A stretch of 64,000 bases of DNA from contig NZ_KQ954252.1 in assembly GCF_001519065.1 (NCBI RefSeq), forward strand, positions 124,001-188,000. Direction: 5' to 3'. Position numbers and translations under genes: made by a program. The notes under the pieces were generated by a model, which searched no databases, was not told where the DNA came from, and was given only the letters and a program-made list of their open reading frames with translations. The number at the start of each line of letters is the position of its first letter. Position 1 is the stretch's first letter. Of the stretch, positions 1-64,000 are shown one piece after another. Origin of the DNA: Novosphingobium sp. FSW06-99 (lineage in GTDB: Bacteria; Pseudomonadota; Alphaproteobacteria; Sphingomonadales; Sphingomonadaceae).

Positions 1-1118
1 AATTGCGGCACGGGGTCGAACAAGTGCAACGTTTCGCTGGCAGGCTTGCCGCTGGCGACCAGCGCGGCCAGCACTTGCAACGCTGCGATCGTGCCATCGC
101 CGGTGGTGCTGTGGTCGGTCAGGATCATGTGTCCCGACTGTTCGCCCCCGACATTGTAGCCGCCTTCGCGCATGCGTTCGAGCACGTGGCGGTCGCCCAC
201 CGCCGTGCGCACCAGATCGAGGCCCTGCGCGTTGAGATAGCGCTCAAGGCCGAGGTTCGACATCACGGTTGCCACCACGCCGCCGCCGCGCAACTGGCCC
301 TGTTCGGCCAGGCGGCTGCCGATCAGCGCCATGATCTGGTCGCCATCGACGGTATGGCTCTTTTCATCGACCACGATCAGGCGATCGGCATCGCCATCGA
401 GCGCGATGCCGATATCGGCGCGCACTTCGCGCACTTTGGCCTTGATCGCGTCGAGATGGGTCGAACCCACGCCGAGATTGATGTTCTTGCCATTGGGTTC
501 GACGCCGATGGCGATGACTTCGGCGCCCAGTTCCCACAGCACCGAGGGCGCCACCTGATAGGCCGCACCATTGGCACAGTCGAGCACGATGCGCAGGCCG
601 TCGAGCCGGACATCGTGCGGCAAGCTGGCCTTGACCGCGTGGATATAGCGCCCGCGCGCATCGTCGATGCGCCGCGCCCGGCCGACTTCTTCGGCGGCGG
701 CCAGCGGCAGGTCGTCTTCGAGCATCGATTCGATCGCCTCTTCGGCATCGTCCGACAGCTTGAACCCGTCGGGGCCGAACAGTTTGATGCCATTGTCTTC
801 GAATGGATTGTGGCTGGCCGAAATCATCACCCCGACATCGGCGCGCATTTCGCGGGTCAGCAGGGCAATCGCCGGCGTCGGCATCGGCCCCAGCAGCACG
901 ACATCCATGCCCACGCTGGTAAAGCCCGCAGTCATCGCGTTTTCCAGCATATAGCCCGACAGGCGGGTATCCTTGCCGATCACCACGCGATGGCGGTGTT
1001 CGCCGCGCTGAAAATAGGTGCCCGCCGCCTGGCCGACTTTCATCGCGGTGGCCGCGGTCATCACGCCTGCATTGGTGCGGCCCCGAATACCGTCGGTGCC
1101 GAAGAACTTGCGCCCCAT
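1..1118 (-). CDS. glmM: Phosphoglucosamine mutase GlmM, 3' end cut by window edge
   Basis: GlmM converts glucosamine-6-phosphate to glucosamine-1-phosphate in the cytoplasm, on the route to UDP-GlcNAc for peptidoglycan and LPS. The reverse strand opens with [13 protein letters not shown], the family's N-terminal signature. The phospho-serine loop SASHNP puts the active serine at residue 102, as in E. coli GlmM. The metal-binding loop DGDADR lies near residues 240-245. The frame stays open to base 1, giving about 372 of the usual ~445 residues, so the C-terminal phosphate-binding domain is outside the window. The ATG at 1118 is set by the conserved N-terminus. The symporter gene is divergent, starting 84 bases away. 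Long ORFs on the opposite strand here are compositional shadows. Confidence 0.96.
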
Positions 1119-1201
1119 GCTCAAACCCTTTTGAAATCCGTTTGGTGCCCCTGCCACAGGGCGATTGCCACCGCCCCATACACGGGTAATCTAACCAGCG
1201 C

Positions 1202-2503
1202 ATGAACCAACACGACGATCAAGGCAACGCGCCTGATAGCCCCGGTGGCCTCGTTCTGCCGCCCATCGCGCAGATTCCGGCGGGGTGGACGTTCGCCGCG
1301 CTGACCATCGGGCTGGGCGGGGGGCTCGCGCTCGCGTTTGCGGCGCCGTCGCGGTTGCCGGCGGTGCTGGCGGTGGCAGGGCCGGTGGGCGAATTGTGGC
1401 TGCGCGCGTTGCAGGCGACGATCGTGCCGCTGGTCGCCGCGCTGATCTTTACCGGGGTGTTCCAGACCGTGCGCACCGCGAGCGCGGGCGGCATGGCGCG
1501 GCGCAGTCTGGGTTGGTTTCTGGCCGAACTGGTGTTTTCGGGCGCAGTTGCGCTGACGGTGCCGACGCTGCTGTTGCACTGGGTGCCGGTGCCCGCCAGT
1601 GCCGCCGCCGCTTTGCGCGCCAGTCTTGGGGCGAGTGTGCCCGCCAGCCTGCCGGGGGTGGTCGACTATCTGCGCTCGATCGTGCCCAGCAATGTGATCG
1701 AGGCGGCGGCGGGCGATCGCATGTTGCCGCTGATCCTGTTCATGAGCGTGTTTGCGCTTGCCACGACACGGCTGGTGCCGGTGCAGCGCGATGCGCTGGC
1801 CACGCTGTTTGCCGCGCTGGCTGGCGCGATGCTGGTGGTGATCGGCTGGGTGCTGGCATTGGCGCCGCTCGGCGTGCTGGCGCTCAGCCTGACGGTCGCG
1901 GCCAAAAGCGGGCCTGCGGCGGTGGGCGCGCTGGCGCACTATATCGTGATCGTCACCGCATCGGGGACGGTGGTGTGGCTGGCCGCCTATCCCTTTGCGG
2001 CGATCGCCGCGCGTCAACCGCTGGGGCGGTTTGCACGCAATCTGCTGCCGGTGCAGGTGTTTGCGCTGTCGACGCAAAGCTCGCTCGCCTCGCTGCCCGC
2101 GATGCTGGGCGCGTGCGACCGGTTGGGGGTGCGTGCGGCCTCCGCCGAATTCGTGATGCCGCTGGCGGTGGCGCTGTTTCGCGCGACCAGCCCGGCGATG
2201 AACCTGGCTGTGGTGGTCTATGTCGCACACTGGTACGGCGTGCCGCTGACCACCGGGACGTGCGTTTCGGGGCTGATCATGGCGATCCTCGTGTCGCTCA
2301 GTTCGGTCAGCCTGCCGGGCACGATCAGCTATATCGCCTCGGTCGGGCCGATCGCGCTGGCAATGGGGGTGCCGGTCGCCCCGCTGGCCCTGCTGGTCGC
2401 GGTCGAGGTCGTGCCCGATCTGATGCGCACGCTGGGCAATGTCACCTGGGATGTGGCGGTGGCCGCGGTGGTCGATCGCGCATCGCACGACGGCCCCGCC
2501 TGA
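1202..2503 (+). CDS. Dicarboxylate/amino acid:cation symporter (DAACS family)
   Basis: A 433-residue inner-membrane protein with many hydrophobic segments, the usual length for GltP/DctA-type symporters that couple uptake of C4-dicarboxylates or acidic amino acids to Na+ or H+. The serine-rich substrate-binding re-entrant loop is recognisable as STQSSLASLPAML at about residues 290-302. The late transmembrane motif RTLGNVTWD near residue 412 matches the family's conserved RTxxNVxGD. The exact substrate cannot be read from the sequence. It is monocistronic as seen, divergent from glmM and followed after 111 bases by sodB. Confidence 0.88.
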   Translation: MNQHDDQGNAPDSPGGLVLPPIAQIPAGWTFAALTIGLGGGLALAFAAPSRLPAVLAVAGPVGELWLRALQATIVPLVAALIFTGVFQTVRTASAGGMARRSLGWFLAELVFSGAVALTVPTLLLHWVPVPASAAAALRASLGASVPASLPGVVDYLRSIVPSNVIEAAAGDRMLPLILFMSVFALATTRLVPVQRDALATLFAALAGAMLVVIGWVLALAPLGVLALSLTVAAKSGPAAVGALAHYIVIVTASGTVVWLAAYPFAAIAARQPLGRFARNLLPVQVFALSTQSSLASLPAMLGACDRLGVRAASAEFVMPLAVALFRATSPAMNLAVVVYVAHWYGVPLTTGTCVSGLIMAILVSLSSVSLPGTISYIASVGPIALAMGVPVAPLALLVAVEVVPDLMRTLGNVTWDVAVAAVVDRASHDGPA

Positions 2504-2614
2504 TCGCGTTACCCTCAAACGCCGATTGAAAATTCTCGCTGGAAAACCCACACACAACCGGTACGGCAGTTTTCAAGCCCCAATTTCAACCCCGACGATC
2601 TGAACGGAGCGACC

Positions 2615-3232
2615 ATGGCCATCATCCTTTCCCCGCTGCCTTATGCCGACGACGCGCTGGCGCCGGTGGTGTCTGCCACCACCTTGCAGACGCACCACGG
2701 CAAGCATCACCGCACGTATGTCGATCGCACCAACACCGCGATCGAAGGCACCGACCTTGCCGACAAGAGCCTGGAAGACATCATCGCCGCCGCGATCGCC
2801 AGCGCCAACAAGGGCCTGTTCAACAACAGCGCGCAGACCTGGAACCACGGGTTCTACTGGCACAGCCTGAGCCCTGCCGCGCAGGCGCCCGAAGGGGCGC
2901 TGGCCGCTGCGATCGACGCAGCGTTCGGTTCGCTCGACGCGCTGAAGGCCGAACTGGTTGCGCAAGGCACCGCGCACTTTGCCAGCGGCTGGGTCTGGCT
3001 GGTGGCCAAGGACGGCAAGCTGGCGGTCGAACAGACCCACGATGCGGCAAGCTATGCCGATCTGTCGGGCACGCCGCTGCTGGTGATCGACTTGTGGGAA
3101 CATGCCTACTATCTCGACCACAAGAACGTGCGCCCCGACTATCTCAAGCAAGTCGTGGCAGGGCACCTGAACTGGGCCTTTGCCGCCGAAAACCTGGCGC
3201 GCGGCACGCTGTGGAGCTATCCGGCAGCATAA
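2615..3232 (+). CDS. sodB: Superoxide dismutase, Fe type
   Basis: Dismutates superoxide to hydrogen peroxide and oxygen in the cytoplasm. The 205-residue protein has all four metal ligands in place: His27 (THHGKHH), His78 (WNHGFYW), and Asp159 and His163 (DLWEHAYY). Gln74 in SAQTWNH is the position and residue typical of the Fe form rather than the Mn form, so Fe is favoured; cambialistic use cannot be excluded. The ATG follows a GGAG ribosome-binding site in the sequence AACGGAGCGACC. The gene ends just before a perfect 12-bp inverted repeat shared with the convergent permease. Confidence 0.96.
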   Translation: MAIILSPLPYADDALAPVVSATTLQTHHGKHHRTYVDRTNTAIEGTDLADKSLEDIIAAAIASANKGLFNNSAQTWNHGFYWHSLSPAAQAPEGALAAAIDAAFGSLDALKAELVAQGTAHFASGWVWLVAKDGKLAVEQTHDAASYADLSGTPLLVIDLWEHAYYLDHKNVRPDYLKQVVAGHLNWAFAAENLARGTLWSYPAA

Positions 3233-3240
3233 TTTTTCCA

Positions 3241-3275
3241 GACCGGCATTCCAGGCTTGCCCCGGAATGCCGGTC
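3241..3275. terminator. Hairpin between convergent sodB and permease
   Basis: A perfect 12-bp inverted repeat: GACCGGCATTCC at 3241-3252 and its complement at 3264-3275, with an 11-base loop. It sits between the sodB stop and the permease stop and overlaps the latter. On the plus strand the T-run precedes the stem instead of following it, so it is not a textbook rho-independent terminator. A shared transcription-end or mRNA-protecting hairpin is inferred. Confidence 0.6.
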
Positions 3276-4470
3276 AGGTTTCGACCGTGACAGGGTGGCC
3301 GGTGCTGTCATCTTCCTGATCATCGCGCAGCCGCGCCGGTTCGAACAGCGATTCGCCGAACAGAAACCCGACCAGGTTGGGGCGGCCGAGATGGTCGACC
3401 AGCGCCGACAGCGTCAGCAGGATCGGTACCGACAGCAACGCGCCCAGCACGCCCCAGATCCACGTGAAAAAGCTGAATGAAAGCAGGATCGATACCGGGT
3501 TGAGCGTAAAGCGCACGCCCAGGATCGAAGGTGTGACCACATTGGCTTCGAGCGCATGGAGCCCCAGGAAGCACAACGCCGGTGCCAGCCCCGCGCCAAC
3601 CGTGTTCGCCGTGCCAAGCCCCACCAGCGCGAGCAGCCCGACCATCGTCAGCGGCCCCATATAGGGCACGAAATTCAGCACGAAGGCGAGCCCGCCCCAC
3701 ATCACCGGCGCCGAAAAGCCGAAATAGCGCGCGCCTGCATAGACCAGGATACCGATCCCGGCGTTGATCTGCGCCACGGTCAGGATATAGCTGGCAACCC
3801 GGTCCTGTACATCGCGCATGACGCGGGCAATCCGCACCGACGAGGTGAAGTTGGCGCGTTCGACCAGCAGGCGGCGGCGCATGCGGATGCGCGCCTCGAT
3901 CATGAAAAAGGTCATCAGCCCGGTCAGCAGCACTTCGAGCGCGACGCTGGGCGTGGCGAGCGCCAGTTGTTCGATCACCGAAGGTTCGGCAATTGCCACC
4001 ACGCGAGTCGGCTGGCCCGCCAGGGGGCCACCGATGTGATTGATCTGGCGGTTGAATTCGGTGATCCAGGCAAAGTTTTCGCGCAGTTGCGCAAAGTGTC
4101 GCGCAATCTCGCGCGCCATCGCGGGAACCTGGTCGACCATGTCGAACGCCGGTTGCAGGATCACTGCCAAGGCCACGATGATGATCCCGATCATCACCAG
4201 GATCGCCATGAACGAGGCCAGCATGTTGGGAATGCCGATCCGCGTCAGCCGGTCGGCCAGCGGCGACAGCACGATCGACAGCACCAGCGCGGTAACCGGC
4301 GGCTGCACGACGACCGCGCACTGGGTCAGAATGAAGGGCAAAGCCATGACCAGACCGGCCATCAGCAGCAACACGATCATCGATTGCAGGCGCACTTGCT
4401 GGCGGCGCAAAAGCTCGTCGCCATCGGTTGCGGCAGCGATGAAGGGGGGCATTTCATCGGGTTCGCTCAT
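3274..4470 (-). CDS. AI-2E family transporter (PerM/YdiK-like permease)
   Basis: A polytopic inner-membrane protein of about 398 residues. The hydrophobic segments are arranged as two N-terminal helices, a soluble central stretch, and a C-terminal block with the family-like segments FVPYMGPL and LEANVVTPSILG. The family is named for AI-2 export, but members have varied and mostly unproved substrates (some are Na+/H+ antiporters), so no substrate is assigned. I chose the ATG at 4470 (MSEPDEMPPF). An in-frame start at 4557 would add 29 residues of low-complexity sequence. The stop lies within the hairpin shared with sodB. Confidence 0.85.
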   Translation of the reverse strand: MSEPDEMPPFIAAATDGDELLRRQQVRLQSMIVLLLMAGLVMALPFILTQCAVVVQPPVTALVLSIVLSPLADRLTRIGIPNMLASFMAILVMIGIIIVALAVILQPAFDMVDQVPAMAREIARHFAQLRENFAWITEFNRQINHIGGPLAGQPTRVVAIAEPSVIEQLALATPSVALEVLLTGLMTFFMIEARIRMRRRLLVERANFTSSVRIARVMRDVQDRVASYILTVAQINAGIGILVYAGARYFGFSAPVMWGGLAFVLNFVPYMGPLTMVGLLALVGLGTANTVGAGLAPALCFLGLHALEANVVTPSILGVRFTLNPVSILLSFSFFTWIWGVLGALLSVPILLTLSALVDHLGRPNLVGFLFGESLFEPARLRDDQEDDSTGHPVTVET

Positions 4471-4657
4471 GCGGGGTGCTGTGCGCTTTTGCTGCGGCGC
4501 GATCAAGGGGCGAGCGGTGGGGTAACCGGCCGACAAATTCGTATCTTTGCGATGCAAAACGGTTGCCGAAGGATTTGCGACCGCCTAGCGCTGCGCAGCG
4601 CCGTGGCAGAGGTGTCCAGACGACCTGCCGCAAGTCCGGATAGATGGGTGTTGCCAC

Positions 4658-5959
4658 ATGAAACTGGTGATGATTGGCTCGGGGTACGTAGGGCTGGTTT
4701 CGGGCGCGTGTTTTGCCGATTTCGGACACGAAGTGATCTGCGTCGACAAGGACGAGGCGAAGATTGCGGCTTTGCAGGCCGGGGTCATCCCGATCTATGA
4801 GCCCGGTCTCGATCATCTGGTGGCGAGCGGGGCAGGGGCTGGCCGGTTGAAATTCACCACCGACATCGGCGCAGCCGTGGCCGGGGCCGACGCGGTGTTC
4901 ATCGCCGTGGGCACCCCCTCGCGGCGTGGCGATGGCCACGCCGACATGGTTTATGTCCATGCCGCCACACGCGAAATTGCCTCTGCGCTGACCGGGTTTA
5001 CCGTAGTGGTCAACAAGTCGACGGTTCCTGTCGGCACTGGCGATGAAGTCGAACGCCTGATCCGCGAGGTCAACCCCGACGCCGACTACGCGGTGATCTC
5101 CAACCCAGAATTCCTGCGCGAAGGGGCGGCGATCGATGATTTCAAGCGGCCCGACCGGGTGGTCATCGGTGGCCATGACGAACGCGGCCTGGCCGTGATG
5201 CGCGAAATCTATCGCCCGTTGGCGCTGGGGCGTTCGCCGGTTATCGAAATGAGCCGACGCGGCGCCGAACTGACCAAATATGCAGGCAACGCGTTCCTGG
5301 CGACCAAGATCACCTTCATCAACGAAATTGCCGACTTGTGCGAAAAAGTTGGCGCCGACGTGCAGGAAGTGGCGCGCGGTATCGGGCTGGACAACCGCAT
5401 CGGGTCGAAATTCCTGCATGCCGGGCCCGGCTATGGCGGATCGTGCTTTCCCAAGGACACGCTGGCCCTGCTCAAGACCGCCGATGATTACGATGCCCCT
5501 GTCCGCATCGTCGAAGCGGTGGTGGCGGTCAACGACCGGCGCAAGCGGGCCATGGGGCGCAAGGTGATCGACGCTGTGGGCGGCGATGTCCGCGGCAAGA
5601 CGATCGCGGTGCTGGGGCTGGCATTCAAGCCGAACACCGACGACATGCGCGACAGCCCGGCCATCGCGGTGATCCAGACCTTGCAGGATGCGGGTGCGAT
5701 CATCCATGCCTTCGATCCCAAGAGCATGGATCAGGCACGGCTGGTGCTGCACGATGTTGCCTATTTCGATGACGCCTATGTCGCGATGACCGGCGCCGAT
5801 GCGCTGGTGATCGCCACCGAATGGGATGAATTCCGCGCGCTCGACTTGCGCCGGGTCAAGGCCTTGCTGCGCGAACCGGTGCTGGTCGATCTGCGCAACA
5901 TCTATCCGCGCGATGCGGTCGAGGCGATCGGGCTGGCCTATACCGCCGTCGGCCGCTGA
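4658..5959 (+). CDS. ugd: UDP-glucose 6-dehydrogenase
   Basis: Oxidises UDP-glucose twice with NAD+ to UDP-glucuronate, a precursor for acidic exopolysaccharide. The 433-residue protein begins with the Rossmann motif GSGYVGL (residues 7-13). It carries the NAD-binding VGTP segment and the catalytic loop GYGGSCFPKD with Cys263. The C-terminal UDP-binding domain contains LAFKPNTDDMRDSP. All are diagnostic of the UDP-glucose/GDP-mannose dehydrogenase family, and the overall pattern is closest to Ugd. It is the first gene of the polysaccharide region. A second, more AlgD-like family member lies at 9973, so two uronic acids may be made. Confidence 0.93.
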   Translation: MKLVMIGSGYVGLVSGACFADFGHEVICVDKDEAKIAALQAGVIPIYEPGLDHLVASGAGAGRLKFTTDIGAAVAGADAVFIAVGTPSRRGDGHADMVYVHAATREIASALTGFTVVVNKSTVPVGTGDEVERLIREVNPDADYAVISNPEFLREGAAIDDFKRPDRVVIGGHDERGLAVMREIYRPLALGRSPVIEMSRRGAELTKYAGNAFLATKITFINEIADLCEKVGADVQEVARGIGLDNRIGSKFLHAGPGYGGSCFPKDTLALLKTADDYDAPVRIVEAVVAVNDRRKRAMGRKVIDAVGGDVRGKTIAVLGLAFKPNTDDMRDSPAIAVIQTLQDAGAIIHAFDPKSMDQARLVLHDVAYFDDAYVAMTGADALVIATEWDEFRALDLRRVKALLREPVLVDLRNIYPRDAVEAIGLAYTAVGR

Positions 5960-5980
5960 GGCGGCCGGGCGCGCGCAATA

Positions 5981-7126
5981 TCAACCGCCGGGCAGGGGCT
6001 GCAAGGCGGCGCTGACGATGGTGCCATCGGTGGCGTTGGCGATCACACGCAGCTCAGCCATGGGGCACGCGCTGGCGGTACGCCAGACTGCCCCGTTGAC
6101 CAGCGGCACATGCTGGCCGTCGCAGGTGACGATGGCGCTGATCGCGGCCTGGGTCAGGCCCTGGCCGGGCCGCGCGACAAACCGGTATTGCCCCGCCGGC
6201 AGATAGATCTGCCGGGTGGCCACCGTTTCGTCGGCATTGTCCTTGCCAGAGAACGCAAGCTGCGCGTCGATCACGTGAGCATGGTCGCCCAGTGTCCAGT
6301 CGAACGGCAGATGCACGGCCTTTCCGGTGGCGGTCGGCCAGGCCCAGGGATCGGCTTTGCCCAGCCAGGCGCGCCACAGCATGTCGGCGAGCGCCGGATT
6401 GGCGCCGGGGCCATAGACCAGCGGGGCCAGCAGCGCGGTCATGTCGTCGCCCGGCAGGGGCGCTCCATTGTCGCGCAAGGCAGCGATCAGCGCGACAGCG
6501 GTGCCCGAACCGGCGGGATCGGGATGCAGGCCGTCAAAGAACCGGTGGCGCCAGCGCGGCGGTTCGCGCAGCGCAGCCAGCGCCTGGGCAAAGGCTGCCG
6601 GGCGCGCCAGATCGGCCAGCAAGGTTTCGCGCATCGACCCCGGCGGCAACTGCAATTGCAACAGCGCGGCCAGTGCCGCGATCTCGCCCGCGATATCGCC
6701 CCTGGCATGCGCGCGATCGAACCCGGCCTGCAACAGCCATGGGTCACGGCGCGACAACAGCCAGGCATGGTCCAGCCACGCACTGCCAGCGTCTTGCGGC
6801 CCGAGCGTCCGCGCGATTGCGGCAAAGCCGGGCTCGTCGAGCACGGTGCCCTGGTTGGCGATGCGGGCCACATCGACCACGCGCGCGGTCGGTGCGCCGG
6901 CCATTGCCAGTTGCCAGGCCCGCATCGCCGCCGGGCGTGCCTGTGCAAACGGTAACCGCGCAGCATATTGTGGTTGCTGCGCCAGCAGGGCGATGGTCGA
7001 TACTTGTGAGGAAAAGATCTGGACCGCCGCACCCAGGGCAAGTGCGGCGACCGCCAGGCGGCGGACCAGCGATACGCGCGGCGTACGGCTGTGGCGCGTG
7101 TGTGCCGGATCAGGCGCGGTGGCCAT
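5981..7126 (-). CDS. Unrecognised membrane-anchored exported protein of the EPS locus
   Basis: A 381-residue protein that I do not recognise. An Arg-containing N-terminus is followed by one hydrophobic segment (residues ~22-45), consistent with an anchor or uncleaved signal, then an alanine-rich mostly helical region. A C-terminal part with alternating hydrophobics from about residue 285 could be a beta-sandwich. The start at 7126 follows a strong AGGAGG ribosome-binding site and overlaps the 3' end of the upstream Wzy-like gene by 17 bases, which predicts translational coupling. The context suggests a periplasmic accessory to polymerisation or ligation, but that is inference. Confidence 0.75.
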   Translation of the reverse strand: MATAPDPAHTRHSRTPRVSLVRRLAVAALALGAAVQIFSSQVSTIALLAQQPQYAARLPFAQARPAAMRAWQLAMAGAPTARVVDVARIANQGTVLDEPGFAAIARTLGPQDAGSAWLDHAWLLSRRDPWLLQAGFDRAHARGDIAGEIAALAALLQLQLPPGSMRETLLADLARPAAFAQALAALREPPRWRHRFFDGLHPDPAGSGTAVALIAALRDNGAPLPGDDMTALLAPLVYGPGANPALADMLWRAWLGKADPWAWPTATGKAVHLPFDWTLGDHAHVIDAQLAFSGKDNADETVATRQIYLPAGQYRFVARPGQGLTQAAISAIVTCDGQHVPLVNGAVWRTASACPMAELRVIANATDGTIVSAALQPLPGG

Positions 7127-8555
7127 GGCGTCCTCCTGACCTGGGGCTGCGTCGTTCGGCGGGCCGGGACAACAAGGCCAGACAGGCGGCAAAACAGGCC
7201 GACAGTGCCACCGTCCGCAAGGGATAGTCAAAACTCGAATGGACCAGCAACAGTGCCACGACCGTGCCTGCGGCCTGCCGCAGCGGATCGGCTCTGCTGC
7301 GATCCGCCCCGGCGCGCCAGGCCGGCGCCCACCGCATCGCCAGCCAGACGAGAAACCCTGCGGCCAGCACGATCCCGGCCAGCCCGGCTTCGAGGGTGAA
7401 TTCCAGCCAGTCGTTGTGCGCGTGGTTGAGATAGAGAGGGGCGAGCTGGTCGGTCGGCTCATCCACTTCGAACGCGCGCCGAAAGGCGCCGAAACCCGTG
7501 CCCCACGGGGCATAGCGGGCGATCATGCGGATCACCACCGGCCAGAAGATATAGCGTTCGTCGTCATCGGTATAGGATCGTGACAGCACCAGCCCGAGCG
7601 CCCCGCCGGGTTGCAGCCGTGCCAGCACGATGCCGCCCAGCGCCACCAGCACGACAGCGGCGAGTGTGCCCAGCACGATCAGGCGCGTCTTGCGCGGGTC
7701 GCCCCCTGCGCGCCCGTTGTAGAAGATGACCAGCGCCGCCAGCACCGCAGGCACCAGCAATGCGCAACCGGCGCGCGACCCGGTCAGCAATGCGCCGATC
7801 GTGCCTGCCCCGGCCGTTACGCCAAACAGCCAGCCGCCCGGCGTCGGCTGGCGTTGATCGGCGGCGCGGTCCTGCCATTTCCGGTTCAATCCGGCGGCCA
7901 GCGGAATGGCGCAAGCCATCGCGATCGCCTGGTGGTTGCGGTTGGCAAACAGACCGGTGGGCAGCCCCGAATGCGCATTGGCGTAAAGGTGCCACTGGCC
8001 ATAGTCTGCGGTCACTTGTGCCAGCGCGAGCGCCAGCGAACCGGCCAGAAACGCCAGCCATGCCATGACCCACACTTCGGTAAAACTGTCGGACAGTCGC
8101 ATGCGCAGCCAGATGGCCGCCGCCGGGATCAGGAACACCGCCGCCGCAGCGGTTTCGTCGGGGTCGAGCGACCAGGGCCGCGCCAGCACATGACCGACCA
8201 TCAGCCTGTCGCCCTGGGCAAACAGCGCACGTCCCGGCCAACCGCTCCACAGTGTGGCAGGCAGCGGCACGAGTTGCAGCGCGAACAGCACCACCAGTGC
8301 CAGCGCCAGCACGCCAAACAGCACATCCTGTGCCAGCAGTTTGCCGAACGGTGCGCGCAGCGCGGGAGCAATCAGCAGGCCAAGCCCGATCAACTCGGCC
8401 GCCATCTGCTCCGCCGGGGCCTGGGCGCTGCCGCCGCCGAGCGCCAGCATGACGACGATCGCGGCAATCAACGTCGTATGTCTGGCAAGCAGTGCGGAAA
8501 GCGGTTGATGACCTGGGGTGGGCCCGAAAGACGTGCTGTGGCGCTCTGTGACCAT
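7110..8555 (-). CDS. O-antigen ligase / Wzy-type polymerase family membrane protein
   Basis: A polytopic inner-membrane protein of about 481 residues with roughly twelve hydrophobic segments. The Wzy_C/WaaL signature is clear: a large periplasmic loop with RYIFWPVVIRM followed by NHAHNDWLEFTLE. Family members polymerise undecaprenyl-linked repeat units or transfer polysaccharide to an acceptor on the periplasmic side. The chosen ATG at 8555 excludes 81 upstream residues, rich in Arg, Lys and His, that look untranslated. It is co-transcribed with the unrecognised gene at 5981-7126 and is divergent from the GT2 gene. A second, different Wzy-like protein is encoded at 22958-24331, so which one is the polymerase is unresolved. 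Confidence 0.87.
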   Translation of the reverse strand: MVTERHSTSFGPTPGHQPLSALLARHTTLIAAIVVMLALGGGSAQAPAEQMAAELIGLGLLIAPALRAPFGKLLAQDVLFGVLALALVVLFALQLVPLPATLWSGWPGRALFAQGDRLMVGHVLARPWSLDPDETAAAAVFLIPAAAIWLRMRLSDSFTEVWVMAWLAFLAGSLALALAQVTADYGQWHLYANAHSGLPTGLFANRNHQAIAMACAIPLAAGLNRKWQDRAADQRQPTPGGWLFGVTAGAGTIGALLTGSRAGCALLVPAVLAALVIFYNGRAGGDPRKTRLIVLGTLAAVVLVALGGIVLARLQPGGALGLVLSRSYTDDDERYIFWPVVIRMIARYAPWGTGFGAFRRAFEVDEPTDQLAPLYLNHAHNDWLEFTLEAGLAGIVLAAGFLVWLAMRWAPAWRAGADRSRADPLRQAAGTVVALLLVHSSFDYPLRTVALSACFAACLALLSRPAERRSPRSGGRHGHRA

Positions 8556-8812
8556 CGGTTTTGGGATCTCGCTGGCATGGCGGCAGGCAGGCTTCGTTTG
8601 TGCAGCACGGCTTAGTGGATGCGGACCAGCTTGCCAAGCGCCTTGCGCAGGCGGACGTCTCGAGGATTTCACCCGGTCGGCATGGCGCAAGTGTTGGCGG
8701 AAGTCAGGGCGCCGTGCAAATTGATTTCGCGATTTGCAGCATTTGCGGCGAACGCCATGAAGTTTGACGGTTTTGTATCGGTAGCCCTTTTGCGACATGC
8801 GGCCGAAGCCTC

Positions 8813-8840
8813 TTGAACGCTCAGGATATTGCCGTATTAG
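8813..8840 (+). promoter_or_regulatory. Putative promoter of the GT2 gene
   Basis: TTGAAC at 8813-8818, a 16-base spacer, and TATTAG at 8835-8840. Predicted transcription starts near 8847, which supports initiation of translation at 8871 and not at the in-frame ATG at 8847. The rest of the 315-base divergent gap (8556-8870) contains no convincing gene. GTGCAGCAC at 8600-8608 recurs before other EPS genes. Confidence 0.45.
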
Positions 8841-8870
8841 ACGGTTATGGTGCAGTGCAGTAGGGGATTC

Positions 8871-9878
8871 ATGGACATGCCGGCCAGCGTTGCATCGCCT
8901 GTTGTGTCCAGCGGCGCTGACGTCGCAGCAGCAACCTGTGCAGTTTCAGTAATTATAGTTAACTGGAACACGCGCGAAATGACGCTCGAGTGCTTGCGCT
9001 CGCTCTATGCCCAGACTCTCGACACCGATTTCGAAGTTCTGCTGGTCGACAATGGTTCGCATGACGGGTCGGCCGCCGCCATTGCCGAAGAATTTCCGCA
9101 AGTGCGGTTGTTTGCGGAAACCGTCAATCACGGGTTTGCCGTCGCCAACAACATGGCGATCGAGCATGCGCGCGGACGGCGGGTGTTGTTGCTCAACACC
9201 GATACGGTGGTGCTTGATCGGGCGGTGGACCGGCTGGTCGCTTTTGCCGAAACCCGCCCTGCGGCGCGGATCTGGGGCGGACGCACGTTGTTTGGCGATC
9301 TGTCGCTCAATTACACATCTTGCTGGCAACAGCAGACTTTGTGGAGCGTGACGTGTTTTGCGCTGGGATTGACCAAGCTGTTTTCCAACACCAATTTCTT
9401 CAATCCCGAAGGGATGACGGCGTGGAAACGCGACACGGTGCGCGAAGTCGATATCGTGACGGGCTGTTTCCTGCTGATCGACACCGACTTGTGGCGGCAG
9501 TTGAAGGGTTTTGACCCGATATTCTTCATGTACGGCGAAGAGGCGGATCTGTGCGGCCGGGCCCGCGTGCTGGGTGCGCGGCCGGTGATCACCCCCGATG
9601 CGGCGATCATCCATTACGGCAGGGGCAGCGCGACCAAGCGGTCGGATCAATCGGTGCGGCTGTTGCGCGCAAAAATCGGGTTGGCGCGGCGCAATATGCG
9701 GCCGGCGACGGCGGAAGTGGTGCGCTGGCTCTATCTGGTGGCGGTCACCGTGCGGGCCGTGGGCTATGGTCTGCAGGCCCGTTTGACGGGTGGGCGTGGC
9801 GCGGCGGATGCCACCAATTGGGGTGAAACGCTGACCCGGCGGGGTGAATGGTTTGCGCGTGCCAGTCTGATCTTTTGA
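8871..9878 (+). CDS. Family 2 glycosyltransferase (rhamnosyltransferase-like)
   Basis: A 335-residue GT-A-fold transferase that adds a sugar to a lipid-linked oligosaccharide at the cytoplasmic face. The N-terminus has the nucleotide-sugar fold SVIIVNWNTREM, then LLVDNGSHDGS and the DXD-like NTDTVV. EVDIVTGCFLLI and MYGEEADLC follow; these acceptor-side segments are typical of WbbL/RfbF-type GT2 enzymes that often transfer rhamnose. A hydrophobic patch near residue 290 may contact the membrane. The start at 8871 has AGGGG five bases upstream; an ATG at 8877 is also possible. The donor sugar is not determined. Confidence 0.88.
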   Translation: MDMPASVASPVVSSGADVAAATCAVSVIIVNWNTREMTLECLRSLYAQTLDTDFEVLLVDNGSHDGSAAAIAEEFPQVRLFAETVNHGFAVANNMAIEHARGRRVLLLNTDTVVLDRAVDRLVAFAETRPAARIWGGRTLFGDLSLNYTSCWQQQTLWSVTCFALGLTKLFSNTNFFNPEGMTAWKRDTVREVDIVTGCFLLIDTDLWRQLKGFDPIFFMYGEEADLCGRARVLGARPVITPDAAIIHYGRGSATKRSDQSVRLLRAKIGLARRNMRPATAEVVRWLYLVAVTVRAVGYGLQARLTGGRGAADATNWGETLTRRGEWFARASLIF

Positions 9879-9972
9879 CGCAAGCAGGGCGTCTGTTCAC
9901 AAGGCAGGCGCCGACCAACGGGGAGGCACGCGGAGCGTGCCGTGGCACTGACGACGCAAAAGGACGGCCTTT

Positions 9973-11238
9973 GTGAAGATAGCGATTTTCGGTCTTGGTT
10001 ATGTCGGCTTTACCGCCCTGTGCTGTATTGCGCAGGAAGGGCATCGGGTGGTCGGCATCGACGTCAATCCCGACAAAGTCGCCGCGATCCTGGCCGGCAC
10101 GGCGCCGATCAAGGAACCGGGTGTCGATGCCATGCTGGTCAAGGGCCTGGCCGATGGTCTGATCCACGCAACGTCGAGCCCGGTGGGCGAACTCGACGAT
10201 TGCGATCTGGCAATCGTCTGTGTGGGGACGCCGAGCGGGGCCGACGGCGGCCACGACATGCGCTATATCATCGACGTGACGCGCCAGATCGCCGGGGAAT
10301 TGAAACCGGGTCGGGCGCAGCCGCTGACCGTGGCGTTTCGTTCGACCATTCGCCCTGGCACGCTCGACGAATTGATCCACCCGATCTTCCGGTCACGGCT
10401 GGGCGATGCCACCGATGATCTGGTCGAACTGGTGTACAATCCCGAATTCCTGCGCGAAGCGACCGCGGTGCATGACTATTTCCATCCGCCCAAGATTGTT
10501 GTCGGCACCAGAGATGGTCAGCCCAGCGCGACCATGGACGCGCTCCACGCCAATCTCGACGCGCCGGTGTTCTATGTCGGCTTTCGCGAAAGCGAGATCA
10601 CCAAGTTCGTCGACAACACCTGGCACGCGGTCAAAGTGGCCTATGCCAACGAAATCGGCAGGGTGTGCATGGCGCTGGGTATTTCGGCATCGAAAATGCA
10701 CGAGATTTTCGTGTCCGATACCAAGCTGAACATCTCGTCCTATTACACCCGTCCGGGTGGCGCGTTTGGCGGATCGTGCCTGCCCAAGGATGTACGCGCG
10801 TTGCAGCGGATTGCCGCCGACAGCGGCGCCAACACTTATCTGGTGGATTCGCTGTTGCGTTCGAACGAGGCGCACAAATACGCGATGTTCCGCGCGGCGA
10901 TCGACGGCTTGGCGCCGGGGGCAAAAGTCCTGGTCGCCGGACTGGCGTTCAAGGCCAAGACCGACGACTTGCGCGAAAGCCCCAATGTCGATCTGGTGCG
11001 CATGATGCTGGCGGCGGGCTATGACGTGCTGGTCTATGATCCGGCGGTGGACGCGACGCAACTGGTCGGGGCCAATCTGGGTTATGTCTATACCCGCATT
11101 CCCCGGCTCGAAGCCTTGCTGATTTCCGCCGAGGCGGCCGAAGCGGGGGATTTCGACCGGATCATCCTGACCAATGCGACGGGTCTGGGTCTGCGCGTGC
11201 CGCCGGAAAAATGCCTCGACATCGCGACGATCAAGTAG
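9973..11238 (+). CDS. AlgD-like GDP-mannose 6-dehydrogenase family protein
   Basis: A 421-residue NAD-dependent nucleotide-sugar dehydrogenase. It has the Rossmann motif FGLGYVG, a RSTIRPGT segment, YNPEFLREAT, NTWHAVKVAYANEIG, and the catalytic FGGSCLPKD with Cys269. The last two segments resemble Pseudomonas AlgD more than Ugd, so GDP-mannuronate formation is the leading guess. Related UDP-sugar dehydrogenases share much of this pattern. The start is a GTG at 9973, fixed by the nucleotide-binding strand that begins immediately. It is followed after three bases by a GT4 gene, so the two are probably one operon. Confidence 0.87.
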   Translation: MKIAIFGLGYVGFTALCCIAQEGHRVVGIDVNPDKVAAILAGTAPIKEPGVDAMLVKGLADGLIHATSSPVGELDDCDLAIVCVGTPSGADGGHDMRYIIDVTRQIAGELKPGRAQPLTVAFRSTIRPGTLDELIHPIFRSRLGDATDDLVELVYNPEFLREATAVHDYFHPPKIVVGTRDGQPSATMDALHANLDAPVFYVGFRESEITKFVDNTWHAVKVAYANEIGRVCMALGISASKMHEIFVSDTKLNISSYYTRPGGAFGGSCLPKDVRALQRIAADSGANTYLVDSLLRSNEAHKYAMFRAAIDGLAPGAKVLVAGLAFKAKTDDLRESPNVDLVRMMLAAGYDVLVYDPAVDATQLVGANLGYVYTRIPRLEALLISAEAAEAGDFDRIILTNATGLGLRVPPEKCLDIATIK

Positions 11239-11241
11239 CCC

Positions 11242-12507
11242 ATGCACAATCCGGGGCACGCCGAAATGGGTCCAGACCTGCACGACGCCGCGAACACGCC
11301 TTTGGGTGGTGAACTCGACGGTCGCAAGATTCTGATCATCGTCGAAAATCTTCCTGTGCCGTTCGATCGACGGGTGTGGCAGGAAGCGACCACCTTGCAA
11401 CAGGCGGGGGCGACAGTCTCGGTGATCTGCCCGGTGGGCAAGGGCTATGACCAGCGCTACGAACAGATCAGTGGCGTGCACATCTATCGCCACCCCCTGC
11501 CGCCCGAAGGCAACGGGGCGCTCAGCTATGCAATGGAATATTCCGCCGCGCTGTTCTGGCAGACCGTGCTGAGCTGGAAAATCCTGTTCCGCCATGGTTT
11601 TGACGTGATCCAGGGATGCAATCCGCCGGATCTCGTGTTTCTGGTGGCCTGGCCGTTCAAGCTGTTGGGCAAGCGGTACATTTTCGATCACCACGATATC
11701 AATCCGGAACTCTACATCGCCAAGTTCAACCGGCAGGACATATTCTGGCGGCTGATGGTGCTGCTCGAACGGTGGAATTTCGCCTCGGCCAATGTGGTGA
11801 TCTCGACCAACGACAGTTACCGCAACATTGCCCACACCCGTGGCCGCAAGCGCGAGGACGATACGTTTGTCGTGCGGTCGGGCCCGGATCTGACGCGGCT
11901 GCGGTTGGTGCCGCCCAATTCCGAGCGCAAGCGCGGCCATCGCTATCTGGTCGGCTATGTCGGGGTGATGGGCGAACAGGAAGGCATCGACCTGCTGCTG
12001 GAATCGGCGGCGCACATCGTGTTCACGATGGGGCGCAGCGATGTTGCCTTTTGCCTGGTCGGCGGCGGGCCCAGCCTCGCTTCGCTGCGGCAGATGGCGC
12101 ACGACAAGGGGCTGGATGCGCATGTTGAATTTACCGGACGTGCGCCCGACGATGTGCTGTTCGAAGTGCTGTCGACCGCCGATGTCTGCGTGAACCCCGA
12201 CAGGGTCAATCCGATGAACGACCTGTCCACGATGAACAAAGTGCTGGAATACATGGCGTTCGGCAAGGCGCAGGTGCAATTCGATGTGCGCGAGGGGCGC
12301 CATTCGGCGGGTGAGGCTTCGCTCTATGCCAAGTGCAACGATCCGATCGATTTCGCCGAACGGATTGTCGAATTGCTGGGCGATCCCGACCGTTGTGCGC
12401 AGATGGGGCGGATCGGGCGGCAGCGTATTGAAAACGAATTGTCGTGGGAACATCAGCGTGCGCCGTTGATGGCCGCCTATCGCCGGGCACTGCGTTTGTC
12501 GGCCTGA
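11242..12507 (+). CDS. Family 4 glycosyltransferase
   Basis: A 421-residue GT-B-fold retaining transferase. The N-terminal domain begins ILIIVENLPVPFDRRVWQEA, a segment typical of EPS GT4 enzymes. The C-terminal domain has YVGVMGEQEGIDLLLE, VGGGPSLASL, VEFTGRAPDD and a donor-binding stretch NPMNDLSTMNKVLEYMAFGK, where the usual E-x7-E is only partly kept. It acts at the cytoplasmic face on lipid-linked repeat units; donor and linkage are unknown. It starts three bases after the upstream dehydrogenase stop, so co-translation is likely. Confidence 0.9.
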   Translation: MHNPGHAEMGPDLHDAANTPLGGELDGRKILIIVENLPVPFDRRVWQEATTLQQAGATVSVICPVGKGYDQRYEQISGVHIYRHPLPPEGNGALSYAMEYSAALFWQTVLSWKILFRHGFDVIQGCNPPDLVFLVAWPFKLLGKRYIFDHHDINPELYIAKFNRQDIFWRLMVLLERWNFASANVVISTNDSYRNIAHTRGRKREDDTFVVRSGPDLTRLRLVPPNSERKRGHRYLVGYVGVMGEQEGIDLLLESAAHIVFTMGRSDVAFCLVGGGPSLASLRQMAHDKGLDAHVEFTGRAPDDVLFEVLSTADVCVNPDRVNPMNDLSTMNKVLEYMAFGKAQVQFDVREGRHSAGEASLYAKCNDPIDFAERIVELLGDPDRCAQMGRIGRQRIENELSWEHQRAPLMAAYRRALRLSA

Positions 12508-12590
12508 TTCTGCCTGTTTTTGCGCCCATGCGATCGAACGCGATGGTCGTTTCGCCGCACATCGCGGCACACGATCACGGGCAATTGCGC

Positions 12591-12619
12591 TTGACAGGCT
12601 TTGTGTGGCTACGTATTTT
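12591..12619 (+). promoter_or_regulatory. Strong sigma-70-like promoter before the GT-C-like gene
   Basis: A consensus -35 TTGACA (12591-12596), an exact 17-base spacer and a -10 TATTTT (12614-12619). The predicted start is near 12626, leaving an unusually long leader of about 180 bases before the ATG at 12809. TGCAGTGCAGCAC begins just after the -10. The remaining 301-base gap (12508-12808) is less GC-rich than its surroundings and shows no gene. Confidence 0.6.
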
Positions 12620-12808
12620 GCAGTGCAGCACAAATTGCGTGCAGGGGCTCCAGTCGTTTAGTGTCTTTAAATTGCGGCGGCCGCATACTGTTGTGGGCGC
12701 GGGTCAGGGTAAAATTCAGCTAACGACCTTGGCGTTTGAGCGATTTGAACGCGGCGTAGTTCGAATATTTTAAAAGGCCTTTGAAACGATATTCGGAGAG
12801 CTGCGTCG

Positions 12809-14674
12809 ATGAGCGTGCTGAATTTGCTAACACCGCGCCTGGGATTGTATGAAGCGTGGGAGCTGTTTTTTACCCTCGGCGCAATCGTGCTGGCGTTTGT
12901 CCTGCAGCGTTTCAAGAGCGGCGTGTTTCAGCACCTTGATGGCGCATTTGCGGCCTTCGAGAATCGCTGTTCGGCGATCGCCGCGCGCCCCTGGCTCAGC
13001 ATTGTCATCATCGCGGTTGCCTCGATCGGGTTGCGGCTGGCTATCGCGCCCTGGCTGGGCACGCCCGACCCGGTTATTGCCGATGAATTCAGCCTGATCT
13101 TTCAGGCCGATACGATGTTCCATGGGCACCTTGCCAATCCGGGCACCGTCACGCCCAATTTCGAAGCGGTCTATGTGCTGCTTCGGCCCACGTTCTCCTC
13201 GATGTATCCTGTGTTGCGTTCGTTTCCCCTGCTGGTCGGCCTGCTGTTGGGCGTTGGCGTGTGGGGTGGTGTGCTGCTGTCGGTTTGTGCGCTGGCGATC
13301 GCGGTGCACTGGATGGTGCGGCAATGGGTGAATGACCGGGTTGCCCTGCTCGTGGCCGCGATCGTGATCCTGCGCTTTGGTCTGTTCAGCCTGTGGGTCA
13401 ATTCCTATTTCGGCAGTGCGTTCACCGGTCTTGGCGGGGTGTTGCTGCTTGGCGGTTATCGTTCGGTCACGACGCGCTCGGCCTTGTCGGGGGGGATCGC
13501 GATCGGGGTCGGGGTGTTGATCCTGATGACCACCCGTCCTTATGAGGCGCTCTTCTTTGCTGCACCGATCCTGCTGGCGCTGGGCATCCATTTCGTGGTT
13601 GCGTCGGGCCCGGTGCGCAAGGCGCTGGTGGCGCCTGCGCTTGCCGCAGTGGTGTTCGTCGGCCTCGGGCTTGGCATCACGCTCGCCTCGAATAGTGCTG
13701 TCACGCATGACGCAAAGGTGTTCCCCTATAACCTCTATCGCCAGACCAGTTCGCTGGCGCCGGCGTGGTTGATCAACAAGCCGGTGCCGATCGTGGGGCC
13801 GGGGCCGCGTTACGCCATTGCGCAGCATTTTCTCGACTATGAATACAGGAACTACCACGATAACCGCCAGCGCCTGCTGTCATCGGAAGCGTACAGGTTT
13901 CGCAATTACTGGAATTTCTATGTCGGCTTTGCGCTGACGATCCCGTTCCTGCTGGGTCTGGTCGCACTTCGTCGGAACTATGCCGTGCTGGCCTCGATCG
14001 TCGTGCTGGGGCTGGCTCTTTCGATCGAGACCTGGACCTTTTCGCACTATGCTGCGCCAGGCTTCGGTTTCTTCATGCTGGCAATCGCGGCAGGTTTTGA
14101 CGCGATGCGCAAGCGTCCCGCACAAAGCTGGGTGCCCTGGACCTGGTTGAGCCGAACACTTGTGCTCGCGCTTGTGGTGGGCAGCGTCATCCCGTTGCAA
14201 TCCACATTTGCGGGCAAACCGGATTTCGTGCCGTGGGCCGACAATGGCTTCAGCACGCCGTGTTGCTGGTTGCGTCCGCGTTCCGCGCCGAACGAATTGC
14301 GCAGGGTGGTTGAACAGACGCCCGGACGCAATATCGTTCTCGTCGATACGAGCGTGCAGGCGCCCTATGCCATCCTGATTTCGAACGAAGCGGATCTGGA
14401 GAACGCCCGCACCCTGCTGGTCAACCGTGATCCGCAATATGACCAGGAAACGATCGCGCGCTATCCCGGCAGGCGGATCTGGACGCTGACCTGGCAACCG
14501 GGAGATGGGGCTGCGTGCCTCACACCCCGCAAATCCACCGATCTGGTGCCCGTGTTGCCGACGTGGGTGCGGGGGTCGGCGGCTGCGTGCCCGGGCGGGC
14601 TCCTGCGTCCACTGACCGCCTTTCAGGTGTCGAGCGACACGATGCGACAAGGCCCGGTTGATCGTCATAAATAA
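12809..14674 (+). CDS. Polytopic membrane protein, GT-C-like
   Basis: A 621-residue protein with about eleven hydrophobic segments up to residue ~460, followed by a soluble C-terminal domain containing several cysteines. The first predicted periplasmic loop has an acidic pair, Asp92-Glu93 (ADEFSLIFQAD), where GT-C glycosyltransferases place their catalytic or metal-binding acid. That, the topology and the neighbours suggest a transferase using a polyprenyl-phosphate sugar on the periplasmic side. The family assignment is inference; I recognise no specific enzyme. A near-consensus promoter lies about 190 bases upstream. The next gene is a UbiA-family prenyltransferase that could help supply its donor. 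Confidence 0.72.
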   Translation: MSVLNLLTPRLGLYEAWELFFTLGAIVLAFVLQRFKSGVFQHLDGAFAAFENRCSAIAARPWLSIVIIAVASIGLRLAIAPWLGTPDPVIADEFSLIFQADTMFHGHLANPGTVTPNFEAVYVLLRPTFSSMYPVLRSFPLLVGLLLGVGVWGGVLLSVCALAIAVHWMVRQWVNDRVALLVAAIVILRFGLFSLWVNSYFGSAFTGLGGVLLLGGYRSVTTRSALSGGIAIGVGVLILMTTRPYEALFFAAPILLALGIHFVVASGPVRKALVAPALAAVVFVGLGLGITLASNSAVTHDAKVFPYNLYRQTSSLAPAWLINKPVPIVGPGPRYAIAQHFLDYEYRNYHDNRQRLLSSEAYRFRNYWNFYVGFALTIPFLLGLVALRRNYAVLASIVVLGLALSIETWTFSHYAAPGFGFFMLAIAAGFDAMRKRPAQSWVPWTWLSRTLVLALVVGSVIPLQSTFAGKPDFVPWADNGFSTPCCWLRPRSAPNELRRVVEQTPGRNIVLVDTSVQAPYAILISNEADLENARTLLVNRDPQYDQETIARYPGRRIWTLTWQPGDGAACLTPRKSTDLVPVLPTWVRGSAAACPGGLLRPLTAFQVSSDTMRQGPVDRHK

Positions 14675-14780
14675 TTAAATTTAGAGAATTATTCCTTCGG
14701 TTGAAGCGCATGAGGCACTCACTACGGTTGCTTGAACGCATCAACTGCCCAAATCCAACGTAGACTAGGCGGAAGATCCT

Positions 14781-15770
14781 GTGACCATGACCACCACAGC
14801 ACAAGGTGAGGCGGGCGTTCTTCGGAAACCTGCGCTGCAAGACTATCTGGCGATCATGCGGCTTGATCATGTCACCAAGCACGTGTTCGTGGTGCCAGGG
14901 ATTGTTCTGGCCTATTTGCTGCGGCACCATTTCGTCACGCTGACGCCGTGGCCGTTCGTCGCAGGCGCGATCGTTGCGGTGTGCATCGCCTCGGCGAACT
15001 ATGTCATCAACGAATTTCTCGATCGCGAATTCGATGCACTGCATCCGACCAAATCGTTGCGTACGGCGGTCAAGGTCGAACTGTCGGGCGTCGTTGTGTG
15101 GTTGCTGTGGCTGGCGCTGGTCGTGATCGGCTTTGTGGTGGCCTGGACGGCCAGTGTGACCATGCTGGTGATCGCGGTGGGGTTTGCTGCGCAGGGTATT
15201 TTCTACAATGTCAAACCGCTGCGCACCAAGGATCACGCCTATCTCGACGTGCTGTCGGAATCGGTCAACAACCCGTTCCGCCTGATGATCGGCTGGGCGA
15301 TGGTCGATCCGTCGACGTTGCCTCCGGCGAGTATCCTGCTGGGCTATTGGCTGGGCGGGGCGTTCCTGATGGGGGCCAAGCGTCTGTCGGAATACCGCGA
15401 AATCGTCGCCAACCACGGACGCGATCTGCTGGTCCGCTATCGCGCCAGCTTTGGCGGGTATGACGAATACAGCCTGACCGCATCGTGCCTGGTCTATGCG
15501 GCGCTCAGCGGGATGGCGCTGGCCATTTTCATGGTCAAATACCGCATCGAATATATTATCACGCTGGTGCCGATCGCACTGCTGTTCGGGAAGTACATGT
15601 CGCTGGCGATGCGCCCGGCCTCGACCGCGCAAAAGCCGGAAAAGCTGTTCAACGAACATGGCCTGATGGCGCTGGTGCTGATCGTGGTCGTGACGTTTGT
15701 GGTCGCCACGGTGGTGAACATGCCGTTTTTGCAGACGCTTACCGCGCAGCACTTCATCTCGCTGCAATAA
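14781..15770 (+). CDS. UbiA-family prenyltransferase, decaprenyl-phosphate phosphoribosyltransferase-like
   Basis: A 329-residue membrane protein with about eight or nine helices. The aspartate-rich motif NEFLDREFDALHPTK (residues 77-91) keeps the N-x3-D-x3-D of UbiA enzymes. It adds the HPTK found in the mycobacterial DPPR-synthase branch (Rv3806c type), which transfers phosphoribose from PRPP to decaprenyl phosphate. A quinone or haem prenyltransferase would not usually show HPTK. The canonical ND is NE here. The second motif region reads DVLSESVNNPFRLMIGW. The GTG at 14781 has GGAAG at good spacing; an ATG at 14787 is an alternative. A HAD phosphatase and GtrA follow with a 2-base gap and an overlap, as expected for a polyprenyl-phosphate-pentose cassette. 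Confidence 0.8.
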   Translation: MTMTTTAQGEAGVLRKPALQDYLAIMRLDHVTKHVFVVPGIVLAYLLRHHFVTLTPWPFVAGAIVAVCIASANYVINEFLDREFDALHPTKSLRTAVKVELSGVVVWLLWLALVVIGFVVAWTASVTMLVIAVGFAAQGIFYNVKPLRTKDHAYLDVLSESVNNPFRLMIGWAMVDPSTLPPASILLGYWLGGAFLMGAKRLSEYREIVANHGRDLLVRYRASFGGYDEYSLTASCLVYAALSGMALAIFMVKYRIEYIITLVPIALLFGKYMSLAMRPASTAQKPEKLFNEHGLMALVLIVVVTFVVATVVNMPFLQTLTAQHFISLQ

Positions 15771-15772
15771 CC

Positions 15773-16462
15773 ATGGATATCGCGTGGGATTCCTTCCGGC
15801 TGGCGGTGTTCGATGTTGATGGCACGCTGTATGATCAGCGGCGCCTGCGGCTGACGATGGCCGCGCAGCTCGGGCTGCATTGCGCGCGCGCGCTCAATCT
15901 GCGCACCGCGCATGTGCTCAAGCGCTATCGGCGGCGGCGCGAACATCTTGCCGATGCCGAAACGGTCGATTTCGAACGCGTGCTTGAAGACGAACTGGTG
16001 GCGATCCATGGCGGCGGCGGCGGACCGTTGCGCGCGCTGGTGACCGACTGGATGGAAGTCCGCCCGTTGCCCTATCTTGCCGCCGCCCGCAGGCCCGGCG
16101 TGGTCGATCTGTTCGACCGTTTGCGCCGTTCGGGCAAGATCATCGGCGTGCTGTCGGACTATCCCGCCCGCGACAAGCTTGCCGCGCTTGGTCTTGATGC
16201 CGATGTGGTGGTCAGCGCCACCGATGCCGAAGTCAATGTGATGAAGCCCCATCCCGCCGGATTGCAGCGCGTGATGGCGCTGGCCGGGGTATCGCCCGAT
16301 GAAACGGTGATGATCGGTGACCGCGCCGAGCGCGATGGCGAGGCCGGGCGGCGGGCCGGCGTCAGAACGCTGGTGCTGGGCGGTGACACCACCGCGCATT
16401 GGACCGGGTTCACCGATTTCCGCCAAGTCTGGACGGCTGCACCATCGGCTGGCGCGGCGTGA
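15773..16462 (+). CDS. HAD-superfamily phosphatase
   Basis: A 229-residue soluble hydrolase. Motif I DVDGT supplies the nucleophile Asp14 and acid/base Asp16. Motif II is the Ser in GVLSDYP, motif III the Lys in VMKPHP, and motif IV is IGDRAERDG. A helical cap lies between motifs I and II. The substrate is not evident from sequence. Two bases separate it from the UbiA gene, and it overlaps gtrA by GTGA, so removal of the 5-phosphate from polyprenyl-phosphoryl phosphoribose is a reasonable inference. Confidence 0.88.
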   Translation: MDIAWDSFRLAVFDVDGTLYDQRRLRLTMAAQLGLHCARALNLRTAHVLKRYRRRREHLADAETVDFERVLEDELVAIHGGGGGPLRALVTDWMEVRPLPYLAAARRPGVVDLFDRLRRSGKIIGVLSDYPARDKLAALGLDADVVVSATDAEVNVMKPHPAGLQRVMALAGVSPDETVMIGDRAERDGEAGRRAGVRTLVLGGDTTAHWTGFTDFRQVWTAAPSAGAA

Positions 16463-16836
16463 AGGACACGCTGCTACGCGTCGGGCGCTATGGCTTGACC
16501 GGGGGCGCTGCGGCGGTCGTCGATCTGGGCGTGTTTGCGCTGCTGTGCCCGGCGCTGTTGCCGGTGGGTCCGGCTGCGACGGTCAGTTTTCTGGCCGCCG
16601 TGGGGGTCAACTACACGTTGACCAGCCGATATGTCTTCGCCAACAGCCTCAATCGAAAACGCTTTTACCGGTTCTTCGTGTTTGCGGTGCTGGGGCTGCT
16701 GATCAATGTCAGCGCGACCGTGGCGGTCGCCCGGCTGTTGCCGGTCAAGCCCGTCGTCGCAAAGTTCTGCGGTATTGGTATCGCGTTCTTTTTCAATTAC
16801 CTGTTCAACGCAAAATTCGTTTTCGATCGCGACTAG
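16459..16836 (+). CDS. GtrA-family membrane protein
   Basis: A 125-residue protein with four hydrophobic helices and the GtrA pattern: FGxxG-like start RVGRYGLTGG, NYTLTSRYVF after helix 2, and NYLFNAKFVF at the C-terminus. GtrA proteins are proposed flippases or partners for polyprenyl-linked sugars; the mycobacterial homologue Rv3789 works with the decaprenyl-phosphoryl-arabinose pathway. Translation starts at the GTG at 16459, which overlaps the HAD stop codon (GTGA), indicating coupling. It ends the UbiA-HAD-GtrA operon. Confidence 0.9.
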   Translation: MKDTLLRVGRYGLTGGAAAVVDLGVFALLCPALLPVGPAATVSFLAAVGVNYTLTSRYVFANSLNRKRFYRFFVFAVLGLLINVSATVAVARLLPVKPVVAKFCGIGIAFFFNYLFNAKFVFDRD

Positions 16837-16989
16837 GCGGCGTGATGCCGGCAATCCGGGGCGCATGATGCTCTGGCAGTCTTTGGCATCGTCTATTGCA
16901 AAAAGGCTGGTGCCCACTTTTGTTTGGCATAAGCTAACGGGCAGCGCCCGCGGTTCGTTGGCGGACTGCATTGGGGGAGCCGATTGCCG

Positions 16990-19569
16990 ATGCGCCTGAT
17001 CATCGCCTTTCTCGCCGCGCTGCTGTTGATGGGGCCTGCGCTTGCGCGAGCGGACGCGCCGGGCGGAACGCCATGCACCACTGCCAGGGGAGACGGTTGC
17101 TCCGCAGACGGGTCGGTGCAGGTGCCGACATTCTTTCGCGGCTATGCCACGCAAGGATCGGCTGGCGTGTCACGCCCGGCCGGCACGAGCACCAACCCGT
17201 GGCACTTGTCGTTCAAGACCACGACCAGCGGGCAATCCCCGGTCTATCCCGCGCGCCCGTCGTGGAACGTGGCCGGGGTCGACTATGCGGTCGGCATTCC
17301 GCGCGGGCAGGCGCCCACGTTGGGCAATCTGCACCCGTCATACCTCAAAGACCCGGCGCAGATCGCGACTGATCCACTGGTCAACCCACGTCGACAGGGC
17401 GAAAATTGCCAGTTCTATGCCTCTAACACGGCAGTGCCGCGCGGGGTCGCGGCGGGCACGACGGCCACACCCTTTCCCTTTGCGCTGGGTGGTGCGGGTA
17501 TCTATTGCAGCAACACCACCGGATCGGCCAATTCGCTGATCTTTGACGGGTACAATTTCGCCTGGAACAGCACCACCGGATCTGGCTGCGTGCCGGTCTT
17601 TCTGGCAGACAAGCCGTGGGGCGCCGGCGCGGCGAGCACCGGGGCGACCACTGCCAATGTCATCATGCGCAACTCGCTGTTCGTCGAGGGCCCCAATTGC
17701 AACATCTGGGGCGGCGTCTACCAGGGGCCCGGAACCGCGCAGGCCGGCCCTGAAAATGCCGCCGCGGTCTATGGCGTGGCTTTTGCCAACGGCGCCACGC
17801 TCAACAGCTTTTCGTTCGTCAACAACACCGTCTATGGCTGCGGCGGCGATGCGCTGGCCGGCGCGCTGGAAACCGCGCTGTGCAGTGCCAGCTTCAATGC
17901 CACCCACTACGCAGCGGGTGGCATAGCGAATTGGGTAACCGGCGCAAAAGTCGGTGTCGCGCCGCTGAACGGTCATTTCCTGGGCATTTCCGGTGGCACC
18001 GCATGGATCGAATTCAACGCCTTCCTGCATATGCCGGGGCGCTTGTTCGACATGGGCAATGTCAATGTCGGCAACCACACCATCGTCGTCGCCAACAACT
18101 ATATCGAGGGCATGCTCTACAGGCAGGAGCCGGGCGTGTTGTTCAACAGCATCGTCAACAGTGGCGGAACGCAGGAAACCATCACCACCAATGCCCCGCA
18201 TGGCGTGCCGGTGGGTAGTCACGTCTCGCTGGTGGTGTCGGGCAATGGCGCACAGGGCTTTCCGGGCGGCTGGGGCGGCACGTGGACGTTGCAGGCCACC
18301 GATGCGACCCATCTCGTGCTCGACAGCCCGATCAACCATGGCGACTGGACCTGGGGCGGTTCGGGCAATTACGGCTGGGTCTACAGCAATTTCGGCCATG
18401 GCGAATTGTGGAACACCGCCGCCACCACCGGTGGCGCCACGTTCACCGGCACGATCAGCGGCACCACGCTGACGGTGTCCGGCCTGTCGGGCACGCTGAC
18501 GGCGGGGCAATATGTCACCGCCACCGGTGCTGCCGATGGCGTGATCACCGGCACCATCAGCGGCAGCACGCTGACCGTCAACAGCGTCACCTCGGGCACG
18601 CTCGCGGCGGGTCAACTGGTGGGCGGTTCCGGCCTGGGCATCCCCGCCGCCGTGACCATCGTGTCGGGCGGCGGATCGACCTGGACGCTCAGCCAGTCGG
18701 TCGGCAACATCGGCCCCGCTGTGATCAACACCTATGATGCCATTCCCTCGCCCACTTATATCGTCGGCGGTTCAGGCAACACATGGACGCTCAACCGGGC
18801 GCTGGGCAAGATCGGCCCCACCCGGATGGCCGCGCCTTATTACACCCCCGGTGTGCGGGGGGGCATCACCACCTACAAAGTGAGCTATAACACCTATCTG
18901 CAAACCCCGTCGGCATGGGGATATGGCGGCACCGCGATCCTGTGGGCGCAGACCAACAGCAACCTGATGGGGGTGCCGCTGGGCACACTGACGGGATCAG
19001 TCGATCACAATGTGTTGGTGTCGGACCTGCAGAACAACGCGCGGCACGTGCAGAATTCCTATGGCGTGGCGTTTCAGGCGACCAGGCTGGCGGGTTTTGC
19101 GGTTGCCGACAACTATTTCGATCCCACCGGGCAATATTATTGCTGGATCGGCTACACGCTCGATTCCGGCAACGGCCCCACCCTCAGCGGCAATGTCAAC
19201 ATGCTGAACCCGTCTGACCCGTATGCCAACATGATGGATAGCTATGCCATCGTTCCCTATGTTTCGGGCACGGGCGCCAACAGCCAGGGCGAAAACGGGC
19301 TGGCCTACAACACCAGGACCGGTGTGCTGACCATTACGCTGGCCGCGCCCGCCCCATTTGGCGCCGGGCAGCGCTTTTTCATCCGCAATGGCGCGGTAAA
19401 TGCCGGGCCCAACTATCTGGCCGGCCCGATGACCGCCTCCGGCGTATCGGGCGCGACTGTCACCGTGAACCTTGCCCCCGGCTTTACCGGGGTGCCGATC
19501 AGCGTCACAGCGGGCGTCACGCTGATCGACAGCGCCGGGCATCCGCAGGCCTGTTACGGGCACAATTGA
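16990..19569 (+). CDS. Large secreted repeat-containing protein, possible beta-helix
   Basis: An 859-residue protein that I cannot assign to a family. A clear Sec signal peptide MRLIIAFLAALLLMGPALARADA opens it. The mature part is rich in Gly, Asn, Thr and Ser, with short beta-like segments such as NNTVYG, NNYIEG and DNYFDP. Such Asn ladders are common in right-handed parallel beta-helices of polysaccharide lyases and surface proteins. Two 34-residue repeats lie at residues 485-552. The ATG at 16990 was chosen; a TTG at 16984 is closer to the GGGGGAG site. Its position opposite a GH16 enzyme suggests a role in EPS binding or trimming, by inference only. Confidence 0.78.
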   Translation: MRLIIAFLAALLLMGPALARADAPGGTPCTTARGDGCSADGSVQVPTFFRGYATQGSAGVSRPAGTSTNPWHLSFKTTTSGQSPVYPARPSWNVAGVDYAVGIPRGQAPTLGNLHPSYLKDPAQIATDPLVNPRRQGENCQFYASNTAVPRGVAAGTTATPFPFALGGAGIYCSNTTGSANSLIFDGYNFAWNSTTGSGCVPVFLADKPWGAGAASTGATTANVIMRNSLFVEGPNCNIWGGVYQGPGTAQAGPENAAAVYGVAFANGATLNSFSFVNNTVYGCGGDALAGALETALCSASFNATHYAAGGIANWVTGAKVGVAPLNGHFLGISGGTAWIEFNAFLHMPGRLFDMGNVNVGNHTIVVANNYIEGMLYRQEPGVLFNSIVNSGGTQETITTNAPHGVPVGSHVSLVVSGNGAQGFPGGWGGTWTLQATDATHLVLDSPINHGDWTWGGSGNYGWVYSNFGHGELWNTAATTGGATFTGTISGTTLTVSGLSGTLTAGQYVTATGAADGVITGTISGSTLTVNSVTSGTLAAGQLVGGSGLGIPAAVTIVSGGGSTWTLSQSVGNIGPAVINTYDAIPSPTYIVGGSGNTWTLNRALGKIGPTRMAAPYYTPGVRGGITTYKVSYNTYLQTPSAWGYGGTAILWAQTNSNLMGVPLGTLTGSVDHNVLVSDLQNNARHVQNSYGVAFQATRLAGFAVADNYFDPTGQYYCWIGYTLDSGNGPTLSGNVNMLNPSDPYANMMDSYAIVPYVSGTGANSQGENGLAYNTRTGVLTITLAAPAPFGAGQRFFIRNGAVNAGPNYLAGPMTASGVSGATVTVNLAPGFTGVPISVTAGVTLIDSAGHPQACYGHN
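18442..18645 (+). repeat. Two tandem 102-bp (34-residue) coding repeats
   Basis: Units begin at 18442 and 18544. Each encodes a [FI]TGTISG[TS]TLTV core followed by SGTL[TA]AGQ. The same kind of unit occurs in phage tail-fibre and surface proteins, as far as I recall. Confidence 0.8.
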
Positions 19570-19584
19570 GACTGTTCGGCAGGA

Positions 19585-20463
19585 TCAGAGTTGGCGCGGC
19601 GCATAAGGGATGATGCGCGCCACGCCGCCAAAATGCACCATCCTGTTGTACACTGCCGATACCGGCTGCTCGGGCGTGACTCCGCCCCAATCGCGCGGCC
19701 CGCTCCACACATTGGCCATCATCCACCCGCCGTTTGGTGGCGCATGACTCAGGCCCGGCTCGGTCATGGCATGAACCGGTTTGCCGTCGACGGTGTAGAT
19801 CACGCGGTTTGCGACCCATAGAAAGCCATAGCGGTGATAACCGGTCGATGGATTGAACGGCAATGGCTGGCGCCATGTGGTGTTCGACGGATGAAGCGTG
19901 AAATGCACATAGCCGGGTTGATCGGGATGTGTGGCCCACGGTTCATTGGCCAGAAATTCGATATCGATTTCCAGCGGACCGAAACTGGCGCCGCGCCAAC
20001 TGCGCCCCTTGGTGTCGCGCGCCTGGATCCAGAAAAACGACAGGCATCCCCCGGCGCGATGTTCGGGATCGACCACCATGCGGGTTTCGTAATAACCGCG
20101 CGCGGTGCCGGGAAAACCGTCAGACATGACTTCGCTGGCGAGTGTCCGGCCCCCATCACGCACCGTGCTGAGGCGCAGATAGCCCTTACCGGGGTCATTC
20201 AGCCCACTGGGATCCTGTTCGCTCACTTGCGCCAGTGCCGGTGTCATGAACCCTTCATGGCCGACCAGCCACGGCCCGGAAATCTGCAGGGTGTCGCGCA
20301 CGTGCTGCCCGATGATGCCATGCAGCCGGTCGTCAACCGGATGAATGGCGTGGTGCAGGGGGCTGAAATCCGCATCGACGATGGTGCGCGGGCTGGCACA
20401 ACCGCTCATGATCGCGGATTGACCACCTATCAACATCAGCGCCAACCCCATCAACATGCGCAA
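19585..20463 (-). CDS. Glycoside hydrolase family 16 lipoprotein
   Basis: A 292-residue predicted outer-membrane or periplasmic lipoprotein. The signal peptide ends in IMSGC, a slightly relaxed lipobox with Cys22. The catalytic signature is GPLEIDIEF, giving nucleophile Glu165, helper Asp167 and acid/base Glu169. This is the E-x-D-x-E motif of GH16 enzymes, which cleave or transglycosylate beta-1,3/1,4-linked glucans and galactans. Flanking aromatics (FFWIQA, YGFLWV) fit a beta-jelly-roll sugar cleft. It converges on the secreted repeat protein gene, the stops being only about 15 bases apart. An EPS-tailoring or turnover role is inferred from position. Confidence 0.88.
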   Translation of the reverse strand: MRMLMGLALMLIGGQSAIMSGCASPRTIVDADFSPLHHAIHPVDDRLHGIIGQHVRDTLQISGPWLVGHEGFMTPALAQVSEQDPSGLNDPGKGYLRLSTVRDGGRTLASEVMSDGFPGTARGYYETRMVVDPEHRAGGCLSFFWIQARDTKGRSWRGASFGPLEIDIEFLANEPWATHPDQPGYVHFTLHPSNTTWRQPLPFNPSTGYHRYGFLWVANRVIYTVDGKPVHAMTEPGLSHAPPNGGWMMANVWSGPRDWGGVTPEQPVSAVYNRMVHFGGVARIIPYAPRQL

Positions 20464-20761
20464 TTGCGTTTCTCCAATAACGAACTTCGAATCAGCCTAT
20501 GTATCTGGTACGCCTTCTTCTCATTCCGGGAATGCTGATTTGATTGAAGGCTTGGCGCCTGGCCTGCAATAAAAATGCAAGATAAGTCATGTCCGTCTTC
20601 GGAAAGAATCGTTTAAAAATACACCTTCCTTTGCGTCGATGAATGAAGGTGAATTTTAAGAGTTAGTAACATTAATTAATTCTAAATTGGGCCGTCGGGT
20701 AAATTTTATTTTGCTTGTGGTTCGTTATCTATTCAATTCGAGATCAGGAACAGGAGATGCC
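20464..20761. other. AT-rich divergent intergenic region
   Basis: About 300 bases between the divergent GH16 and acyltransferase genes, visibly AT-rich compared with the rest of the window (notably 20620-20735). It must hold both promoters, but I could not pick a convincing -35/-10 pair. No gene seen. Confidence 0.6.
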
Positions 20762-22018
20762 ATGAGGACCTTGGAGTCGCGATTTGACGAATGTAGAGGC
20801 GTCGGTCCGGGCTTTGATCACATGCGAGTTGGGCTGGCACTTTCCATCCTGCTTTGGCACAGCTTCGGGTTGAGTCGCGGCTTGCTGTGGGTTCAGACAC
20901 TGCCTGTGTTTCCATTTCGTCCGCTTCTTGCTGCGTTGCTGCCGATGTTTTTCTCTCTTAGCGGGATACTTGTGATTGGTAGTGCGATTCGGCTCAATAG
21001 CTTGCGCACATTCATCACCTTCCGGGTCCTGCGCATTCTGCCCGCATTGTTTACTGAGGTCTCGTTGTCGGCGCTGATTTTTGGGCCCATGCTGACCGTA
21101 TTGCCGTTGCGGGGTTATTTCACCAGCCCGGAATTCTTTGAATATTTCGGATCTTTCATAGGCCGGGCACGCTTTAGCCTGCCGGGGGTATTTCTCGACA
21201 ACCCCATGCCGAAACTCGTCAATGGTGCTTTGTGGACGGTCGGGCCGGAAATCTTTTGCTATGTCACATTGTCGCTGCTGATTGTCACCGGCATTTACCG
21301 TCAACGCCGCGCCATGCTCGCTGTGACGATCCTTTTTATGCTGTCATGCATCTGGTCCGATCAGATTGATACCCAGGCGATTCTGCGGGCGTTGCCCAGC
21401 CGCTCGCTCATCTGTGCGTTCCTGTTTGGGAACCTGATCTATCTCTATCGTGATAAATTGCCTTATTCGCAGTTGCTCGCGGTGGGAGTGTTTGTGGTGT
21501 CGCTAGGCGCCATTGCCGTTGCCGAATACTCGAGCGCCTATAACTTCCTGATCTACCCGGCCATCCTCGGCCTGAGCTACGTTACGGCGATCATAGGTTT
21601 CAGCCCACTGCCTCCGCTGCCGTTCTTTCACAGGGGGGATTATAGCTATGGCATCTATATCTATGGCTTTCCGATACAGCAGGCGCTGCTGCACTTTTTC
21701 CCTGCGCATCGAACCGCGCTGTTCGTTACCGTCACCGCCCTGCCGCTCACACTGCTTTGTGCAATCGGATCGTGGCACTTGATCGAAAAGCCTGTTCTGG
21801 GCCTGCGCAAGCATCTTTTGCCAAAACAGCGTCGACCCGTCGAACAGGAAGGCACCGTGCGGGCATGGACTCCACGAACCGTTGGCATCACGGTGTGTCT
21901 CCTGGCGTATGGCTTGTTCGTAGCGCACGCATCGGCCCTGTTTCCATTGCGCAGCGCCGCCGGACGGTTGCTGGGCGCGAACACCCCAACGACTACGCAA
22001 GCAGGTCCGCAGTTTTAG
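20762..22018 (+). CDS. Acyltransferase 3 family (OafA/ExoZ-like)
   Basis: A 418-residue protein with about ten hydrophobic helices that probably O-acetylates or otherwise acylates the exopolysaccharide repeat unit. The N-terminus has FDHMRVGLALSILLWHSFG, matching the family's R-x10-H active-site arrangement. FFSLSGILV and RVLRILPAL are the next conserved segments, and GDYSYGIYIYGFPIQQ is the typical late motif. The start at 20762 is set by AGGAG six bases upstream; an upstream in-frame extension from 20687 looks non-coding. Base composition is less GC-rich than the neighbours. There is no C-terminal SGNH domain. Confidence 0.87.
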   Translation: MRTLESRFDECRGVGPGFDHMRVGLALSILLWHSFGLSRGLLWVQTLPVFPFRPLLAALLPMFFSLSGILVIGSAIRLNSLRTFITFRVLRILPALFTEVSLSALIFGPMLTVLPLRGYFTSPEFFEYFGSFIGRARFSLPGVFLDNPMPKLVNGALWTVGPEIFCYVTLSLLIVTGIYRQRRAMLAVTILFMLSCIWSDQIDTQAILRALPSRSLICAFLFGNLIYLYRDKLPYSQLLAVGVFVVSLGAIAVAEYSSAYNFLIYPAILGLSYVTAIIGFSPLPPLPFFHRGDYSYGIYIYGFPIQQALLHFFPAHRTALFVTVTALPLTLLCAIGSWHLIEKPVLGLRKHLLPKQRRPVEQEGTVRAWTPRTVGITVCLLAYGLFVAHASALFPLRSAAGRLLGANTPTTTQAGPQF

Positions 22019-22321
22019 ATAAAAACGAATAAAATTATTCTAGAGCAATAAAATGGAGCGCCCGGCGTCAGATTGGACGCCACGCGCTCCACGCCATTGG
22101 GGCGAATTGGGTTGAGCGTGGTCATGCAGCAAAACATCTGTGCGATGCGCCTATGTGTCCTTGGAGTGGGCTTGGTGAACAAGGTTGGCCTGCTCACTTT
22201 ATAGGCATTTTTCGGGCTGGCCGTGGCAATCTGGAGGCCGATGTTCATTGTTGCCTGGAATTGATAAAGACAGGGATGGCCGGGCGTTCTGGCGCTCGGT
22301 CATCACCGCATAAGGAACCGT
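22019..22321. other. Intergenic region without a recognised gene
   Basis: 303 bases between the acyltransferase and the next membrane-protein gene. Its first part is AT-rich, then a hairpin at 22055-22090. Nothing else with coding character was found. Confidence 0.5.
22055..22090. terminator. Interrupted hairpin after the acyltransferase gene
   Basis: GGAGCG (22055-22060) pairs with CGCTCC (22085-22090), and GGCGTC (22064-22069) with GACGCC (22076-22081), across a 3x3 internal loop and a six-base apical loop. No T-tract follows, so termination is only a possibility. Confidence 0.4.
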
Positions 22322-22939
22322 ATGGAAATCTCAGGTCCATTGTCGCCCATCGCAGGTTTCGTCTACATCGCCACCAGCGGCCTCGCGCTGGTGGCTGCAA
22401 CATGCACACCTGCCACGCGTCGCAAGCTGGCGGTGATCAACTGGGGCGCGGTCGCTGTCATCTTTGTGGCGCTGGCGGTGTGGCGGCTGACCGATGGCGA
22501 GATTCTGTTGCAGGACTATGTGCGCGGGTGGACCCGCGGCCATGGCGTCTATGATGATCGCCACGTCTTCCAGGTTCCGGTGACGCTTGGTGCGGTTCTG
22601 GTGATGGCGGCGCTGGTCGTCCTGGCGCAGCGGTCGTCCGGCGTGGGGCGTTCGGGGCAGGCGCTCGCCCTTTCACTTGTCATGGTGGTTTATACCGCCG
22701 TACGCGCAACCTCGCTCCACGCGATTGACGAGATTCTCTATCAATCGCTGGGGCCGATCCATGTCAATTATCTGATCGATCTTGGCCTGACCGCGCTGGT
22801 TGCGGCGCTGGCGATTTTCGAATGTCGCCAGGTGGCGACATCCGCATCGCGCCGACATCGTTCATCGTCATCGCGCACGCGTCGGTCACGGTCTGCCGAC
22901 CGTGATCCGGATCGCCCCCGTCGTCGCCGTCGTCAATGA
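22322..22939 (+). CDS. Unrecognised small membrane protein with basic tail
   Basis: A 205-residue protein with four or five hydrophobic segments between residues 8 and 165, then a highly basic Ser/Arg tail from residue ~172 to the end (HRSSSSRTRRSRSADRDPDR in part). No family is recognised. The tail is likely cytoplasmic. It lies between the acyltransferase and the convergent Wzy-like gene, whose stop is only 18 bases away. A membrane component of the EPS machinery or its regulation is a guess from location. Codon use of the hydrophobic part looks genuinely coding; the exact C-terminus is less sure. Confidence 0.65.
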   Translation: MEISGPLSPIAGFVYIATSGLALVAATCTPATRRKLAVINWGAVAVIFVALAVWRLTDGEILLQDYVRGWTRGHGVYDDRHVFQVPVTLGAVLVMAALVVLAQRSSGVGRSGQALALSLVMVVYTAVRATSLHAIDEILYQSLGPIHVNYLIDLGLTALVAALAIFECRQVATSASRRHRSSSSRTRRSRSADRDPDRPRRRRRQ

Positions 22940-22957
22940 TCGATACTTTTCGCGATC

Positions 22958-24331
22958 TCAGGCGACACGCGGCTTGCGCCGCACCCAGAATGCCCAGTCG
23001 ATCACGTAACTGTGTTGTGCGCAAGCGACGCACGCGCCCAGCAGAATGGTAAACCAGGTTAGCGTGCCACCCTGATAAGTAACTGAAAATCCCATGATAA
23101 TCAGCATGCTCAGGCTCATCGCAATGCCACGATAGAACCCGGCATCGGCTACGTTTGCCATGGCCTCGGCGCGAAACAGGCCGCCCAGAGCGGCAATGCA
23201 GGCGAAGAACAGCGCCAACGTCGCCGGCAGACCAAACCGCACGGCATAGAGCAGCCAGTGCGCGTCGATGCTCGACGTCAACATCCAGTCGGGCCGCCGG
23301 TAGGGGTCAAAGCCGATGCCAACCCAGGGATGCGCGAGCACCGATTGCGTTGCATATTGCCAGATTGCCACACGAAAGTATCCGGTGGACGGATCGAGCG
23401 TGGCAAACCGGATGAACAGGCCGATCGGACCGCCCTTCGACAGAAAGCTGATGCCGGCTATCACGATGACCAGTCCGGTAAACAGCACGGGCCAGGTCAA
23501 TTCGCGTACCTGGCGTGTAAGCCAGTCGTAAAGCAGCATGCCGACGATGGCGAACAACGCCAGAATGGCTGCGGAACTCACCGTAAAGATCGCCGTCGCG
23601 GATGCGGCGATGGCCAGCCACAAGGGCCAGCCGCGAATGCCGCTTTTCCAATAGATTCCCAGCAGTGTGGCCATGTGCAATCCGGCTTCGATCGGGTGCA
23701 CCCAGGGGCCATAGGCACGCATCAGGCCAAAGCGGATGCGGACGTCGATCACGTCATTGATATTCTCCGTGCCGCTCGCGTAGTGCAGTCCGCCGAAAAT
23801 CTTGACGAAAAACGGGCGCACCAGCAATTGGTGCGTCACGGATTCCACGCCCAGACTGATGCCGGCAAGAAAGAAGCCCGGCGTGCACAGGATCAGCGCG
23901 CGGCGCATGTCATCCAGCGACCGGAACGAGATCCGCGCCATGTAATATCCGGCGACCGCATCAAACGCGAACGACACGCCGCTGACCAGCGCACGATCTG
24001 CGCCGTATACCGCCCACAGCGATATCACCATCCATGAGCCCAGGATCAGGATCAGCCAGTCTGGCAGAACGAACCGGATCGCACCGTTCCACAAGTGCCA
24101 GGCCACCCATGGCATAGTCAGCGCCAGGGCCAGGCGATCCATATAGATGAAGTTTTCGCCGACGTGGATCGATACCTCACGCGGGAGCAGCGTGGCATAG
24201 ATCACCAGCACCATCGGCCAGATCGCCACCGGGCGGTTGCCGACCCGCACATGCCCCATAGCCTTTCGCGCGACAATTGTGCCGACGTCGTCTGAAAGGG
24301 GGATTGCGGAAGATGGATAGGCTGACGGCAT
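22958..24331 (-). CDS. Second Wzy/O-antigen-polymerase-like membrane protein
   Basis: A 457-residue polytopic inner-membrane protein with ten to twelve hydrophobic segments. The late periplasmic loop STGYFRVAIWQYATQSVLAHPWVGIGFD, followed by SIDAHWLLYAVRFGLPA, is the arrangement seen in Wzy/WaaL/ExoQ-type proteins, with a conserved Arg upstream and His in the second part. It most likely polymerises undecaprenyl-linked repeat units, being next to the Wza and Wzc genes, although it is transcribed divergently from them. The protein encoded at 7110-8555 has a different but related signature. A Met at residue 25 is an alternative start. Confidence 0.82.
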   Translation of the reverse strand: MPSAYPSSAIPLSDDVGTIVARKAMGHVRVGNRPVAIWPMVLVIYATLLPREVSIHVGENFIYMDRLALALTMPWVAWHLWNGAIRFVLPDWLILILGSWMVISLWAVYGADRALVSGVSFAFDAVAGYYMARISFRSLDDMRRALILCTPGFFLAGISLGVESVTHQLLVRPFFVKIFGGLHYASGTENINDVIDVRIRFGLMRAYGPWVHPIEAGLHMATLLGIYWKSGIRGWPLWLAIAASATAIFTVSSAAILALFAIVGMLLYDWLTRQVRELTWPVLFTGLVIVIAGISFLSKGGPIGLFIRFATLDPSTGYFRVAIWQYATQSVLAHPWVGIGFDPYRRPDWMLTSSIDAHWLLYAVRFGLPATLALFFACIAALGGLFRAEAMANVADAGFYRGIAMSLSMLIIMGFSVTYQGGTLTWFTILLGACVACAQHSYVIDWAFWVRRKPRVA

Positions 24332-24575
24332 CGCGGTCCAGGGGTTCCGACTGCAAGTGAATTCTCTCAGCGTTCGATACTAGCGGCTGGTCAGCCGAAG
24401 GGAAGCCCTGTTTGGCAAAGTCTTACCGCACTGCGCAATTTGACCCTTTATGGCACGGCGGTGGCGGGTATGCCTGATTGCAGCATGGGCAGGCTTGCCG
24501 TTACAAAGCACAGGCATAGCCGAGATTCGGCAAATGGGGTGGATGAGTGCTGCACTTTTTGGTGCGGCGGGTGCG

Positions 24576-24584
24576 TGCTAGAAT
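24576..24584 (+). promoter_or_regulatory. Possible extended -10 promoter for the wza-wzc pair
   Basis: TGCTAGAAT, an extended -10 (TGnTAGAAT), about 105 bases before the export gene. No good -35 lies 17 bases upstream. GTGCTGCAC at 24548-24556, the inverse of the motif at 8600 and 12624, lies just upstream. The remainder of the gap 24332-24688 shows no gene. Confidence 0.35.
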
Positions 24585-24688
24585 ATCAGCAGGATTTGTT
24601 GGTTGCACTGCAGCAGGTTTTACGGCACGTCCCGCGTGTGGATGGAACGAACAAAGTCCGTGTGCTGAAAGCGGAGAAATGGTGGGCA

Positions 24689-25399
24689 ATGGCAACGAAA
24701 TTCAATCGCGCATGGCGACCGTGTCTGCTCGGGGTGCTGACCTTGGGGCTGGGTGCTTGTGCCGGGGATTACAAGGCCACTGTGGGCGCCTATGAGCCGA
24801 CCAAGTCGGATCTGATGGGCCAGGCGCGGCTTAGTGCCGAGACCCCTGCCATTTATCGGCTGGGTGCCGGCGACGCGATTCAGATCAAAGTTTATGGCGA
24901 GCCGGACTTGTCGTTCGATCGGTTGGTGATTGACCAATCGGGGACATTCAACCTGGCCATTGCCGGTGACGTCCAGGCGGCCGGGCTGACCGCGAACGAG
25001 CTGGCGGAGCACCTTCGGGCGGCGCTGGGCAGGCAGATCATCAACCCGCAAGTGACCGTCAATCTGCTCGAATACGGTTCGCAAAAGATCACCGTCGAAG
25101 GCGCGGTTGCCAAACCGGGGATTTATACCCTGCCGCCGGGCACGACATTGCTGGGCGCACTGGCAACCGCCGGGGACCCCGAGCGCGTGGCGCGGGTCAA
25201 GGCCATTGCGATCATCCGTACCGATGACAAGGGCAAGCTGCTTGCCGTGGTCGATCTGCACGCGGTGCGGGCCGGCAAGATGATCGATCCGGTTCTGATG
25301 GCCAACGACCGGGTGGTTGTCGGCGTTTCGGCGGGGCGGACATTCTATCAGGATATGCTGTCGCTTATCCCGGCTGCAGTCATCTTTTCACGGTTTTAA
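24689..25399 (+). CDS. Wza/GumB-type polysaccharide export lipoprotein
   Basis: A 236-residue outer-membrane export protein. The signal peptide ends in the lipobox LGAC, so it should be lipid-anchored at that Cys. The polysaccharide-export domain begins YRLGAGDAIQIKVYGEPDLS. One SLBB-like beta-grasp repeat follows, with KITVEGAVAKPGIYTLPPGTTLLGALATAGD. It is shorter than E. coli Wza (about 380 residues), like the GumB/short OPX proteins. The ATG at 24689 was chosen because it gives the signal peptide directly; the longer frame from 24440 reads as non-coding. The Wzc-type gene starts 18 bases later, forming the export operon. Confidence 0.92.
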   Translation: MATKFNRAWRPCLLGVLTLGLGACAGDYKATVGAYEPTKSDLMGQARLSAETPAIYRLGAGDAIQIKVYGEPDLSFDRLVIDQSGTFNLAIAGDVQAAGLTANELAEHLRAALGRQIINPQVTVNLLEYGSQKITVEGAVAKPGIYTLPPGTTLLGALATAGDPERVARVKAIAIIRTDDKGKLLAVVDLHAVRAGKMIDPVLMANDRVVVGVSAGRTFYQDMLSLIPAAVIFSRF

Positions 25400-25417
25400 T
25401 CAGGGCGGCGTTTGACC

Positions 25418-27649
25418 ATGAACACCACAATCCAACCCGCCGGCGCGCCTGACTATATTGGTCGTTTCATGCCCCGGCCCACTGACGACGGGGACGAAAA
25501 GTCCGGTTTCAGCTTCAACATCGCCGATCTGCGCGCGATGATGTGGCGCCAGCGGCGCGTTCTGCTGCAGGTGATCGGCGCCAGCCTGTTCATTGGTCTG
25601 GCCGTTTCGTTGCTGATGGCGCCACGGTACGAGGCCGAATCGACCGTGCGCGTCGACAACGAAAACGTGAAGATCGAAGCGGGGCAGGACGTCGATCCGG
25701 TGGTGGCGCTTGGCGATACCAACCGCTACCTCAACACGCAGGTGGTCGTCGTGGAAAGCCGGTCGATGGCATATGCGGTGATCGACGATCTCAAGCTCGA
25801 CCAGAACGATGATTTTCTGCTGAAGATGCGTGAGCGGCTACCCGATGGCGCGATTCCGGCCAACTATCGCAAGGCGGCGCGCCGCCAGGCCGAAGCTGCC
25901 GTGCTGATGGCCAATTTGAAAGTCACCGTGCCGATCGACAACCGCGTGGTGGAACTGGACTTCACCAGCCCCAACGCAGCCGTAGCGGCACAAGTGGTCA
26001 ACAGCTATGCGCGCAATTTCGTAACCAACAACATCAAGACCGGCTTGATGGCCAATGCCTATGCCCGCAAGGTGTTGAGCGATCAGATCGAGAGCCTGCG
26101 TGACCAGCTCGAAGTTTCCGAGCACAAGGCGATCGACTATGCGCGAACCAACAATCTGATCGATGCGAGCGATGCTTCCGGCGGTTCGGGAGCGTCCGAC
26201 ACCAAGGAAAACGCGGCCGGCAGCGGCAATTCGCAGTCGATCACCACGGCCAACCTGGTCCATCTCAACAGCCAGTATACCGATGCCGTGACCACGCGCA
26301 TTTTGGCCGAGCAACGCTGGCGCGCGGCGCAGGCGACGCCGCTGTTGCAGATTGTCGAAGTGCAGGGCAACAGCTCGGTGTCGTCGCTGATGAACCAGCG
26401 TTCGATCGCGGCATCGGAATATGCGCAGCTCAGCGCGAAGTACAAACCGGATTTTCCGCAAGTGGTGCAGGCGCGGGCGCAACTCAACTCGCTCGACAAC
26501 CAGCTTCAGGCCGTCGCCACCAACATCAAGAAATCGCTTGAATACCAATATCATGTTGCGCTTGATCAGGAAAAATCGCTGGCGAGCCAGCGCGATGCCC
26601 TGTCGGGCCAGACCTTGCAGGAACAAGGTCGGCGGGTTCAGTTGAACCTGATTGCCCGCGATGTCGATTCGCGTCGTCGTCAGCTCAATGACCTGATGGC
26701 GCGCTTTAACCAGATCAGCGCCGCGTCGGATATTGTGCGCAACAATATCTCGCAGCTCGACAGCGCCGAAGTGCCGGCGCGCCCGGTTTCACCGAACCTG
26801 CCCAAGAACATGGCGATTGCCTTTGCACTTGGTCTGGTCATTGCTGTGGGTATTGCGATTGCCCGTGAAGCGGTCGATGACACACTGCGGTCGCCGGAAG
26901 ATGTCGAAAGCAAGCTGCACTTGCCGTTGTTGGGCACCACCCCCAACGCCCCGGACGAGGATCTTGGTGCTGGCGGCGACGATCGCAAGAGCGCGATCAA
27001 CGAAGCCTATTACTCGATCCGCGCGGCGCTCGATTACGCCACGCTGACCGGTACGCCCGAAGTGCTGCAGGTGACCAGCAGCCAGCCATCGGAAGGCAAA
27101 TCCACCACGTGTATCGCGCTGGCACGCGACTATGCCCGAATCGGCAAGCGGGTGTTGCTGATCGACGCCGACTTGCGGCGCCCTTCGCTGCACCGTCACT
27201 TCACCGCCGATCGCACGACCGGTCTCACCGAAGTGCTGCTTGGGCATCAAACGCTTGCCGATTGCATCATCAAGGTTGGCAAGGATTCGTTCGATCTGCT
27301 GCCGCTGGGCCAGGTGCCGACCAATCCGGTCGAAATCCTGTCATCGAACGCGCTCGGGGATTTCCTGGCCGCGACCAAGCCATCTTATGATGTGATCATC
27401 CTCGACTCTGCGCCGATCATGGGGTTGGCCGATGCGCCGCTGATCGCCCGCCAGGTGCAGACGGTGTTGCTGATCGTCGAAGCGAACCGCGCGCACAATG
27501 GCCAGGCCAAGGCTGCTGTCCGGCGTCTGCAGGACATTGGCGCCAGGATCGCCGGTGTCGTGCTGACCAAGTTTGACCACCGGATCGCCGGGTATAACTA
27601 CGACTATCACTACAAGTATTATCAGTACGAAAACAGCGAGACAGCCTGA
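25418..27649 (+). CDS. Wzc-type polysaccharide co-polymerase / BY-kinase
   Basis: A 743-residue fusion of chain-length regulator and tyrosine autokinase. A first transmembrane helix lies near residue 50. A long periplasmic coiled-coil region follows, with a Wzz/GNVR-like segment, then PARPVSPNLPKN and a second helix near residue 470. The cytoplasmic kinase has Walker A SSQPSEGKSTT, Walker A' LLIDADLRRPSLH and Walker B VIILDSAP. The tail YNYDYHYKYYQY has seven tyrosines for autophosphorylation. It works with the OPX lipoprotein encoded just upstream to polymerise and export EPS. No cognate low-molecular-weight phosphatase gene occurs in the window. Confidence 0.94.
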   Translation: MNTTIQPAGAPDYIGRFMPRPTDDGDEKSGFSFNIADLRAMMWRQRRVLLQVIGASLFIGLAVSLLMAPRYEAESTVRVDNENVKIEAGQDVDPVVALGDTNRYLNTQVVVVESRSMAYAVIDDLKLDQNDDFLLKMRERLPDGAIPANYRKAARRQAEAAVLMANLKVTVPIDNRVVELDFTSPNAAVAAQVVNSYARNFVTNNIKTGLMANAYARKVLSDQIESLRDQLEVSEHKAIDYARTNNLIDASDASGGSGASDTKENAAGSGNSQSITTANLVHLNSQYTDAVTTRILAEQRWRAAQATPLLQIVEVQGNSSVSSLMNQRSIAASEYAQLSAKYKPDFPQVVQARAQLNSLDNQLQAVATNIKKSLEYQYHVALDQEKSLASQRDALSGQTLQEQGRRVQLNLIARDVDSRRRQLNDLMARFNQISAASDIVRNNISQLDSAEVPARPVSPNLPKNMAIAFALGLVIAVGIAIAREAVDDTLRSPEDVESKLHLPLLGTTPNAPDEDLGAGGDDRKSAINEAYYSIRAALDYATLTGTPEVLQVTSSQPSEGKSTTCIALARDYARIGKRVLLIDADLRRPSLHRHFTADRTTGLTEVLLGHQTLADCIIKVGKDSFDLLPLGQVPTNPVEILSSNALGDFLAATKPSYDVIILDSAPIMGLADAPLIARQVQTVLLIVEANRAHNGQAKAAVRRLQDIGARIAGVVLTKFDHRIAGYNYDYHYKYYQYENSETA

Positions 27650-27834
27650 TCAGCGGCCGTGCGGCTGGTTGACGTGGAGCCTGCGTTCCTGCGATTGCCC
27701 ATTGGGCAGGATGCAGGGCGCGGGTGCGGCGGGATCGTCGGTCAAGATGTCGGTTCTCTCTGTTTCGATTGGTATGGAGCACTTGTGAGGATTCGCCGGT
27801 CTGGGGCACCAAACGTGCGAGGGGCGCTGGCCTC

Positions 27835-28647
27835 TTGATTACGCGCGATCATGGTGATGGGCGCGGGTTTCCGCGCGTACGCATACTCGGACTGGGGTTC
27901 GATCAGTTAAACCGCGACCTGGTCGCGGCCTACCTTCGTGCCTGGCCGCTTGACGGGCCCTATGGTTACGTAACGACGCCCAATGTCGACCATCTTGTTC
28001 GCCTGCGCACCGAACGCCATACGATCGAAGTCGAAGAAGCCTATGCGCAAAGCGATCTGACTTTGTGCGACAGCAAGGTGATGGGCCTGCTGTCACGCTT
28101 TTACGGGGTCCATCTCGAAGTATCGGCGGGCAGCGACGTCACCGCCGATTTGCTCGAAGGCATGGTGGGCAGCACCGACAGTGTGGTGATCATCGGCGGA
28201 GGCACGGATACGCTGCCGGCGCTGGCGGCGCGCTTTGGCCTGGGCAATCTGCGCCAGCACATTCCGCCGATGGGTCTGTTGCACAATGAAGCTGCGCTGG
28301 ACGCAGCGGCCCGGTTCATCGTCGCCAATCCCGCACGCTTTGTATTTATCGCGGTAGGATCGCCGCAGCAGGAAATCATTGCGTTGCGGGCCAAGAAGAT
28401 GGGCGCAACGTGCGGGATCGCGCTGTGTGTCGGCGCATCGCTCGATTACCTGACCGGGCGAAGTCAGCGCGCGCCGTGGTTGCTGCAGGCCTTGGCGCTG
28501 GAATGGCTGTACCGGTTGATCCGCGAGCCACGCCGCCTGTGGCGCCGTTATCTGGTGCGATCGCCCCGGATATTTGCGCTGATGCACAAGGATGCCCGTG
28601 AGCGGCGGCGCGCGCGCAAGCGCGGGCGGGGTGGACATGATGCCTGA
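27835..28647 (+). CDS. WecG/TagA/CpsF (GT26) glycosyltransferase
   Basis: About 270 residues matching the GT26 family, which adds a sugar to lipid-linked intermediates (ManNAcA in WecG, ManNAc in TagA, GlcA in GumM). Conserved parts are VTTPNVDHLVRLR, the aspartate segment LCDSKVMGLLSRFYG, VVIIGG, IAVGSPQQEI and the C-terminal LEWLYRLIREPRRLWRRYL. The start is uncertain: the frame is open from an ATG at 27724, but conserved sequence begins near residue 50 of that version. I therefore propose the TTG at 27835 with GAGGGG upstream. It overlaps the next glycosyltransferase gene by 11 bases. It could transfer GlcA made by the Ugd encoded at 4658. Confidence 0.85.
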   Translation: MITRDHGDGRGFPRVRILGLGFDQLNRDLVAAYLRAWPLDGPYGYVTTPNVDHLVRLRTERHTIEVEEAYAQSDLTLCDSKVMGLLSRFYGVHLEVSAGSDVTADLLEGMVGSTDSVVIIGGGTDTLPALAARFGLGNLRQHIPPMGLLHNEAALDAAARFIVANPARFVFIAVGSPQQEIIALRAKKMGATCGIALCVGASLDYLTGRSQRAPWLLQALALEWLYRLIREPRRLWRRYLVRSPRIFALMHKDARERRRARKRGRGGHDA

Positions 28648-29863
28648 CCGACGGGCCTCCGGCAGAATTGTTCATGTTTCGGGCGATTTTCCCGACCAGT
28701 TCCAACCCGCCAAGACCCGCGCCATCGAAAGCCTGGTGCGCCTGGTCGATGATCGCTTTGAACAGCAGGTCTTTTCGCTGAACCGCGCGGCCCCCGGCGC
28801 GGCGTTGCTGTCGGCTGCGTTGGCCAATCCCCTGCGGCCGCGTCTTGGTATTGAAACCGGTGGCGCGCACGATGGCGTCACGCCGGTCCGCTATCTGGCG
28901 CCGGGCAAGGGGATCTATCATGCTGCCATGCTGGGCAATCTGGGCGATTGGCTGGCCGATCGTCTGGCTGCGGGGCCGCGTCCTGGTCTGATCGTGGGGC
29001 ACAAGCTTTCTGTGGAGGGACTTGCGGTGGCGCGCGCGGCCCGCGTGCTGAATGTGCCTTATGCGCTGTCGATCCAGGGTGATTCCGATCTCAAGATCCT
29101 GTCGGCACGTCCCGATCTGCGCGCGCGTTTTGCGCGGGTGTTCCATGGGGCGGCGATGGTGTTCCATTTTGCGCCCTGGGCCCTTGCACGGATCGAGGCG
29201 CAGTTGGGCCCGCGCAGCGGCGCATCGACGCTGGTGCCCTGTCCGGTCAGCAACGCGCAGATCATTCCCCCCCGCGAAGACGGCGACGGTCTGCTGTCGA
29301 TCTTTCACCTGCAAAGCCATCGCCGCAAGAATTTGGCGCGCATGGTCGCGGCCAGCGATCGTGCGGCAAAGGTGGTGCCGGGTCTGCGGCTGGCGGTTGT
29401 CGGTGGCGGCAATGCTGCGCAGCATGCGCGGTGCGACGCGCTGGTGACCGGCCATGCCTGCGTGCTGGAAGGCGCCTTGCCGCTGGAGCAGATCCCTGCG
29501 CGCCTCAACCGCGCCAGCGGCTTTGTGCTGGCTTCGCTGCGCGAAAGTTTCGGCCTCGTGTTCATCGAGGCCTTGCTGGCCGGGGTGCCGATTGCTTATC
29601 CCGCCGACTGGGCGGTTGACGGGTATTTCGATGATGCACCCTTTGCCTTGCGCGTCGACAATCGCGATGTCGGCGCCATTGCCGAGGCGATGGTGCGCCT
29701 GGTGCGGGACGAACGCCCCCTCAAGGCGGCGCTCTCCACATGGCAGCAATGCGCGCAAGTGCGCATTTTCCAACGCCGCGCAATCGGCGATGCTTTTGCC
29801 GCAGGGCTTGCAACCGCAATGTCTATTCCTGCCAACACCTCCATGACGGGCCTCACGCCATGA
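28637..29863 (+). CDS. Family 4 glycosyltransferase
   Basis: A 408-residue GT-B-fold enzyme. The C-terminal Rossmann domain has IFHLQSHRRKNLARMV, RLAVVGGG, VLEGALPLEQIP and the donor motif SLRESFGLVFIEALLAGVPI with the E-x7-E pair. The N-terminal domain is less conserved, starting GRIVHVSGDFP. The start at 28637 overlaps the upstream GT26 gene and a second ATG follows directly. The stop overlaps the Wzx start as ATGA, so GT26, GT4 and Wzx are translationally coupled. The sugar donor is unknown. Confidence 0.88.
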   Translation: MMPDRRASGRIVHVSGDFPDQFQPAKTRAIESLVRLVDDRFEQQVFSLNRAAPGAALLSAALANPLRPRLGIETGGAHDGVTPVRYLAPGKGIYHAAMLGNLGDWLADRLAAGPRPGLIVGHKLSVEGLAVARAARVLNVPYALSIQGDSDLKILSARPDLRARFARVFHGAAMVFHFAPWALARIEAQLGPRSGASTLVPCPVSNAQIIPPREDGDGLLSIFHLQSHRRKNLARMVAASDRAAKVVPGLRLAVVGGGNAAQHARCDALVTGHACVLEGALPLEQIPARLNRASGFVLASLRESFGLVFIEALLAGVPIAYPADWAVDGYFDDAPFALRVDNRDVGAIAEAMVRLVRDERPLKAALSTWQQCAQVRIFQRRAIGDAFAAGLATAMSIPANTSMTGLTP

Positions 29864-31320
29864 GTATCGGCCGCAATGCCTTGTACAACTTTGTGGGTAC
29901 GGCCGTGCCGACCGTGCTCGCGCTGGTCACGGTGCCGGCCTATCTGAAGCTGATCGGGCCCGAACGTTATGGCGTGCTGGCGATCGCGTGGCTGGTACTG
30001 GGCTATTTCGGGGTGTTCGATCTGGGGCTGGGCCGCGCCACGTCGCAGCGCATTTCGACTTTGCGCGACGCCGGTGCCGATGCCCGCGCCACTGCGTTCG
30101 GCACGGCCTTGGTCAGCAATCTGTGCGTCGGGCTGGTTGGCGCGCTGATCATGTGGCCGGCATCCTACGTGATGTTTTCGATGGAAATGAAGCTGGCCCC
30201 GGCGATGCTGGTCGAAACGCTGGCGGCATTGCCCCTGCTGGCGCTGGCGGTGCCGGTGGCGACCACGCTGGGGGTGCTGTCGGGCGCGCTGATGGCGCGT
30301 GAGAAATTCTTTCTGACCAACCGCATTTCGATCACCAACACGTGTCTGTTCCAGATCCTGCCGTTGTCGGTGGCCTGGTTTTTCGGACCAAACATGGTGA
30401 CCTTGCTGGCGGCATCCATCACCGCGCGCATGGTCGGGCTGGTGCTCTACTGGATTGAATGCAGACGCGAATTCGGGGCGGATGCGTTTCGCCGGTTCGA
30501 TCGCGGGCAATTGCGCGAATTGCTCAGCTATGGCGGGTGGGTGACCGTTTCGGCGATATTCAGCCCGTTTATCCAGGTGATCGACCGGTTCCTGATCGGG
30601 GCGATGCTGGGCAGCTATGCCGTCACCGTCTATGTCGTGCCCACCCAGTTGACCTCGCGCGTGCAAACCGTTTCGGGCGCCCTGTGCAACGCCTTGTTCC
30701 CGCGCATGGCGATGGCCAGCGGCGAGGATGCGGATCGCCTGGCGCGCGATGCCGTGGGCGTGCAACTCGCGCTGCTGACCCCGCTGATCGCTGGCGCCTT
30801 TGTGCTGATGCAGAATGGCATGGAATTCTGGGTGGGGCGAAAACTCGGTCTCGAAACCACCCCGATCGCGCGCATATTGCTGCTGGCGGCATGGCTGAAC
30901 ATGTTTGCCAATGTGCCGTTTGCCCGGTTGCAGGCGAAAGGTCGGCCCGATCTGGTGACCAAGGTCATGTTGTCCGAATTGCCGTTCTTTCTGGTCGCGC
31001 TGTACTTTTCGGTGGTGCACTGGGGCGTGCTGGGCGCGGCGGTGGTCTATTTCGCCCGGTTTGTGGTCGATCTGAGCGCGCTCAACTGGGTGAGTTCACG
31101 CCGCTTTGACCATTTTGCGCCGATTGCCGGATCGCTGTGTGCGTTCGGCCTGATCAACCTGGCGCTGCCACACGTCAGCGCGGGCCTGGGGGTGCGGTTT
31201 TTGTTGGCGGTGATCGTCGGGCTGCTGTTTGCCGTGCAATCGTGGATCGTGTTGCCGCCGCAATTGCGCGAGGTCGTGCGCAAGCGGCTGCACCGGTTCA
31301 CGCAGTTGCGCGAAGGCTGA
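29860..31320 (+). CDS. Wzx-type polysaccharide flippase
   Basis: A 486-residue MATE/MOP-superfamily membrane protein with about fourteen hydrophobic segments. It starts NALYNFVGTAVPTVLALVTVPAYLKLIG, followed by YGVLAIAWLVLGYFGVFDLGLGRA, a near-signature of Wzx/RfbX flippases. It should turn the undecaprenyl-linked repeat unit from the cytoplasmic to the periplasmic face for Wzy polymerisation. ATGA overlap with the GT4 gene marks the end of the GT26-GT4-wzx operon. It is the last gene of the EPS region and converges on maeB across 38 bases. Confidence 0.92.
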   Translation: MSIGRNALYNFVGTAVPTVLALVTVPAYLKLIGPERYGVLAIAWLVLGYFGVFDLGLGRATSQRISTLRDAGADARATAFGTALVSNLCVGLVGALIMWPASYVMFSMEMKLAPAMLVETLAALPLLALAVPVATTLGVLSGALMAREKFFLTNRISITNTCLFQILPLSVAWFFGPNMVTLLAASITARMVGLVLYWIECRREFGADAFRRFDRGQLRELLSYGGWVTVSAIFSPFIQVIDRFLIGAMLGSYAVTVYVVPTQLTSRVQTVSGALCNALFPRMAMASGEDADRLARDAVGVQLALLTPLIAGAFVLMQNGMEFWVGRKLGLETTPIARILLLAAWLNMFANVPFARLQAKGRPDLVTKVMLSELPFFLVALYFSVVHWGVLGAAVVYFARFVVDLSALNWVSSRRFDHFAPIAGSLCAFGLINLALPHVSAGLGVRFLLAVIVGLLFAVQSWIVLPPQLREVVRKRLHRFTQLREG

Positions 31321-31358
31321 CCGCGCAATTGCCGGCGGGGCCTTCGCGCCGCAACGGC

Positions 31359-33623
31359 TTATCCGGCAATCCCCGCCGCCGCCAGCACCGCCAAAGTCAG
31401 CAGATCGGGCGCCAGCGCGGTCATCGGCGCGATCTGCACCGGCTTTTCCATGCCGATCAGCATCGGGCCGATCACCGCGTTGCCGCCCAGTTCGCGCAGC
31501 AGCTTGGCCGAGATGTTGGCCGATTGCAGGCCGGGCATGATCAGCACATTGGCGCGGCCCGACAGGCGGCTGAACGGGTAATTGGCCATGACTTTGGGGT
31601 TGAGCGCCACATCGGGCGCCATGTCGCCCTCGTATTCGAAACCGGGCTGGCGTTGGTCGAGGATCGCGACGGCATCGCGGATGTTGTCGAGCCATTTGCC
31701 ATAGGGATTGCCGAATGTCGAAAACGACAGGAACGCCACCCGCGGTTCGTGGCCCATCCGGCGCGCGACGGCGGCGGTTTCGATCGCGATCTGCGCCAGG
31801 TCTTCGGCGCTGGGGCGTTCGTTGACGGTGGTGTCGGCCATGAACACGGTGTCGTTCTTGCCCACCATCAGATGGATGCCGAAGGGAATGTGCCCCGGCT
31901 TGGGATCGAGCACGCGGCGCACTTCGGTCAGGGTCTGCGCAAAGGTGCGCGTCATCCCCGAAATCATCGCCTCGCCATGGCCCAGCGCGACCAGCAAGCT
32001 GGCGAACACGTTGCGGTCCTGGTTGACCATCCGCTTGATGTCACGTTCCAGAAAGCCCCGGCGTTGCAGACGCGGATAGAGATAGGCGACCATTTCGGGC
32101 ACCAGCGGCGAAATCGCCGAATTGTGGATTTCATAGCTGGCGGGGTCCGACACCCCCAGTTCGGTCAGCTTGTCCAGCACGGCCTGGGTGCGCCCGACCA
32201 GCACCGGCGTGCCATAGCCGAAATCACGGTATTGCACGGCAGCGCGCAGCACCACCTCGTTTTCCGCCTCGGCAAACACCACACGGCGCGGGTTCTGCTT
32301 CACCTGGGCATAGACATTGGTCAGCACCGAGGTGGTCGGGTTCAGCCGCGCCTTGAGGCTGGTGCGATAGACGTCGAAATCTTCGATCGGCAGCCGCGCC
32401 ACGCCCGAATCCATCGCCGCCTTGGCGACGGCCGACGATACGCGTTCCATCAGGCGCGGGTCGAACGGGGCGGGGATGATATAGTCGAGCCCGAACTGAT
32501 GGTTCTTGCCATAGGCCGCAGCGACTTCTTCGGGCACGGTTTCACGCGCCAGTTCGGCAATGGCCTGCGCGGCGGCGATCTTCATCTCTTCGTTGATCGT
32601 GGTCGCGCGCACGTCGAGCGCGCCGCGAAAGATGAACGGAAAGCCCAGCACGTTGTTGACCTGGTTGGGATAGTCCGACCGGCCGGTGGCGATGATGCAG
32701 TCAGGACGCGCGGCCTTGGCCTCGGGCGGGGTGATCTCGGGGTCGGGATTGGCCATCGCAAAGATGATCGGCTGCGGCGCCATGTCCATCACCCATTCGG
32801 GCTTCAGCGCCTTGGCCGCCGAAAGGCCCAGGAAAATGTCCGCGCCTTTCAGCGCCTCTTCCAGGTTGCGCGCCGGGGTATCGACCGCATGCGCGCTCTT
32901 CCACTGGTCCATGCCGGTTTCGCGGCCCTGGTAGATCACGCCCGACCGGTCGCACATGATCACGTTGTCATGGCGCACGCCCATCGCCTTGATCAGCGCG
33001 GTGCAGGCAATCGCCGCCGCACCCGCCCCGTTGACCACGACTTTGACATCTTCCAGCTTGCGCCCGGTCAGGTGGCAGGCGTTGAGCAGGCCTGCGGCGG
33101 AAATGATCGCGGTGCCGTGCTGGTCATCGTGCATCACCGGGATCTTCATGCGGTCACGAAGGGCTTGTTCGATGATGAAGCATTCGGGCGCCTTGATGTC
33201 CTCAAGGTTGATCCCGCCAAAGCTCGGTTCGAGCAGGGCGACCGCCTCGATGAACTTGTCGGCGTCTTCGGTATCGACCTCGATATCGATCGAATCGACA
33301 TCGGCAAAGCGCTTGAACAGCACGGCCTTGCCTTCCATCACCGGCTTGGCCGCCAGCGCGCCCAGATTGCCCATGCCCAGAATGGCGGTGCCGTTGGAAA
33401 TCACCGCGACCAAGTTGCCCTTGGCGGTATAGTCGTAGGCACAGGCCGGATCGTCGGCAATCGCCTGCACCGGCACGGCCACGCCCGGCGAATAGGCCAG
33501 GCTGAGGTCGCGCTGCGTGGCCATCGGCTTGGAGGCGATGATCTCGATTTTGCCGGGGCGAATGGTCTTGTGATAGAACAGCGCTTCGCGTTCGGTGAAA
33601 CGGACGTTGCTTTCATCAGACAT
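31359..33623 (-). CDS. maeB: NADP-dependent malic enzyme with phosphotransacetylase-like domain
   Basis: A 754-residue enzyme that oxidatively decarboxylates malate to pyruvate with NADP+. The N-terminal malic-enzyme part (to about residue 425) includes [11 protein letters not shown], the [20 protein letters not shown] stretch, the acidic metal site FGGINLEDI and the dinucleotide-binding [12 protein letters not shown]. The remaining ~330 residues form the PTA-like domain, with [13 protein letters not shown], typical of MaeB, where it is regulatory (acetyl-CoA sensitive) and usually not catalytic. Length matches the family. An open frame of 830 codons on the opposite strand is a shadow. Confidence 0.96.
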
Positions 33624-33700
33624 CGCTAATCCCTAACTCTATGCGCCTTTGCGACGGCCCTGTCGGCTCTTTTCCGTTGCGTCAAGGCCGGATGGCATAA

Positions 33701-35356
33701 TCACAATCCGCGCGGTTGCCAGTTCGGGATGGCCAGCGGGCGCACCGCAAACAGCATGCTGCGCCCGCTCTGCCAGACCAGTTGCAGGCGCGGATCGGGG
33801 CGCTGGGGCAGGCCGGTATCGATCAGCCAGACATAGTCCACACGTTCGATCGGAGCATATTTCAGCGCGCTGTCGACACTGCGCAAGCGCCCCCCGCCAC
33901 AGCGCGGCGACCACACGAATTCCGACGGATCGGCGCTGAAATTGCGCCCGGGGCGAAACCGCGGGACCACCATGTGCAACCCCGGCACGGCCCAGTTGTC
34001 GTTGACCCAGGCCTGGCGATAGATGCTGGCAAGGCTGGCCAGATGGTCGCGCCGGGTGTTGCGCCATTGCACATCGAGGCACGAATGTTCGACAAAGGCG
34101 AGCACCCGGCTGCCGCGTTCGATATGCTGCAGCGCCGCCAACTGCGTACGGAAATCGTCGGCATAGTCGGCAAAGCTGGCCGCTGTTACCACCAGCCGCA
34201 CCGCGAGCAGCACCATCCCGCTGTAGGCCACGGCCCAGGCCACGCGCGGGCGCGCCCGGCTCCAGTCCATCAGCCCGAGCAACAGCATGCAGGCCACCGG
34301 CAACAGTCGCACATCGACGAAATTGCTGCCGTTGATATCGCTGGGGATCAGGATGAATTCGATCAGGATGGTCAGGCCGGGCAGCAGGCGCGCCCAGGTC
34401 CAGCGCCCGCCGATCAGCCAGCCCAGTGCGATCAGGCTGTAGCACGCGATCGTCGTGACATAATCGAGCACCATCGACTGATCGCGCAGCGTCAGCAGCA
34501 GGTACCATTCCTTTTCGGTCCACCGCCAGAAATTGAAACTGCGCGCAGGCGGCGGCGACAGGAGTTTCCACAGCACGATCGTCACCACCGTGGCGACCAG
34601 CGGCCACAGCAGCACCGCCAGCCGCTGCAGCGCGGCGCGCCAGTCGTGCGCCGTCAGGCTGGCGCGAAACCGCGACGGACGCCACCAGCCCGGCGGCAGT
34701 GCGTCAACCTCTCGGCCAAAGGCATTGGCCATGACCAGCAGCGCCAGCGTCAGTCCGCCAATGGCATGGCACAGCATGGCAACCGGTTGCAGCACGATCA
34801 GCACCGCAGCGCGCCGATTGGGATGCGCCTCCAGCCGCACCGAGACTGCAAACGCGATCAGCGACAGCCCGGTGGCGAGGATATAGTTGAGAAAACCCGT
34901 CAGCAGCGGAAAGCTGAACACATAGACCAGCGCCCAGCCCGCGCCATAACCGCCGCGCGGGTTGACCGCACGGATCACCGCCAGACAGCCCCCGGTATAG
35001 AGCGCAGTGGCCAGCACGGTCGACCACCAGCCCGCCGCCAGCACGCCGAACGGCAGCCCGATCAGCTTCATCAGCACGCCGTCGCCGATGTTCAGCGTGA
35101 ACACCCAGCGGTACGAGAAATACTTTTCCAGCGGGCTGTTGGGCCCGGCCGCCTCGATCGCGGCAGCGCCCATATGGCCGGGAATGTCGATCAGCGGCGG
35201 CACTTCGACCAGCCAGAACGGCGCGATGAACAACAGCACGATCAGCGCGATGCCAGGCCGCGTCAGCCAGGGCAGCGGCGCTGTGGTGTGCCGGTACGGC
35301 CAGAAGGCCGATGACCAGAAGCCGGGTTTGTGATTGTCGGCAGGTGCTTGCATCAT
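33701..35356 (-). CDS. Unrecognised polytopic membrane protein
   Basis: A 551-residue protein with about ten hydrophobic segments in the first 420 residues and a soluble C-terminal domain of ~130 residues containing two cysteines. The first extracytoplasmic loop has LIDIPGHMGAA, an Asp/His pair placed where GT-C transferases carry their catalytic acid, so a glycosyltransferase-like protein is possible but unproved. It is flanked by maeB and divergent mutS, outside the EPS region. Two adjacent ATGs (35356, 35353) are both possible starts. Confidence 0.75.
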   Translation of the reverse strand: MMQAPADNHKPGFWSSAFWPYRHTTAPLPWLTRPGIALIVLLFIAPFWLVEVPPLIDIPGHMGAAAIEAAGPNSPLEKYFSYRWVFTLNIGDGVLMKLIGLPFGVLAAGWWSTVLATALYTGGCLAVIRAVNPRGGYGAGWALVYVFSFPLLTGFLNYILATGLSLIAFAVSVRLEAHPNRRAAVLIVLQPVAMLCHAIGGLTLALLVMANAFGREVDALPPGWWRPSRFRASLTAHDWRAALQRLAVLLWPLVATVVTIVLWKLLSPPPARSFNFWRWTEKEWYLLLTLRDQSMVLDYVTTIACYSLIALGWLIGGRWTWARLLPGLTILIEFILIPSDINGSNFVDVRLLPVACMLLLGLMDWSRARPRVAWAVAYSGMVLLAVRLVVTAASFADYADDFRTQLAALQHIERGSRVLAFVEHSCLDVQWRNTRRDHLASLASIYRQAWVNDNWAVPGLHMVVPRFRPGRNFSADPSEFVWSPRCGGGRLRSVDSALKYAPIERVDYVWLIDTGLPQRPDPRLQLVWQSGRSMLFAVRPLAIPNWQPRGL

Positions 35357-35471
35357 GGTATCAGCAGCCCCTGTTTGTCGTGCGGCGCCGTTGCCATGTA
35401 TGGTCGCGGAATTGTCGATATCCTGTGGCCTGCGGTTTGAGCTGTGCGGGTTTCTGGTCTAGCCCCGTCTG

Positions 35472-38084
35472 GTGACACTTCATGCCCCAACTCCGATGAT
35501 GGCGCAATATCTGGCGCTGAAGGCGCAGGCCGACGACTGCCTGCTGTTCTATCGCATGGGCGATTTTTTCGAGCTGTTTTTCGACGATGCCAAGGCGGCC
35601 AGCCAGATCCTCGATATCGCGCTGACCAGCCGGGGCGAACACGGCGGGCAGGCGATTCCGATGTGCGGCGTGCCGGTGCATGCGGCCGAAGGCTATCTGG
35701 CGCGGCTGATCCGCGCCGGGTGCCGGGTGGCCATTGCCGAACAGGTCGAAACTCCCGAACAGGCGAAAAAGCGCGGCGGTTCAAAGGCGCTGGTGGCGCG
35801 CGATATCGTGCGGTTCGTGACCGCCGGAACACTCACCGAAGAAGCCCTGCTCGAACCGCGCCGCGCCAATGTGCTGGCCGCGCTGTGCCTGGTCGGGGGG
35901 CGCGTCGGGCTGGCCACATGCGACATTTCGACCGGGCGGATGGAACTGGAAGACTGCGCCCCCGATGCGCTGGGCGCGGCGTTTGCGCGGATCGGGGCGA
36001 GCGAGACGATCGTGGCCGAATCCGCCGCAGCCCAGGGCCTGACCGTGCCCGATGACGCGGTGCCGCGCCCGGTGCGCGGGTTTGACGCAGCACGCGGCGA
36101 CACCGTGCTGCGCGACGTGCACGGCGTGGCCACGCTCGATGCCTTCGGCAGCTTTTCGCGCGCGATGCTGGCAGCGGCGGCGGGGCTGATCGACTATCTC
36201 GACCATGTCGGGCGTGGGCGCCTGCCGTTTCTGTTGCCACCGCAGGCGCGCGTCGGCGATGCCACCATGGCGATGGATGAAGCAACGCGCGCCAGCCTGG
36301 AAGTGACCGTGGCGAGCGGCGGCGGCCGGCGCGGCAGCCTGCTCGAAGCGGTCGACCGCTGTGTCACCGGGGCGGGCGCGCGCCTGCTGGCCGATGATCT
36401 GTCGGCGCCGCTGACCGATCTGGCCGCGATCCGCCAGCGGCTCGAACTGGTCAGTTGGTTGCATGATGATCCGCTGTTGCGCGGCGATGTGCGTGCCTTG
36501 CTGCGGGCGGCGCCCGACATCGGGCGTGCCATTGGCCGCGTCGTGGCGGGACGCGGATCCCCGCGCGATCTGGGCCAGTTGCGCGACGGCCTGGCCGAGG
36601 CCGCGCGCCTGGCCGATCTGATCGCAGGCGCAGGCGCGCTGCCACAGCTTGCCGCCAGCCTGGTGCCGCAGTTGCGCGGGCATGGCGCGCTGGTCGATCT
36701 GTTCGCCCGCGCGCTGGTGCCCGCGCCACCGACCGAACGCACCCAAGGCGGGTTCATTGCCGAAGGCTATGACGCCGCGCTCGATGAATTGCGGCGCATG
36801 GCCGGGCATTCGCGCCGCGCGATCGCCGCGCTGGAGGCGAAATACCGCGACGAAACCGGGGTTTCCGCGCTGAAGATCCGCCACAACGGCGTGCTTGGCT
36901 ATTTCATCGAAGTGCCCGCGCGCCATGCCGACCGGATGATGGCGCCGGATTCGGGCTTTACCCACCGTCAGACGATGGCGGGTGCGGTGCGTTTCAACGC
37001 GCTGGCGCTGCACGAAGAGGCGAGCAGGATCGCCGAAGCGGGCGGTCATGCGCTCGCCGCCGAAGAGGCGCATTTCGAAGACCTGTCGGCGCGCGCGATT
37101 GCCGCGCGCGAAACCATTGCGCGCGCCGCCGCTGCGCTCGCGCGGTTCGATGTCGCCGCTGGATTGGCCGAACGCGCCGCCGAAGGTGGCTGGAGCCTGC
37201 CGCGCGTGGTCGATGAACCCGTGCTCGACATTGCCGGGGGGCGCCATCCGGTGGTCGAAGCGGCGCTGGCGGCGCGCGGCGACCGGTTTGTCGCCAACGA
37301 CTGCCGTCTGGTGCCCGAAGATCGGCTGTGGCTGGTCGGCGGGCCCAACATGGGCGGCAAATCGACATTTCTGCGGCAGAATGCACTGATCGTGCTGCTG
37401 GCCCAGGCGGGCAGCTTTGTGCCCGCCGAAGCAGCCACCGTGGGCGTGGTCGATCGTCTGTTCAGCCGGGTTGGCGCCAGCGACAATCTGGCGCGCGGGC
37501 GTTCGACCTTCATGGTTGAAATGGTCGAAACCGCCGCGATCCTGGCACAGGCGGGGACCCGCAGCTTTGTCATTCTCGACGAAGTCGGGCGCGGCACATC
37601 GACCTACGACGGGCTGGCGCTGGCCTGGGCGGTAGTCGAGGCGGTGCACGAGGTGAACCGCTGCCGCTGTCTGTTTGCCACGCATTATCATGAACTTGCC
37701 CGCTTGTCCGAAAGCTGTTCGGCGCTGACGCTGCACCATGTGCGGGCGCGCGAATGGAAAGGCGATCTGGTGCTGCTGCACGAACTTGCCGAAGGGCCTG
37801 CCGACAAGAGCTATGGCCTGGCGGTGGCGCGTCTGGCCGGGGTGTCGCAACCGGTGCTGCGCCGCGCGCGGGCGGTGCTCGACCGGTTGGAAAAAGGCCG
37901 TGCGGCCACCGGTGGCCTGGCCGCCGGGCTCGACGATCTGCCGCTGTTTGCCGCCGCGATCGAGGCGGCAGAGGACAAAGTCGATGCATTGCGCGTAAAA
38001 CTCAACGCGCTCGATATCGACAGCCTGAGCCCGCGCGCTGCGCTCGACTTGCTGTATGAGCTGAAACGCGAAGCCAACAGTTAG
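35472..38084 (+). CDS. mutS: DNA mismatch repair protein MutS
   Basis: Recognises mismatches and recruits MutL. The 870-residue protein starts at a GTG (35472). The mismatch-reading loop has FELFFDDA in the F-x-E position following FYRMGDFFE. Connector, lever and clamp domains follow. The ATPase carries Walker [10 protein letters not shown] near residue 625, an N-terminal signature-like [18 protein letters not shown] and Walker [17 protein letters not shown]. The C-terminal helix-turn-helix dimer region is present, with a short C-terminal tail. Length is the family norm. Confidence 0.97.
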
Positions 38085-38155
38085 GGTTGGCAGGGCACTG
38101 GCCAAGCGTTTCATTCTGGGGCATTATCCTTGCGGGTTATGGGACGGTATCAGTC

Positions 38156-39694
38156 ATGAACGGGCAGACCGGATGCGCGCGCTGGCGTGCTGCCTCGTGG
38201 GCGTTTCCGCGAGTGGCGGCAGCCGTGGTCGCATTGGCCAGCCCGCTGGCGGCGGCAAGCGAACCGGCGACCGGTCTGGTCGTGGGCAAGGCGCATGTGC
38301 GCGGGCTGGTTCTGGCGGGCGGGGTGCGCGCCTATCTGGGGCTGCGCTATGGCGTGGCTCCGGTTGGGCCGCTGCGTTGGCATGTGTCGACACAGGCGCA
38401 TCTGGCTGGCGCGATCGATGCGACCCATTTCGGTGCGGCCTGCCCGCAGGGCGACAGCACCGGGGCCTGGTATCGCAAGCTGGCGGTGGCGATGGGCAGC
38501 GATTCCGACGCGATCGGCGCCGCGCCGCAAACATCCGAAGATTGCCTGTTTCTCAACGTCTGGACGCCGCGCGCCGCCGCCGCCAGACATCTGCCGGTGA
38601 TGGTGTGGGTACACGGCGGGTCGAACACCAGCGGTTATGGCCATGAACCCGATTATCGCGGCGCGCGGCTGGCGGCACGCGGAGTGGTCGTCGTCACCAT
38701 CAACTATCGGCTGGGCGCGCTCGGGTTTTTTGCCCATCCCGCGATCAGCGATGTCAGCGCCGGGCGGCAGGGTCTGTCGGACCAGATCACCGCGCTGCGC
38801 TGGGTGCGCGACAACATTGCCGCGTTTGGCGGCGATCCGGCACAAGTGACGCTGTTTGGCGAATCCGCCGGGGGCACCGATGTTGCCGCACTGATGCATA
38901 TCCCGGTGGCGCAGGGGCTGTTTGCGCGGGCGATCATTCAAAGCGGCTATCTGGCGCCGGATGCCTTTGCCACGCCGGGTACGGCCACGCGTGCCGCCAC
39001 CGACTTGTTCGCGCGCGACGAAACCGCGGCCGCGCTGGCGCAACACAGCCCCGCCGATCTGGTGCATGTTGCGGGCGAACGGCACAAGGGCGCGTTCGCC
39101 GCGCCGCTGGTGCCGCCCAAACCGGCGTTTCATGTGCCGCTGCTGATCGGCACCAATGCCGATGAGTTCCGCATGTATCTGCCCGCAGATCCGGCCACGC
39201 GCGGTGCGGGCGAGGCGGGGGTGCTGCTCGGCATGCCCAGGGCGGGGGACATCGCGCATCTGCTGCAACGGCTGTCGAACGATGCTGCCACGCGCGCTGA
39301 TCTGCTGGCCAGCGCGCCGGTGTTCCATTGCCCGGCCGCTGCGCTGGCCCGCGAGACCCTGGCCGCCGAACAAGGAGCGTGGGTCTACCGGTTTGACCGG
39401 GTGCGCCCCGGCCACCATGGCTTTGGCGCCTATCACGGCGCGGAAATCCCCTATGTGTTCGGCACTGGCGCGGCCTGGTTGCCTGCCGAACCGGTCGATC
39501 GTACGCTGTCGGACACGATGATGCGCTATTGGGTGAATTTCGCGCGCACCGGCAATCCCAACGGCCCCGGCCTGCCACACTGGCCGCGCTGGGGCGCGGG
39601 CGCCGACGATGCCATGCCGATGGTCCATTTCGGCAGCACAGTGCGGGTCGCGCCCGCCGCCGATCTGGCGTTGTGCGCGCTGATTGCCGGTTGA
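38156..39694 (+). CDS. Type B carboxylesterase (PnbA family), probably secreted
   Basis: A 512-residue alpha/beta hydrolase. An N-terminal hydrophobic segment (residues ~16-34, ending LAAASEP) looks like a signal peptide. Conserved parts are LRYGVAP, the oxyanion region WVHGGSNTSGYG, the nucleophile elbow FGESAGG with Ser237, the acid in NADEFR and the His in GAYHGAEIPYVFG, giving a complete Ser-Glu-His triad. SEDCLFLNVW is the type-B signature 2. Substrate unknown; such enzymes hydrolyse aryl or alkyl esters. The ATG at 38156 was chosen because it opens the signal peptide. Its stop overlaps the next start (TGATG). Confidence 0.9.
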   Translation: MNGQTGCARWRAASWAFPRVAAAVVALASPLAAASEPATGLVVGKAHVRGLVLAGGVRAYLGLRYGVAPVGPLRWHVSTQAHLAGAIDATHFGAACPQGDSTGAWYRKLAVAMGSDSDAIGAAPQTSEDCLFLNVWTPRAAAARHLPVMVWVHGGSNTSGYGHEPDYRGARLAARGVVVVTINYRLGALGFFAHPAISDVSAGRQGLSDQITALRWVRDNIAAFGGDPAQVTLFGESAGGTDVAALMHIPVAQGLFARAIIQSGYLAPDAFATPGTATRAATDLFARDETAAALAQHSPADLVHVAGERHKGAFAAPLVPPKPAFHVPLLIGTNADEFRMYLPADPATRGAGEAGVLLGMPRAGDIAHLLQRLSNDAATRADLLASAPVFHCPAAALARETLAAEQGAWVYRFDRVRPGHHGFGAYHGAEIPYVFGTGAAWLPAEPVDRTLSDTMMRYWVNFARTGNPNGPGLPHWPRWGAGADDAMPMVHFGSTVRVAPAADLALCALIAG

Positions 39695-40338
39695 TGCCCC
39701 ACGATCTGCGCCCCGATCTGGTGCCCGTCGCGGGACGGCAGGTGCTGTTCGTGATGGCCGCCGATGCCGAATATGGCCCGCATTTGCGTGCGCGGTTCAA
39801 TCCCCTGTTCACCGGGGTTGGCCCGATCGAGGCGGCGATGAAGGGCGCACTGGCGCTGTCGGCACTTGCCCGCCACGGCCAACGGCCCGACTGGGTGGTG
39901 TGTCTCGGCTCGGCGGGTTCGCGGGTGTGCCCGCTGGGCGAGGTGTTTCAGGTCAAAAGCGTGTCGTGGCGCGATATCGATGCCTCGCCATTCGGTTTTA
40001 CCCCCGGTGTCACGCCGTTCATCGATCACCCGGTCGACGTGCCGCTGGCTACCCCGCTGCCGATCGCCTCGGCGCGATTGTCCACCGGCGGCGATGTGCT
40101 GTCGGGCGATCGCTATGATGCGATCGATGCCGACATGGTCGATATGGAAACCTTCGCGATCGCCCGCGTCTGCGCGCTGTTCGATGTGCCGCTGATTGGC
40201 CTGCGCGGCATTTCCGATGGCCCCGAACCGCCTACCGGGCTGCACGACTGGACCAACCTGCTGGGCCATCTGGACGAAGAACTGGCCAGGGCGGTGGACC
40301 TGTTGCCGGATGCGCTGGCCGCGCACGGTGCCGGCTGA
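39694..40338 (+). CDS. Nucleoside phosphorylase / MTA-SAH nucleosidase-like protein
   Basis: A 214-residue PNP/UDP-family protein. The N-terminus LFVMAADAEYG and the segment FTGVGPIEAAM fit the purine-binding fold. The catalytic stretch DMVDMETFAIARVC supplies the usual Met-Glu pair and RGISDGPE the acidic residue. It likely cleaves N-glycosidic bonds of MTA, SAH or futalosine-like nucleosides. It is translationally coupled to the esterase (TGATG), an odd partner for a salvage enzyme. Confidence 0.82.
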   Translation: MPHDLRPDLVPVAGRQVLFVMAADAEYGPHLRARFNPLFTGVGPIEAAMKGALALSALARHGQRPDWVVCLGSAGSRVCPLGEVFQVKSVSWRDIDASPFGFTPGVTPFIDHPVDVPLATPLPIASARLSTGGDVLSGDRYDAIDADMVDMETFAIARVCALFDVPLIGLRGISDGPEPPTGLHDWTNLLGHLDEELARAVDLLPDALAAHGAG

Positions 40339-40427
40339 ACCTTGCGCCCGCGCATCGTGCGGGCAGATCGCGCAGGTCTTGGGAACAATCTGTCACCCAT
40401 GTGTCCGGGCTGGACACAGTGCGCAAA

Positions 40428-40503
40428 TGGTGGGCCCGGCAGGATTTGAACCCGCGACCTAGCCGTTATGAGCGGCCAGCTCTAACCGCTGAGCTACAGG
40501 CCC
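40428..40503 (-). tRNA. tRNA with CAU anticodon, probably tRNA-Ile2
   Basis: A 76-base cloverleaf on the minus strand. The acceptor stem GGGCCTG/CGGGCCC closes fully (one G-T pair) and CCA is encoded. The anticodon loop reads CTCATAA, and the T-loop GTTCAAATC is standard. CAU could be Met or lysidine-modified Ile2. The D-loop AGCGGTTAGAGC and variable region resemble E. coli ileX more than metT, so Ile2 is favoured. Confidence 0.9.
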
Positions 40504-40550
40504 ACGCTGATGGTGCGAGTAAAGCGGCGGGCCCGGCTTGGCAAGCGGGT

Positions 40551-41633
40551 CTAGCCTTGTGCGGCCGTGACGATTTCGGCGATGCTGGCAGGGCGCACGC
40601 CGCGTTCGCGCAAATGGGCAAAGACCAGTCGCCACCAGGCATAGAGCTGATGAAGCGCGGCTTCGTCGCGCACATAAGGGGTATGGCCGGGGCAGAGCGA
40701 CGGGCTGTGGAACGAAAACACCAGCACCGGCAGCCGGTCGGCCAGTGCCGCATCGATCGCCCGCAGCGCGGCGCGCGCATCGACGCCCTCGGGGGTCAGC
40801 GGCACACGTTCGAGCAGGCCCAGCCGTGCCAGCACGCCGCGCATGCGCGGCACCCGCCACAGCGCGTGGTACAGCCAACTGCCCTGACGCCGCAGCAATC
40901 CGCAATAGAGCGTGCTCAACGGCAGTTCGAACAGACCGGCGGCGCGGTCGATCCACCACGGGTGGACCGGGTGATCGCGGAAATTGGGCCCGTCTTCGCC
41001 GGTATAGTCGAACCGCGCGCGCACCGATGTGTCGATCCGCATGCCGCCATCGGCCAGGATCCGCGCGGTATGCGCCCCCACGCCATAGCGACCGGCGCGA
41101 TAGATCAGCGGGGTGCGGCCAAATGCCGCCTCGATCGTGCGGCGCAAGGTGTCGAACTTGGCGCGTTCGAGCGCAGGGGGCAGGTTTCCGGCATAGCTGT
41201 TGGGAACATTGACGTCTTCTTCGTGCGGCGGGCTGACCCAGGGGTGCAGTTGCACGCCGATTTCGGCGCGACCCTGCGCCACGGCCGGACCCAGCGCATC
41301 GATCATCCGCGCATCGCAGGCCACCGGATAATCGACCAGATAGACCGGCGCGATGCCCAGATTTTCGCAGAACGCCTGAAACCGGCCAAGCCAGGGCACG
41401 TGACTGAGGGTGTGGCCATAGCGGTCGAACGGCTTGGACCAGTCGAATTCCTCTTCGGTGTCGACGGTCACCACAAAGCGCGGGCCAAAGCCGGGCGCAA
41501 ACTGCACGTGATCGGCGGGCCCCGGCGCGGCGCGAATATCCGGGTCACCCTGCGGGTCTGCCAAGTTCGTCACCCCCCCAGCCTTGCCATGTGGCCTGGC
41601 ACGCTGGCTAGAAAGCGTTGGCAGTGCGGTCAA
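40551..41633 (-). CDS. Polysaccharide deacetylase family protein (TVDTEEEFDW type)
   Basis: A 360-residue protein with the NodB-like barrel pattern. RFVVTVDTEEEFDW near residue 60 carries the catalytic Asp and metal-proximal acids. EIGVQLHPWVSPP supplies the His, YRAGRYG the Arg, and VLVFSFHSPSLCPGHTPYV the late His. This branch is often annotated WalW-like and occurs in surface-polysaccharide settings. No signal peptide is seen, so it may act in the cytoplasm. The start is uncertain: 41633 overlaps the kinase stop, while a GTG at 41573 follows a G-rich site. Operonic with the histidine-kinase-like gene upstream. Confidence 0.85.
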   Translation of the reverse strand: MTALPTLSSQRARPHGKAGGVTNLADPQGDPDIRAAPGPADHVQFAPGFGPRFVVTVDTEEEFDWSKPFDRYGHTLSHVPWLGRFQAFCENLGIAPVYLVDYPVACDARMIDALGPAVAQGRAEIGVQLHPWVSPPHEEDVNVPNSYAGNLPPALERAKFDTLRRTIEAAFGRTPLIYRAGRYGVGAHTARILADGGMRIDTSVRARFDYTGEDGPNFRDHPVHPWWIDRAAGLFELPLSTLYCGLLRRQGSWLYHALWRVPRMRGVLARLGLLERVPLTPEGVDARAALRAIDAALADRLPVLVFSFHSPSLCPGHTPYVRDEAALHQLYAWWRLVFAHLRERGVRPASIAEIVTAAQG

Positions 41634-43308
41634 GCACGGCCGGCATATGAACCGGCAATGTCAGTTCCAGCACGGCACACCCGGCAGACCCGGGCCGGAC
41701 GAGTTGTCCCCCCGCTGCATGCACTTCGGCCGCGGCGAGGCGCAGCGCAAAGCCGTGCCCCAGCATGCCCATGCCAGGGCTGCTGCCGCGCGCGATATCA
41801 GGGGCAAACAGGATATCGTCATCATGCCGGGCCAGCGCGGCAGGCAAGGTCATTCGCACCCGCGCCAGATCACCGTTGCCGGATTCGAGAACGCCGGTAT
41901 CAAGCGTCAGCGCCAGCCGCTCACCCGGCGCGGCCGCCGCGGTCAGGGTCGACAGCAGTCGCCACAGCAAGCGCTCTGCCTCGTCGGGGTCGATTGTGAT
42001 CGGCACGGGGTGGTCGGGCACGCTCCAGCGCAGGCGAATTTCGCGGGGTGCAACCAGTGGTTCCAACTGCGTGGCAAGGCGGGCCATGATCACCGTCAGA
42101 TCAGCCTCGCCCGCATCGATCTGCGTGCGGCCGCTTTCCAGGCGCACCAGCCGCTCGACATCCTCGAAACCTGCCAGCATGCGCGCAGCATCGGCGGCGA
42201 TCGAGGCCGCCAGGCTGCGGTACTGGTGCGGGGTGGGGCCCAGCATCTGTTGCTGGATCAGTTCGGCAAACCCCTGGATCGCGTTGATCGGCGTGCGCAA
42301 TTCGTGCAGCAGTTGCTGCAGGCTGTCGCCCCCGGTGCGATCCACCAAGGCGTCATCGGGCACGACCTGCGCGGCACGGCGCAGACGCGCGCGGTATCCG
42401 GTGAAGGCGCCGCCCGCAGGGTCAAAACGCGGTGCCGCATCGATGCGCCACGCCCCGGTCACGCGCGGCGCGCCGTCGAGCACCAGCCGCCCGGCGACAA
42501 TCGGCAACCGCGCGCCGAACGCGCGCAGCGTCTGCGCATCGACCGACGCGGCGGCAGCGGCAGCCACTGGCGCAAACGGCATGTGGCCGACCAGCAGCGC
42601 GGGGTCGACGCCATCGGCGGCGATGATCGTGCCGGTGGTATCGATCGCCACATCGACGGTCATGGCGAGTGGTTCGGCAGCGGGATCTTCGGCAAAGGGC
42701 AGGCGGGTCTGGCCCGGTTCAGGGTGATCGTCGGCCTGGCGGTTGCGGCGGAACGCCTCGATCCGCTGCACGATCGCGCCGATCCCTTCGCGGGGCGCAG
42801 CCTCGACGCGGGGTGGCGCGGGGGTGGGCATGGCCACCAGCACGGCGGGAGCGTTGGACATGACTTCGGCCTCGGGCGCGGACAGCACATAGTCATCGAT
42901 GCCCAGCCGTTCGAGCAAGGCGATGACCGGTGCGGTCAGGTCGCGGCGGTGGCGCAGCGCACCGCGTGCATGGACGGGCAGGGCGGGGATCAGCCGCAAC
43001 CAGGCGGCATCATCCAGCCGTGCGCGCGCGATCGCGGCAATCGCGGTGCGCGGACCCCGCCGCACCAGATGCACGATCAACGTCGGACTGCGCAGCGTGC
43101 ACAGCCCGACCAGCACCGCCGCTGCCGCATCGCCAAGCGCGGCATGCAAGCTGTCGAGACGGCCCAGCGCCTGGCTGTGGCGATCAGTCCAGGCCTGATC
43201 GGAGGTGCGGCCGAGCAGATCGACCAATTGGCGAAATTGCGTGTTGAGGCCCGCCCGGCCGGCCGCCTGCGTCTGCAGTACGGTGTCAAGGCGGTCATCA
43301 ACGATCAT
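41608..43308 (-). CDS. Soluble histidine-kinase-like protein with degenerate ATPase domain
   Basis: A 566-residue protein without transmembrane segments. The first ~330 residues are an unrecognised helical and PAS-like input region. The phospho-acceptor helix LLHELRTPINAIQGFAELI is a good HisKA H-box. The catalytic domain is poorly conserved: the N-box position reads RLLWRLLSTLTAAAAP, lacking the ATP/Mg-binding Asn, and no D-x-G-x-G box is visible. A G2-like GMGMLGHGFALRLA remains. It may be an inactive kinase or a histidine phosphotransferase. The ATG at 43308 with GGAG upstream was chosen over an extension to 43365. Confidence 0.8.
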   Translation of the reverse strand: MIVDDRLDTVLQTQAAGRAGLNTQFRQLVDLLGRTSDQAWTDRHSQALGRLDSLHAALGDAAAAVLVGLCTLRSPTLIVHLVRRGPRTAIAAIARARLDDAAWLRLIPALPVHARGALRHRRDLTAPVIALLERLGIDDYVLSAPEAEVMSNAPAVLVAMPTPAPPRVEAAPREGIGAIVQRIEAFRRNRQADDHPEPGQTRLPFAEDPAAEPLAMTVDVAIDTTGTIIAADGVDPALLVGHMPFAPVAAAAAASVDAQTLRAFGARLPIVAGRLVLDGAPRVTGAWRIDAAPRFDPAGGAFTGYRARLRRAAQVVPDDALVDRTGGDSLQQLLHELRTPINAIQGFAELIQQQMLGPTPHQYRSLAASIAADAARMLAGFEDVERLVRLESGRTQIDAGEADLTVIMARLATQLEPLVAPREIRLRWSVPDHPVPITIDPDEAERLLWRLLSTLTAAAAPGERLALTLDTGVLESGNGDLARVRMTLPAALARHDDDILFAPDIARGSSPGMGMLGHGFALRLAAAEVHAAGGQLVRPGSAGCAVLELTLPVHMPAVLDRTANAF

Positions 43309-43674
43309 GCATGCTCCGCTTTGGCGCCCGGAAGGGACGCCTCGTTTCACTCGATTCGTCTGCACGGCAAGTGTCGTACAAACCCGGCGTTAAGGTATAC
43401 CCTTTGCCATCGTTCGCGCATCCGCAGGGATGCGTGGCGGGCGGCAAAGCCGGTGATGCTGCTGTGGCCGGGTAGACCCTAACAAAATATGCACAGTGGC
43501 AAAGGGCTACGTTGATTGCGTTGCAATGTGGGACGATTGCGGTAAGAGCAAATAATATTATAGCGAGAGCCAGTTTCGAGAGGCGAATCTTGCCGTGGCC
43601 CCAAACCGGGATCGTCGGCAGGGACAGGCCCCGCGCTCTCTGGCTGACGATCTGACCTGGTGGCAACGAGGACC

Positions 43675-44148
43675 ATGGCGACACTGGATGCAATTGACCG
43701 CCGGCTGCTTGCCGAACTGCAAGCCGAAGGCCGGGTAACCAATGTCGAATTGGCCCAACGGGTCGGCCTGACCGCGCCACCGTGCCTGCGCCGGGTCCGC
43801 GCGCTGGAAGAAGCAGGGGTCATTCGCGGCTATCACGCCGATCTCGATGCCTCCAAACTGGGTTTTTCGATCACCGTGTTCGCGCTCGTCAGCCTGAAAA
43901 GCCAGGCCGAGGAGTCGCTGCGCCAGTTCGAAGATCACATGCGCGGCCTGCCCGAAGTGCGCGAATGTCACATGCTCAACGGCGAGATCGATTTCATCCT
44001 GAAGATCGTCTCGCGCGATCTGCAAAGCTTTCAGGAATTTCTCACCAGCAAGCTTACGCCCGCACCCAATGTCGCCAGCGTCAAGACATCGCTGACCATC
44101 CGCACCGCCAAGCAGCAGCCCGGCGTGCCGCTGGAGGATGTGGAGTAG
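43675..44148 (+). CDS. Lrp/AsnC family transcriptional regulator
   Basis: A 157-residue DNA-binding protein. The N-terminal winged helix is LDAIDRRLLAELQAEGRVTNVELAQRVGL, with recognition helix TAPPCLRRVRALE. The RAM ligand domain follows, with FALVSLKSQ and ECHMLNGEIDFILKIV. Such proteins sense amino acids and form octamers. The first residues allow a GTG at 43660, but the ATG at 43675 gives the usual length. The stop is 8 bases from that of the convergent chorismate mutase. The ~300-base upstream region (43366-43659) holds the divergent promoters, but none is obvious. Confidence 0.92.
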   Translation: MATLDAIDRRLLAELQAEGRVTNVELAQRVGLTAPPCLRRVRALEEAGVIRGYHADLDASKLGFSITVFALVSLKSQAEESLRQFEDHMRGLPEVRECHMLNGEIDFILKIVSRDLQSFQEFLTSKLTPAPNVASVKTSLTIRTAKQQPGVPLEDVE

Positions 44149-44155
44149 CGCTGCG

Positions 44156-44440
44156 CTATTTTTCCTTGGCCTGTTCGTGATGCCGGATCACTTCCTGGAT
44201 CACGAAGCGCAGGAACTTTTCTGAAAACTCCGGGTCGAGCCGCGCGTCTTCGGCCAACCTGCGCAACCGGTCGATCTGGCGCTGTTCACGCGCAAGGTCG
44301 CTGGCGGGCAGGCCGTGTTCGGCCTTGTAGGCGCCCACCGCCTTGGTGATGCGGAACCGTTCGGCCAGGATGTGGATCATCGCGGCATCGATGTTGTCGA
44401 TGCTCTGGCGATAGCCGTCCAGCACGGGGTCTTGGCTCAT
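44156..44440 (-). CDS. Chorismate mutase, AroQ type
   Basis: A 94-residue single-domain enzyme converting chorismate to prephenate for Phe/Tyr synthesis. The three-helix AroQ pattern is present: GYRQSIDNIDAAMIHILAERFRIT with the N-terminal Arg, KAVGAYKAEHGLP with the catalytic Lys, and the C-terminal FVIQEVIRHHEQ. The ATG at 44440 follows a GGAG site. Divergent from ispB, 95 bases away. Confidence 0.92.
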   Translation of the reverse strand: MSQDPVLDGYRQSIDNIDAAMIHILAERFRITKAVGAYKAEHGLPASDLAREQRQIDRLRRLAEDARLDPEFSEKFLRFVIQEVIRHHEQAKEK

Positions 44441-44535
44441 TGGGTCTCCAACCGGGGGCAGATTCACGTTTCGATGTCATTGGCGTGAAAACTTCGACTT
44501 GCCAAGCGCCCAGCCACAGGCCAATCGGGCTGGCG

Positions 44536-45549
44536 ATGTCTGCCACGATCCACCCGCTGCCCCGTCGGGCCGAACCTTCGCTGCAGCCGCTCATGGCGCT
44601 GGTTGCCGAAGGCATGAACAGCGTGAATGCGGTCATTCTTGATCGCATGCAATCGCGCATTCCCCTGATTCCGGCGCTGGCCGGACACCTTATCGCGGGC
44701 GGGGGCAAGCGTATGCGCCCGATGCTCACGCTCGCGGGCGCAGCGCTGGTCGGCTATGGCGGCAGCCGCCATTACCGGTTGGCGGCGGCGGTCGAATTCA
44801 TCCACACTGCGACGTTGCTGCATGATGACGTGGTCGATGGCTCGGACATGCGGCGGGGCAAGGAAACCGCCAATATCATCTATGGCAATCCGGCGACGGT
44901 GCTGGTCGGCGATTTCCTGTTCAGCCGCAGCTTTGAATTGATGGTCGAAGATGGCTCGATCAAGGTCCTGCGCATCCTGTCGAACGCCTCTGCGGTGATC
45001 ACCGAAGGCGAAGTCGATCAACTGGTGGCCCAGCGCCAGATCGAAACCACCGAGGAGCGCTATCTGGCGATCATCAACGGCAAGACCGCCGCGCTGTTCG
45101 CGGCCGCCTGCCGGATCGCCGCCGTGGTTGCCGAACGGCCCGAATCCGATGAAGCCGCGCTCGATGCCTATGGCCGCAATCTGGGCATTGCGTTCCAGTT
45201 GGCCGACGATGCGATCGACTACGATTCTAACGCCGCCGAAATGGGCAAGGAACAGGGCGACGATTTCCGCGAAGGCAAGATGACGCTGCCGGTGATCCTG
45301 GCCTATGCGCGCGGCAACGAGGCGGAGCGCACGTTCTGGCGCGACGCGATTGCCGGGGATCGCAACACCGATGCCGACCTGGCGCACGCCATCGAGCTGA
45401 TTCGCAAGCATGACGCGGTGCATGCCACGCGCGAACGCGCGCGCCACTATGCCCAGCGTGCGATCGACGCGATCGCTGCCTTCCCCGCCGGTGCGGCCAA
45501 GACGGCCATGACCGAAGCGGCCGAATTCGCCGTCGCGCGCCGGTTCTGA
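44536..45549 (+). CDS. ispB: Polyprenyl diphosphate synthase (octa-/decaprenyl)
   Basis: Builds the ubiquinone side chain by head-to-tail condensation. The 337-residue protein has GGGKRMRP, the first Asp-rich motif LLHDDVVDGSDMRRG and the second LADDAIDYDSN, all intact. Small residues before the first motif favour a long chain; alphaproteobacteria normally make decaprenyl (Q10), but chain length cannot be read with certainty. The ATG at 44536 gives the standard N-terminus. A perfect 11-bp hairpin follows the stop. Confidence 0.93.
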   Translation: MSATIHPLPRRAEPSLQPLMALVAEGMNSVNAVILDRMQSRIPLIPALAGHLIAGGGKRMRPMLTLAGAALVGYGGSRHYRLAAAVEFIHTATLLHDDVVDGSDMRRGKETANIIYGNPATVLVGDFLFSRSFELMVEDGSIKVLRILSNASAVITEGEVDQLVAQRQIETTEERYLAIINGKTAALFAAACRIAAVVAERPESDEAALDAYGRNLGIAFQLADDAIDYDSNAAEMGKEQGDDFREGKMTLPVILAYARGNEAERTFWRDAIAGDRNTDADLAHAIELIRKHDAVHATRERARHYAQRAIDAIAAFPAGAAKTAMTEAAEFAVARRF

Positions 45550-45572
45550 TCGTCCCCTTGCGGGGACGATCA
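45547..45572. terminator. Hairpin between convergent ispB and aldo/keto reductase
   Basis: TGATCGTCCCC (45547-45557) pairs with GGGGACGATCA (45562-45572) across a TTGC loop: 11 perfect pairs. It begins within the ispB stop codon and ends 4 bases before that of the reductase. No T-tract on either strand; a bidirectional end is inferred. Confidence 0.65.
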
Positions 45573-45576
45573 CCGT

Positions 45577-46593
45577 TCAGCCCATCGGATACATGATTTC
45601 GCGGCTGACTTTGTTCACCGCCTTGATGGCCGATTCGGGCAGGACGAGATCGGCGGCGGCAAAGATCGGATCGAGCTGATCCTCGCGGCTGACGCCGACA
45701 ATGGTCGAGGCGACGAAGTCGTGTTGTTTCGACCAGGCCACCGCAAAGGTCACCGGATCGAGCCCGTGTTCGGCGGCGATCGCGGCAAAACGTTCGGCCG
45801 AAGTCACCGACTTGTCGTTGACGAACCGCCGCGCCATCGCTTCCTGGCGACCGCCCATCGACAGATAGTTCGAAAAGCGGGCACCGTCGGGGCGCGCGCC
45901 GTTGCTGTACTTGGTGGCCAGCACGCCGCCGCCGATCGGCGAATAAGGGATCAGGCTGACCCCTTCCTTGCGGCAGACTTGCGCCAGGTCATCCTCGAAC
46001 CGGCGGTTGTTGAGGCTGAAATTGTTCTGGATCGTCTGATAGCGCGCCGCACCCAGCTTGTCCGACGCGGCGATCGATTTCATCAGGCCCCACGCGGTTT
46101 CGTTGGAACAGCCGACGATGCGCACTTTGCCCGCGCGAACGAGCTCGTCGAGCACCTCCATGGTTTCCTCATAGGGCGTGTCGTGGTCGGGCCAGTGCGT
46201 CTGGTACAGATCGATATAGTCGGTACCGAGCTTGGTCAGGCTTTCTTCCAGCGCGGTGACGATGTTGCGCCGATCGAGCGCGGTCATCCCGCTGCGCTTG
46301 GGGCTCTTGAACCACACGTGGCTGGGGCCCGACACTTTGGTGGCCAGGATGATCGCGTCGCGCGGCTTGGTTTTCAGCCACTTGCCAACGATTTCCTCGG
46401 TGCGGCCAACCCATTTGGCATCGGGCGGCACGGGATAGCCCTCGGCGGTGTCATAGAAATTGATCCCCGCGTCATAGCTGCGGTCGAGGATGCGCAAGGC
46501 AGTGGCTTCGTCGGTCTGGCTGCCGAATGTCATGGTGCCCATACAGATGTCGGACACGACGATGGCGGACGTGCCAAGGCGGCGATGTTGCAT
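45577..46593 (-). CDS. Aldo/keto reductase (Tas-like)
   Basis: A 338-residue NADPH-dependent TIM-barrel oxidoreductase. It opens with RRLGTSAIVVSDICMGTMTFG and keeps the catalytic tetrad Asp48, Tyr53, Lys86 and His133 (FYDTAEGY, ATKVS, QTHWPDHDTP). The proline-lined insert after EGYPVP and overall length resemble E. coli Tas. The physiological substrate is unknown. Confidence 0.92.
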   Translation of the reverse strand: MQHRRLGTSAIVVSDICMGTMTFGSQTDEATALRILDRSYDAGINFYDTAEGYPVPPDAKWVGRTEEIVGKWLKTKPRDAIILATKVSGPSHVWFKSPKRSGMTALDRRNIVTALEESLTKLGTDYIDLYQTHWPDHDTPYEETMEVLDELVRAGKVRIVGCSNETAWGLMKSIAASDKLGAARYQTIQNNFSLNNRRFEDDLAQVCRKEGVSLIPYSPIGGGVLATKYSNGARPDGARFSNYLSMGGRQEAMARRFVNDKSVTSAERFAAIAAEHGLDPVTFAVAWSKQHDFVASTIVGVSREDQLDPIFAAADLVLPESAIKAVNKVSREIMYPMG

Positions 46594-46694
46594 CGGGGGG
46601 ATCTCCGGAACAGGAACAGGGGGTGGGTGCGCGTGACAGTTGCGACTTGAAACGCAATTGCCCCAGTTGCCCGCATCGGGTCAAGCGGAATGGG

Positions 46695-46850
46695 TCAGCG
46701 CCGCGCGCGCTGCCACAGCCGCCACAGGCAATAGCCGGCGGTGGCCGAACCAGCCATCACCAGCAGCAACACACCCGCCGCCGCCAAGCCGCTGATCACC
46801 AGCGACCGAACCAGATCGGCGATGATGGTAATCGCGGTCTTCACCGGCAT
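46695..46850 (-). CDS. Possible 51-residue membrane protein
   Basis: A short reading frame MPVKTAITIIADLVRSLVIS continuing to a stop at 46695. It encodes one strong hydrophobic helix (residues ~17-42) flanked by basic residues and ends WRLWQRARR. The design is that of a genuine small inner-membrane protein. AAAGGG lies just upstream of the ATG. It sits alone between the aldo/keto reductase and a secreted deacetylase; function unknown. Confidence 0.5.
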   Translation of the reverse strand: MPVKTAITIIADLVRSLVISGLAAAGVLLLVMAGSATAGYCLWRLWQRARR

Positions 46851-47014
46851 GGGCCCTTTGCTGGCGCTGTGGTGTGGTGTTTCCGCCAGGCGGAAGGCGG
46901 GTTTTCCCCGGCCTTTTGGCGTACCGGACCAAATTTGTCATGCAATGTCGAAAGTCCCGCGTCTATAGGGCGCCGATTGACCGTTTGTCTCCCTTTTGAT
47001 TGACAGGATTGCCG

Positions 47015-48019
47015 GTGTCGTCTCGTTTGTCTGCTTGTGCGTTGCACCGTCTGCTCGCTTCGACTGTCCGCACCGGTCTGGTGCTCGCCGGTCTGGTTCT
47101 GGCGGGGGGTGCGGCCCATGCCGCCCCGGCGTCATTGCCGGAATCGGCAAGCGTTGCGCTGACCTTCGACGATCTGCCCGGCATCGTGCTCAAGCCCGAT
47201 CAGGCCTATGTCGAGGCGACCAACAAGGCCTTGATCAAGGGGCTGAAGCATCATCACTTTCCCGCCATCGGCTTTGTCAACGAGGGCAAGCTCGACGAGA
47301 TTATCCGCGCCCGCCAGATCGCCGTTCTGCAGCGCTGGATCAAGGCCGGGTTCGACCTTGGCAACCACACCTTTTCGCATTCGTCGCCCAACAATGTCGG
47401 CGCCGCCGGCTATATTGCCGACATCGCGCGGGGTGAAAAAGTAATCCGGCCAATGATGGTCAAGGCGCATCGCAACCTGCAATGGTTTCGCCATCCCTAT
47501 CTCGAAACCGGCAGCCCCGAACCGGTCAAGGCCCAGATCAACGCCTGGCTGGCGGGCCATGGTTATCGCATCGCGCCGGTCACCATCGACGCCGACGACT
47601 GGGAATTTGCCGAACCCTATGACAATGCGGTGATGACCGGCAACACGGCCGAGGCGGCGCGCATCCGCGGGGTCTATCTGGCCTATACCGAACGTTCGAT
47701 CGGCTGGTACCGCCGCGCCTCGCACGTCCTGTTCGGGCGCGACATCGCCTATGTCATGCTGCTGCACGACACCCGGTTGAATGCCGATTGTTTCGAAGGG
47801 CTGGCCGCCATTCTGGCACGGCAGAACCTGCGCCCGATCACGATCGACCAGGCCTTGCGCGACCCCGCCTATCGCACCGCCGACAATTACAGTGGCAAGG
47901 ACGGCATCGAATGGATGGAGCGCTGGTCGGACACGCTCAAGAAAGACCTGCCGTGGAGCGACTATGAAGACGTGCCAAAGGGCATCGTGAAGGAATACGA
48001 CAAGCTCGACAGCAACTGA
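47015..48019 (+). CDS. Secreted polysaccharide deacetylase family protein
   Basis: A 334-residue NodB-fold hydrolase. A basic N-terminus and hydrophobic segment ending AAHAAP form a signal peptide. Catalytic motifs are TFDDLPG (base Asp and metal Asp), HTFSHSS (two metal His), RHPYLE and LLHDT. The spacing KALIKGLKHHHFPAIGFVNEGKL is characteristic of a branch with unclear substrates (chitin, peptidoglycan or xylan de-N/O-acetylation are known in the superfamily). The start is assigned to the GTG at 47015 with AGGA upstream; TTG codons at 47000 and 47009 are alternatives. Confidence 0.87.
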   Translation: MSSRLSACALHRLLASTVRTGLVLAGLVLAGGAAHAAPASLPESASVALTFDDLPGIVLKPDQAYVEATNKALIKGLKHHHFPAIGFVNEGKLDEIIRARQIAVLQRWIKAGFDLGNHTFSHSSPNNVGAAGYIADIARGEKVIRPMMVKAHRNLQWFRHPYLETGSPEPVKAQINAWLAGHGYRIAPVTIDADDWEFAEPYDNAVMTGNTAEAARIRGVYLAYTERSIGWYRRASHVLFGRDIAYVMLLHDTRLNADCFEGLAAILARQNLRPITIDQALRDPAYRTADNYSGKDGIEWMERWSDTLKKDLPWSDYEDVPKGIVKEYDKLDSN

Positions 48020-48067
48020 CCGACAAGGGTCTGTTCTGGCAGCGCCCGTCGCTGGCGGCTTCTGTGT

Positions 48068-48292
48068 CTAGCGGTGCAGCGTTGCAAACAGCGACGTGAT
48101 CGCCTGGATCACCGTGCTGCCGGCAATCGGCGCCAGCAACAGCAGGCCAAGATTGATCATCACGATCAATCCGACAATGCGTTCGGCGCGCTTGTCGAGC
48201 TTTGGCTTGCCCGCATCGGGCAGCGGGTTCGGCGGCGGAACCGGTGGCCATTGATCCCGCAAATCGAGAAACATCGCGAACGACCCTTTCAT
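48068..48292 (-). CDS. Small membrane protein, unrecognised
   Basis: A 74-residue protein with a Pro-rich N-terminal part (DLRDQWPPVPPPNPLPD), a charged stretch KPKLDKRAER, then a hydrophobic helix IVGLIVMINLGLLLLAPIAG and an amphipathic end. One transmembrane segment near the C-terminus. A start at 48274 (MFLDLRD) is also possible. No family recognised; coding character is good. Confidence 0.68.
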   Translation of the reverse strand: MKGSFAMFLDLRDQWPPVPPPNPLPDAGKPKLDKRAERIVGLIVMINLGLLLLAPIAGSTVIQAITSLFATLHR

Positions 48293-48494
48293 TATGGCGG
48301 AATACGTATGCAGGCCAGAGCCTGCAACGCTGTTCCAACCGCTTCAGCACCCGGATTTCGACGACCGTCTGGTGCGGCAATCGCTCCGATTCTCCCCTTT
48401 TGAAACATCAGAGTAACACACGGATTCGGTGAGTAAATAGCGTCAAACCCCGGTTTCTTGCCGATGTGCGCCGAAATGAATCGATTTTGGGGCG

Positions 48495-51020
48495 ATGAGG
48501 GTTGTGCAAAAACGGCTCCCACCGGCCACACCTTTGGTCTACGGGGCGATCGTGGCCGATTTGCCGATCCATGCCGTACTCGATGACGTGCTTGCCGCGC
48601 TGGCGGTCCATCCGTCGGCGGTGCTGATTGCGCCGCCAGGGGCCGGCAAGACCACGGCCGTGGCGCCTGCGCTGATCGGGCAGGACTGGTGCACGGGCAC
48701 GGTGATCGTGCTCAGCCCGCGCCGGGTGGCCGCGCGCGCGGCCGCCGAACGCATGGCCGACCTGATGGGCGAGGTCGCGGGCCAGACTGTCGGCTATGCC
48801 ACCCGGCTCGACAGCAAGCGCGGCCCGCACACGCGCATCGTGGTGATGACCGAGGCGATTTTTGTGGCCGCGATCATGGCCGATCCCGAATTGGCCGGAG
48901 TCAGCGCGGTGCTGTTCGACGAAGCGCACGAACGCCATCTCGATGCCGATCTCGCGCTGGCTTTGGCTGTCGAGGCGCAGGGCGTGCTGCGCCCCGATCT
49001 TCGGCTGCTGGTGATGTCGGCCACGCTCGACGGTGCGCGCTTCGCCGGGCTGCTCGAACGGGGCGGTGCGGCTGTGCCGGTGCTGGAAAGCGCGGGCCGC
49101 GCCTATCCGCTGTCCATCCGCTGGCTCGGCTGGCGCGCCGATCTGCCGGTCGAGGTGCAAGTGGCCGCTGCCATTGCGCGTGCCTGGGGCGAAACCTCCG
49201 GCGACGTGCTGGCGTTTTTGCCGGGCGTGCGCCAGATCGATCGCACTGCCGATTTGCTGGCCAGCCGCCTGCCGCAGGCACTGGTGCTGGCGCTGCACGG
49301 GCAAGTCGATCCCGCCGCGCAGCGCGCCGCGATCCGCCGCGATCCCGCCGGGCGTCGTCGCGTGGTGCTGGCCACCAGCATCGCCGAAACCTCGCTCACG
49401 CTCGATGGGGTGAGCGTGGTGGTCGATGCCGGGCTGTCGCGACAGGCCGAATTCGACAAGGCTGCCGGGGTTACCCGGCTGGTGACCACGCGCGCCAGCC
49501 AGGCGGCCGCCGCGCAGCGTGCCGGGCGCGCCGCGCGGCAGGTGCCGGGCGTGGCCTATCGCCTGTGGGAAGAAGCGGCGCATGCCGGACGTCCGGCCTT
49601 TGCCACGCCCGAGATCCTTGCCGCCGATCTGGCCCCGCTGGCGCTGACGCTGGCGCAATGGGGGGCCGGCGATGCGCGCGCACTGGCCTGGCTCGATCCC
49701 CCGCCCGAACCCGCGCTGGCGGCGGCGCGCGGCACGCTGGTGGCGCTCGGCGCGCTCGATGGCGAAGGGCGGATCACGCCCCACGGCGCGGCGATGGCGC
49801 GCCTGCCGATGGAACCGGCGCTGGCCCACATGCTGCTTTATGCCGCCGCGCGCGGGGACCGGGCGGCCACCACCGCGGCGCGGCTGGCGCTGTTGTTGCA
49901 GGAACGCGGGCTTGGTGGGCGCAGCGACGATCTGGCGCGGCGGCTCGAAGTGTGGAACGCCGATCGGTCGGGGCGTGCCGGGGCGGCGCGCGATCTGGCC
50001 GCGCGTTGGGCCCGTGCGGCGTCGCGGCTGGTGCGCGCCGGGCCGGACGACGATCTGCCGCTGGCGGTGCTGCTGGCCGAGGCGTTTCCCGACCGGATTG
50101 CGCGCGCGCGCGGTGCCAGCGGCGAGGAATGGCTGGCTTCGGGCGGGCGCGGCTATCGCCTCGATCCGGCATCGCCCTTCATTACTGCGCGGTGGCTGGT
50201 GATCGGCGATGCGCAAGGCGAGGCCAAAGGTGCGCGAATCACCGCCGCACTGGCACTCGATGAAGCCGATATCGACCGCCATCTGGCGCATCGCCTGATC
50301 GCACGCACGACGCTCGACTGGAACGCCGAAGAGGCGCGGGTGGAGGCGCGCAGTGAACGGCGGCTGGGCGCGATCGTGCTGGCGCGGGTGCCCGATCCGG
50401 CGCCGGATGGCGCAGCGCTGGTGGCGCGGCTGATCGCGGTGCTGCGGGATGGGGGCCTCGCCCTGTTGCCACTGGGCCAGGCCAGCCGCGCGCTGATCGA
50501 ACGCGCGCGCCATGCCGGGCTGGCTACGCTGTCCCCGGCGGCGCTGCTGGCCGAGGCCGAGACATGGCTGGCGCCGTTGCTGACCGGGCGGCGCGATTTC
50601 GCGGTGGCGCCCGGGCGCCTGCACGAAGCGTTGCTGGCGCGGCTCGACTGGGCGCAGCGGCAGGACCTTGACCGGCTGGCCCCGGCCGAATTTCGCGATC
50701 CCACCGGTGCGGGCCATGCCATCGATTACGATCATCCCGGCGGGCCAAGCGTCGAATTGCGGGTCCAGGCACTGTTCGGGCTCGATCGTCATCCCACCGT
50801 GGGCCAGCCGCCACAACCGCTGCTGCTGTCGCTCACCTCGCCGGGCGGGCGCCCGATCCAGACAACCGCCGATCTGCCCGGATTCTGGCGTGGATCGTGG
50901 CGCGACGTGGTCAAGGAGATGAAGGGCCGCTATCCCAGACACCGCTGGCCCGACGCGCCGTGGGCCGAGGTGCCGAGCCTGAAGACCAAGAACGCCTTTC
51001 AGGCACAAAAACGGACTTGA
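48495..51020 (+). CDS. hrpB: ATP-dependent helicase HrpB
   Basis: An 841-residue DExH-box helicase of unclear physiological role. Motif I APPGAGKTT, motif Ia LSPRRVAARAAAERMA, motif II DEAHERH, motif III MSATLDG, motif V ATSIAETSLTLDGV and motif VI QRAGRAARQVPG are all present. The C-terminal HrpB-specific domain ends FWRGSWRDVVKEMKGRYPRHRWPDAP-like sequence (50881-50960). Length equals the family norm. The start at 48495 is tentative, since the conserved part begins near residue 20 (a GTG at 48552 is possible). Confidence 0.95.
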   Translation: MRVVQKRLPPATPLVYGAIVADLPIHAVLDDVLAALAVHPSAVLIAPPGAGKTTAVAPALIGQDWCTGTVIVLSPRRVAARAAAERMADLMGEVAGQTVGYATRLDSKRGPHTRIVVMTEAIFVAAIMADPELAGVSAVLFDEAHERHLDADLALALAVEAQGVLRPDLRLLVMSATLDGARFAGLLERGGAAVPVLESAGRAYPLSIRWLGWRADLPVEVQVAAAIARAWGETSGDVLAFLPGVRQIDRTADLLASRLPQALVLALHGQVDPAAQRAAIRRDPAGRRRVVLATSIAETSLTLDGVSVVVDAGLSRQAEFDKAAGVTRLVTTRASQAAAAQRAGRAARQVPGVAYRLWEEAAHAGRPAFATPEILAADLAPLALTLAQWGAGDARALAWLDPPPEPALAAARGTLVALGALDGEGRITPHGAAMARLPMEPALAHMLLYAAARGDRAATTAARLALLLQERGLGGRSDDLARRLEVWNADRSGRAGAARDLAARWARAASRLVRAGPDDDLPLAVLLAEAFPDRIARARGASGEEWLASGGRGYRLDPASPFITARWLVIGDAQGEAKGARITAALALDEADIDRHLAHRLIARTTLDWNAEEARVEARSERRLGAIVLARVPDPAPDGAALVARLIAVLRDGGLALLPLGQASRALIERARHAGLATLSPAALLAEAETWLAPLLTGRRDFAVAPGRLHEALLARLDWAQRQDLDRLAPAEFRDPTGAGHAIDYDHPGGPSVELRVQALFGLDRHPTVGQPPQPLLLSLTSPGGRPIQTTADLPGFWRGSWRDVVKEMKGRYPRHRWPDAPWAEVPSLKTKNAFQAQKRT

Positions 51021-51053
51021 TTTGTCGAACGATTCGGTTGCAAGCGCGTGGCC

Positions 51054-51332
51054 ATGACCGCACGCATCTATCAGCGCCCGAAGAACGCCATGCAGTCCGG
51101 CAAGGCCCGGAATCATGACTGGCTGCTCGAATTCGCCCCGGCCGAGGCCAAGCGTCCCGACCCGCTGACCGGATGGGCCGGTTCGGGCGACATGCGGCAA
51201 CAGGTCATCCTGAAATTCGCCAGCGAGGCAGAGGCCCGCGCCTATGCCGATCGCCATGGCATTGCGGCGCATGTCACCCCGACCCCGGCACGCCGTCTGA
51301 AACTGCAAAGCTACGCGGATAACTTCCGCTAA
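51054..51332 (+). CDS. ETC complex I subunit, NDUFS4-like
   Basis: A 92-residue homologue of the 18-kDa accessory subunit of mitochondrial complex I, found in alphaproteobacteria. Recognisable features are ARIYQRPKNAMQSGKA at the start, WLLEF, DPLTGWAGSGDMRQQV and the end LKLQSYADNFR. It stabilises the matrix/cytoplasmic arm of NADH:ubiquinone oxidoreductase. It is not linked to a nuo operon here. The ATG at 51054 is preferred to the GTG at 51048. Confidence 0.93.
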   Translation: MTARIYQRPKNAMQSGKARNHDWLLEFAPAEAKRPDPLTGWAGSGDMRQQVILKFASEAEARAYADRHGIAAHVTPTPARRLKLQSYADNFR

Positions 51333-51438
51333 GAGTTTGGTTCGAAAGTGCCGCCCGCCACCCTGCGCCGGGGGTTGCAGGCTGGTGCATGGCACAAAAT
51401 CGCCGAACGGCGACTTTCGAAACGGGCGCTAAGCTTGC

Positions 51439-51466
51439 TTGCATTTTTGTTGCGGCGCGGTCATAG
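51439..51466 (+). promoter_or_regulatory. Possible promoter of the SRP RNA gene
   Basis: TTGCAT (51439-51444), a 16-base spacer and TCATAG (51461-51466), correctly placed for a start at about 51471. The -10 is weak. Confidence 0.35.
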
Positions 51467-51470
51467 GCCC

Positions 51471-51566
51471 CACCGGGAGTCGGGTGGACGTTTGCGTTCG
51501 CCAACCTGGTCAGGTCCGGAAGGAAGCAGCCACAACGATTTGCGGCGGGTCGCCCGGCTCCTTTTC
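51471..51566 (+). ncRNA. ffs: Signal recognition particle RNA, small bacterial type
   Basis: The apical domain contains the invariant core GGTCAGGTCCGGAAGGAAGC (about 51508-51527) with the GGAA tetraloop and the Ffh-binding asymmetric loop. Terminal pairing is GGAGTCGGG (51476-51484) with CCCGGCTCC (51553-51561), including one G-T pair. A CTTTTCCC tract follows. The RNA joins Ffh for co-translational targeting. Ends are approximate. Placement just before dnaX is common in alphaproteobacteria. Confidence 0.93.
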
Positions 51567-51634
51567 CCATCACATGTGGACGGTGCCCCGCGGGCATTCG
51601 ACTTTCCCGGGCAGAGCCGGTACGAACACGCGTG

Positions 51635-53389
51635 ATGGCCGATTCAACCGACATATTTGGCGACGCGTCCGCCGATGAACCGCTTTCCGCCGCCGCGCTT
51701 GAGGCGGCGGGGCAGAGTTCGATGTTCGGCGATGCGGCGCCTGCCGCCGCTGTCGCCCCGCCCCCGCAACCCTATCGCGTGCTGGCGCGCAAATACCGGT
51801 CGCAGACATTTGCCGAGCTGATCGGGCAGGAGGCCATGGTCCAGACACTCGCCAACGCGATCCGGCGCGGGCGGCTGGCGCATGCCTTTTTGATGACCGG
51901 CATTCGCGGGGTGGGCAAGACATCGACCGCGCGGCTGATTGCCAAGGCGCTCAATTGCATCGGCCCCGACGGGCAGGGTGGGCCGACGATCGACCCGTGC
52001 GGCCAGTGCGAACCGTGCCGCGCGATTGCCGAAGGGCGCCATATCGACGTGATCGAAATGGACGCCGCCAGCCATACCGGCGTCGACGATGTGCGCGAAA
52101 TCATCGAGGCGGTGCGCTATGCGGCGGTGTCGGCACGCTACAAGATCTATATCATCGATGAAGTTCACATGCTCAGCCGCAACGCGTTCAACGCGCTGCT
52201 CAAGACACTGGAAGAACCGCCCGCGCATGTGAAATTTCTGTTCGCCACGACCGAAGTCGACAAGTTGCCGGTAACCGTCCTGTCGCGGTGCCAGCGGTTT
52301 GACCTCAAACGGATCGAGGCGCCGGTGCTGGCGCGGCATTTCGCGATGATCTGCGACAAGGAAGCGGTCAGCGCCGATGCCGAAGCGCTGGCGCTGATCG
52401 CGGCAGCAGCCGAAGGGTCGGTGCGCGACGGATTGTCCATCCTCGATCAGGCGATCAGCCATGCCGATCTGGCCACCGGCGGGGCCGGGCAGACGCATGT
52501 CACCGCCGCGCAAGTGCGTGAAATGCTGGGTCTGGCCGATCGCGCGATGCAGCGACGGCTGTTCGGTGCGCTGCTGGCCGGCGAAGCGCCAGGCGTTATC
52601 GAGGAAGTTGCCGGGCAATATGCGCTGGGCATCGAACCGCTGGCGCTGATGCGTGCGCAGCTCGATCTGGTGCACAAAGTCACGCTGGCGCAAGTCACCG
52701 GCAGCGCCGATGCACCTGGCGCCGAAGAGCGCGCGGCGATCGATGCCTGGGCCAAGGCGCTGGGCGCGGGGCAATTGCACCGGCTGTGGCAATTGCTGCT
52801 GAAAGGCCACGATGAAGTGCGCGTGGCGCCCGATCCGCTGGCGGCGGCGCAGATGGCGTTGCTGCGCGTGATGCATGCGACCGACATGCCCGATCCGGGC
52901 GGACTGGTGCGCCGGATCGAAGGACTGTTGCGCGATGCGGCAGTGGCCGCGCCGGTTGCGCAGGCGGGGCCGGGCGGGGCGGCCCCGGTGGCCAGCCGCG
53001 CACCGGTCGATTGGGCCGGACTGGTCGATCAGGTCGAGGCGACTTCGCCGCTGGTGGCATCGACCATGCGGCTGGCGGTGCGGGTGATCCGGCTTGAGGC
53101 GGGCCTGCTCAGTTATGAACTGGCGCCGGGCATTCCTGGCGATCCGGGGGCCGATATGCGCCGCGCGCTCGAGGCGGCGACCGGCGAGCGCTGGCAAGTC
53201 GAACGCGGGGAGGGTAAGGGGGCCCCGAGTCTCGAAGAGGTACGCGCTGCGCGCGCCGCCGCCGACGAGGCTGCAATGCATGACGATCCGCTGGTCAAAG
53301 CCGTGATGGCGGCCTTTCCGCAGGCGCGAATCGTCGACGAGCCGGCCTCTGGTGAGGTCGGTGCCAAACCCTGGAGCCGACGCGCATGA
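51635..53389 (+). CDS. dnaX: DNA polymerase III subunit gamma/tau
   Basis: The clamp-loader ATPase. After a ~45-residue variable N-terminus the conserved YRVLARKYRSQTFAELIGQE begins. Walker A is GIRGVGKTS. The zinc module is Cys in LNC plus CGQCEPC. Walker B-like IIDEVHMLS, sensor 1 LFATTEVDKLPVTVLSRC and sensor 2 GSVRDGLSILDQ follow. The 584-residue length suggests a tau-like C-terminus; I did not identify a frameshift heptamer with confidence. GTG (51632) and ATG (51635) are adjacent starts. The stop overlaps ybaB (ATGA). Confidence 0.96.
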   Translation: MADSTDIFGDASADEPLSAAALEAAGQSSMFGDAAPAAAVAPPPQPYRVLARKYRSQTFAELIGQEAMVQTLANAIRRGRLAHAFLMTGIRGVGKTSTARLIAKALNCIGPDGQGGPTIDPCGQCEPCRAIAEGRHIDVIEMDAASHTGVDDVREIIEAVRYAAVSARYKIYIIDEVHMLSRNAFNALLKTLEEPPAHVKFLFATTEVDKLPVTVLSRCQRFDLKRIEAPVLARHFAMICDKEAVSADAEALALIAAAAEGSVRDGLSILDQAISHADLATGGAGQTHVTAAQVREMLGLADRAMQRRLFGALLAGEAPGVIEEVAGQYALGIEPLALMRAQLDLVHKVTLAQVTGSADAPGAEERAAIDAWAKALGAGQLHRLWQLLLKGHDEVRVAPDPLAAAQMALLRVMHATDMPDPGGLVRRIEGLLRDAAVAAPVAQAGPGGAAPVASRAPVDWAGLVDQVEATSPLVASTMRLAVRVIRLEAGLLSYELAPGIPGDPGADMRRALEAATGERWQVERGEGKGAPSLEEVRAARAAADEAAMHDDPLVKAVMAAFPQARIVDEPASGEVGAKPWSRRA

Positions 53390-53721
53390 AGTCGATGGAA
53401 GAGATGATCCAGGCCGCCCAGCGGGCCGCCGAAACGATCCAGAAGCAGATGGCCGACGCCCAAGACCGCCTCGATGCGATCGAAGTCGAAGGTCAGGCCG
53501 GTGGCGGACTGGTGCGTATTCGCGCCACCGCCAAAGGCCGGGTGATCGGCGTGGCAATCGACGACAGCCTGCTGGCGGTGTCTGAAAAGGGCATTCTGGA
53601 GGATCTGGTCGCCGCTGCGTTCAACGATGCGCGGGGCCGTGCCGACGCTGCCGCTGCCGAGGAAATGCAGAAAGTGCAGATGGCCGCAGGCATCCCGCCG
53701 GGTTTCAAACTGCCGTTCTGA
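53386..53721 (+). CDS. ybaB: YbaB/EbfC family nucleoid-associated protein
   Basis: A 111-residue dimeric DNA-binding protein. It has MEEMIQAAQRAAETIQKQMADAQ, a long N-terminal helix, the beta-strand VEGQAGGGLVRIRATAKGRV typical of the family, and a C-terminal helix ending MAAGIPPGFKLPF. It is coupled to dnaX by an ATGA overlap, a widely conserved pairing linked with recombinational repair. Confidence 0.95.
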   Translation: MKSMEEMIQAAQRAAETIQKQMADAQDRLDAIEVEGQAGGGLVRIRATAKGRVIGVAIDDSLLAVSEKGILEDLVAAAFNDARGRADAAAAEEMQKVQMAAGIPPGFKLPF

Positions 53722-53878
53722 ACCCACTGCCGCCCGCAGGTACATCTGGCCAGCGCCATGCCGTGCCTGCGATAAACGGCGCCGTGCGCGCGGCATGTCG
53801 TTGGTCGGCATCGGGTTTTGTTGACGTTCTCGTGTTAAACGCCATAGCTTGCGGGGCGGTTCGCCCCGTTTGCGCCGT

Positions 53879-55063
53879 ATGGCGAAAGGATTGAATTTGA
53901 TCGTGCTTTCCGCCGTGCTTGCGGCATCGTTGACTCAAACCGGGTTGCCGGATCAGGCGGTAGCGGCTGCGCCGCAGCCCGAGGCCGCCGCGCCGGTCAA
54001 CCCTGCGCCACCGCCGGCGCCCGCCACACCGCCCAGTACCACACCGCCCAGTACCACACCGGCCAGCACCACGCCCGACAGCGCAGCGACCACCGTCGCC
54101 AGCACGCCCGACACTGCGCCTGCCGTAGCCAAGCCCGACCAGACGCCTCCGGCCAAGCCCGCCACCAGCGAAATCGTCGTGTCGGGCCAACAGCGGATGA
54201 AGCGGCTCGACCCGGTCGAAGGGATCAACAAGGTCAGCTTTCAGGCTATTGAAGGCGTCGACAAGGCGTTGATCGGCCCGGTCATCCATGTCTATCGCGA
54301 CCGCATTCCCGGCCCGATCCGTCAGGGGCTGCACAATTTCTTCTTCAATCTGACCGAGCCGGTCAACGCGGTGAACTATGTCCTGCAATTGCACCCCGGC
54401 AAGGCGCTCAAGACCGTGGCGCGGTTCGGCATCAACTCGACTGTCGGCGTCGGCGGGCTGATCGATGTCGCCAAGAAGAAGCCGTTCAACATCTATTATC
54501 GCCCCAACGGGTTCGGCAACACGTTCGGCTATTGGGGCATCGGGCCCGGGCCCTATCTGTTCCTGCCGCTGGTCGGGCCGACCAATGTGCGCGACCTGAT
54601 CGGCTCGCTGCTCGATCAGGCGGCTTTGCCGGCCGTCGTCAAGCCGCTGAACAACTATTACTATGTGCTGGCCGCCGGGGTGATCACCGAACTCGACTAC
54701 CGTGTCGATATCGATGCCGGGGTGGAGCGCGTGCGCAAGACCAGCAATGTCTATGCCTCGTATCGCCAGGCCTATATGAAGGCGCGCTTCGAAGAGATCG
54801 AGGCGCTGCACGGTCGCGGCCCGCTGGCCAAGGGCGAGATCGGCCAGCCACCATTTGTACGCCCGCTGTTTCCCGAAGGTGGCGCCGCGCCTGCCGCCAC
54901 GCCGTCTGGCACTACCCCGCCCGCCGCCGCGCTGGTGCCCGCGCCGACGGCTGCCCCGGCGCCTGCCGCACCCCTGCCGCCCGTGTTCATAGCGGTGCCG
55001 ATTGTCGAACCGCATGCGGTGGTCCAACCCCTGCCACCCGGGTATCATCCCGGCGGAAGCTGA
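53879..55063 (+). CDS. mlaA: MlaA/VacJ-like protein lacking a lipobox
   Basis: MlaA removes phospholipids from the outer leaflet of the outer membrane with MlaBCDEF. The conserved domain runs from about residue 110 (DPVEGINKVSFQAIEGVDK) through GLHNFFFNLTEPVNAVNYVLQ, FGINSTVGVGGLIDVA, FGNTFGYWGIGPGPYLFLPL and YVLAAG. Unlike typical members, the N-terminus (NLIVLSAVLAASLTQTGLP) has no Cys, so it cannot be a classical lipoprotein. A Pro/Thr/Ala-rich linker of ~70 residues and a Pro/Ala-rich C-terminal tail are added. A GC-rich hairpin at 53852-53868 lies just before the ATG. A TTG at 53849 is an alternative start. Confidence 0.88.
   Translation: MAKGLNLIVLSAVLAASLTQTGLPDQAVAAAPQPEAAAPVNPAPPPAPATPPSTTPPSTTPASTTPDSAATTVASTPDTAPAVAKPDQTPPAKPATSEIVVSGQQRMKRLDPVEGINKVSFQAIEGVDKALIGPVIHVYRDRIPGPIRQGLHNFFFNLTEPVNAVNYVLQLHPGKALKTVARFGINSTVGVGGLIDVAKKKPFNIYYRPNGFGNTFGYWGIGPGPYLFLPLVGPTNVRDLIGSLLDQAALPAVVKPLNNYYYVLAAGVITELDYRVDIDAGVERVRKTSNVYASYRQAYMKARFEEIEALHGRGPLAKGEIGQPPFVRPLFPEGGAAPAATPSGTTPPAAALVPAPTAAPAPAAPLPPVFIAVPIVEPHAVVQPLPPGYHPGGS
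54029..54073 (+). repeat. Three 15-bp units encoding P-[PA]-S-T-T
   Basis: The units start at 54029, 54044 and 54059. The first two are identical, the third diverged. They lie in the linker of the MlaA-like protein and may vary in copy number. Confidence 0.8.
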
Positions 55064-55148
55064 TCGCGCGGGGGAGCGGGCCGGTGCCGTCTTCCCGCGT
55101 GCCGCCCCTGAAACCGCGCGGTTGTCTACCGTCTTTGGGGAAAGGGCA

Positions 55149-55177
55149 TTGCGGCCACGCCACGGTGATCCCATATC
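55149..55177 (+). promoter_or_regulatory. Tentative promoter of lon
   Basis: TTGCGG (55149-55154), a 17-base spacer and CATATC (55172-55177), about 90 bases before lon. CCCATAT here also resembles the -10 of heat-shock promoters, but no matching -35 was found. Confidence 0.3.
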
Positions 55178-55266
55178 TGCGGCAAGCCCCGTAACGGGCC
55201 TGCCGGTCGAGCGCGTTCACGCGCGGGGCTGACGGGGTCAAGGCGGGGGAAAGGAACCGGATTTCA

Positions 55267-57672
<2,406 letters not shown>

Positions 57673-57689
57673 TCGGGCGTTGCGATGAT

Positions 57690-57724
57690 GAATGCCCCCG
57701 TGCCCCGCACGGGGGCATTCGTTT
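57690..57724 (+). terminator. Hairpin terminator of lon
   Basis: GAATGCCCCCGTGC (57690-57703) pairs perfectly with 57707-57720, followed by GTTT. A 14-bp stem with a very short loop, 18 bases after the lon stop. The T-tract is short. Confidence 0.7.
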
Positions 57725-57875
57725 GCCTGCTGTGCCTGTTGCACTTGCTGTAACGCTGGTGCAAAAATTGTGTGCGCGCGCGAAAGCGCCGGGCAAGGGC
57801 ACCCCGGCAAGCCTTTGCGGATCGGAAATCTCCCGGATTTAGTGGAAAAATCAGCCGATTCCCGCGCATTTGTCT

Positions 57876-57911
57876 TTGACAGTGGCGGCCTTCTCCGTTC
57901 ATGTCCGCCAC
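57876..57911 (+). promoter_or_regulatory. Possible HU promoter with inverted repeat
   Basis: TTGACA at 57876-57881 is a consensus -35, but the -10 position (TCATGT) is poor. GTGGCGG (57882-57888) and CCGCCAC (57905-57911) form an inverted repeat spanning the spacer and -10, which could be an operator or leader hairpin. Confidence 0.35.
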
Positions 57912-57972
57912 CTCGTCATATTGATTCCGAATTCATCTTGACCTGCAGAACAACAAAGTAGGGGGTTCCCAT

Positions 57973-58245
57973 ATGAACAAGAACGATCTGATCAGCGCTG
58001 TTGCCGATGCCAGCGGTCTGACCAAGGGTGATGCGACCAAGGCGGTGGAAGCCGTGTTTGATTCCGTCACCGGCGCGCTGGCCAAGGGCGACGAAGTGCG
58101 TCTGGTCGGTTTCGGCACTTTCTCGGTTGCCAAGCGCAAGGCTTCGACCGGCCGTAACCCGCGCACGGGCGAACCGATGTCGATCAAGGCTTCGGCGCAG
58201 CCGAAGTTCAAGGCTGGCAAGGGCCTGAAGGACGCTGTCAACTGA
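57973..58245 (+). CDS. hupB: HU family DNA-binding protein
   Basis: A 90-residue histone-like protein that bends and compacts DNA. The dimerisation helices MNKNDLISAVADASGLTKGDATKAVEAVFDSV-like (57973-58070) are followed by VRLVGFGTF and the DNA-binding arm signature GRNPRTGEP. Length and sequence are typical. AGTAGGGGG lies upstream as ribosome-binding site. A textbook terminator follows. Confidence 0.97.
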   Translation: MNKNDLISAVADASGLTKGDATKAVEAVFDSVTGALAKGDEVRLVGFGTFSVAKRKASTGRNPRTGEPMSIKASAQPKFKAGKGLKDAVN

Positions 58246-58260
58246 GACAGGCACCGGGTC

Positions 58261-58276
58261 GACCGGTCGACCGGTC
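58261..58276. repeat. 16-bp perfect palindrome
   Basis: Two tandem copies of the self-complementary octamer GACCGGTC, between the HU stop codon and its terminator. Confidence 0.75.
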
Positions 58277-58284
58277 GGCAACCC

Positions 58285-58323
58285 AAAAAACCGCGCCCGG
58301 CATAGCCAGGGCGCGGTTTTTTT
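58285..58323. terminator. Bidirectional rho-independent terminator
   Basis: AAAAAACCGCGCCC (58285-58298) and GGGCGCGGTTTTTT (58309-58322) pair across a 10-base loop. With A- and T-tracts on both sides it can end HU on one strand and the convergent methyltransferase on the other. Confidence 0.92.
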
Positions 58324-58333
58324 GTGGTATTGC

Positions 58334-59206
58334 TCAGTCGGTCTTTTCGCGGATCGACGCGGCATAGAGCGCAATCGCCGCTGCGGTTGAAACGTTCAGG
58401 CTTTCGATCGCGCGCGAAATCGGCAGGCGCGCCACCGCATCGCAATGGTCGAGCACATTGCGGCGAATGCCGTCGCCTTCGGCGCCCAGCACCAGCGCGA
58501 CCGGGCCACCAGGCAGCGCCGAGGGGAACGTCGCCTTGCCTTCGCCATCGAGCGCGATGCGCCAGTAGCCCGCCTCGGAAATCGTTTCGAGCGCGCGCGC
58601 CAGATTGACCACCCGCACCCATGGCACCAGTTCCAGCGCGCCCGAGGCCGATTTGGCCAATGTGCCGGATTCGGGCGGCGCATGGCGATCCTGGGTGATC
58701 AGCCCGGCCACATCGAACGCTGCGCAACTGCGCAGGATCGCGCCGACGTTGTGCGGATCGGTCACCTGGTCGAGCAGCACGATCGTGCGCCCTTCGGCCT
58801 CGTCGAGCAGTTCGCCGAGCACGAGGTCGGGCAGCGGCGCACAATCAAGCACCAGGCCCTGATGCGGCGAATCGCGCGCGACCAGTCGGCCAAGGTCGGC
58901 GGCCTGGGCATATTCGATCGGTAGCGAGGTCGGCAATTCGGCATCATGGTCGTCGAGCATGGCCTGGATCGCCTCACGCGTGCCCCACAGCTTTTTTGCG
59001 ACCCGTTCGGGATTGGTCAGCGCTGCCTCGACCGCATGGCGGCCCCACAGCCGCACTGCGCCTGCCGCGCCGCGGCCGCCCGAGCCGCGTCCGCCATGCA
59101 TCCGCCCTTCGCGCCCGCGCAACGAAGTCTTGGGCCGACCACTGTCGTTGACCCCTTCGCGGGCAGTGCGGGAACGATCGTCTGACGGGCGACGGGGCGA
59201 GGCCAT
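58334..59206 (-). CDS. rlmB: TrmH/RlmB-family rRNA 2'-O-methyltransferase
   Basis: A SPOUT-class enzyme, probably methylating G2251 of 23S rRNA. The substrate-binding domain starts RLWGRHAVEAALTNPERV. The knotted SAM domain has VLLDQVTDPHNVGAILRSCAAF, VALVLGAEGDGIRRNVLDHCD and LPISRAIESLNVSTAAAIALY, which are the three TrmH motifs. The N-terminus to residue ~50 is basic, Gly/Arg-rich and variable. The ATG at 59206 is inferred; upstream frame runs into the tRNA gene. The exact rRNA site is assumed from family. Confidence 0.9.
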   Translation of the reverse strand: MASPRRPSDDRSRTAREGVNDSGRPKTSLRGREGRMHGGRGSGGRGAAGAVRLWGRHAVEAALTNPERVAKKLWGTREAIQAMLDDHDAELPTSLPIEYAQAADLGRLVARDSPHQGLVLDCAPLPDLVLGELLDEAEGRTIVLLDQVTDPHNVGAILRSCAAFDVAGLITQDRHAPPESGTLAKSASGALELVPWVRVVNLARALETISEAGYWRIALDGEGKATFPSALPGGPVALVLGAEGDGIRRNVLDHCDAVARLPISRAIESLNVSTAAAIALYAASIREKTD

Positions 59207-59393
59207 GGCGGGATGCTTTCGTAAGGAGGCAGTTTGCGTGAAAATTTCCTGCGCCCTGTGCCAGCCCCCCCATTGACAGGCAAGCCCTGCTTCGCCATTG
59301 GGGCGCCTCCCTCGGCCGGTAACGCCGCTTTCGCTTCTGGCGAAACGGTATTTGCAGGCCCCTGACAGGGCCCGACACCGGCAGATCTGGTGT

Positions 59394-59479
59394 GGACAGG
59401 TGGCCGAGTGGTTAATGGCAGCAGACTGTAAATCTGCCCGCGAGAGCGTACGGTGGTTCGAATCCACCCCTGTCCACCA
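59394..59479 (+). tRNA. tRNA-Tyr (GTA)
   Basis: An 86-base class II tRNA. The acceptor GGACAGG/CCTGTCC is perfect and CCA is encoded. The anticodon loop is CTGTAAA in ACTGTAAATCT. The long variable arm CCCGCGAGAGCGTACGG is typical of bacterial tRNA-Tyr. The T-loop is GTTCGAATC. Confidence 0.95.
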
Positions 59480-59564
59480 CACCAGCCCATCCGCAAGACG
59501 GCGCGGACCGTCGCCGGATCCATCCCGTCCCTGCGCGGCAGGCGGCACAATCGGCTTCATGTGG

Positions 59565-61760
59565 TCATGCGTTGAGGAAAAGCCGTTGCATGGCGTCTAT
59601 TGCGGCGCTGTTGCCGTCTGCGCGTGGGGCAGCCTCTGCCAGGGCGTGGCGGCGGCGGGAGCGATCGCTGCGGCTTTGATGGCTGTGTTCGATGGCCTGC
59701 GCGACATAGTGGTCCGGATCGCGGGCGATGCCGTCGGTGTGGCCGATTTGCTGCAACAATCCCGCGGCGAGCCGCTGACGCATCGCGGGCCCGGCAAGGG
59801 TCACGATCGGTGTGCCGCGATGGATCGCCTGCCAGGCCGTCGTATAGCCGGAGAACGCCGGGCAATCGAGCATCACGTCCATGGCGTCGAGAAAGCCGAG
59901 GAATTCCGCCTCGTCCATCCAGGGGGTGGCATGCAGATGGCGGGCGGGGTCGAGCCCGGCGGCGGCGAATGCCGCGGTCAGGCGCTGCATCAGCAGTTGG
60001 CTTGCCCAGGGATGTTTGCGCGATTGCACAACCCAGAATTCGGACGGGCCGGCGTCTTGGGCAATGCGCGCAAACAGCGCGTCGTCGCGGGGATCGAATT
60101 TCATCGGTTGCTGGCATAGCGCAAAGCGCACGTGGCCGGGCTGACGCTGCGGACCGTTCCAATGGCGCGACGTCGGCGTCTCGAAACGGGTGAGCACGCC
60201 CGTTCCCGGCAGCCGGATCAGCCTCTCGGTATAGTGTGCGTCGGCATTGTCCGGCTCGATCAGGTCGCCCGACAGATAGGCGTCGATGCTCGGCAACCCG
60301 GTGGTGACGGGATGGCCCCAGCTTGCCATTTGCAGCCTGGCCAGCCGCAGCGGTGCGAGCGCGCCGACCACCGGGTCCATGCCGACTTCGGGGTAGAGCA
60401 GAATGTCGGGGGCCTCTTGGCCGATATGGTCGGCCCACTGGTCGATCGAACGAGGCTGGCACCGGTAATGATCGACCGCGCGCGCGGCCCATTCGGTGTC
60501 TGCATCGCGAAAGTCGCCCGTGTCATAGAGCCGGATGTCAAACCGGTTGCGATCGAGCCCTTCGAGAATGCCGCGCAGGATGACCTTCCAGACCGGATGC
60601 GCCCGCACCTGCCCGCTGACGATGCCAAGGCGCAACCGCGCGCGGCCTGTCACGGCAGGGGCCGGGAAGGGGGGGCGGGCGTGCCCGGCGTCGCGGCAGA
60701 CCAGTCGCCCGAAACGCGCGAGCGACGCGGTGACATTGTCCCGGCGATAGGCGAGCAGGAACGGCTGAACACTGCCGATTGCTTTGGCCAGGGCGCCAGG
60801 ATGCGCGGCTGTCCATTCCTCCAGCTCTGTGGTTGCTTGCGCAAAATCGGGCAGCACTTGCGCGCTTTGTGCCACCTGTGAGGTCATCATCGGAATGGCC
60901 GCCACCGCGTGCGCCAGGCGAGCTGCGGCATGGTGGGGCGAGCGCGCTATGATCGCGCGATAGTGGGCGATTGCTTCGCCGCGTGCGCCAAGCTCGAACA
61001 ACGCATGGCCCAGATGCAGCGTCGCCTCGTCATGATCGGGCCTGATCTTGAGCACGGCGTGAAACGCGTCGGCGGCCTGGGCAACGGCATTGCGCTTCAT
61101 CAGCGCAAGGCCGAGGTTGTAGTGCGCCTCGGCCTGGCCGGGATGGTGCTGGATGACCGCGCGGCAGGTGCGCTCTGCCTCGTCGAGCTTGCCCATCGTC
61201 AGCAGCAGGCCGGCGGCGTTGATGCGCGCGGCCGCAAACTGCGGGTCGATCTGGCTGGCGCGGTGAAAGCTCTGCAAGGCGGCGTCCGGCTGGCCGATGG
61301 CGGCCTGGCAATTGCCCAGATTGTTCCACACATCGCGCAAGTTCGGATTGAGCCGGAGCGCGGCGAGATACGTCTTGGCCGCCGCTTCGACCTCTTCCAG
61401 CGCCTGTAGCACGACGCCGAGGTTATACAGCGCGGCAAGGTGGTCCGGTTTGACTTGCAGCGCGTGGCGCAGGGCCTGCGCGGCGGCATGGTTGTCACCC
61501 GTGGCGTGCAGGACGATGCCCAGATTGGTGTGAAACCCTGGCACGCGCGGATTGATCGCGATTGCCTGCTCGATGCGGCTGAGCGCGAGCGGCGTGTTGC
61601 CTTGCGCGTAATCGATCATGCCAAGCAGGTTGAGCGCGTCAGGCTGACGCGGGTCGGCCTGCAGAACGCGCTCGTAGTGCAGTCTTGCTTCGGTCAGGCG
61701 GCCGGCCTGGTGGTGGCTGCCACCGGCCATGATCGTCGCACGGACAAGTTCGGGGGTCAT
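59565..61760 (-). CDS. TPR protein with GT41 (O-GlcNAc transferase/SPINDLY-like) domain
   Basis: A 731-residue soluble protein. Residues ~1-290 hold seven to eight tetratricopeptide repeats, for example GRLTEARLHYERVLQADPRQPDALNLLG and VWNNLGNCQAAIGQPDAALQSFHRA. The C-terminal half resembles the GT41 catalytic region, with RLRLGIVSGQVRAHPVWK, ASWGHPVTTGLPSIDAYLSGD, RLIRLPGTG and MDVMLDCPAFSGYTTAWQAIHRGTPIVTLAG. It may glycosylate proteins (such as flagellin) or sugars on lipids; donor unknown. It lies alone between tRNA-Tyr and the EamA transporter. Confidence 0.87.
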   Translation of the reverse strand: MTPELVRATIMAGGSHHQAGRLTEARLHYERVLQADPRQPDALNLLGMIDYAQGNTPLALSRIEQAIAINPRVPGFHTNLGIVLHATGDNHAAAQALRHALQVKPDHLAALYNLGVVLQALEEVEAAAKTYLAALRLNPNLRDVWNNLGNCQAAIGQPDAALQSFHRASQIDPQFAAARINAAGLLLTMGKLDEAERTCRAVIQHHPGQAEAHYNLGLALMKRNAVAQAADAFHAVLKIRPDHDEATLHLGHALFELGARGEAIAHYRAIIARSPHHAAARLAHAVAAIPMMTSQVAQSAQVLPDFAQATTELEEWTAAHPGALAKAIGSVQPFLLAYRRDNVTASLARFGRLVCRDAGHARPPFPAPAVTGRARLRLGIVSGQVRAHPVWKVILRGILEGLDRNRFDIRLYDTGDFRDADTEWAARAVDHYRCQPRSIDQWADHIGQEAPDILLYPEVGMDPVVGALAPLRLARLQMASWGHPVTTGLPSIDAYLSGDLIEPDNADAHYTERLIRLPGTGVLTRFETPTSRHWNGPQRQPGHVRFALCQQPMKFDPRDDALFARIAQDAGPSEFWVVQSRKHPWASQLLMQRLTAAFAAAGLDPARHLHATPWMDEAEFLGFLDAMDVMLDCPAFSGYTTAWQAIHRGTPIVTLAGPAMRQRLAAGLLQQIGHTDGIARDPDHYVAQAIEHSHQSRSDRSRRRHALAEAAPRADGNSAAIDAMQRLFLNA

Positions 61761-62005
61761 GCGCGGGGTCCCGGCAGGATAGGCACGTCAACCTCCGTCA
61801 GATGAACCGTTTGTTTCTGGTTGGTTAATCACGGATTGCCGGAAACATCGCCGATGTCAAAAGACGATTTGATATCGCTATCACGATTGTGGCCCGACAG
61901 GACTTCTGGCGCCGCCGGCGGCCATCCATTTTGCTAATGACGGGCAAGGTGCTTGTCCGGGGCGGTCGGGGCAGGTACCGCTGTGGTATCCAAACCCCTT
62001 GAAAT

Positions 62006-62932
62006 GTGGAGCATGCCTTGGTTGGCGGTTTGCCCGGTGGACCGTCCATTACAGATCCGCGCGCGCGCCTGGTCGGTATTGTGATGGTTGCGGCCTCGGC
62101 GGTGTTGTGGAGCACGGCGGGGCTGTTTGTGCGGCTGGCTTCGCTCGATACGCCTTCGCTGGTGCTGTGGCGCTCGTTGTTTGCGGCGCTGACGCTGGGT
62201 GGGCTGGCGCTGGCGCGCGGCGGCCCGGCGCGGATGCTGGCGGTGCGCCACAGCGGGTGGATCGGGGTGCTGTTTGTCGGCACTTCGGTGGTATCGAGCA
62301 CGGCCTATGTGCTGTCGCTGCGGCTGACCAGCGTGGCCAATGTGATGACGGTCTATGCCGCGCTGCCGTTCATCGCCACGGGCATCGCGTTCGTGTGGAT
62401 CCGCGAAAGGGTCAGTCGGCGTTTTCTGGTGGCGGGCGCGCTGGCGACCGGCGGGATCGTGGCCAGCGCAGGGGGATCGAGCGGGTTTGGCGATCTGGCC
62501 GGGATTGCGGCGGCGCTGGTGATGACGGTGGGCTTTGCCGTGCAACTCGTCGGCATCCGGCGCCATGGGCGGGTCGATGTGATGGCGCTCAATGCCTGTG
62601 CGGCGGCGTCGTGCGTGCCATTGATGATCCCGTTTGCGCAATGGGTCCTGCCGGGGCCGGGGCAACTCGTATGGTGCGCGTGTTATGGCGCGCTGACCAC
62701 CGGGTTTGCCTATGTGCTGGCGCTCGAAGGCGGGCGGCGCGTGTCGCCGGGCGAAGTGGGGTTCATTTCGATGCTCGATGTCGTGCTGGGGCCGCTGTGG
62801 GTCTGGCTGGCATTCGGGGAACGGCCGGGCGCGCTGGTGATCGCCGGGGGCGCGGTCGTGCTGGGGTCTGTCGCCTGGTATCTGTGGAGCAGCGCAGTAT
62901 CGTCGGTGGACGGCGAATCTGCGACGAATTGA
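62006..62932 (+). CDS. EamA/DMT family transporter
   Basis: A 308-residue inner-membrane protein with ten predicted helices forming two EamA repeats. The first begins VMVAASAVLWSTAGLFVRLA, the second IAAALVMTVGFAVQLVGIRR. FISMLDVVLGPLWVWLAFGERP is the typical conserved late segment. It probably exports metabolites; substrate unknown. The GTG at 62006 is a tentative start. Confidence 0.88.
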   Translation: MEHALVGGLPGGPSITDPRARLVGIVMVAASAVLWSTAGLFVRLASLDTPSLVLWRSLFAALTLGGLALARGGPARMLAVRHSGWIGVLFVGTSVVSSTAYVLSLRLTSVANVMTVYAALPFIATGIAFVWIRERVSRRFLVAGALATGGIVASAGGSSGFGDLAGIAAALVMTVGFAVQLVGIRRHGRVDVMALNACAAASCVPLMIPFAQWVLPGPGQLVWCACYGALTTGFAYVLALEGGRRVSPGEVGFISMLDVVLGPLWVWLAFGERPGALVIAGGAVVLGSVAWYLWSSAVSSVDGESATN

Positions 62933-63088
62933 CCGTTCCGATCGATTGACCGCGCGGCGCAAGGATTGCCCGGTTTGTCGCATCCGCACGCGCCGGCGCG
63001 GGTAAACCTTTTCCATTCATGTTTGTGACAGCTCGGTCGCCGAACAGTGGCGGGCATGGGGCGGGCTCAATCAGGAAAGGACCGAGCG

Positions 63089-63520
63089 ATGCAACACATG
63101 TCTTCCCACCGGCTGCCCCGCATGGTGCTGGCTGCCGCGCTTTTGCCCATGGCCCTGGCGGGCTGCGCCACGACCGGATCGGTCAAGCGCGCGCAAGCCA
63201 GTGCCGATGCGGCCATGGCCCGCGCCAATGCCGCCGCCGATGCGGCCCAGCATGCCCAGGGCAGCGCCGATGCGGCGATGGGCGCTGCGCAGCATGCGCA
63301 AGGCACGGCCGATGGCGCCGCCAGTGCCGCGCAAGGTGCGGGCACCACCGCGCAGGCCGCGCTGACTGCCGGGCAAAGTGCCGACAATCGGATCAGCGTG
63401 CTCGAAAGCCGTCTGCACAGGCTTGAACAGGCGCGGGCCCGCGAAGGCCGCAAGCATCGCCACCATCACCGGCACCATGCTGCGACGGCCTGCCCGGTCA
63501 AGCCAAAGGCGGCGAAATAG
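63089..63520 (+). CDS. Ala-rich coiled-coil lipoprotein with His-rich tail
   Basis: A 143-residue predicted lipoprotein. The signal ends ALAGC, giving a lipidated Cys. The mature part is a long helix of Ala-rich heptad-like repeats (AQHAQGSADAAMGAAQHAQGTAD in part, with ~14-residue spacing), reminiscent of Lpp-like proteins. It ends in a basic cluster KHRHHHRHH that could bind metal or cell-wall polymer, and a second Cys near the end. The ATG at 63089 has AGGAAAGGA upstream. No specific family is recognised. Confidence 0.82.
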   Translation: MQHMSSHRLPRMVLAAALLPMALAGCATTGSVKRAQASADAAMARANAAADAAQHAQGSADAAMGAAQHAQGTADGAASAAQGAGTTAQAALTAGQSADNRISVLESRLHRLEQARAREGRKHRHHHRHHAATACPVKPKAAK

Positions 63521-63641
63521 CCCTCCGGGGTGGCGGGCACTGACCGGTTGACGACGGCGCAAGTGTGGCATGAGCCGGGGCTCGATGCACTTTTGGCAAG
63601 GCTTGTTTTGCAATTGTGCCGTCATCGACTAGAAGCCCGCC

Positions 63642-64000
63642 ATGCCTGGAGACATTCTTGACAATCGCGGTCGCGGTACCGCCGGCTGGAGCTGGCCCTC
63701 GATCCATCCCGAAGGCCGCAAGTTCGGGGCTATTGCCGCGATCATAACGGTGGTGGCGTTCCTGTTCGGCGGAAGCCTGCTGGCCTGGCCGCTGGCCATG
63801 CTGACATTGGGGGTGCTGGCGTTTTTCCGCGACCCGGAACGCGTAACCCCGCGCGGCGATGCGTTCATCGTCGCACCCGCCGACGGGCTGATCACGCTGA
63901 TCCAGAAAGTGCCGCCCCCGCGCGAGCTGTCGGCCAACGATGGCACCGGGGTGATCGCCATGGGCACTGCGCCGGTGACGCGGGTGTCGATTTTCATGTC
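63642..64000 (+). CDS. psd: Phosphatidylserine decarboxylase, N-terminal part
   Basis: The first 119 residues of a PSD-family enzyme that makes phosphatidylethanolamine. A hydrophobic N-terminal helix (residues ~28-62) is followed by LAFFRDPERVTP and VAPADGLIT, the family's conserved RFFRDPxR and PADG. The pyruvoyl-forming C-terminal GST/GSS site is beyond the window edge. A short proenzyme of about 220-280 residues is expected. Confidence 0.9.
   Translation, partial: MPGDILDNRGRGTAGWSWPSIHPEGRKFGAIAAIITVVAFLFGGSLLAWPLAMLTLGVLAFFRDPERVTPRGDAFIVAPADGLITLIQKVPPPRELSANDGTGVIAMGTAPVTRVSIFM

What the first reader, a model, noticed from the sequence alone, without database searches (positions are those of the whole stretch)
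12809..16836. Candidate polyprenyl-phosphate-pentose pathway embedded in an EPS locus
A UbiA protein with HPTK after its Asp-rich motif (DPPR-synthase type), a HAD phosphatase, a GtrA protein and, just upstream, a GT-C-like membrane protein with an Asp-Glu pair in its first loop lie together. UbiA-HAD-GtrA are joined by a 2-base gap and a GTGA overlap. In mycobacteria, Rv3806c, a phosphatase, Rv3789 (GtrA) and GT-C arabinosyltransferases make and use decaprenyl-phosphoryl-arabinose. This looks like a compact analogue that could place ribose or arabinose on the EPS or a protein. No DprE1/DprE2 epimerase gene is in the window, so the product could remain the ribo form.
Basis: partly seen in the sequence, partly recalled or inferred. 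Interest (0 to 1): 0.78.

Follow-up and report, generated by a model that had tools for sequence, protein, structure and literature searches.

The report
Likely ribose-adding cassette in exopolysaccharide locus
Four neighbouring genes in a bacterial exopolysaccharide locus, one of them carrying most of the ribose-phosphate-binding residues of a known mycobacterial enzyme, likely load ribose onto a membrane lipid, would flip it outward and are predicted to attach it to a surface sugar chain; relatives of three of the genes also sit together on plasmids of rhizobia.

The parts
12809..14674 (+). GT-C-fold membrane protein, 621 aa; D92-E93 in the first outer loop; predicted pentofuranosyltransferase
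14781..15770 (+). UbiA-superfamily protein of the DPPR-synthase type: predicted polyprenyl-phosphate 5-phosphoribosyltransferase (start may be ATG 14787)
15000..15062 (+). Codons for the active-site stretch Y74 to R94 (Y, N77, E78, D81, D85, H88, P89, T90, K91, R94)
   Evidence: register with Rv3806c Y70 to R90 without a gap
15773..16462 (+). HAD-IA hydrolase, predicted 5'-phosphatase of polyprenyl-phosphate-ribose-5-phosphate
   Evidence: Pfam PF00702 73.1 bits; HAD motifs intact by reading (motifs recalled); a HAD of the UbiA-fused kind stands in its place in L147
16459..16836 (+). GtrA-family membrane protein, predicted flippase or helper for the lipid-linked pentose
   Evidence: PF04138 69.2 bits
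9973..11238 (+). nucleotide-sugar dehydrogenase (EPS context)
   Evidence: TIGR03026 375.5 bits
11242..12507 (+). GT4 glycosyltransferase (EPS context)
   Evidence: PF13692 80.4 bits
24440..31320 (+). EPS export and assembly block: Poly_export (Wza-like), Wzz/kinase, WecG/TagA GT, GT4, Wzx-like flippase
   Evidence: Pfam

Best explanation
The UbiA protein has nine of the ten PRPP- or Mg-binding residues of mycobacterial DPPR synthase that could be aligned, so the cassette likely moves phosphoribose from PRPP to a polyprenyl phosphate, is predicted to remove the 5'-phosphate with the HAD enzyme, would flip the polyprenyl-phosphate-ribofuranose with GtrA, and would transfer ribofuranose to an outer glycan with the GT-C protein. 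Shown here: gene order, residue conservation, predicted folds, linkage in relatives, and no DprE1 at the curated cut-off in the genome. Inferred: every catalytic step; the lipid (undecaprenyl phosphate is expected in a Gram-negative); the sugar left as D-ribofuranose because no epimerase was found; the alpha linkage (by analogy with GT136); and the EPS as acceptor (by location only). The GT-C partner differs between relatives, as in gtr glucosylation systems, so the acceptor is expected to differ between strains.
Against: UbiA lies on a long branch outside the DPPR synthases (3.03 changes per column), scores 54.3 against the curated 234 bits, has Glu for the Asp74 equivalent, Gly for Gln135, and no reliable Lys208 equivalent. 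The tree program warns of long branches meeting. The GT-C family is often elsewhere: 0 of 36 genome-contig loci with a GT-C relative had UbiA in the DNA held (up to 8 kb each side), including a 44% identical one in Rhodoblastus; 3 of 18 other UbiA-bearing genomes have a GT-C relative, one of them weak. The GT-C gene ends 106 bases before the UbiA ORF and may be transcribed apart. The window-type HAD shows no significant similarity to the UbiA-fused HADs (phmmer E 0.055 at best). No sugar, lipid or enzyme data for this organism were seen. DprE2 and ORF13-like epimerases were not searched for.
Confidence: 0.62

Rival explanations
1. Same donor pathway, but the GT-C enzyme glycosylates a protein (for example a pilin or the protein encoded at 16984) rather than the EPS.
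For: A PPPRS is proposed to make the donor for pilin arabinosylation in P. aeruginosa (PMC11127046); its GT-C enzyme TfpW is recalled, with papers seen only in the listing. A large secreted-looking protein follows at 16984-19569.
Against: The cassette lies among EPS genes; no pilin family was hit among the window proteins scanned with Pfam (the whole window was not scanned).
Confidence: 0.2
2. Same enzymes, but an epimerase elsewhere in the genome converts the donor to another pentofuranose (D-arabinofuranose or xylofuranose) before transfer.
For: Epimerases decide the sugar in published systems (PMC11127046); five relatives carry a GMC plus SDR pair in the cassette. A lactone-oxidase-like flavoprotein is in the genome.
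Against: DprE1 model best 51.9 bits against a cut-off of 500; the ALO protein scores 500 bits to TIGR01679 and 50.9 to DprE1; the GMC of the relatives has only a 25.8-bit partial match. DprE2 and ORF13-like SDRs not tested.
Confidence: 0.2
3. UbiA-HAD-GtrA make and flip the lipid-linked ribose, but the true transferase is another gene and the 12809 protein belongs to a different step.
For: GT-C relatives found in named genomes occur without UbiA nearby; the locus of the best family homologue, L022, has no such membrane protein next to it.
Against: GT-C fold, position, and relatives of this very family beside or near UbiA in L026 and L155.
Confidence: 0.2
4. The UbiA protein is an ordinary prenyltransferase (quinone, haem, chlorophyll or lipid) and the neighbours are coincidental.
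For: Pfam family UbiA only; curated DPPR-synthase cut-off not reached.
Against: PRPP-specific residues, fold ranking and tree; the genome has three other UbiA proteins; repeated linkage to HAD and GtrA.
Confidence: 0.06

Closest known systems
Three-component pentofuranose system of Citrobacter youngae O1/O2 (ORF15 PPPRS-PRP, ORF14 MATE, ORF12 GT136; Kelly et al. 2024, PMC11127046)
   Same: UbiA-fold phosphoribosyltransferase, HAD phosphatase, small membrane flippase candidate and GT-C enzyme beside polysaccharide genes
   Different: Here the HAD is a separate gene not detectably related to UbiA-fused HADs, the flippase candidate is GtrA, the GT-C has no Pfam family and its relation to GT136 could not be tested, and the UbiA is a separate deep lineage
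Mycobacterial DPA pathway (Rv3806c, Rv3807c, DprE1/DprE2, Rv3789, Emb/Aft GT-C)
   Same: PRPP ligands of Rv3806c, GT-C fold, and a GtrA-type partner (Rv3789 is GtrA-family by recall and called SMR-family in PMC11127046)
   Different: No DprE1 at the cut-off in the genome; a HAD instead of the unrelated phosphatase; one GT-C in the cassette
Pseudomonas pilin arabinosylation (PPPRS as described in PMC11127046; GT-C TfpW recalled)
   Same: Gram-negative PPPRS
   Different: Pilin target and arabinose product; here EPS context and no DprE1
gtrA/gtrB/gtr(type) O-antigen glucosylation (as described in PMC11127046)
   Same: GtrA plus exchangeable GT-C
   Different: The donor maker is a UbiA phosphoribosyltransferase plus HAD, not GtrB

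Membership tests
Decaprenyl-phosphate phosphoribosyltransferase (NCBIfam PRK12324 models) | Score over the curated cut-off | tested here: not met
   54.3 bits against 234
Decaprenyl-phosphate phosphoribosyltransferase (NCBIfam PRK12324 models) | PRPP/Mg ligands of Rv3806c named in the passages seen | tested here: met
   R22, K28, Y70, N73, D77, K87, R90, Y138, K143 identical; Q135 is Gly, a position that varies in DPPR synthases too; K208 not reliably alignable
Decaprenyl-phosphate phosphoribosyltransferase (NCBIfam PRK12324 models) | Fold of 8j8j | tested here: met
Decaprenyl-phosphate phosphoribosyltransferase (NCBIfam PRK12324 models) | Activity with PRPP and polyprenyl phosphate | not testable with these tools
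   needs a membrane assay
GT-C glycosyltransferase fold | Multi-helix membrane domain matching solved GT-C structures, acidic residue after the first core helix | tested here: met
CAZy GT136 | Sequence family of C. youngae ORF12 | not tested
   ORF12 sequence was not obtained; no Pfam family, no NCBIfam hit over a cut-off
Kelly three-component pentofuranose system | PPPRS, PRP phosphatase, flippase and GT-C encoded together | tested here: inconclusive
   All four kinds of gene are present, but the HAD is not detectably related to the UbiA-fused HADs of other genomes, the flippase candidate is GtrA not MATE, and function is untested
Arabinosylation (DPA) pathway | DprE1 oxidase in the genome | tested here: not met
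   best 51.9 bits against 500; 1 of 14 control genomes is over the cut-off (not named by the tool, presumably C. glutamicum)

The most novel reading that the evidence does not exclude
A plasmid-borne, plug-in pentofuranosylation module of Alphaproteobacteria: a new deep lineage of polyprenyl-phosphate phosphoribosyltransferases with its own HAD phosphatase, a constant donor-making core (UbiA-HAD) and exchangeable outer parts, namely several unrelated-looking GT-C transferases (at least two new families) and either GtrA (ribofuranose) or a GMC oxidoreductase plus SDR pair that replaces DprE1/DprE2 as a polyprenyl-phosphate-pentose epimerase.
Probability: 0.4. Interest if true: 0.68.

Novelty: new variant of a known kind. 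Interest (0 to 1): 0.52.

Why it matters
Alpha-ribofuranose side chains added outside the cell have a worked-out prototype in Citrobacter O antigens (PMC11127046). This extends the logic to an exopolysaccharide locus in what is probably the Sphingomonadaceae, and to rhizobial plasmids, including pRL10 of the model strain R. johnstonii 3841, where deletion and sugar analysis can be done. It gives a residue test that tells PRPP-using UbiA proteins from ordinary ones, which one source-hydroxybenzoate polyprenyltransferases. It suggests a second epimerase type besides DprE1/DprE2, and a 9-kb plasmid that carries a whole surface-glycan modifier.

Tried and rejected
Ordinary UbiA (quinone, haem, chlorophyll): rejected on residues, fold and tree. 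DprE1 candidate at C4:4955 (PF04030 162 bits): rejected, it scores 500 bits to TIGR01679 and 50.9 to DprE1. Sequence search of the GT-C against PDB: nothing significant, alone or as a profile. Profile comparison between three partner membrane families (window type, ~505-aa type, ~525-aa type): no similarity, so the GT-C nature of the ~505-aa type rests on helix count, position and an acidic motif only. Genome-contig scan with the GT-C alignment: 36 loci, none with UbiA. GT-C search of 385 class genomes: only the window's own. Viral contigs: 15 pattern matches, none a UbiA relative. GT-C on plasmids: no match. Literature: by title and abstract start, the listings showed nothing on a UbiA-HAD-GtrA cassette in sphingomonads or rhizobia, or on a GMC-type epimerase for this lipid (one search listed 20 of 32 papers, 10 of 265); PMC11127046 was read in parts 1-6 of 8 and PMC10994848 in passages. 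Azorhizobium noeC was considered from recall and not tested.

The chance figure printed (binomial) treats related loci as independent and the adjacent genes were picked by eye, so it is not used as a probability.

Full report
What is there. The four genes are at the stated coordinates with the stated junctions. Pfam names three of them: UbiA (62.3 bits), HAD (73.1 bits) and GtrA (69.2 bits); the 621-residue protein at 12809 has no Pfam family. Around them are EPS genes: two nucleotide-sugar dehydrogenases (4658 and 9973), GT2, GT4, two O-antigen-ligase/polymerase-like proteins (7113 and 22961, minus strand), an acyltransferase, a GH16 hydrolase, and an export block with Poly_export, Wzz-kinase, WecG-type GT, GT4 and a Wzx-like protein. 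Not all of the window was scanned.

Its place in the family. In a tree of 59 UbiA domains the window type (14 rows) and five distant class relatives form one clade (100/99) on a long branch, beside the DPPR synthases and HAD fusions. With 15 ordinary UbiA proteins as outgroup, DPPR synthases, fusions and window type stay together, 100/99, though the program warns of long branches meeting. So it looks like a working relative of DPPR synthase but is a separate lineage. It has many relatives in the protein database: 3115 of 7999 scored candidates matched; of the 120 listed, many are named 4-hydroxybenzoate polyprenyltransferase by one source.

Linkage in relatives. Window-type UbiA was matched in 17 of 298 family genomes at E 1e-5, of which 10, including the window's own, are strong, in 6 of 385 class genomes and in 7 of 396 order genomes, each count including the window's own; none of the 5 or 20 (listed) other genomes of the same genus has it. 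I read 15 loci in the family: the window, L022-L030 and L154-L158. HAD follows UbiA in 13 of 15 (no hit in L155; in L026 no full-length HAD frame is left). GtrA is present in 8 of 15. A membrane protein of 500-621 residues with 6-10 hydrophobic segments by a crude count stands in the same gene run, or 1.7 kb away in L155, in 14 of 15; in L028 only its end lies on the contig, and L022 has none next to it. In L022-L030 only 3 of 120 other mechanically chosen ORFs have 450-700 residues and 8 or more such segments. These partners are of several families: window type (L026 31%, L155 31%), a ~505-residue family without Pfam in the three members scanned (L023, L024, L025, L027), a ~525-residue family (L028, L029, L030, L156-L158) with the Pfam domain PMT_2 in L029 (50.4 bits, cut-off 26.1), and one downstream of GtrA in L154. 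Profiles of three of them show no similarity. The five distant class loci (L108-L112) have other surroundings; only L112 shows a GtrA match next to UbiA, and none a window-type HAD match.

Plasmids. Twenty-three plasmid records carry a UbiA relative, 18 of them Rhizobium; I read six. R. johnstonii 3841 pRL10, R. ruizarguesonis and R. etli have UbiA-HAD-GtrA with overlapping genes. R. ruizarguesonis has an intact 530-residue membrane protein upstream, of which only C-terminal remnants match in the other two. The 9,146-base Paracoccus aestuarii plasmid p9146 carries a ~505-type membrane protein, UbiA, HAD (across the record start, open in one frame) and GtrA, besides a mobV relaxase, a brnT/brnA pair and three other genes. 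A Sphingobium plasmid has UbiA-HAD without a GtrA match. Rhodobacter sp. CZR27 has no window-type HAD match in 15 kb; instead an 885-residue protein joins a HAD of the kind fused to UbiA in other genomes (147.9 bits to L018, 4.6 to the window HAD), a partial UbiA domain (52.4 bits) and a ~505-type membrane protein (290.0 bits), followed by window-type UbiA and GtrA. This looks like a natural replacement of one HAD by another of the pathway and ties the ~505-type membrane protein to it.

Results against. Of 36 genome-contig loci with a relative of the window's GT-C, mostly Acidobacteria at 25-33% identity, none has UbiA in the stretch held; the closest, in Rhodoblastus at 44%, has a small four-helix gene resembling SMR transporters nearby (by reading). 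Of 18 other UbiA-bearing genomes 3 have a GT-C relative, one of them weak, and of 385 class genomes only the window's own. So the window's GT-C family is not dedicated to this pathway, and its role is the least certain part. Indirectly in favour, four contig lengths besides the window's own (4194, 6589, 13409, 192582) occur in both hit lists (120 of 3115 UbiA hits were listed, all 50 GT-C hits).

Which sugar. DprE1 does not reach its cut-off: best match 51.9 bits against 500; 1 of 14 control genomes is over the cut-off, unnamed by the tool. An aldonolactone-oxidase-like protein is something else. The GMC oxidoreductase of the relatives has only a 25.8-bit partial match in the genome. Hence ribofuranose is the simplest prediction. 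DprE2 and ORF13-type SDR were not searched.

An alternative module. In L028, L029, L030, L156 and L158 the HAD is followed by a ~120-residue protein, a GMC oxidoreductase and an NAD-epimerase-family SDR (Pfam on L029; tblastn on the others). None of these five has a GtrA match in the stretch held, and none of the eight loci with GtrA has a match to this trio (L026 has a GMC oxidoreductase of another kind, and L155 a protein that begins like it). The five fall in two genus codes (g77 and g80), so this is not five independent cases; L157, also g77, has GtrA instead. An oxidase plus a reductase is what DprE1/DprE2 are, so this pair is a candidate epimerase of a new type; that is inference.

Known or new. 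Kelly et al. 2024 (PMC11127046, parts 1-6 of 8 read) established PPPRS-PRP and GT-C (GT136), with a predicted MATE flippase, for ribofuranose and xylofuranose side chains and reported candidate systems in many species. This locus fits that principle with different parts. I therefore call it a new variant of a known kind.

Noticed in passing
L029:5959-8804, L156:8543-11305, L158:3597-6389, also L028:3659-6391 and L030:11125-13966: UbiA-HAD operons continue with a ~120-aa protein, a GMC oxidoreductase and an SDR instead of GtrA: candidate new polyprenyl-phosphate-pentose epimerase.
   Followed up: partly
L147:4341-6998 (Rhodobacter sp. CZR27 plasmid): 885-aa protein joining a HAD of the UbiA-fused kind, a partial UbiA domain and a ~505-type membrane protein, directly before window-type UbiA and GtrA.
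   Followed up: partly
L146 (Paracoccus aestuarii plasmid p9146, 9146 bases): Small plasmid that carries the whole four-gene cassette, with a mobV relaxase and a brnT/brnA toxin-antitoxin pair.
   Followed up: partly
L143 and L145, just upstream of UbiA: In R. johnstonii 3841 pRL10 and R. etli only C-terminal remnants of the upstream membrane protein match, while UbiA-HAD-GtrA are annotated as whole genes.
   Followed up: partly
L148:9336-9779 (minus strand): In a Sphingobium plasmid UbiA-HAD has no GtrA match, but a small SMR-like membrane protein lies nearby beside a Wzc-like gene (by reading).
   Followed up: no
L022:7136-12468: The closest family homologue has UbiA-HAD-GtrA lying between what read as ribonucleotide reductase genes (by reading, not tested).
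   Followed up: no
L109:3795-5414 and L112:11565-13187: Loci of distant UbiA relatives share a ~540-aa protein beginning alike (AL.INPSY), reminiscent of radical-SAM enzymes (recall).
   Followed up: no
L165 and L168 (G808), L166 and L169 (G226): Two genomes carry two copies each of the window-type GT-C; one copy in each lies near UbiA.
   Followed up: no
window 16984-19569: 861-aa secreted-looking protein without a Pfam family directly after the cassette; it might be an acceptor or act on the polysaccharide.
   Followed up: no
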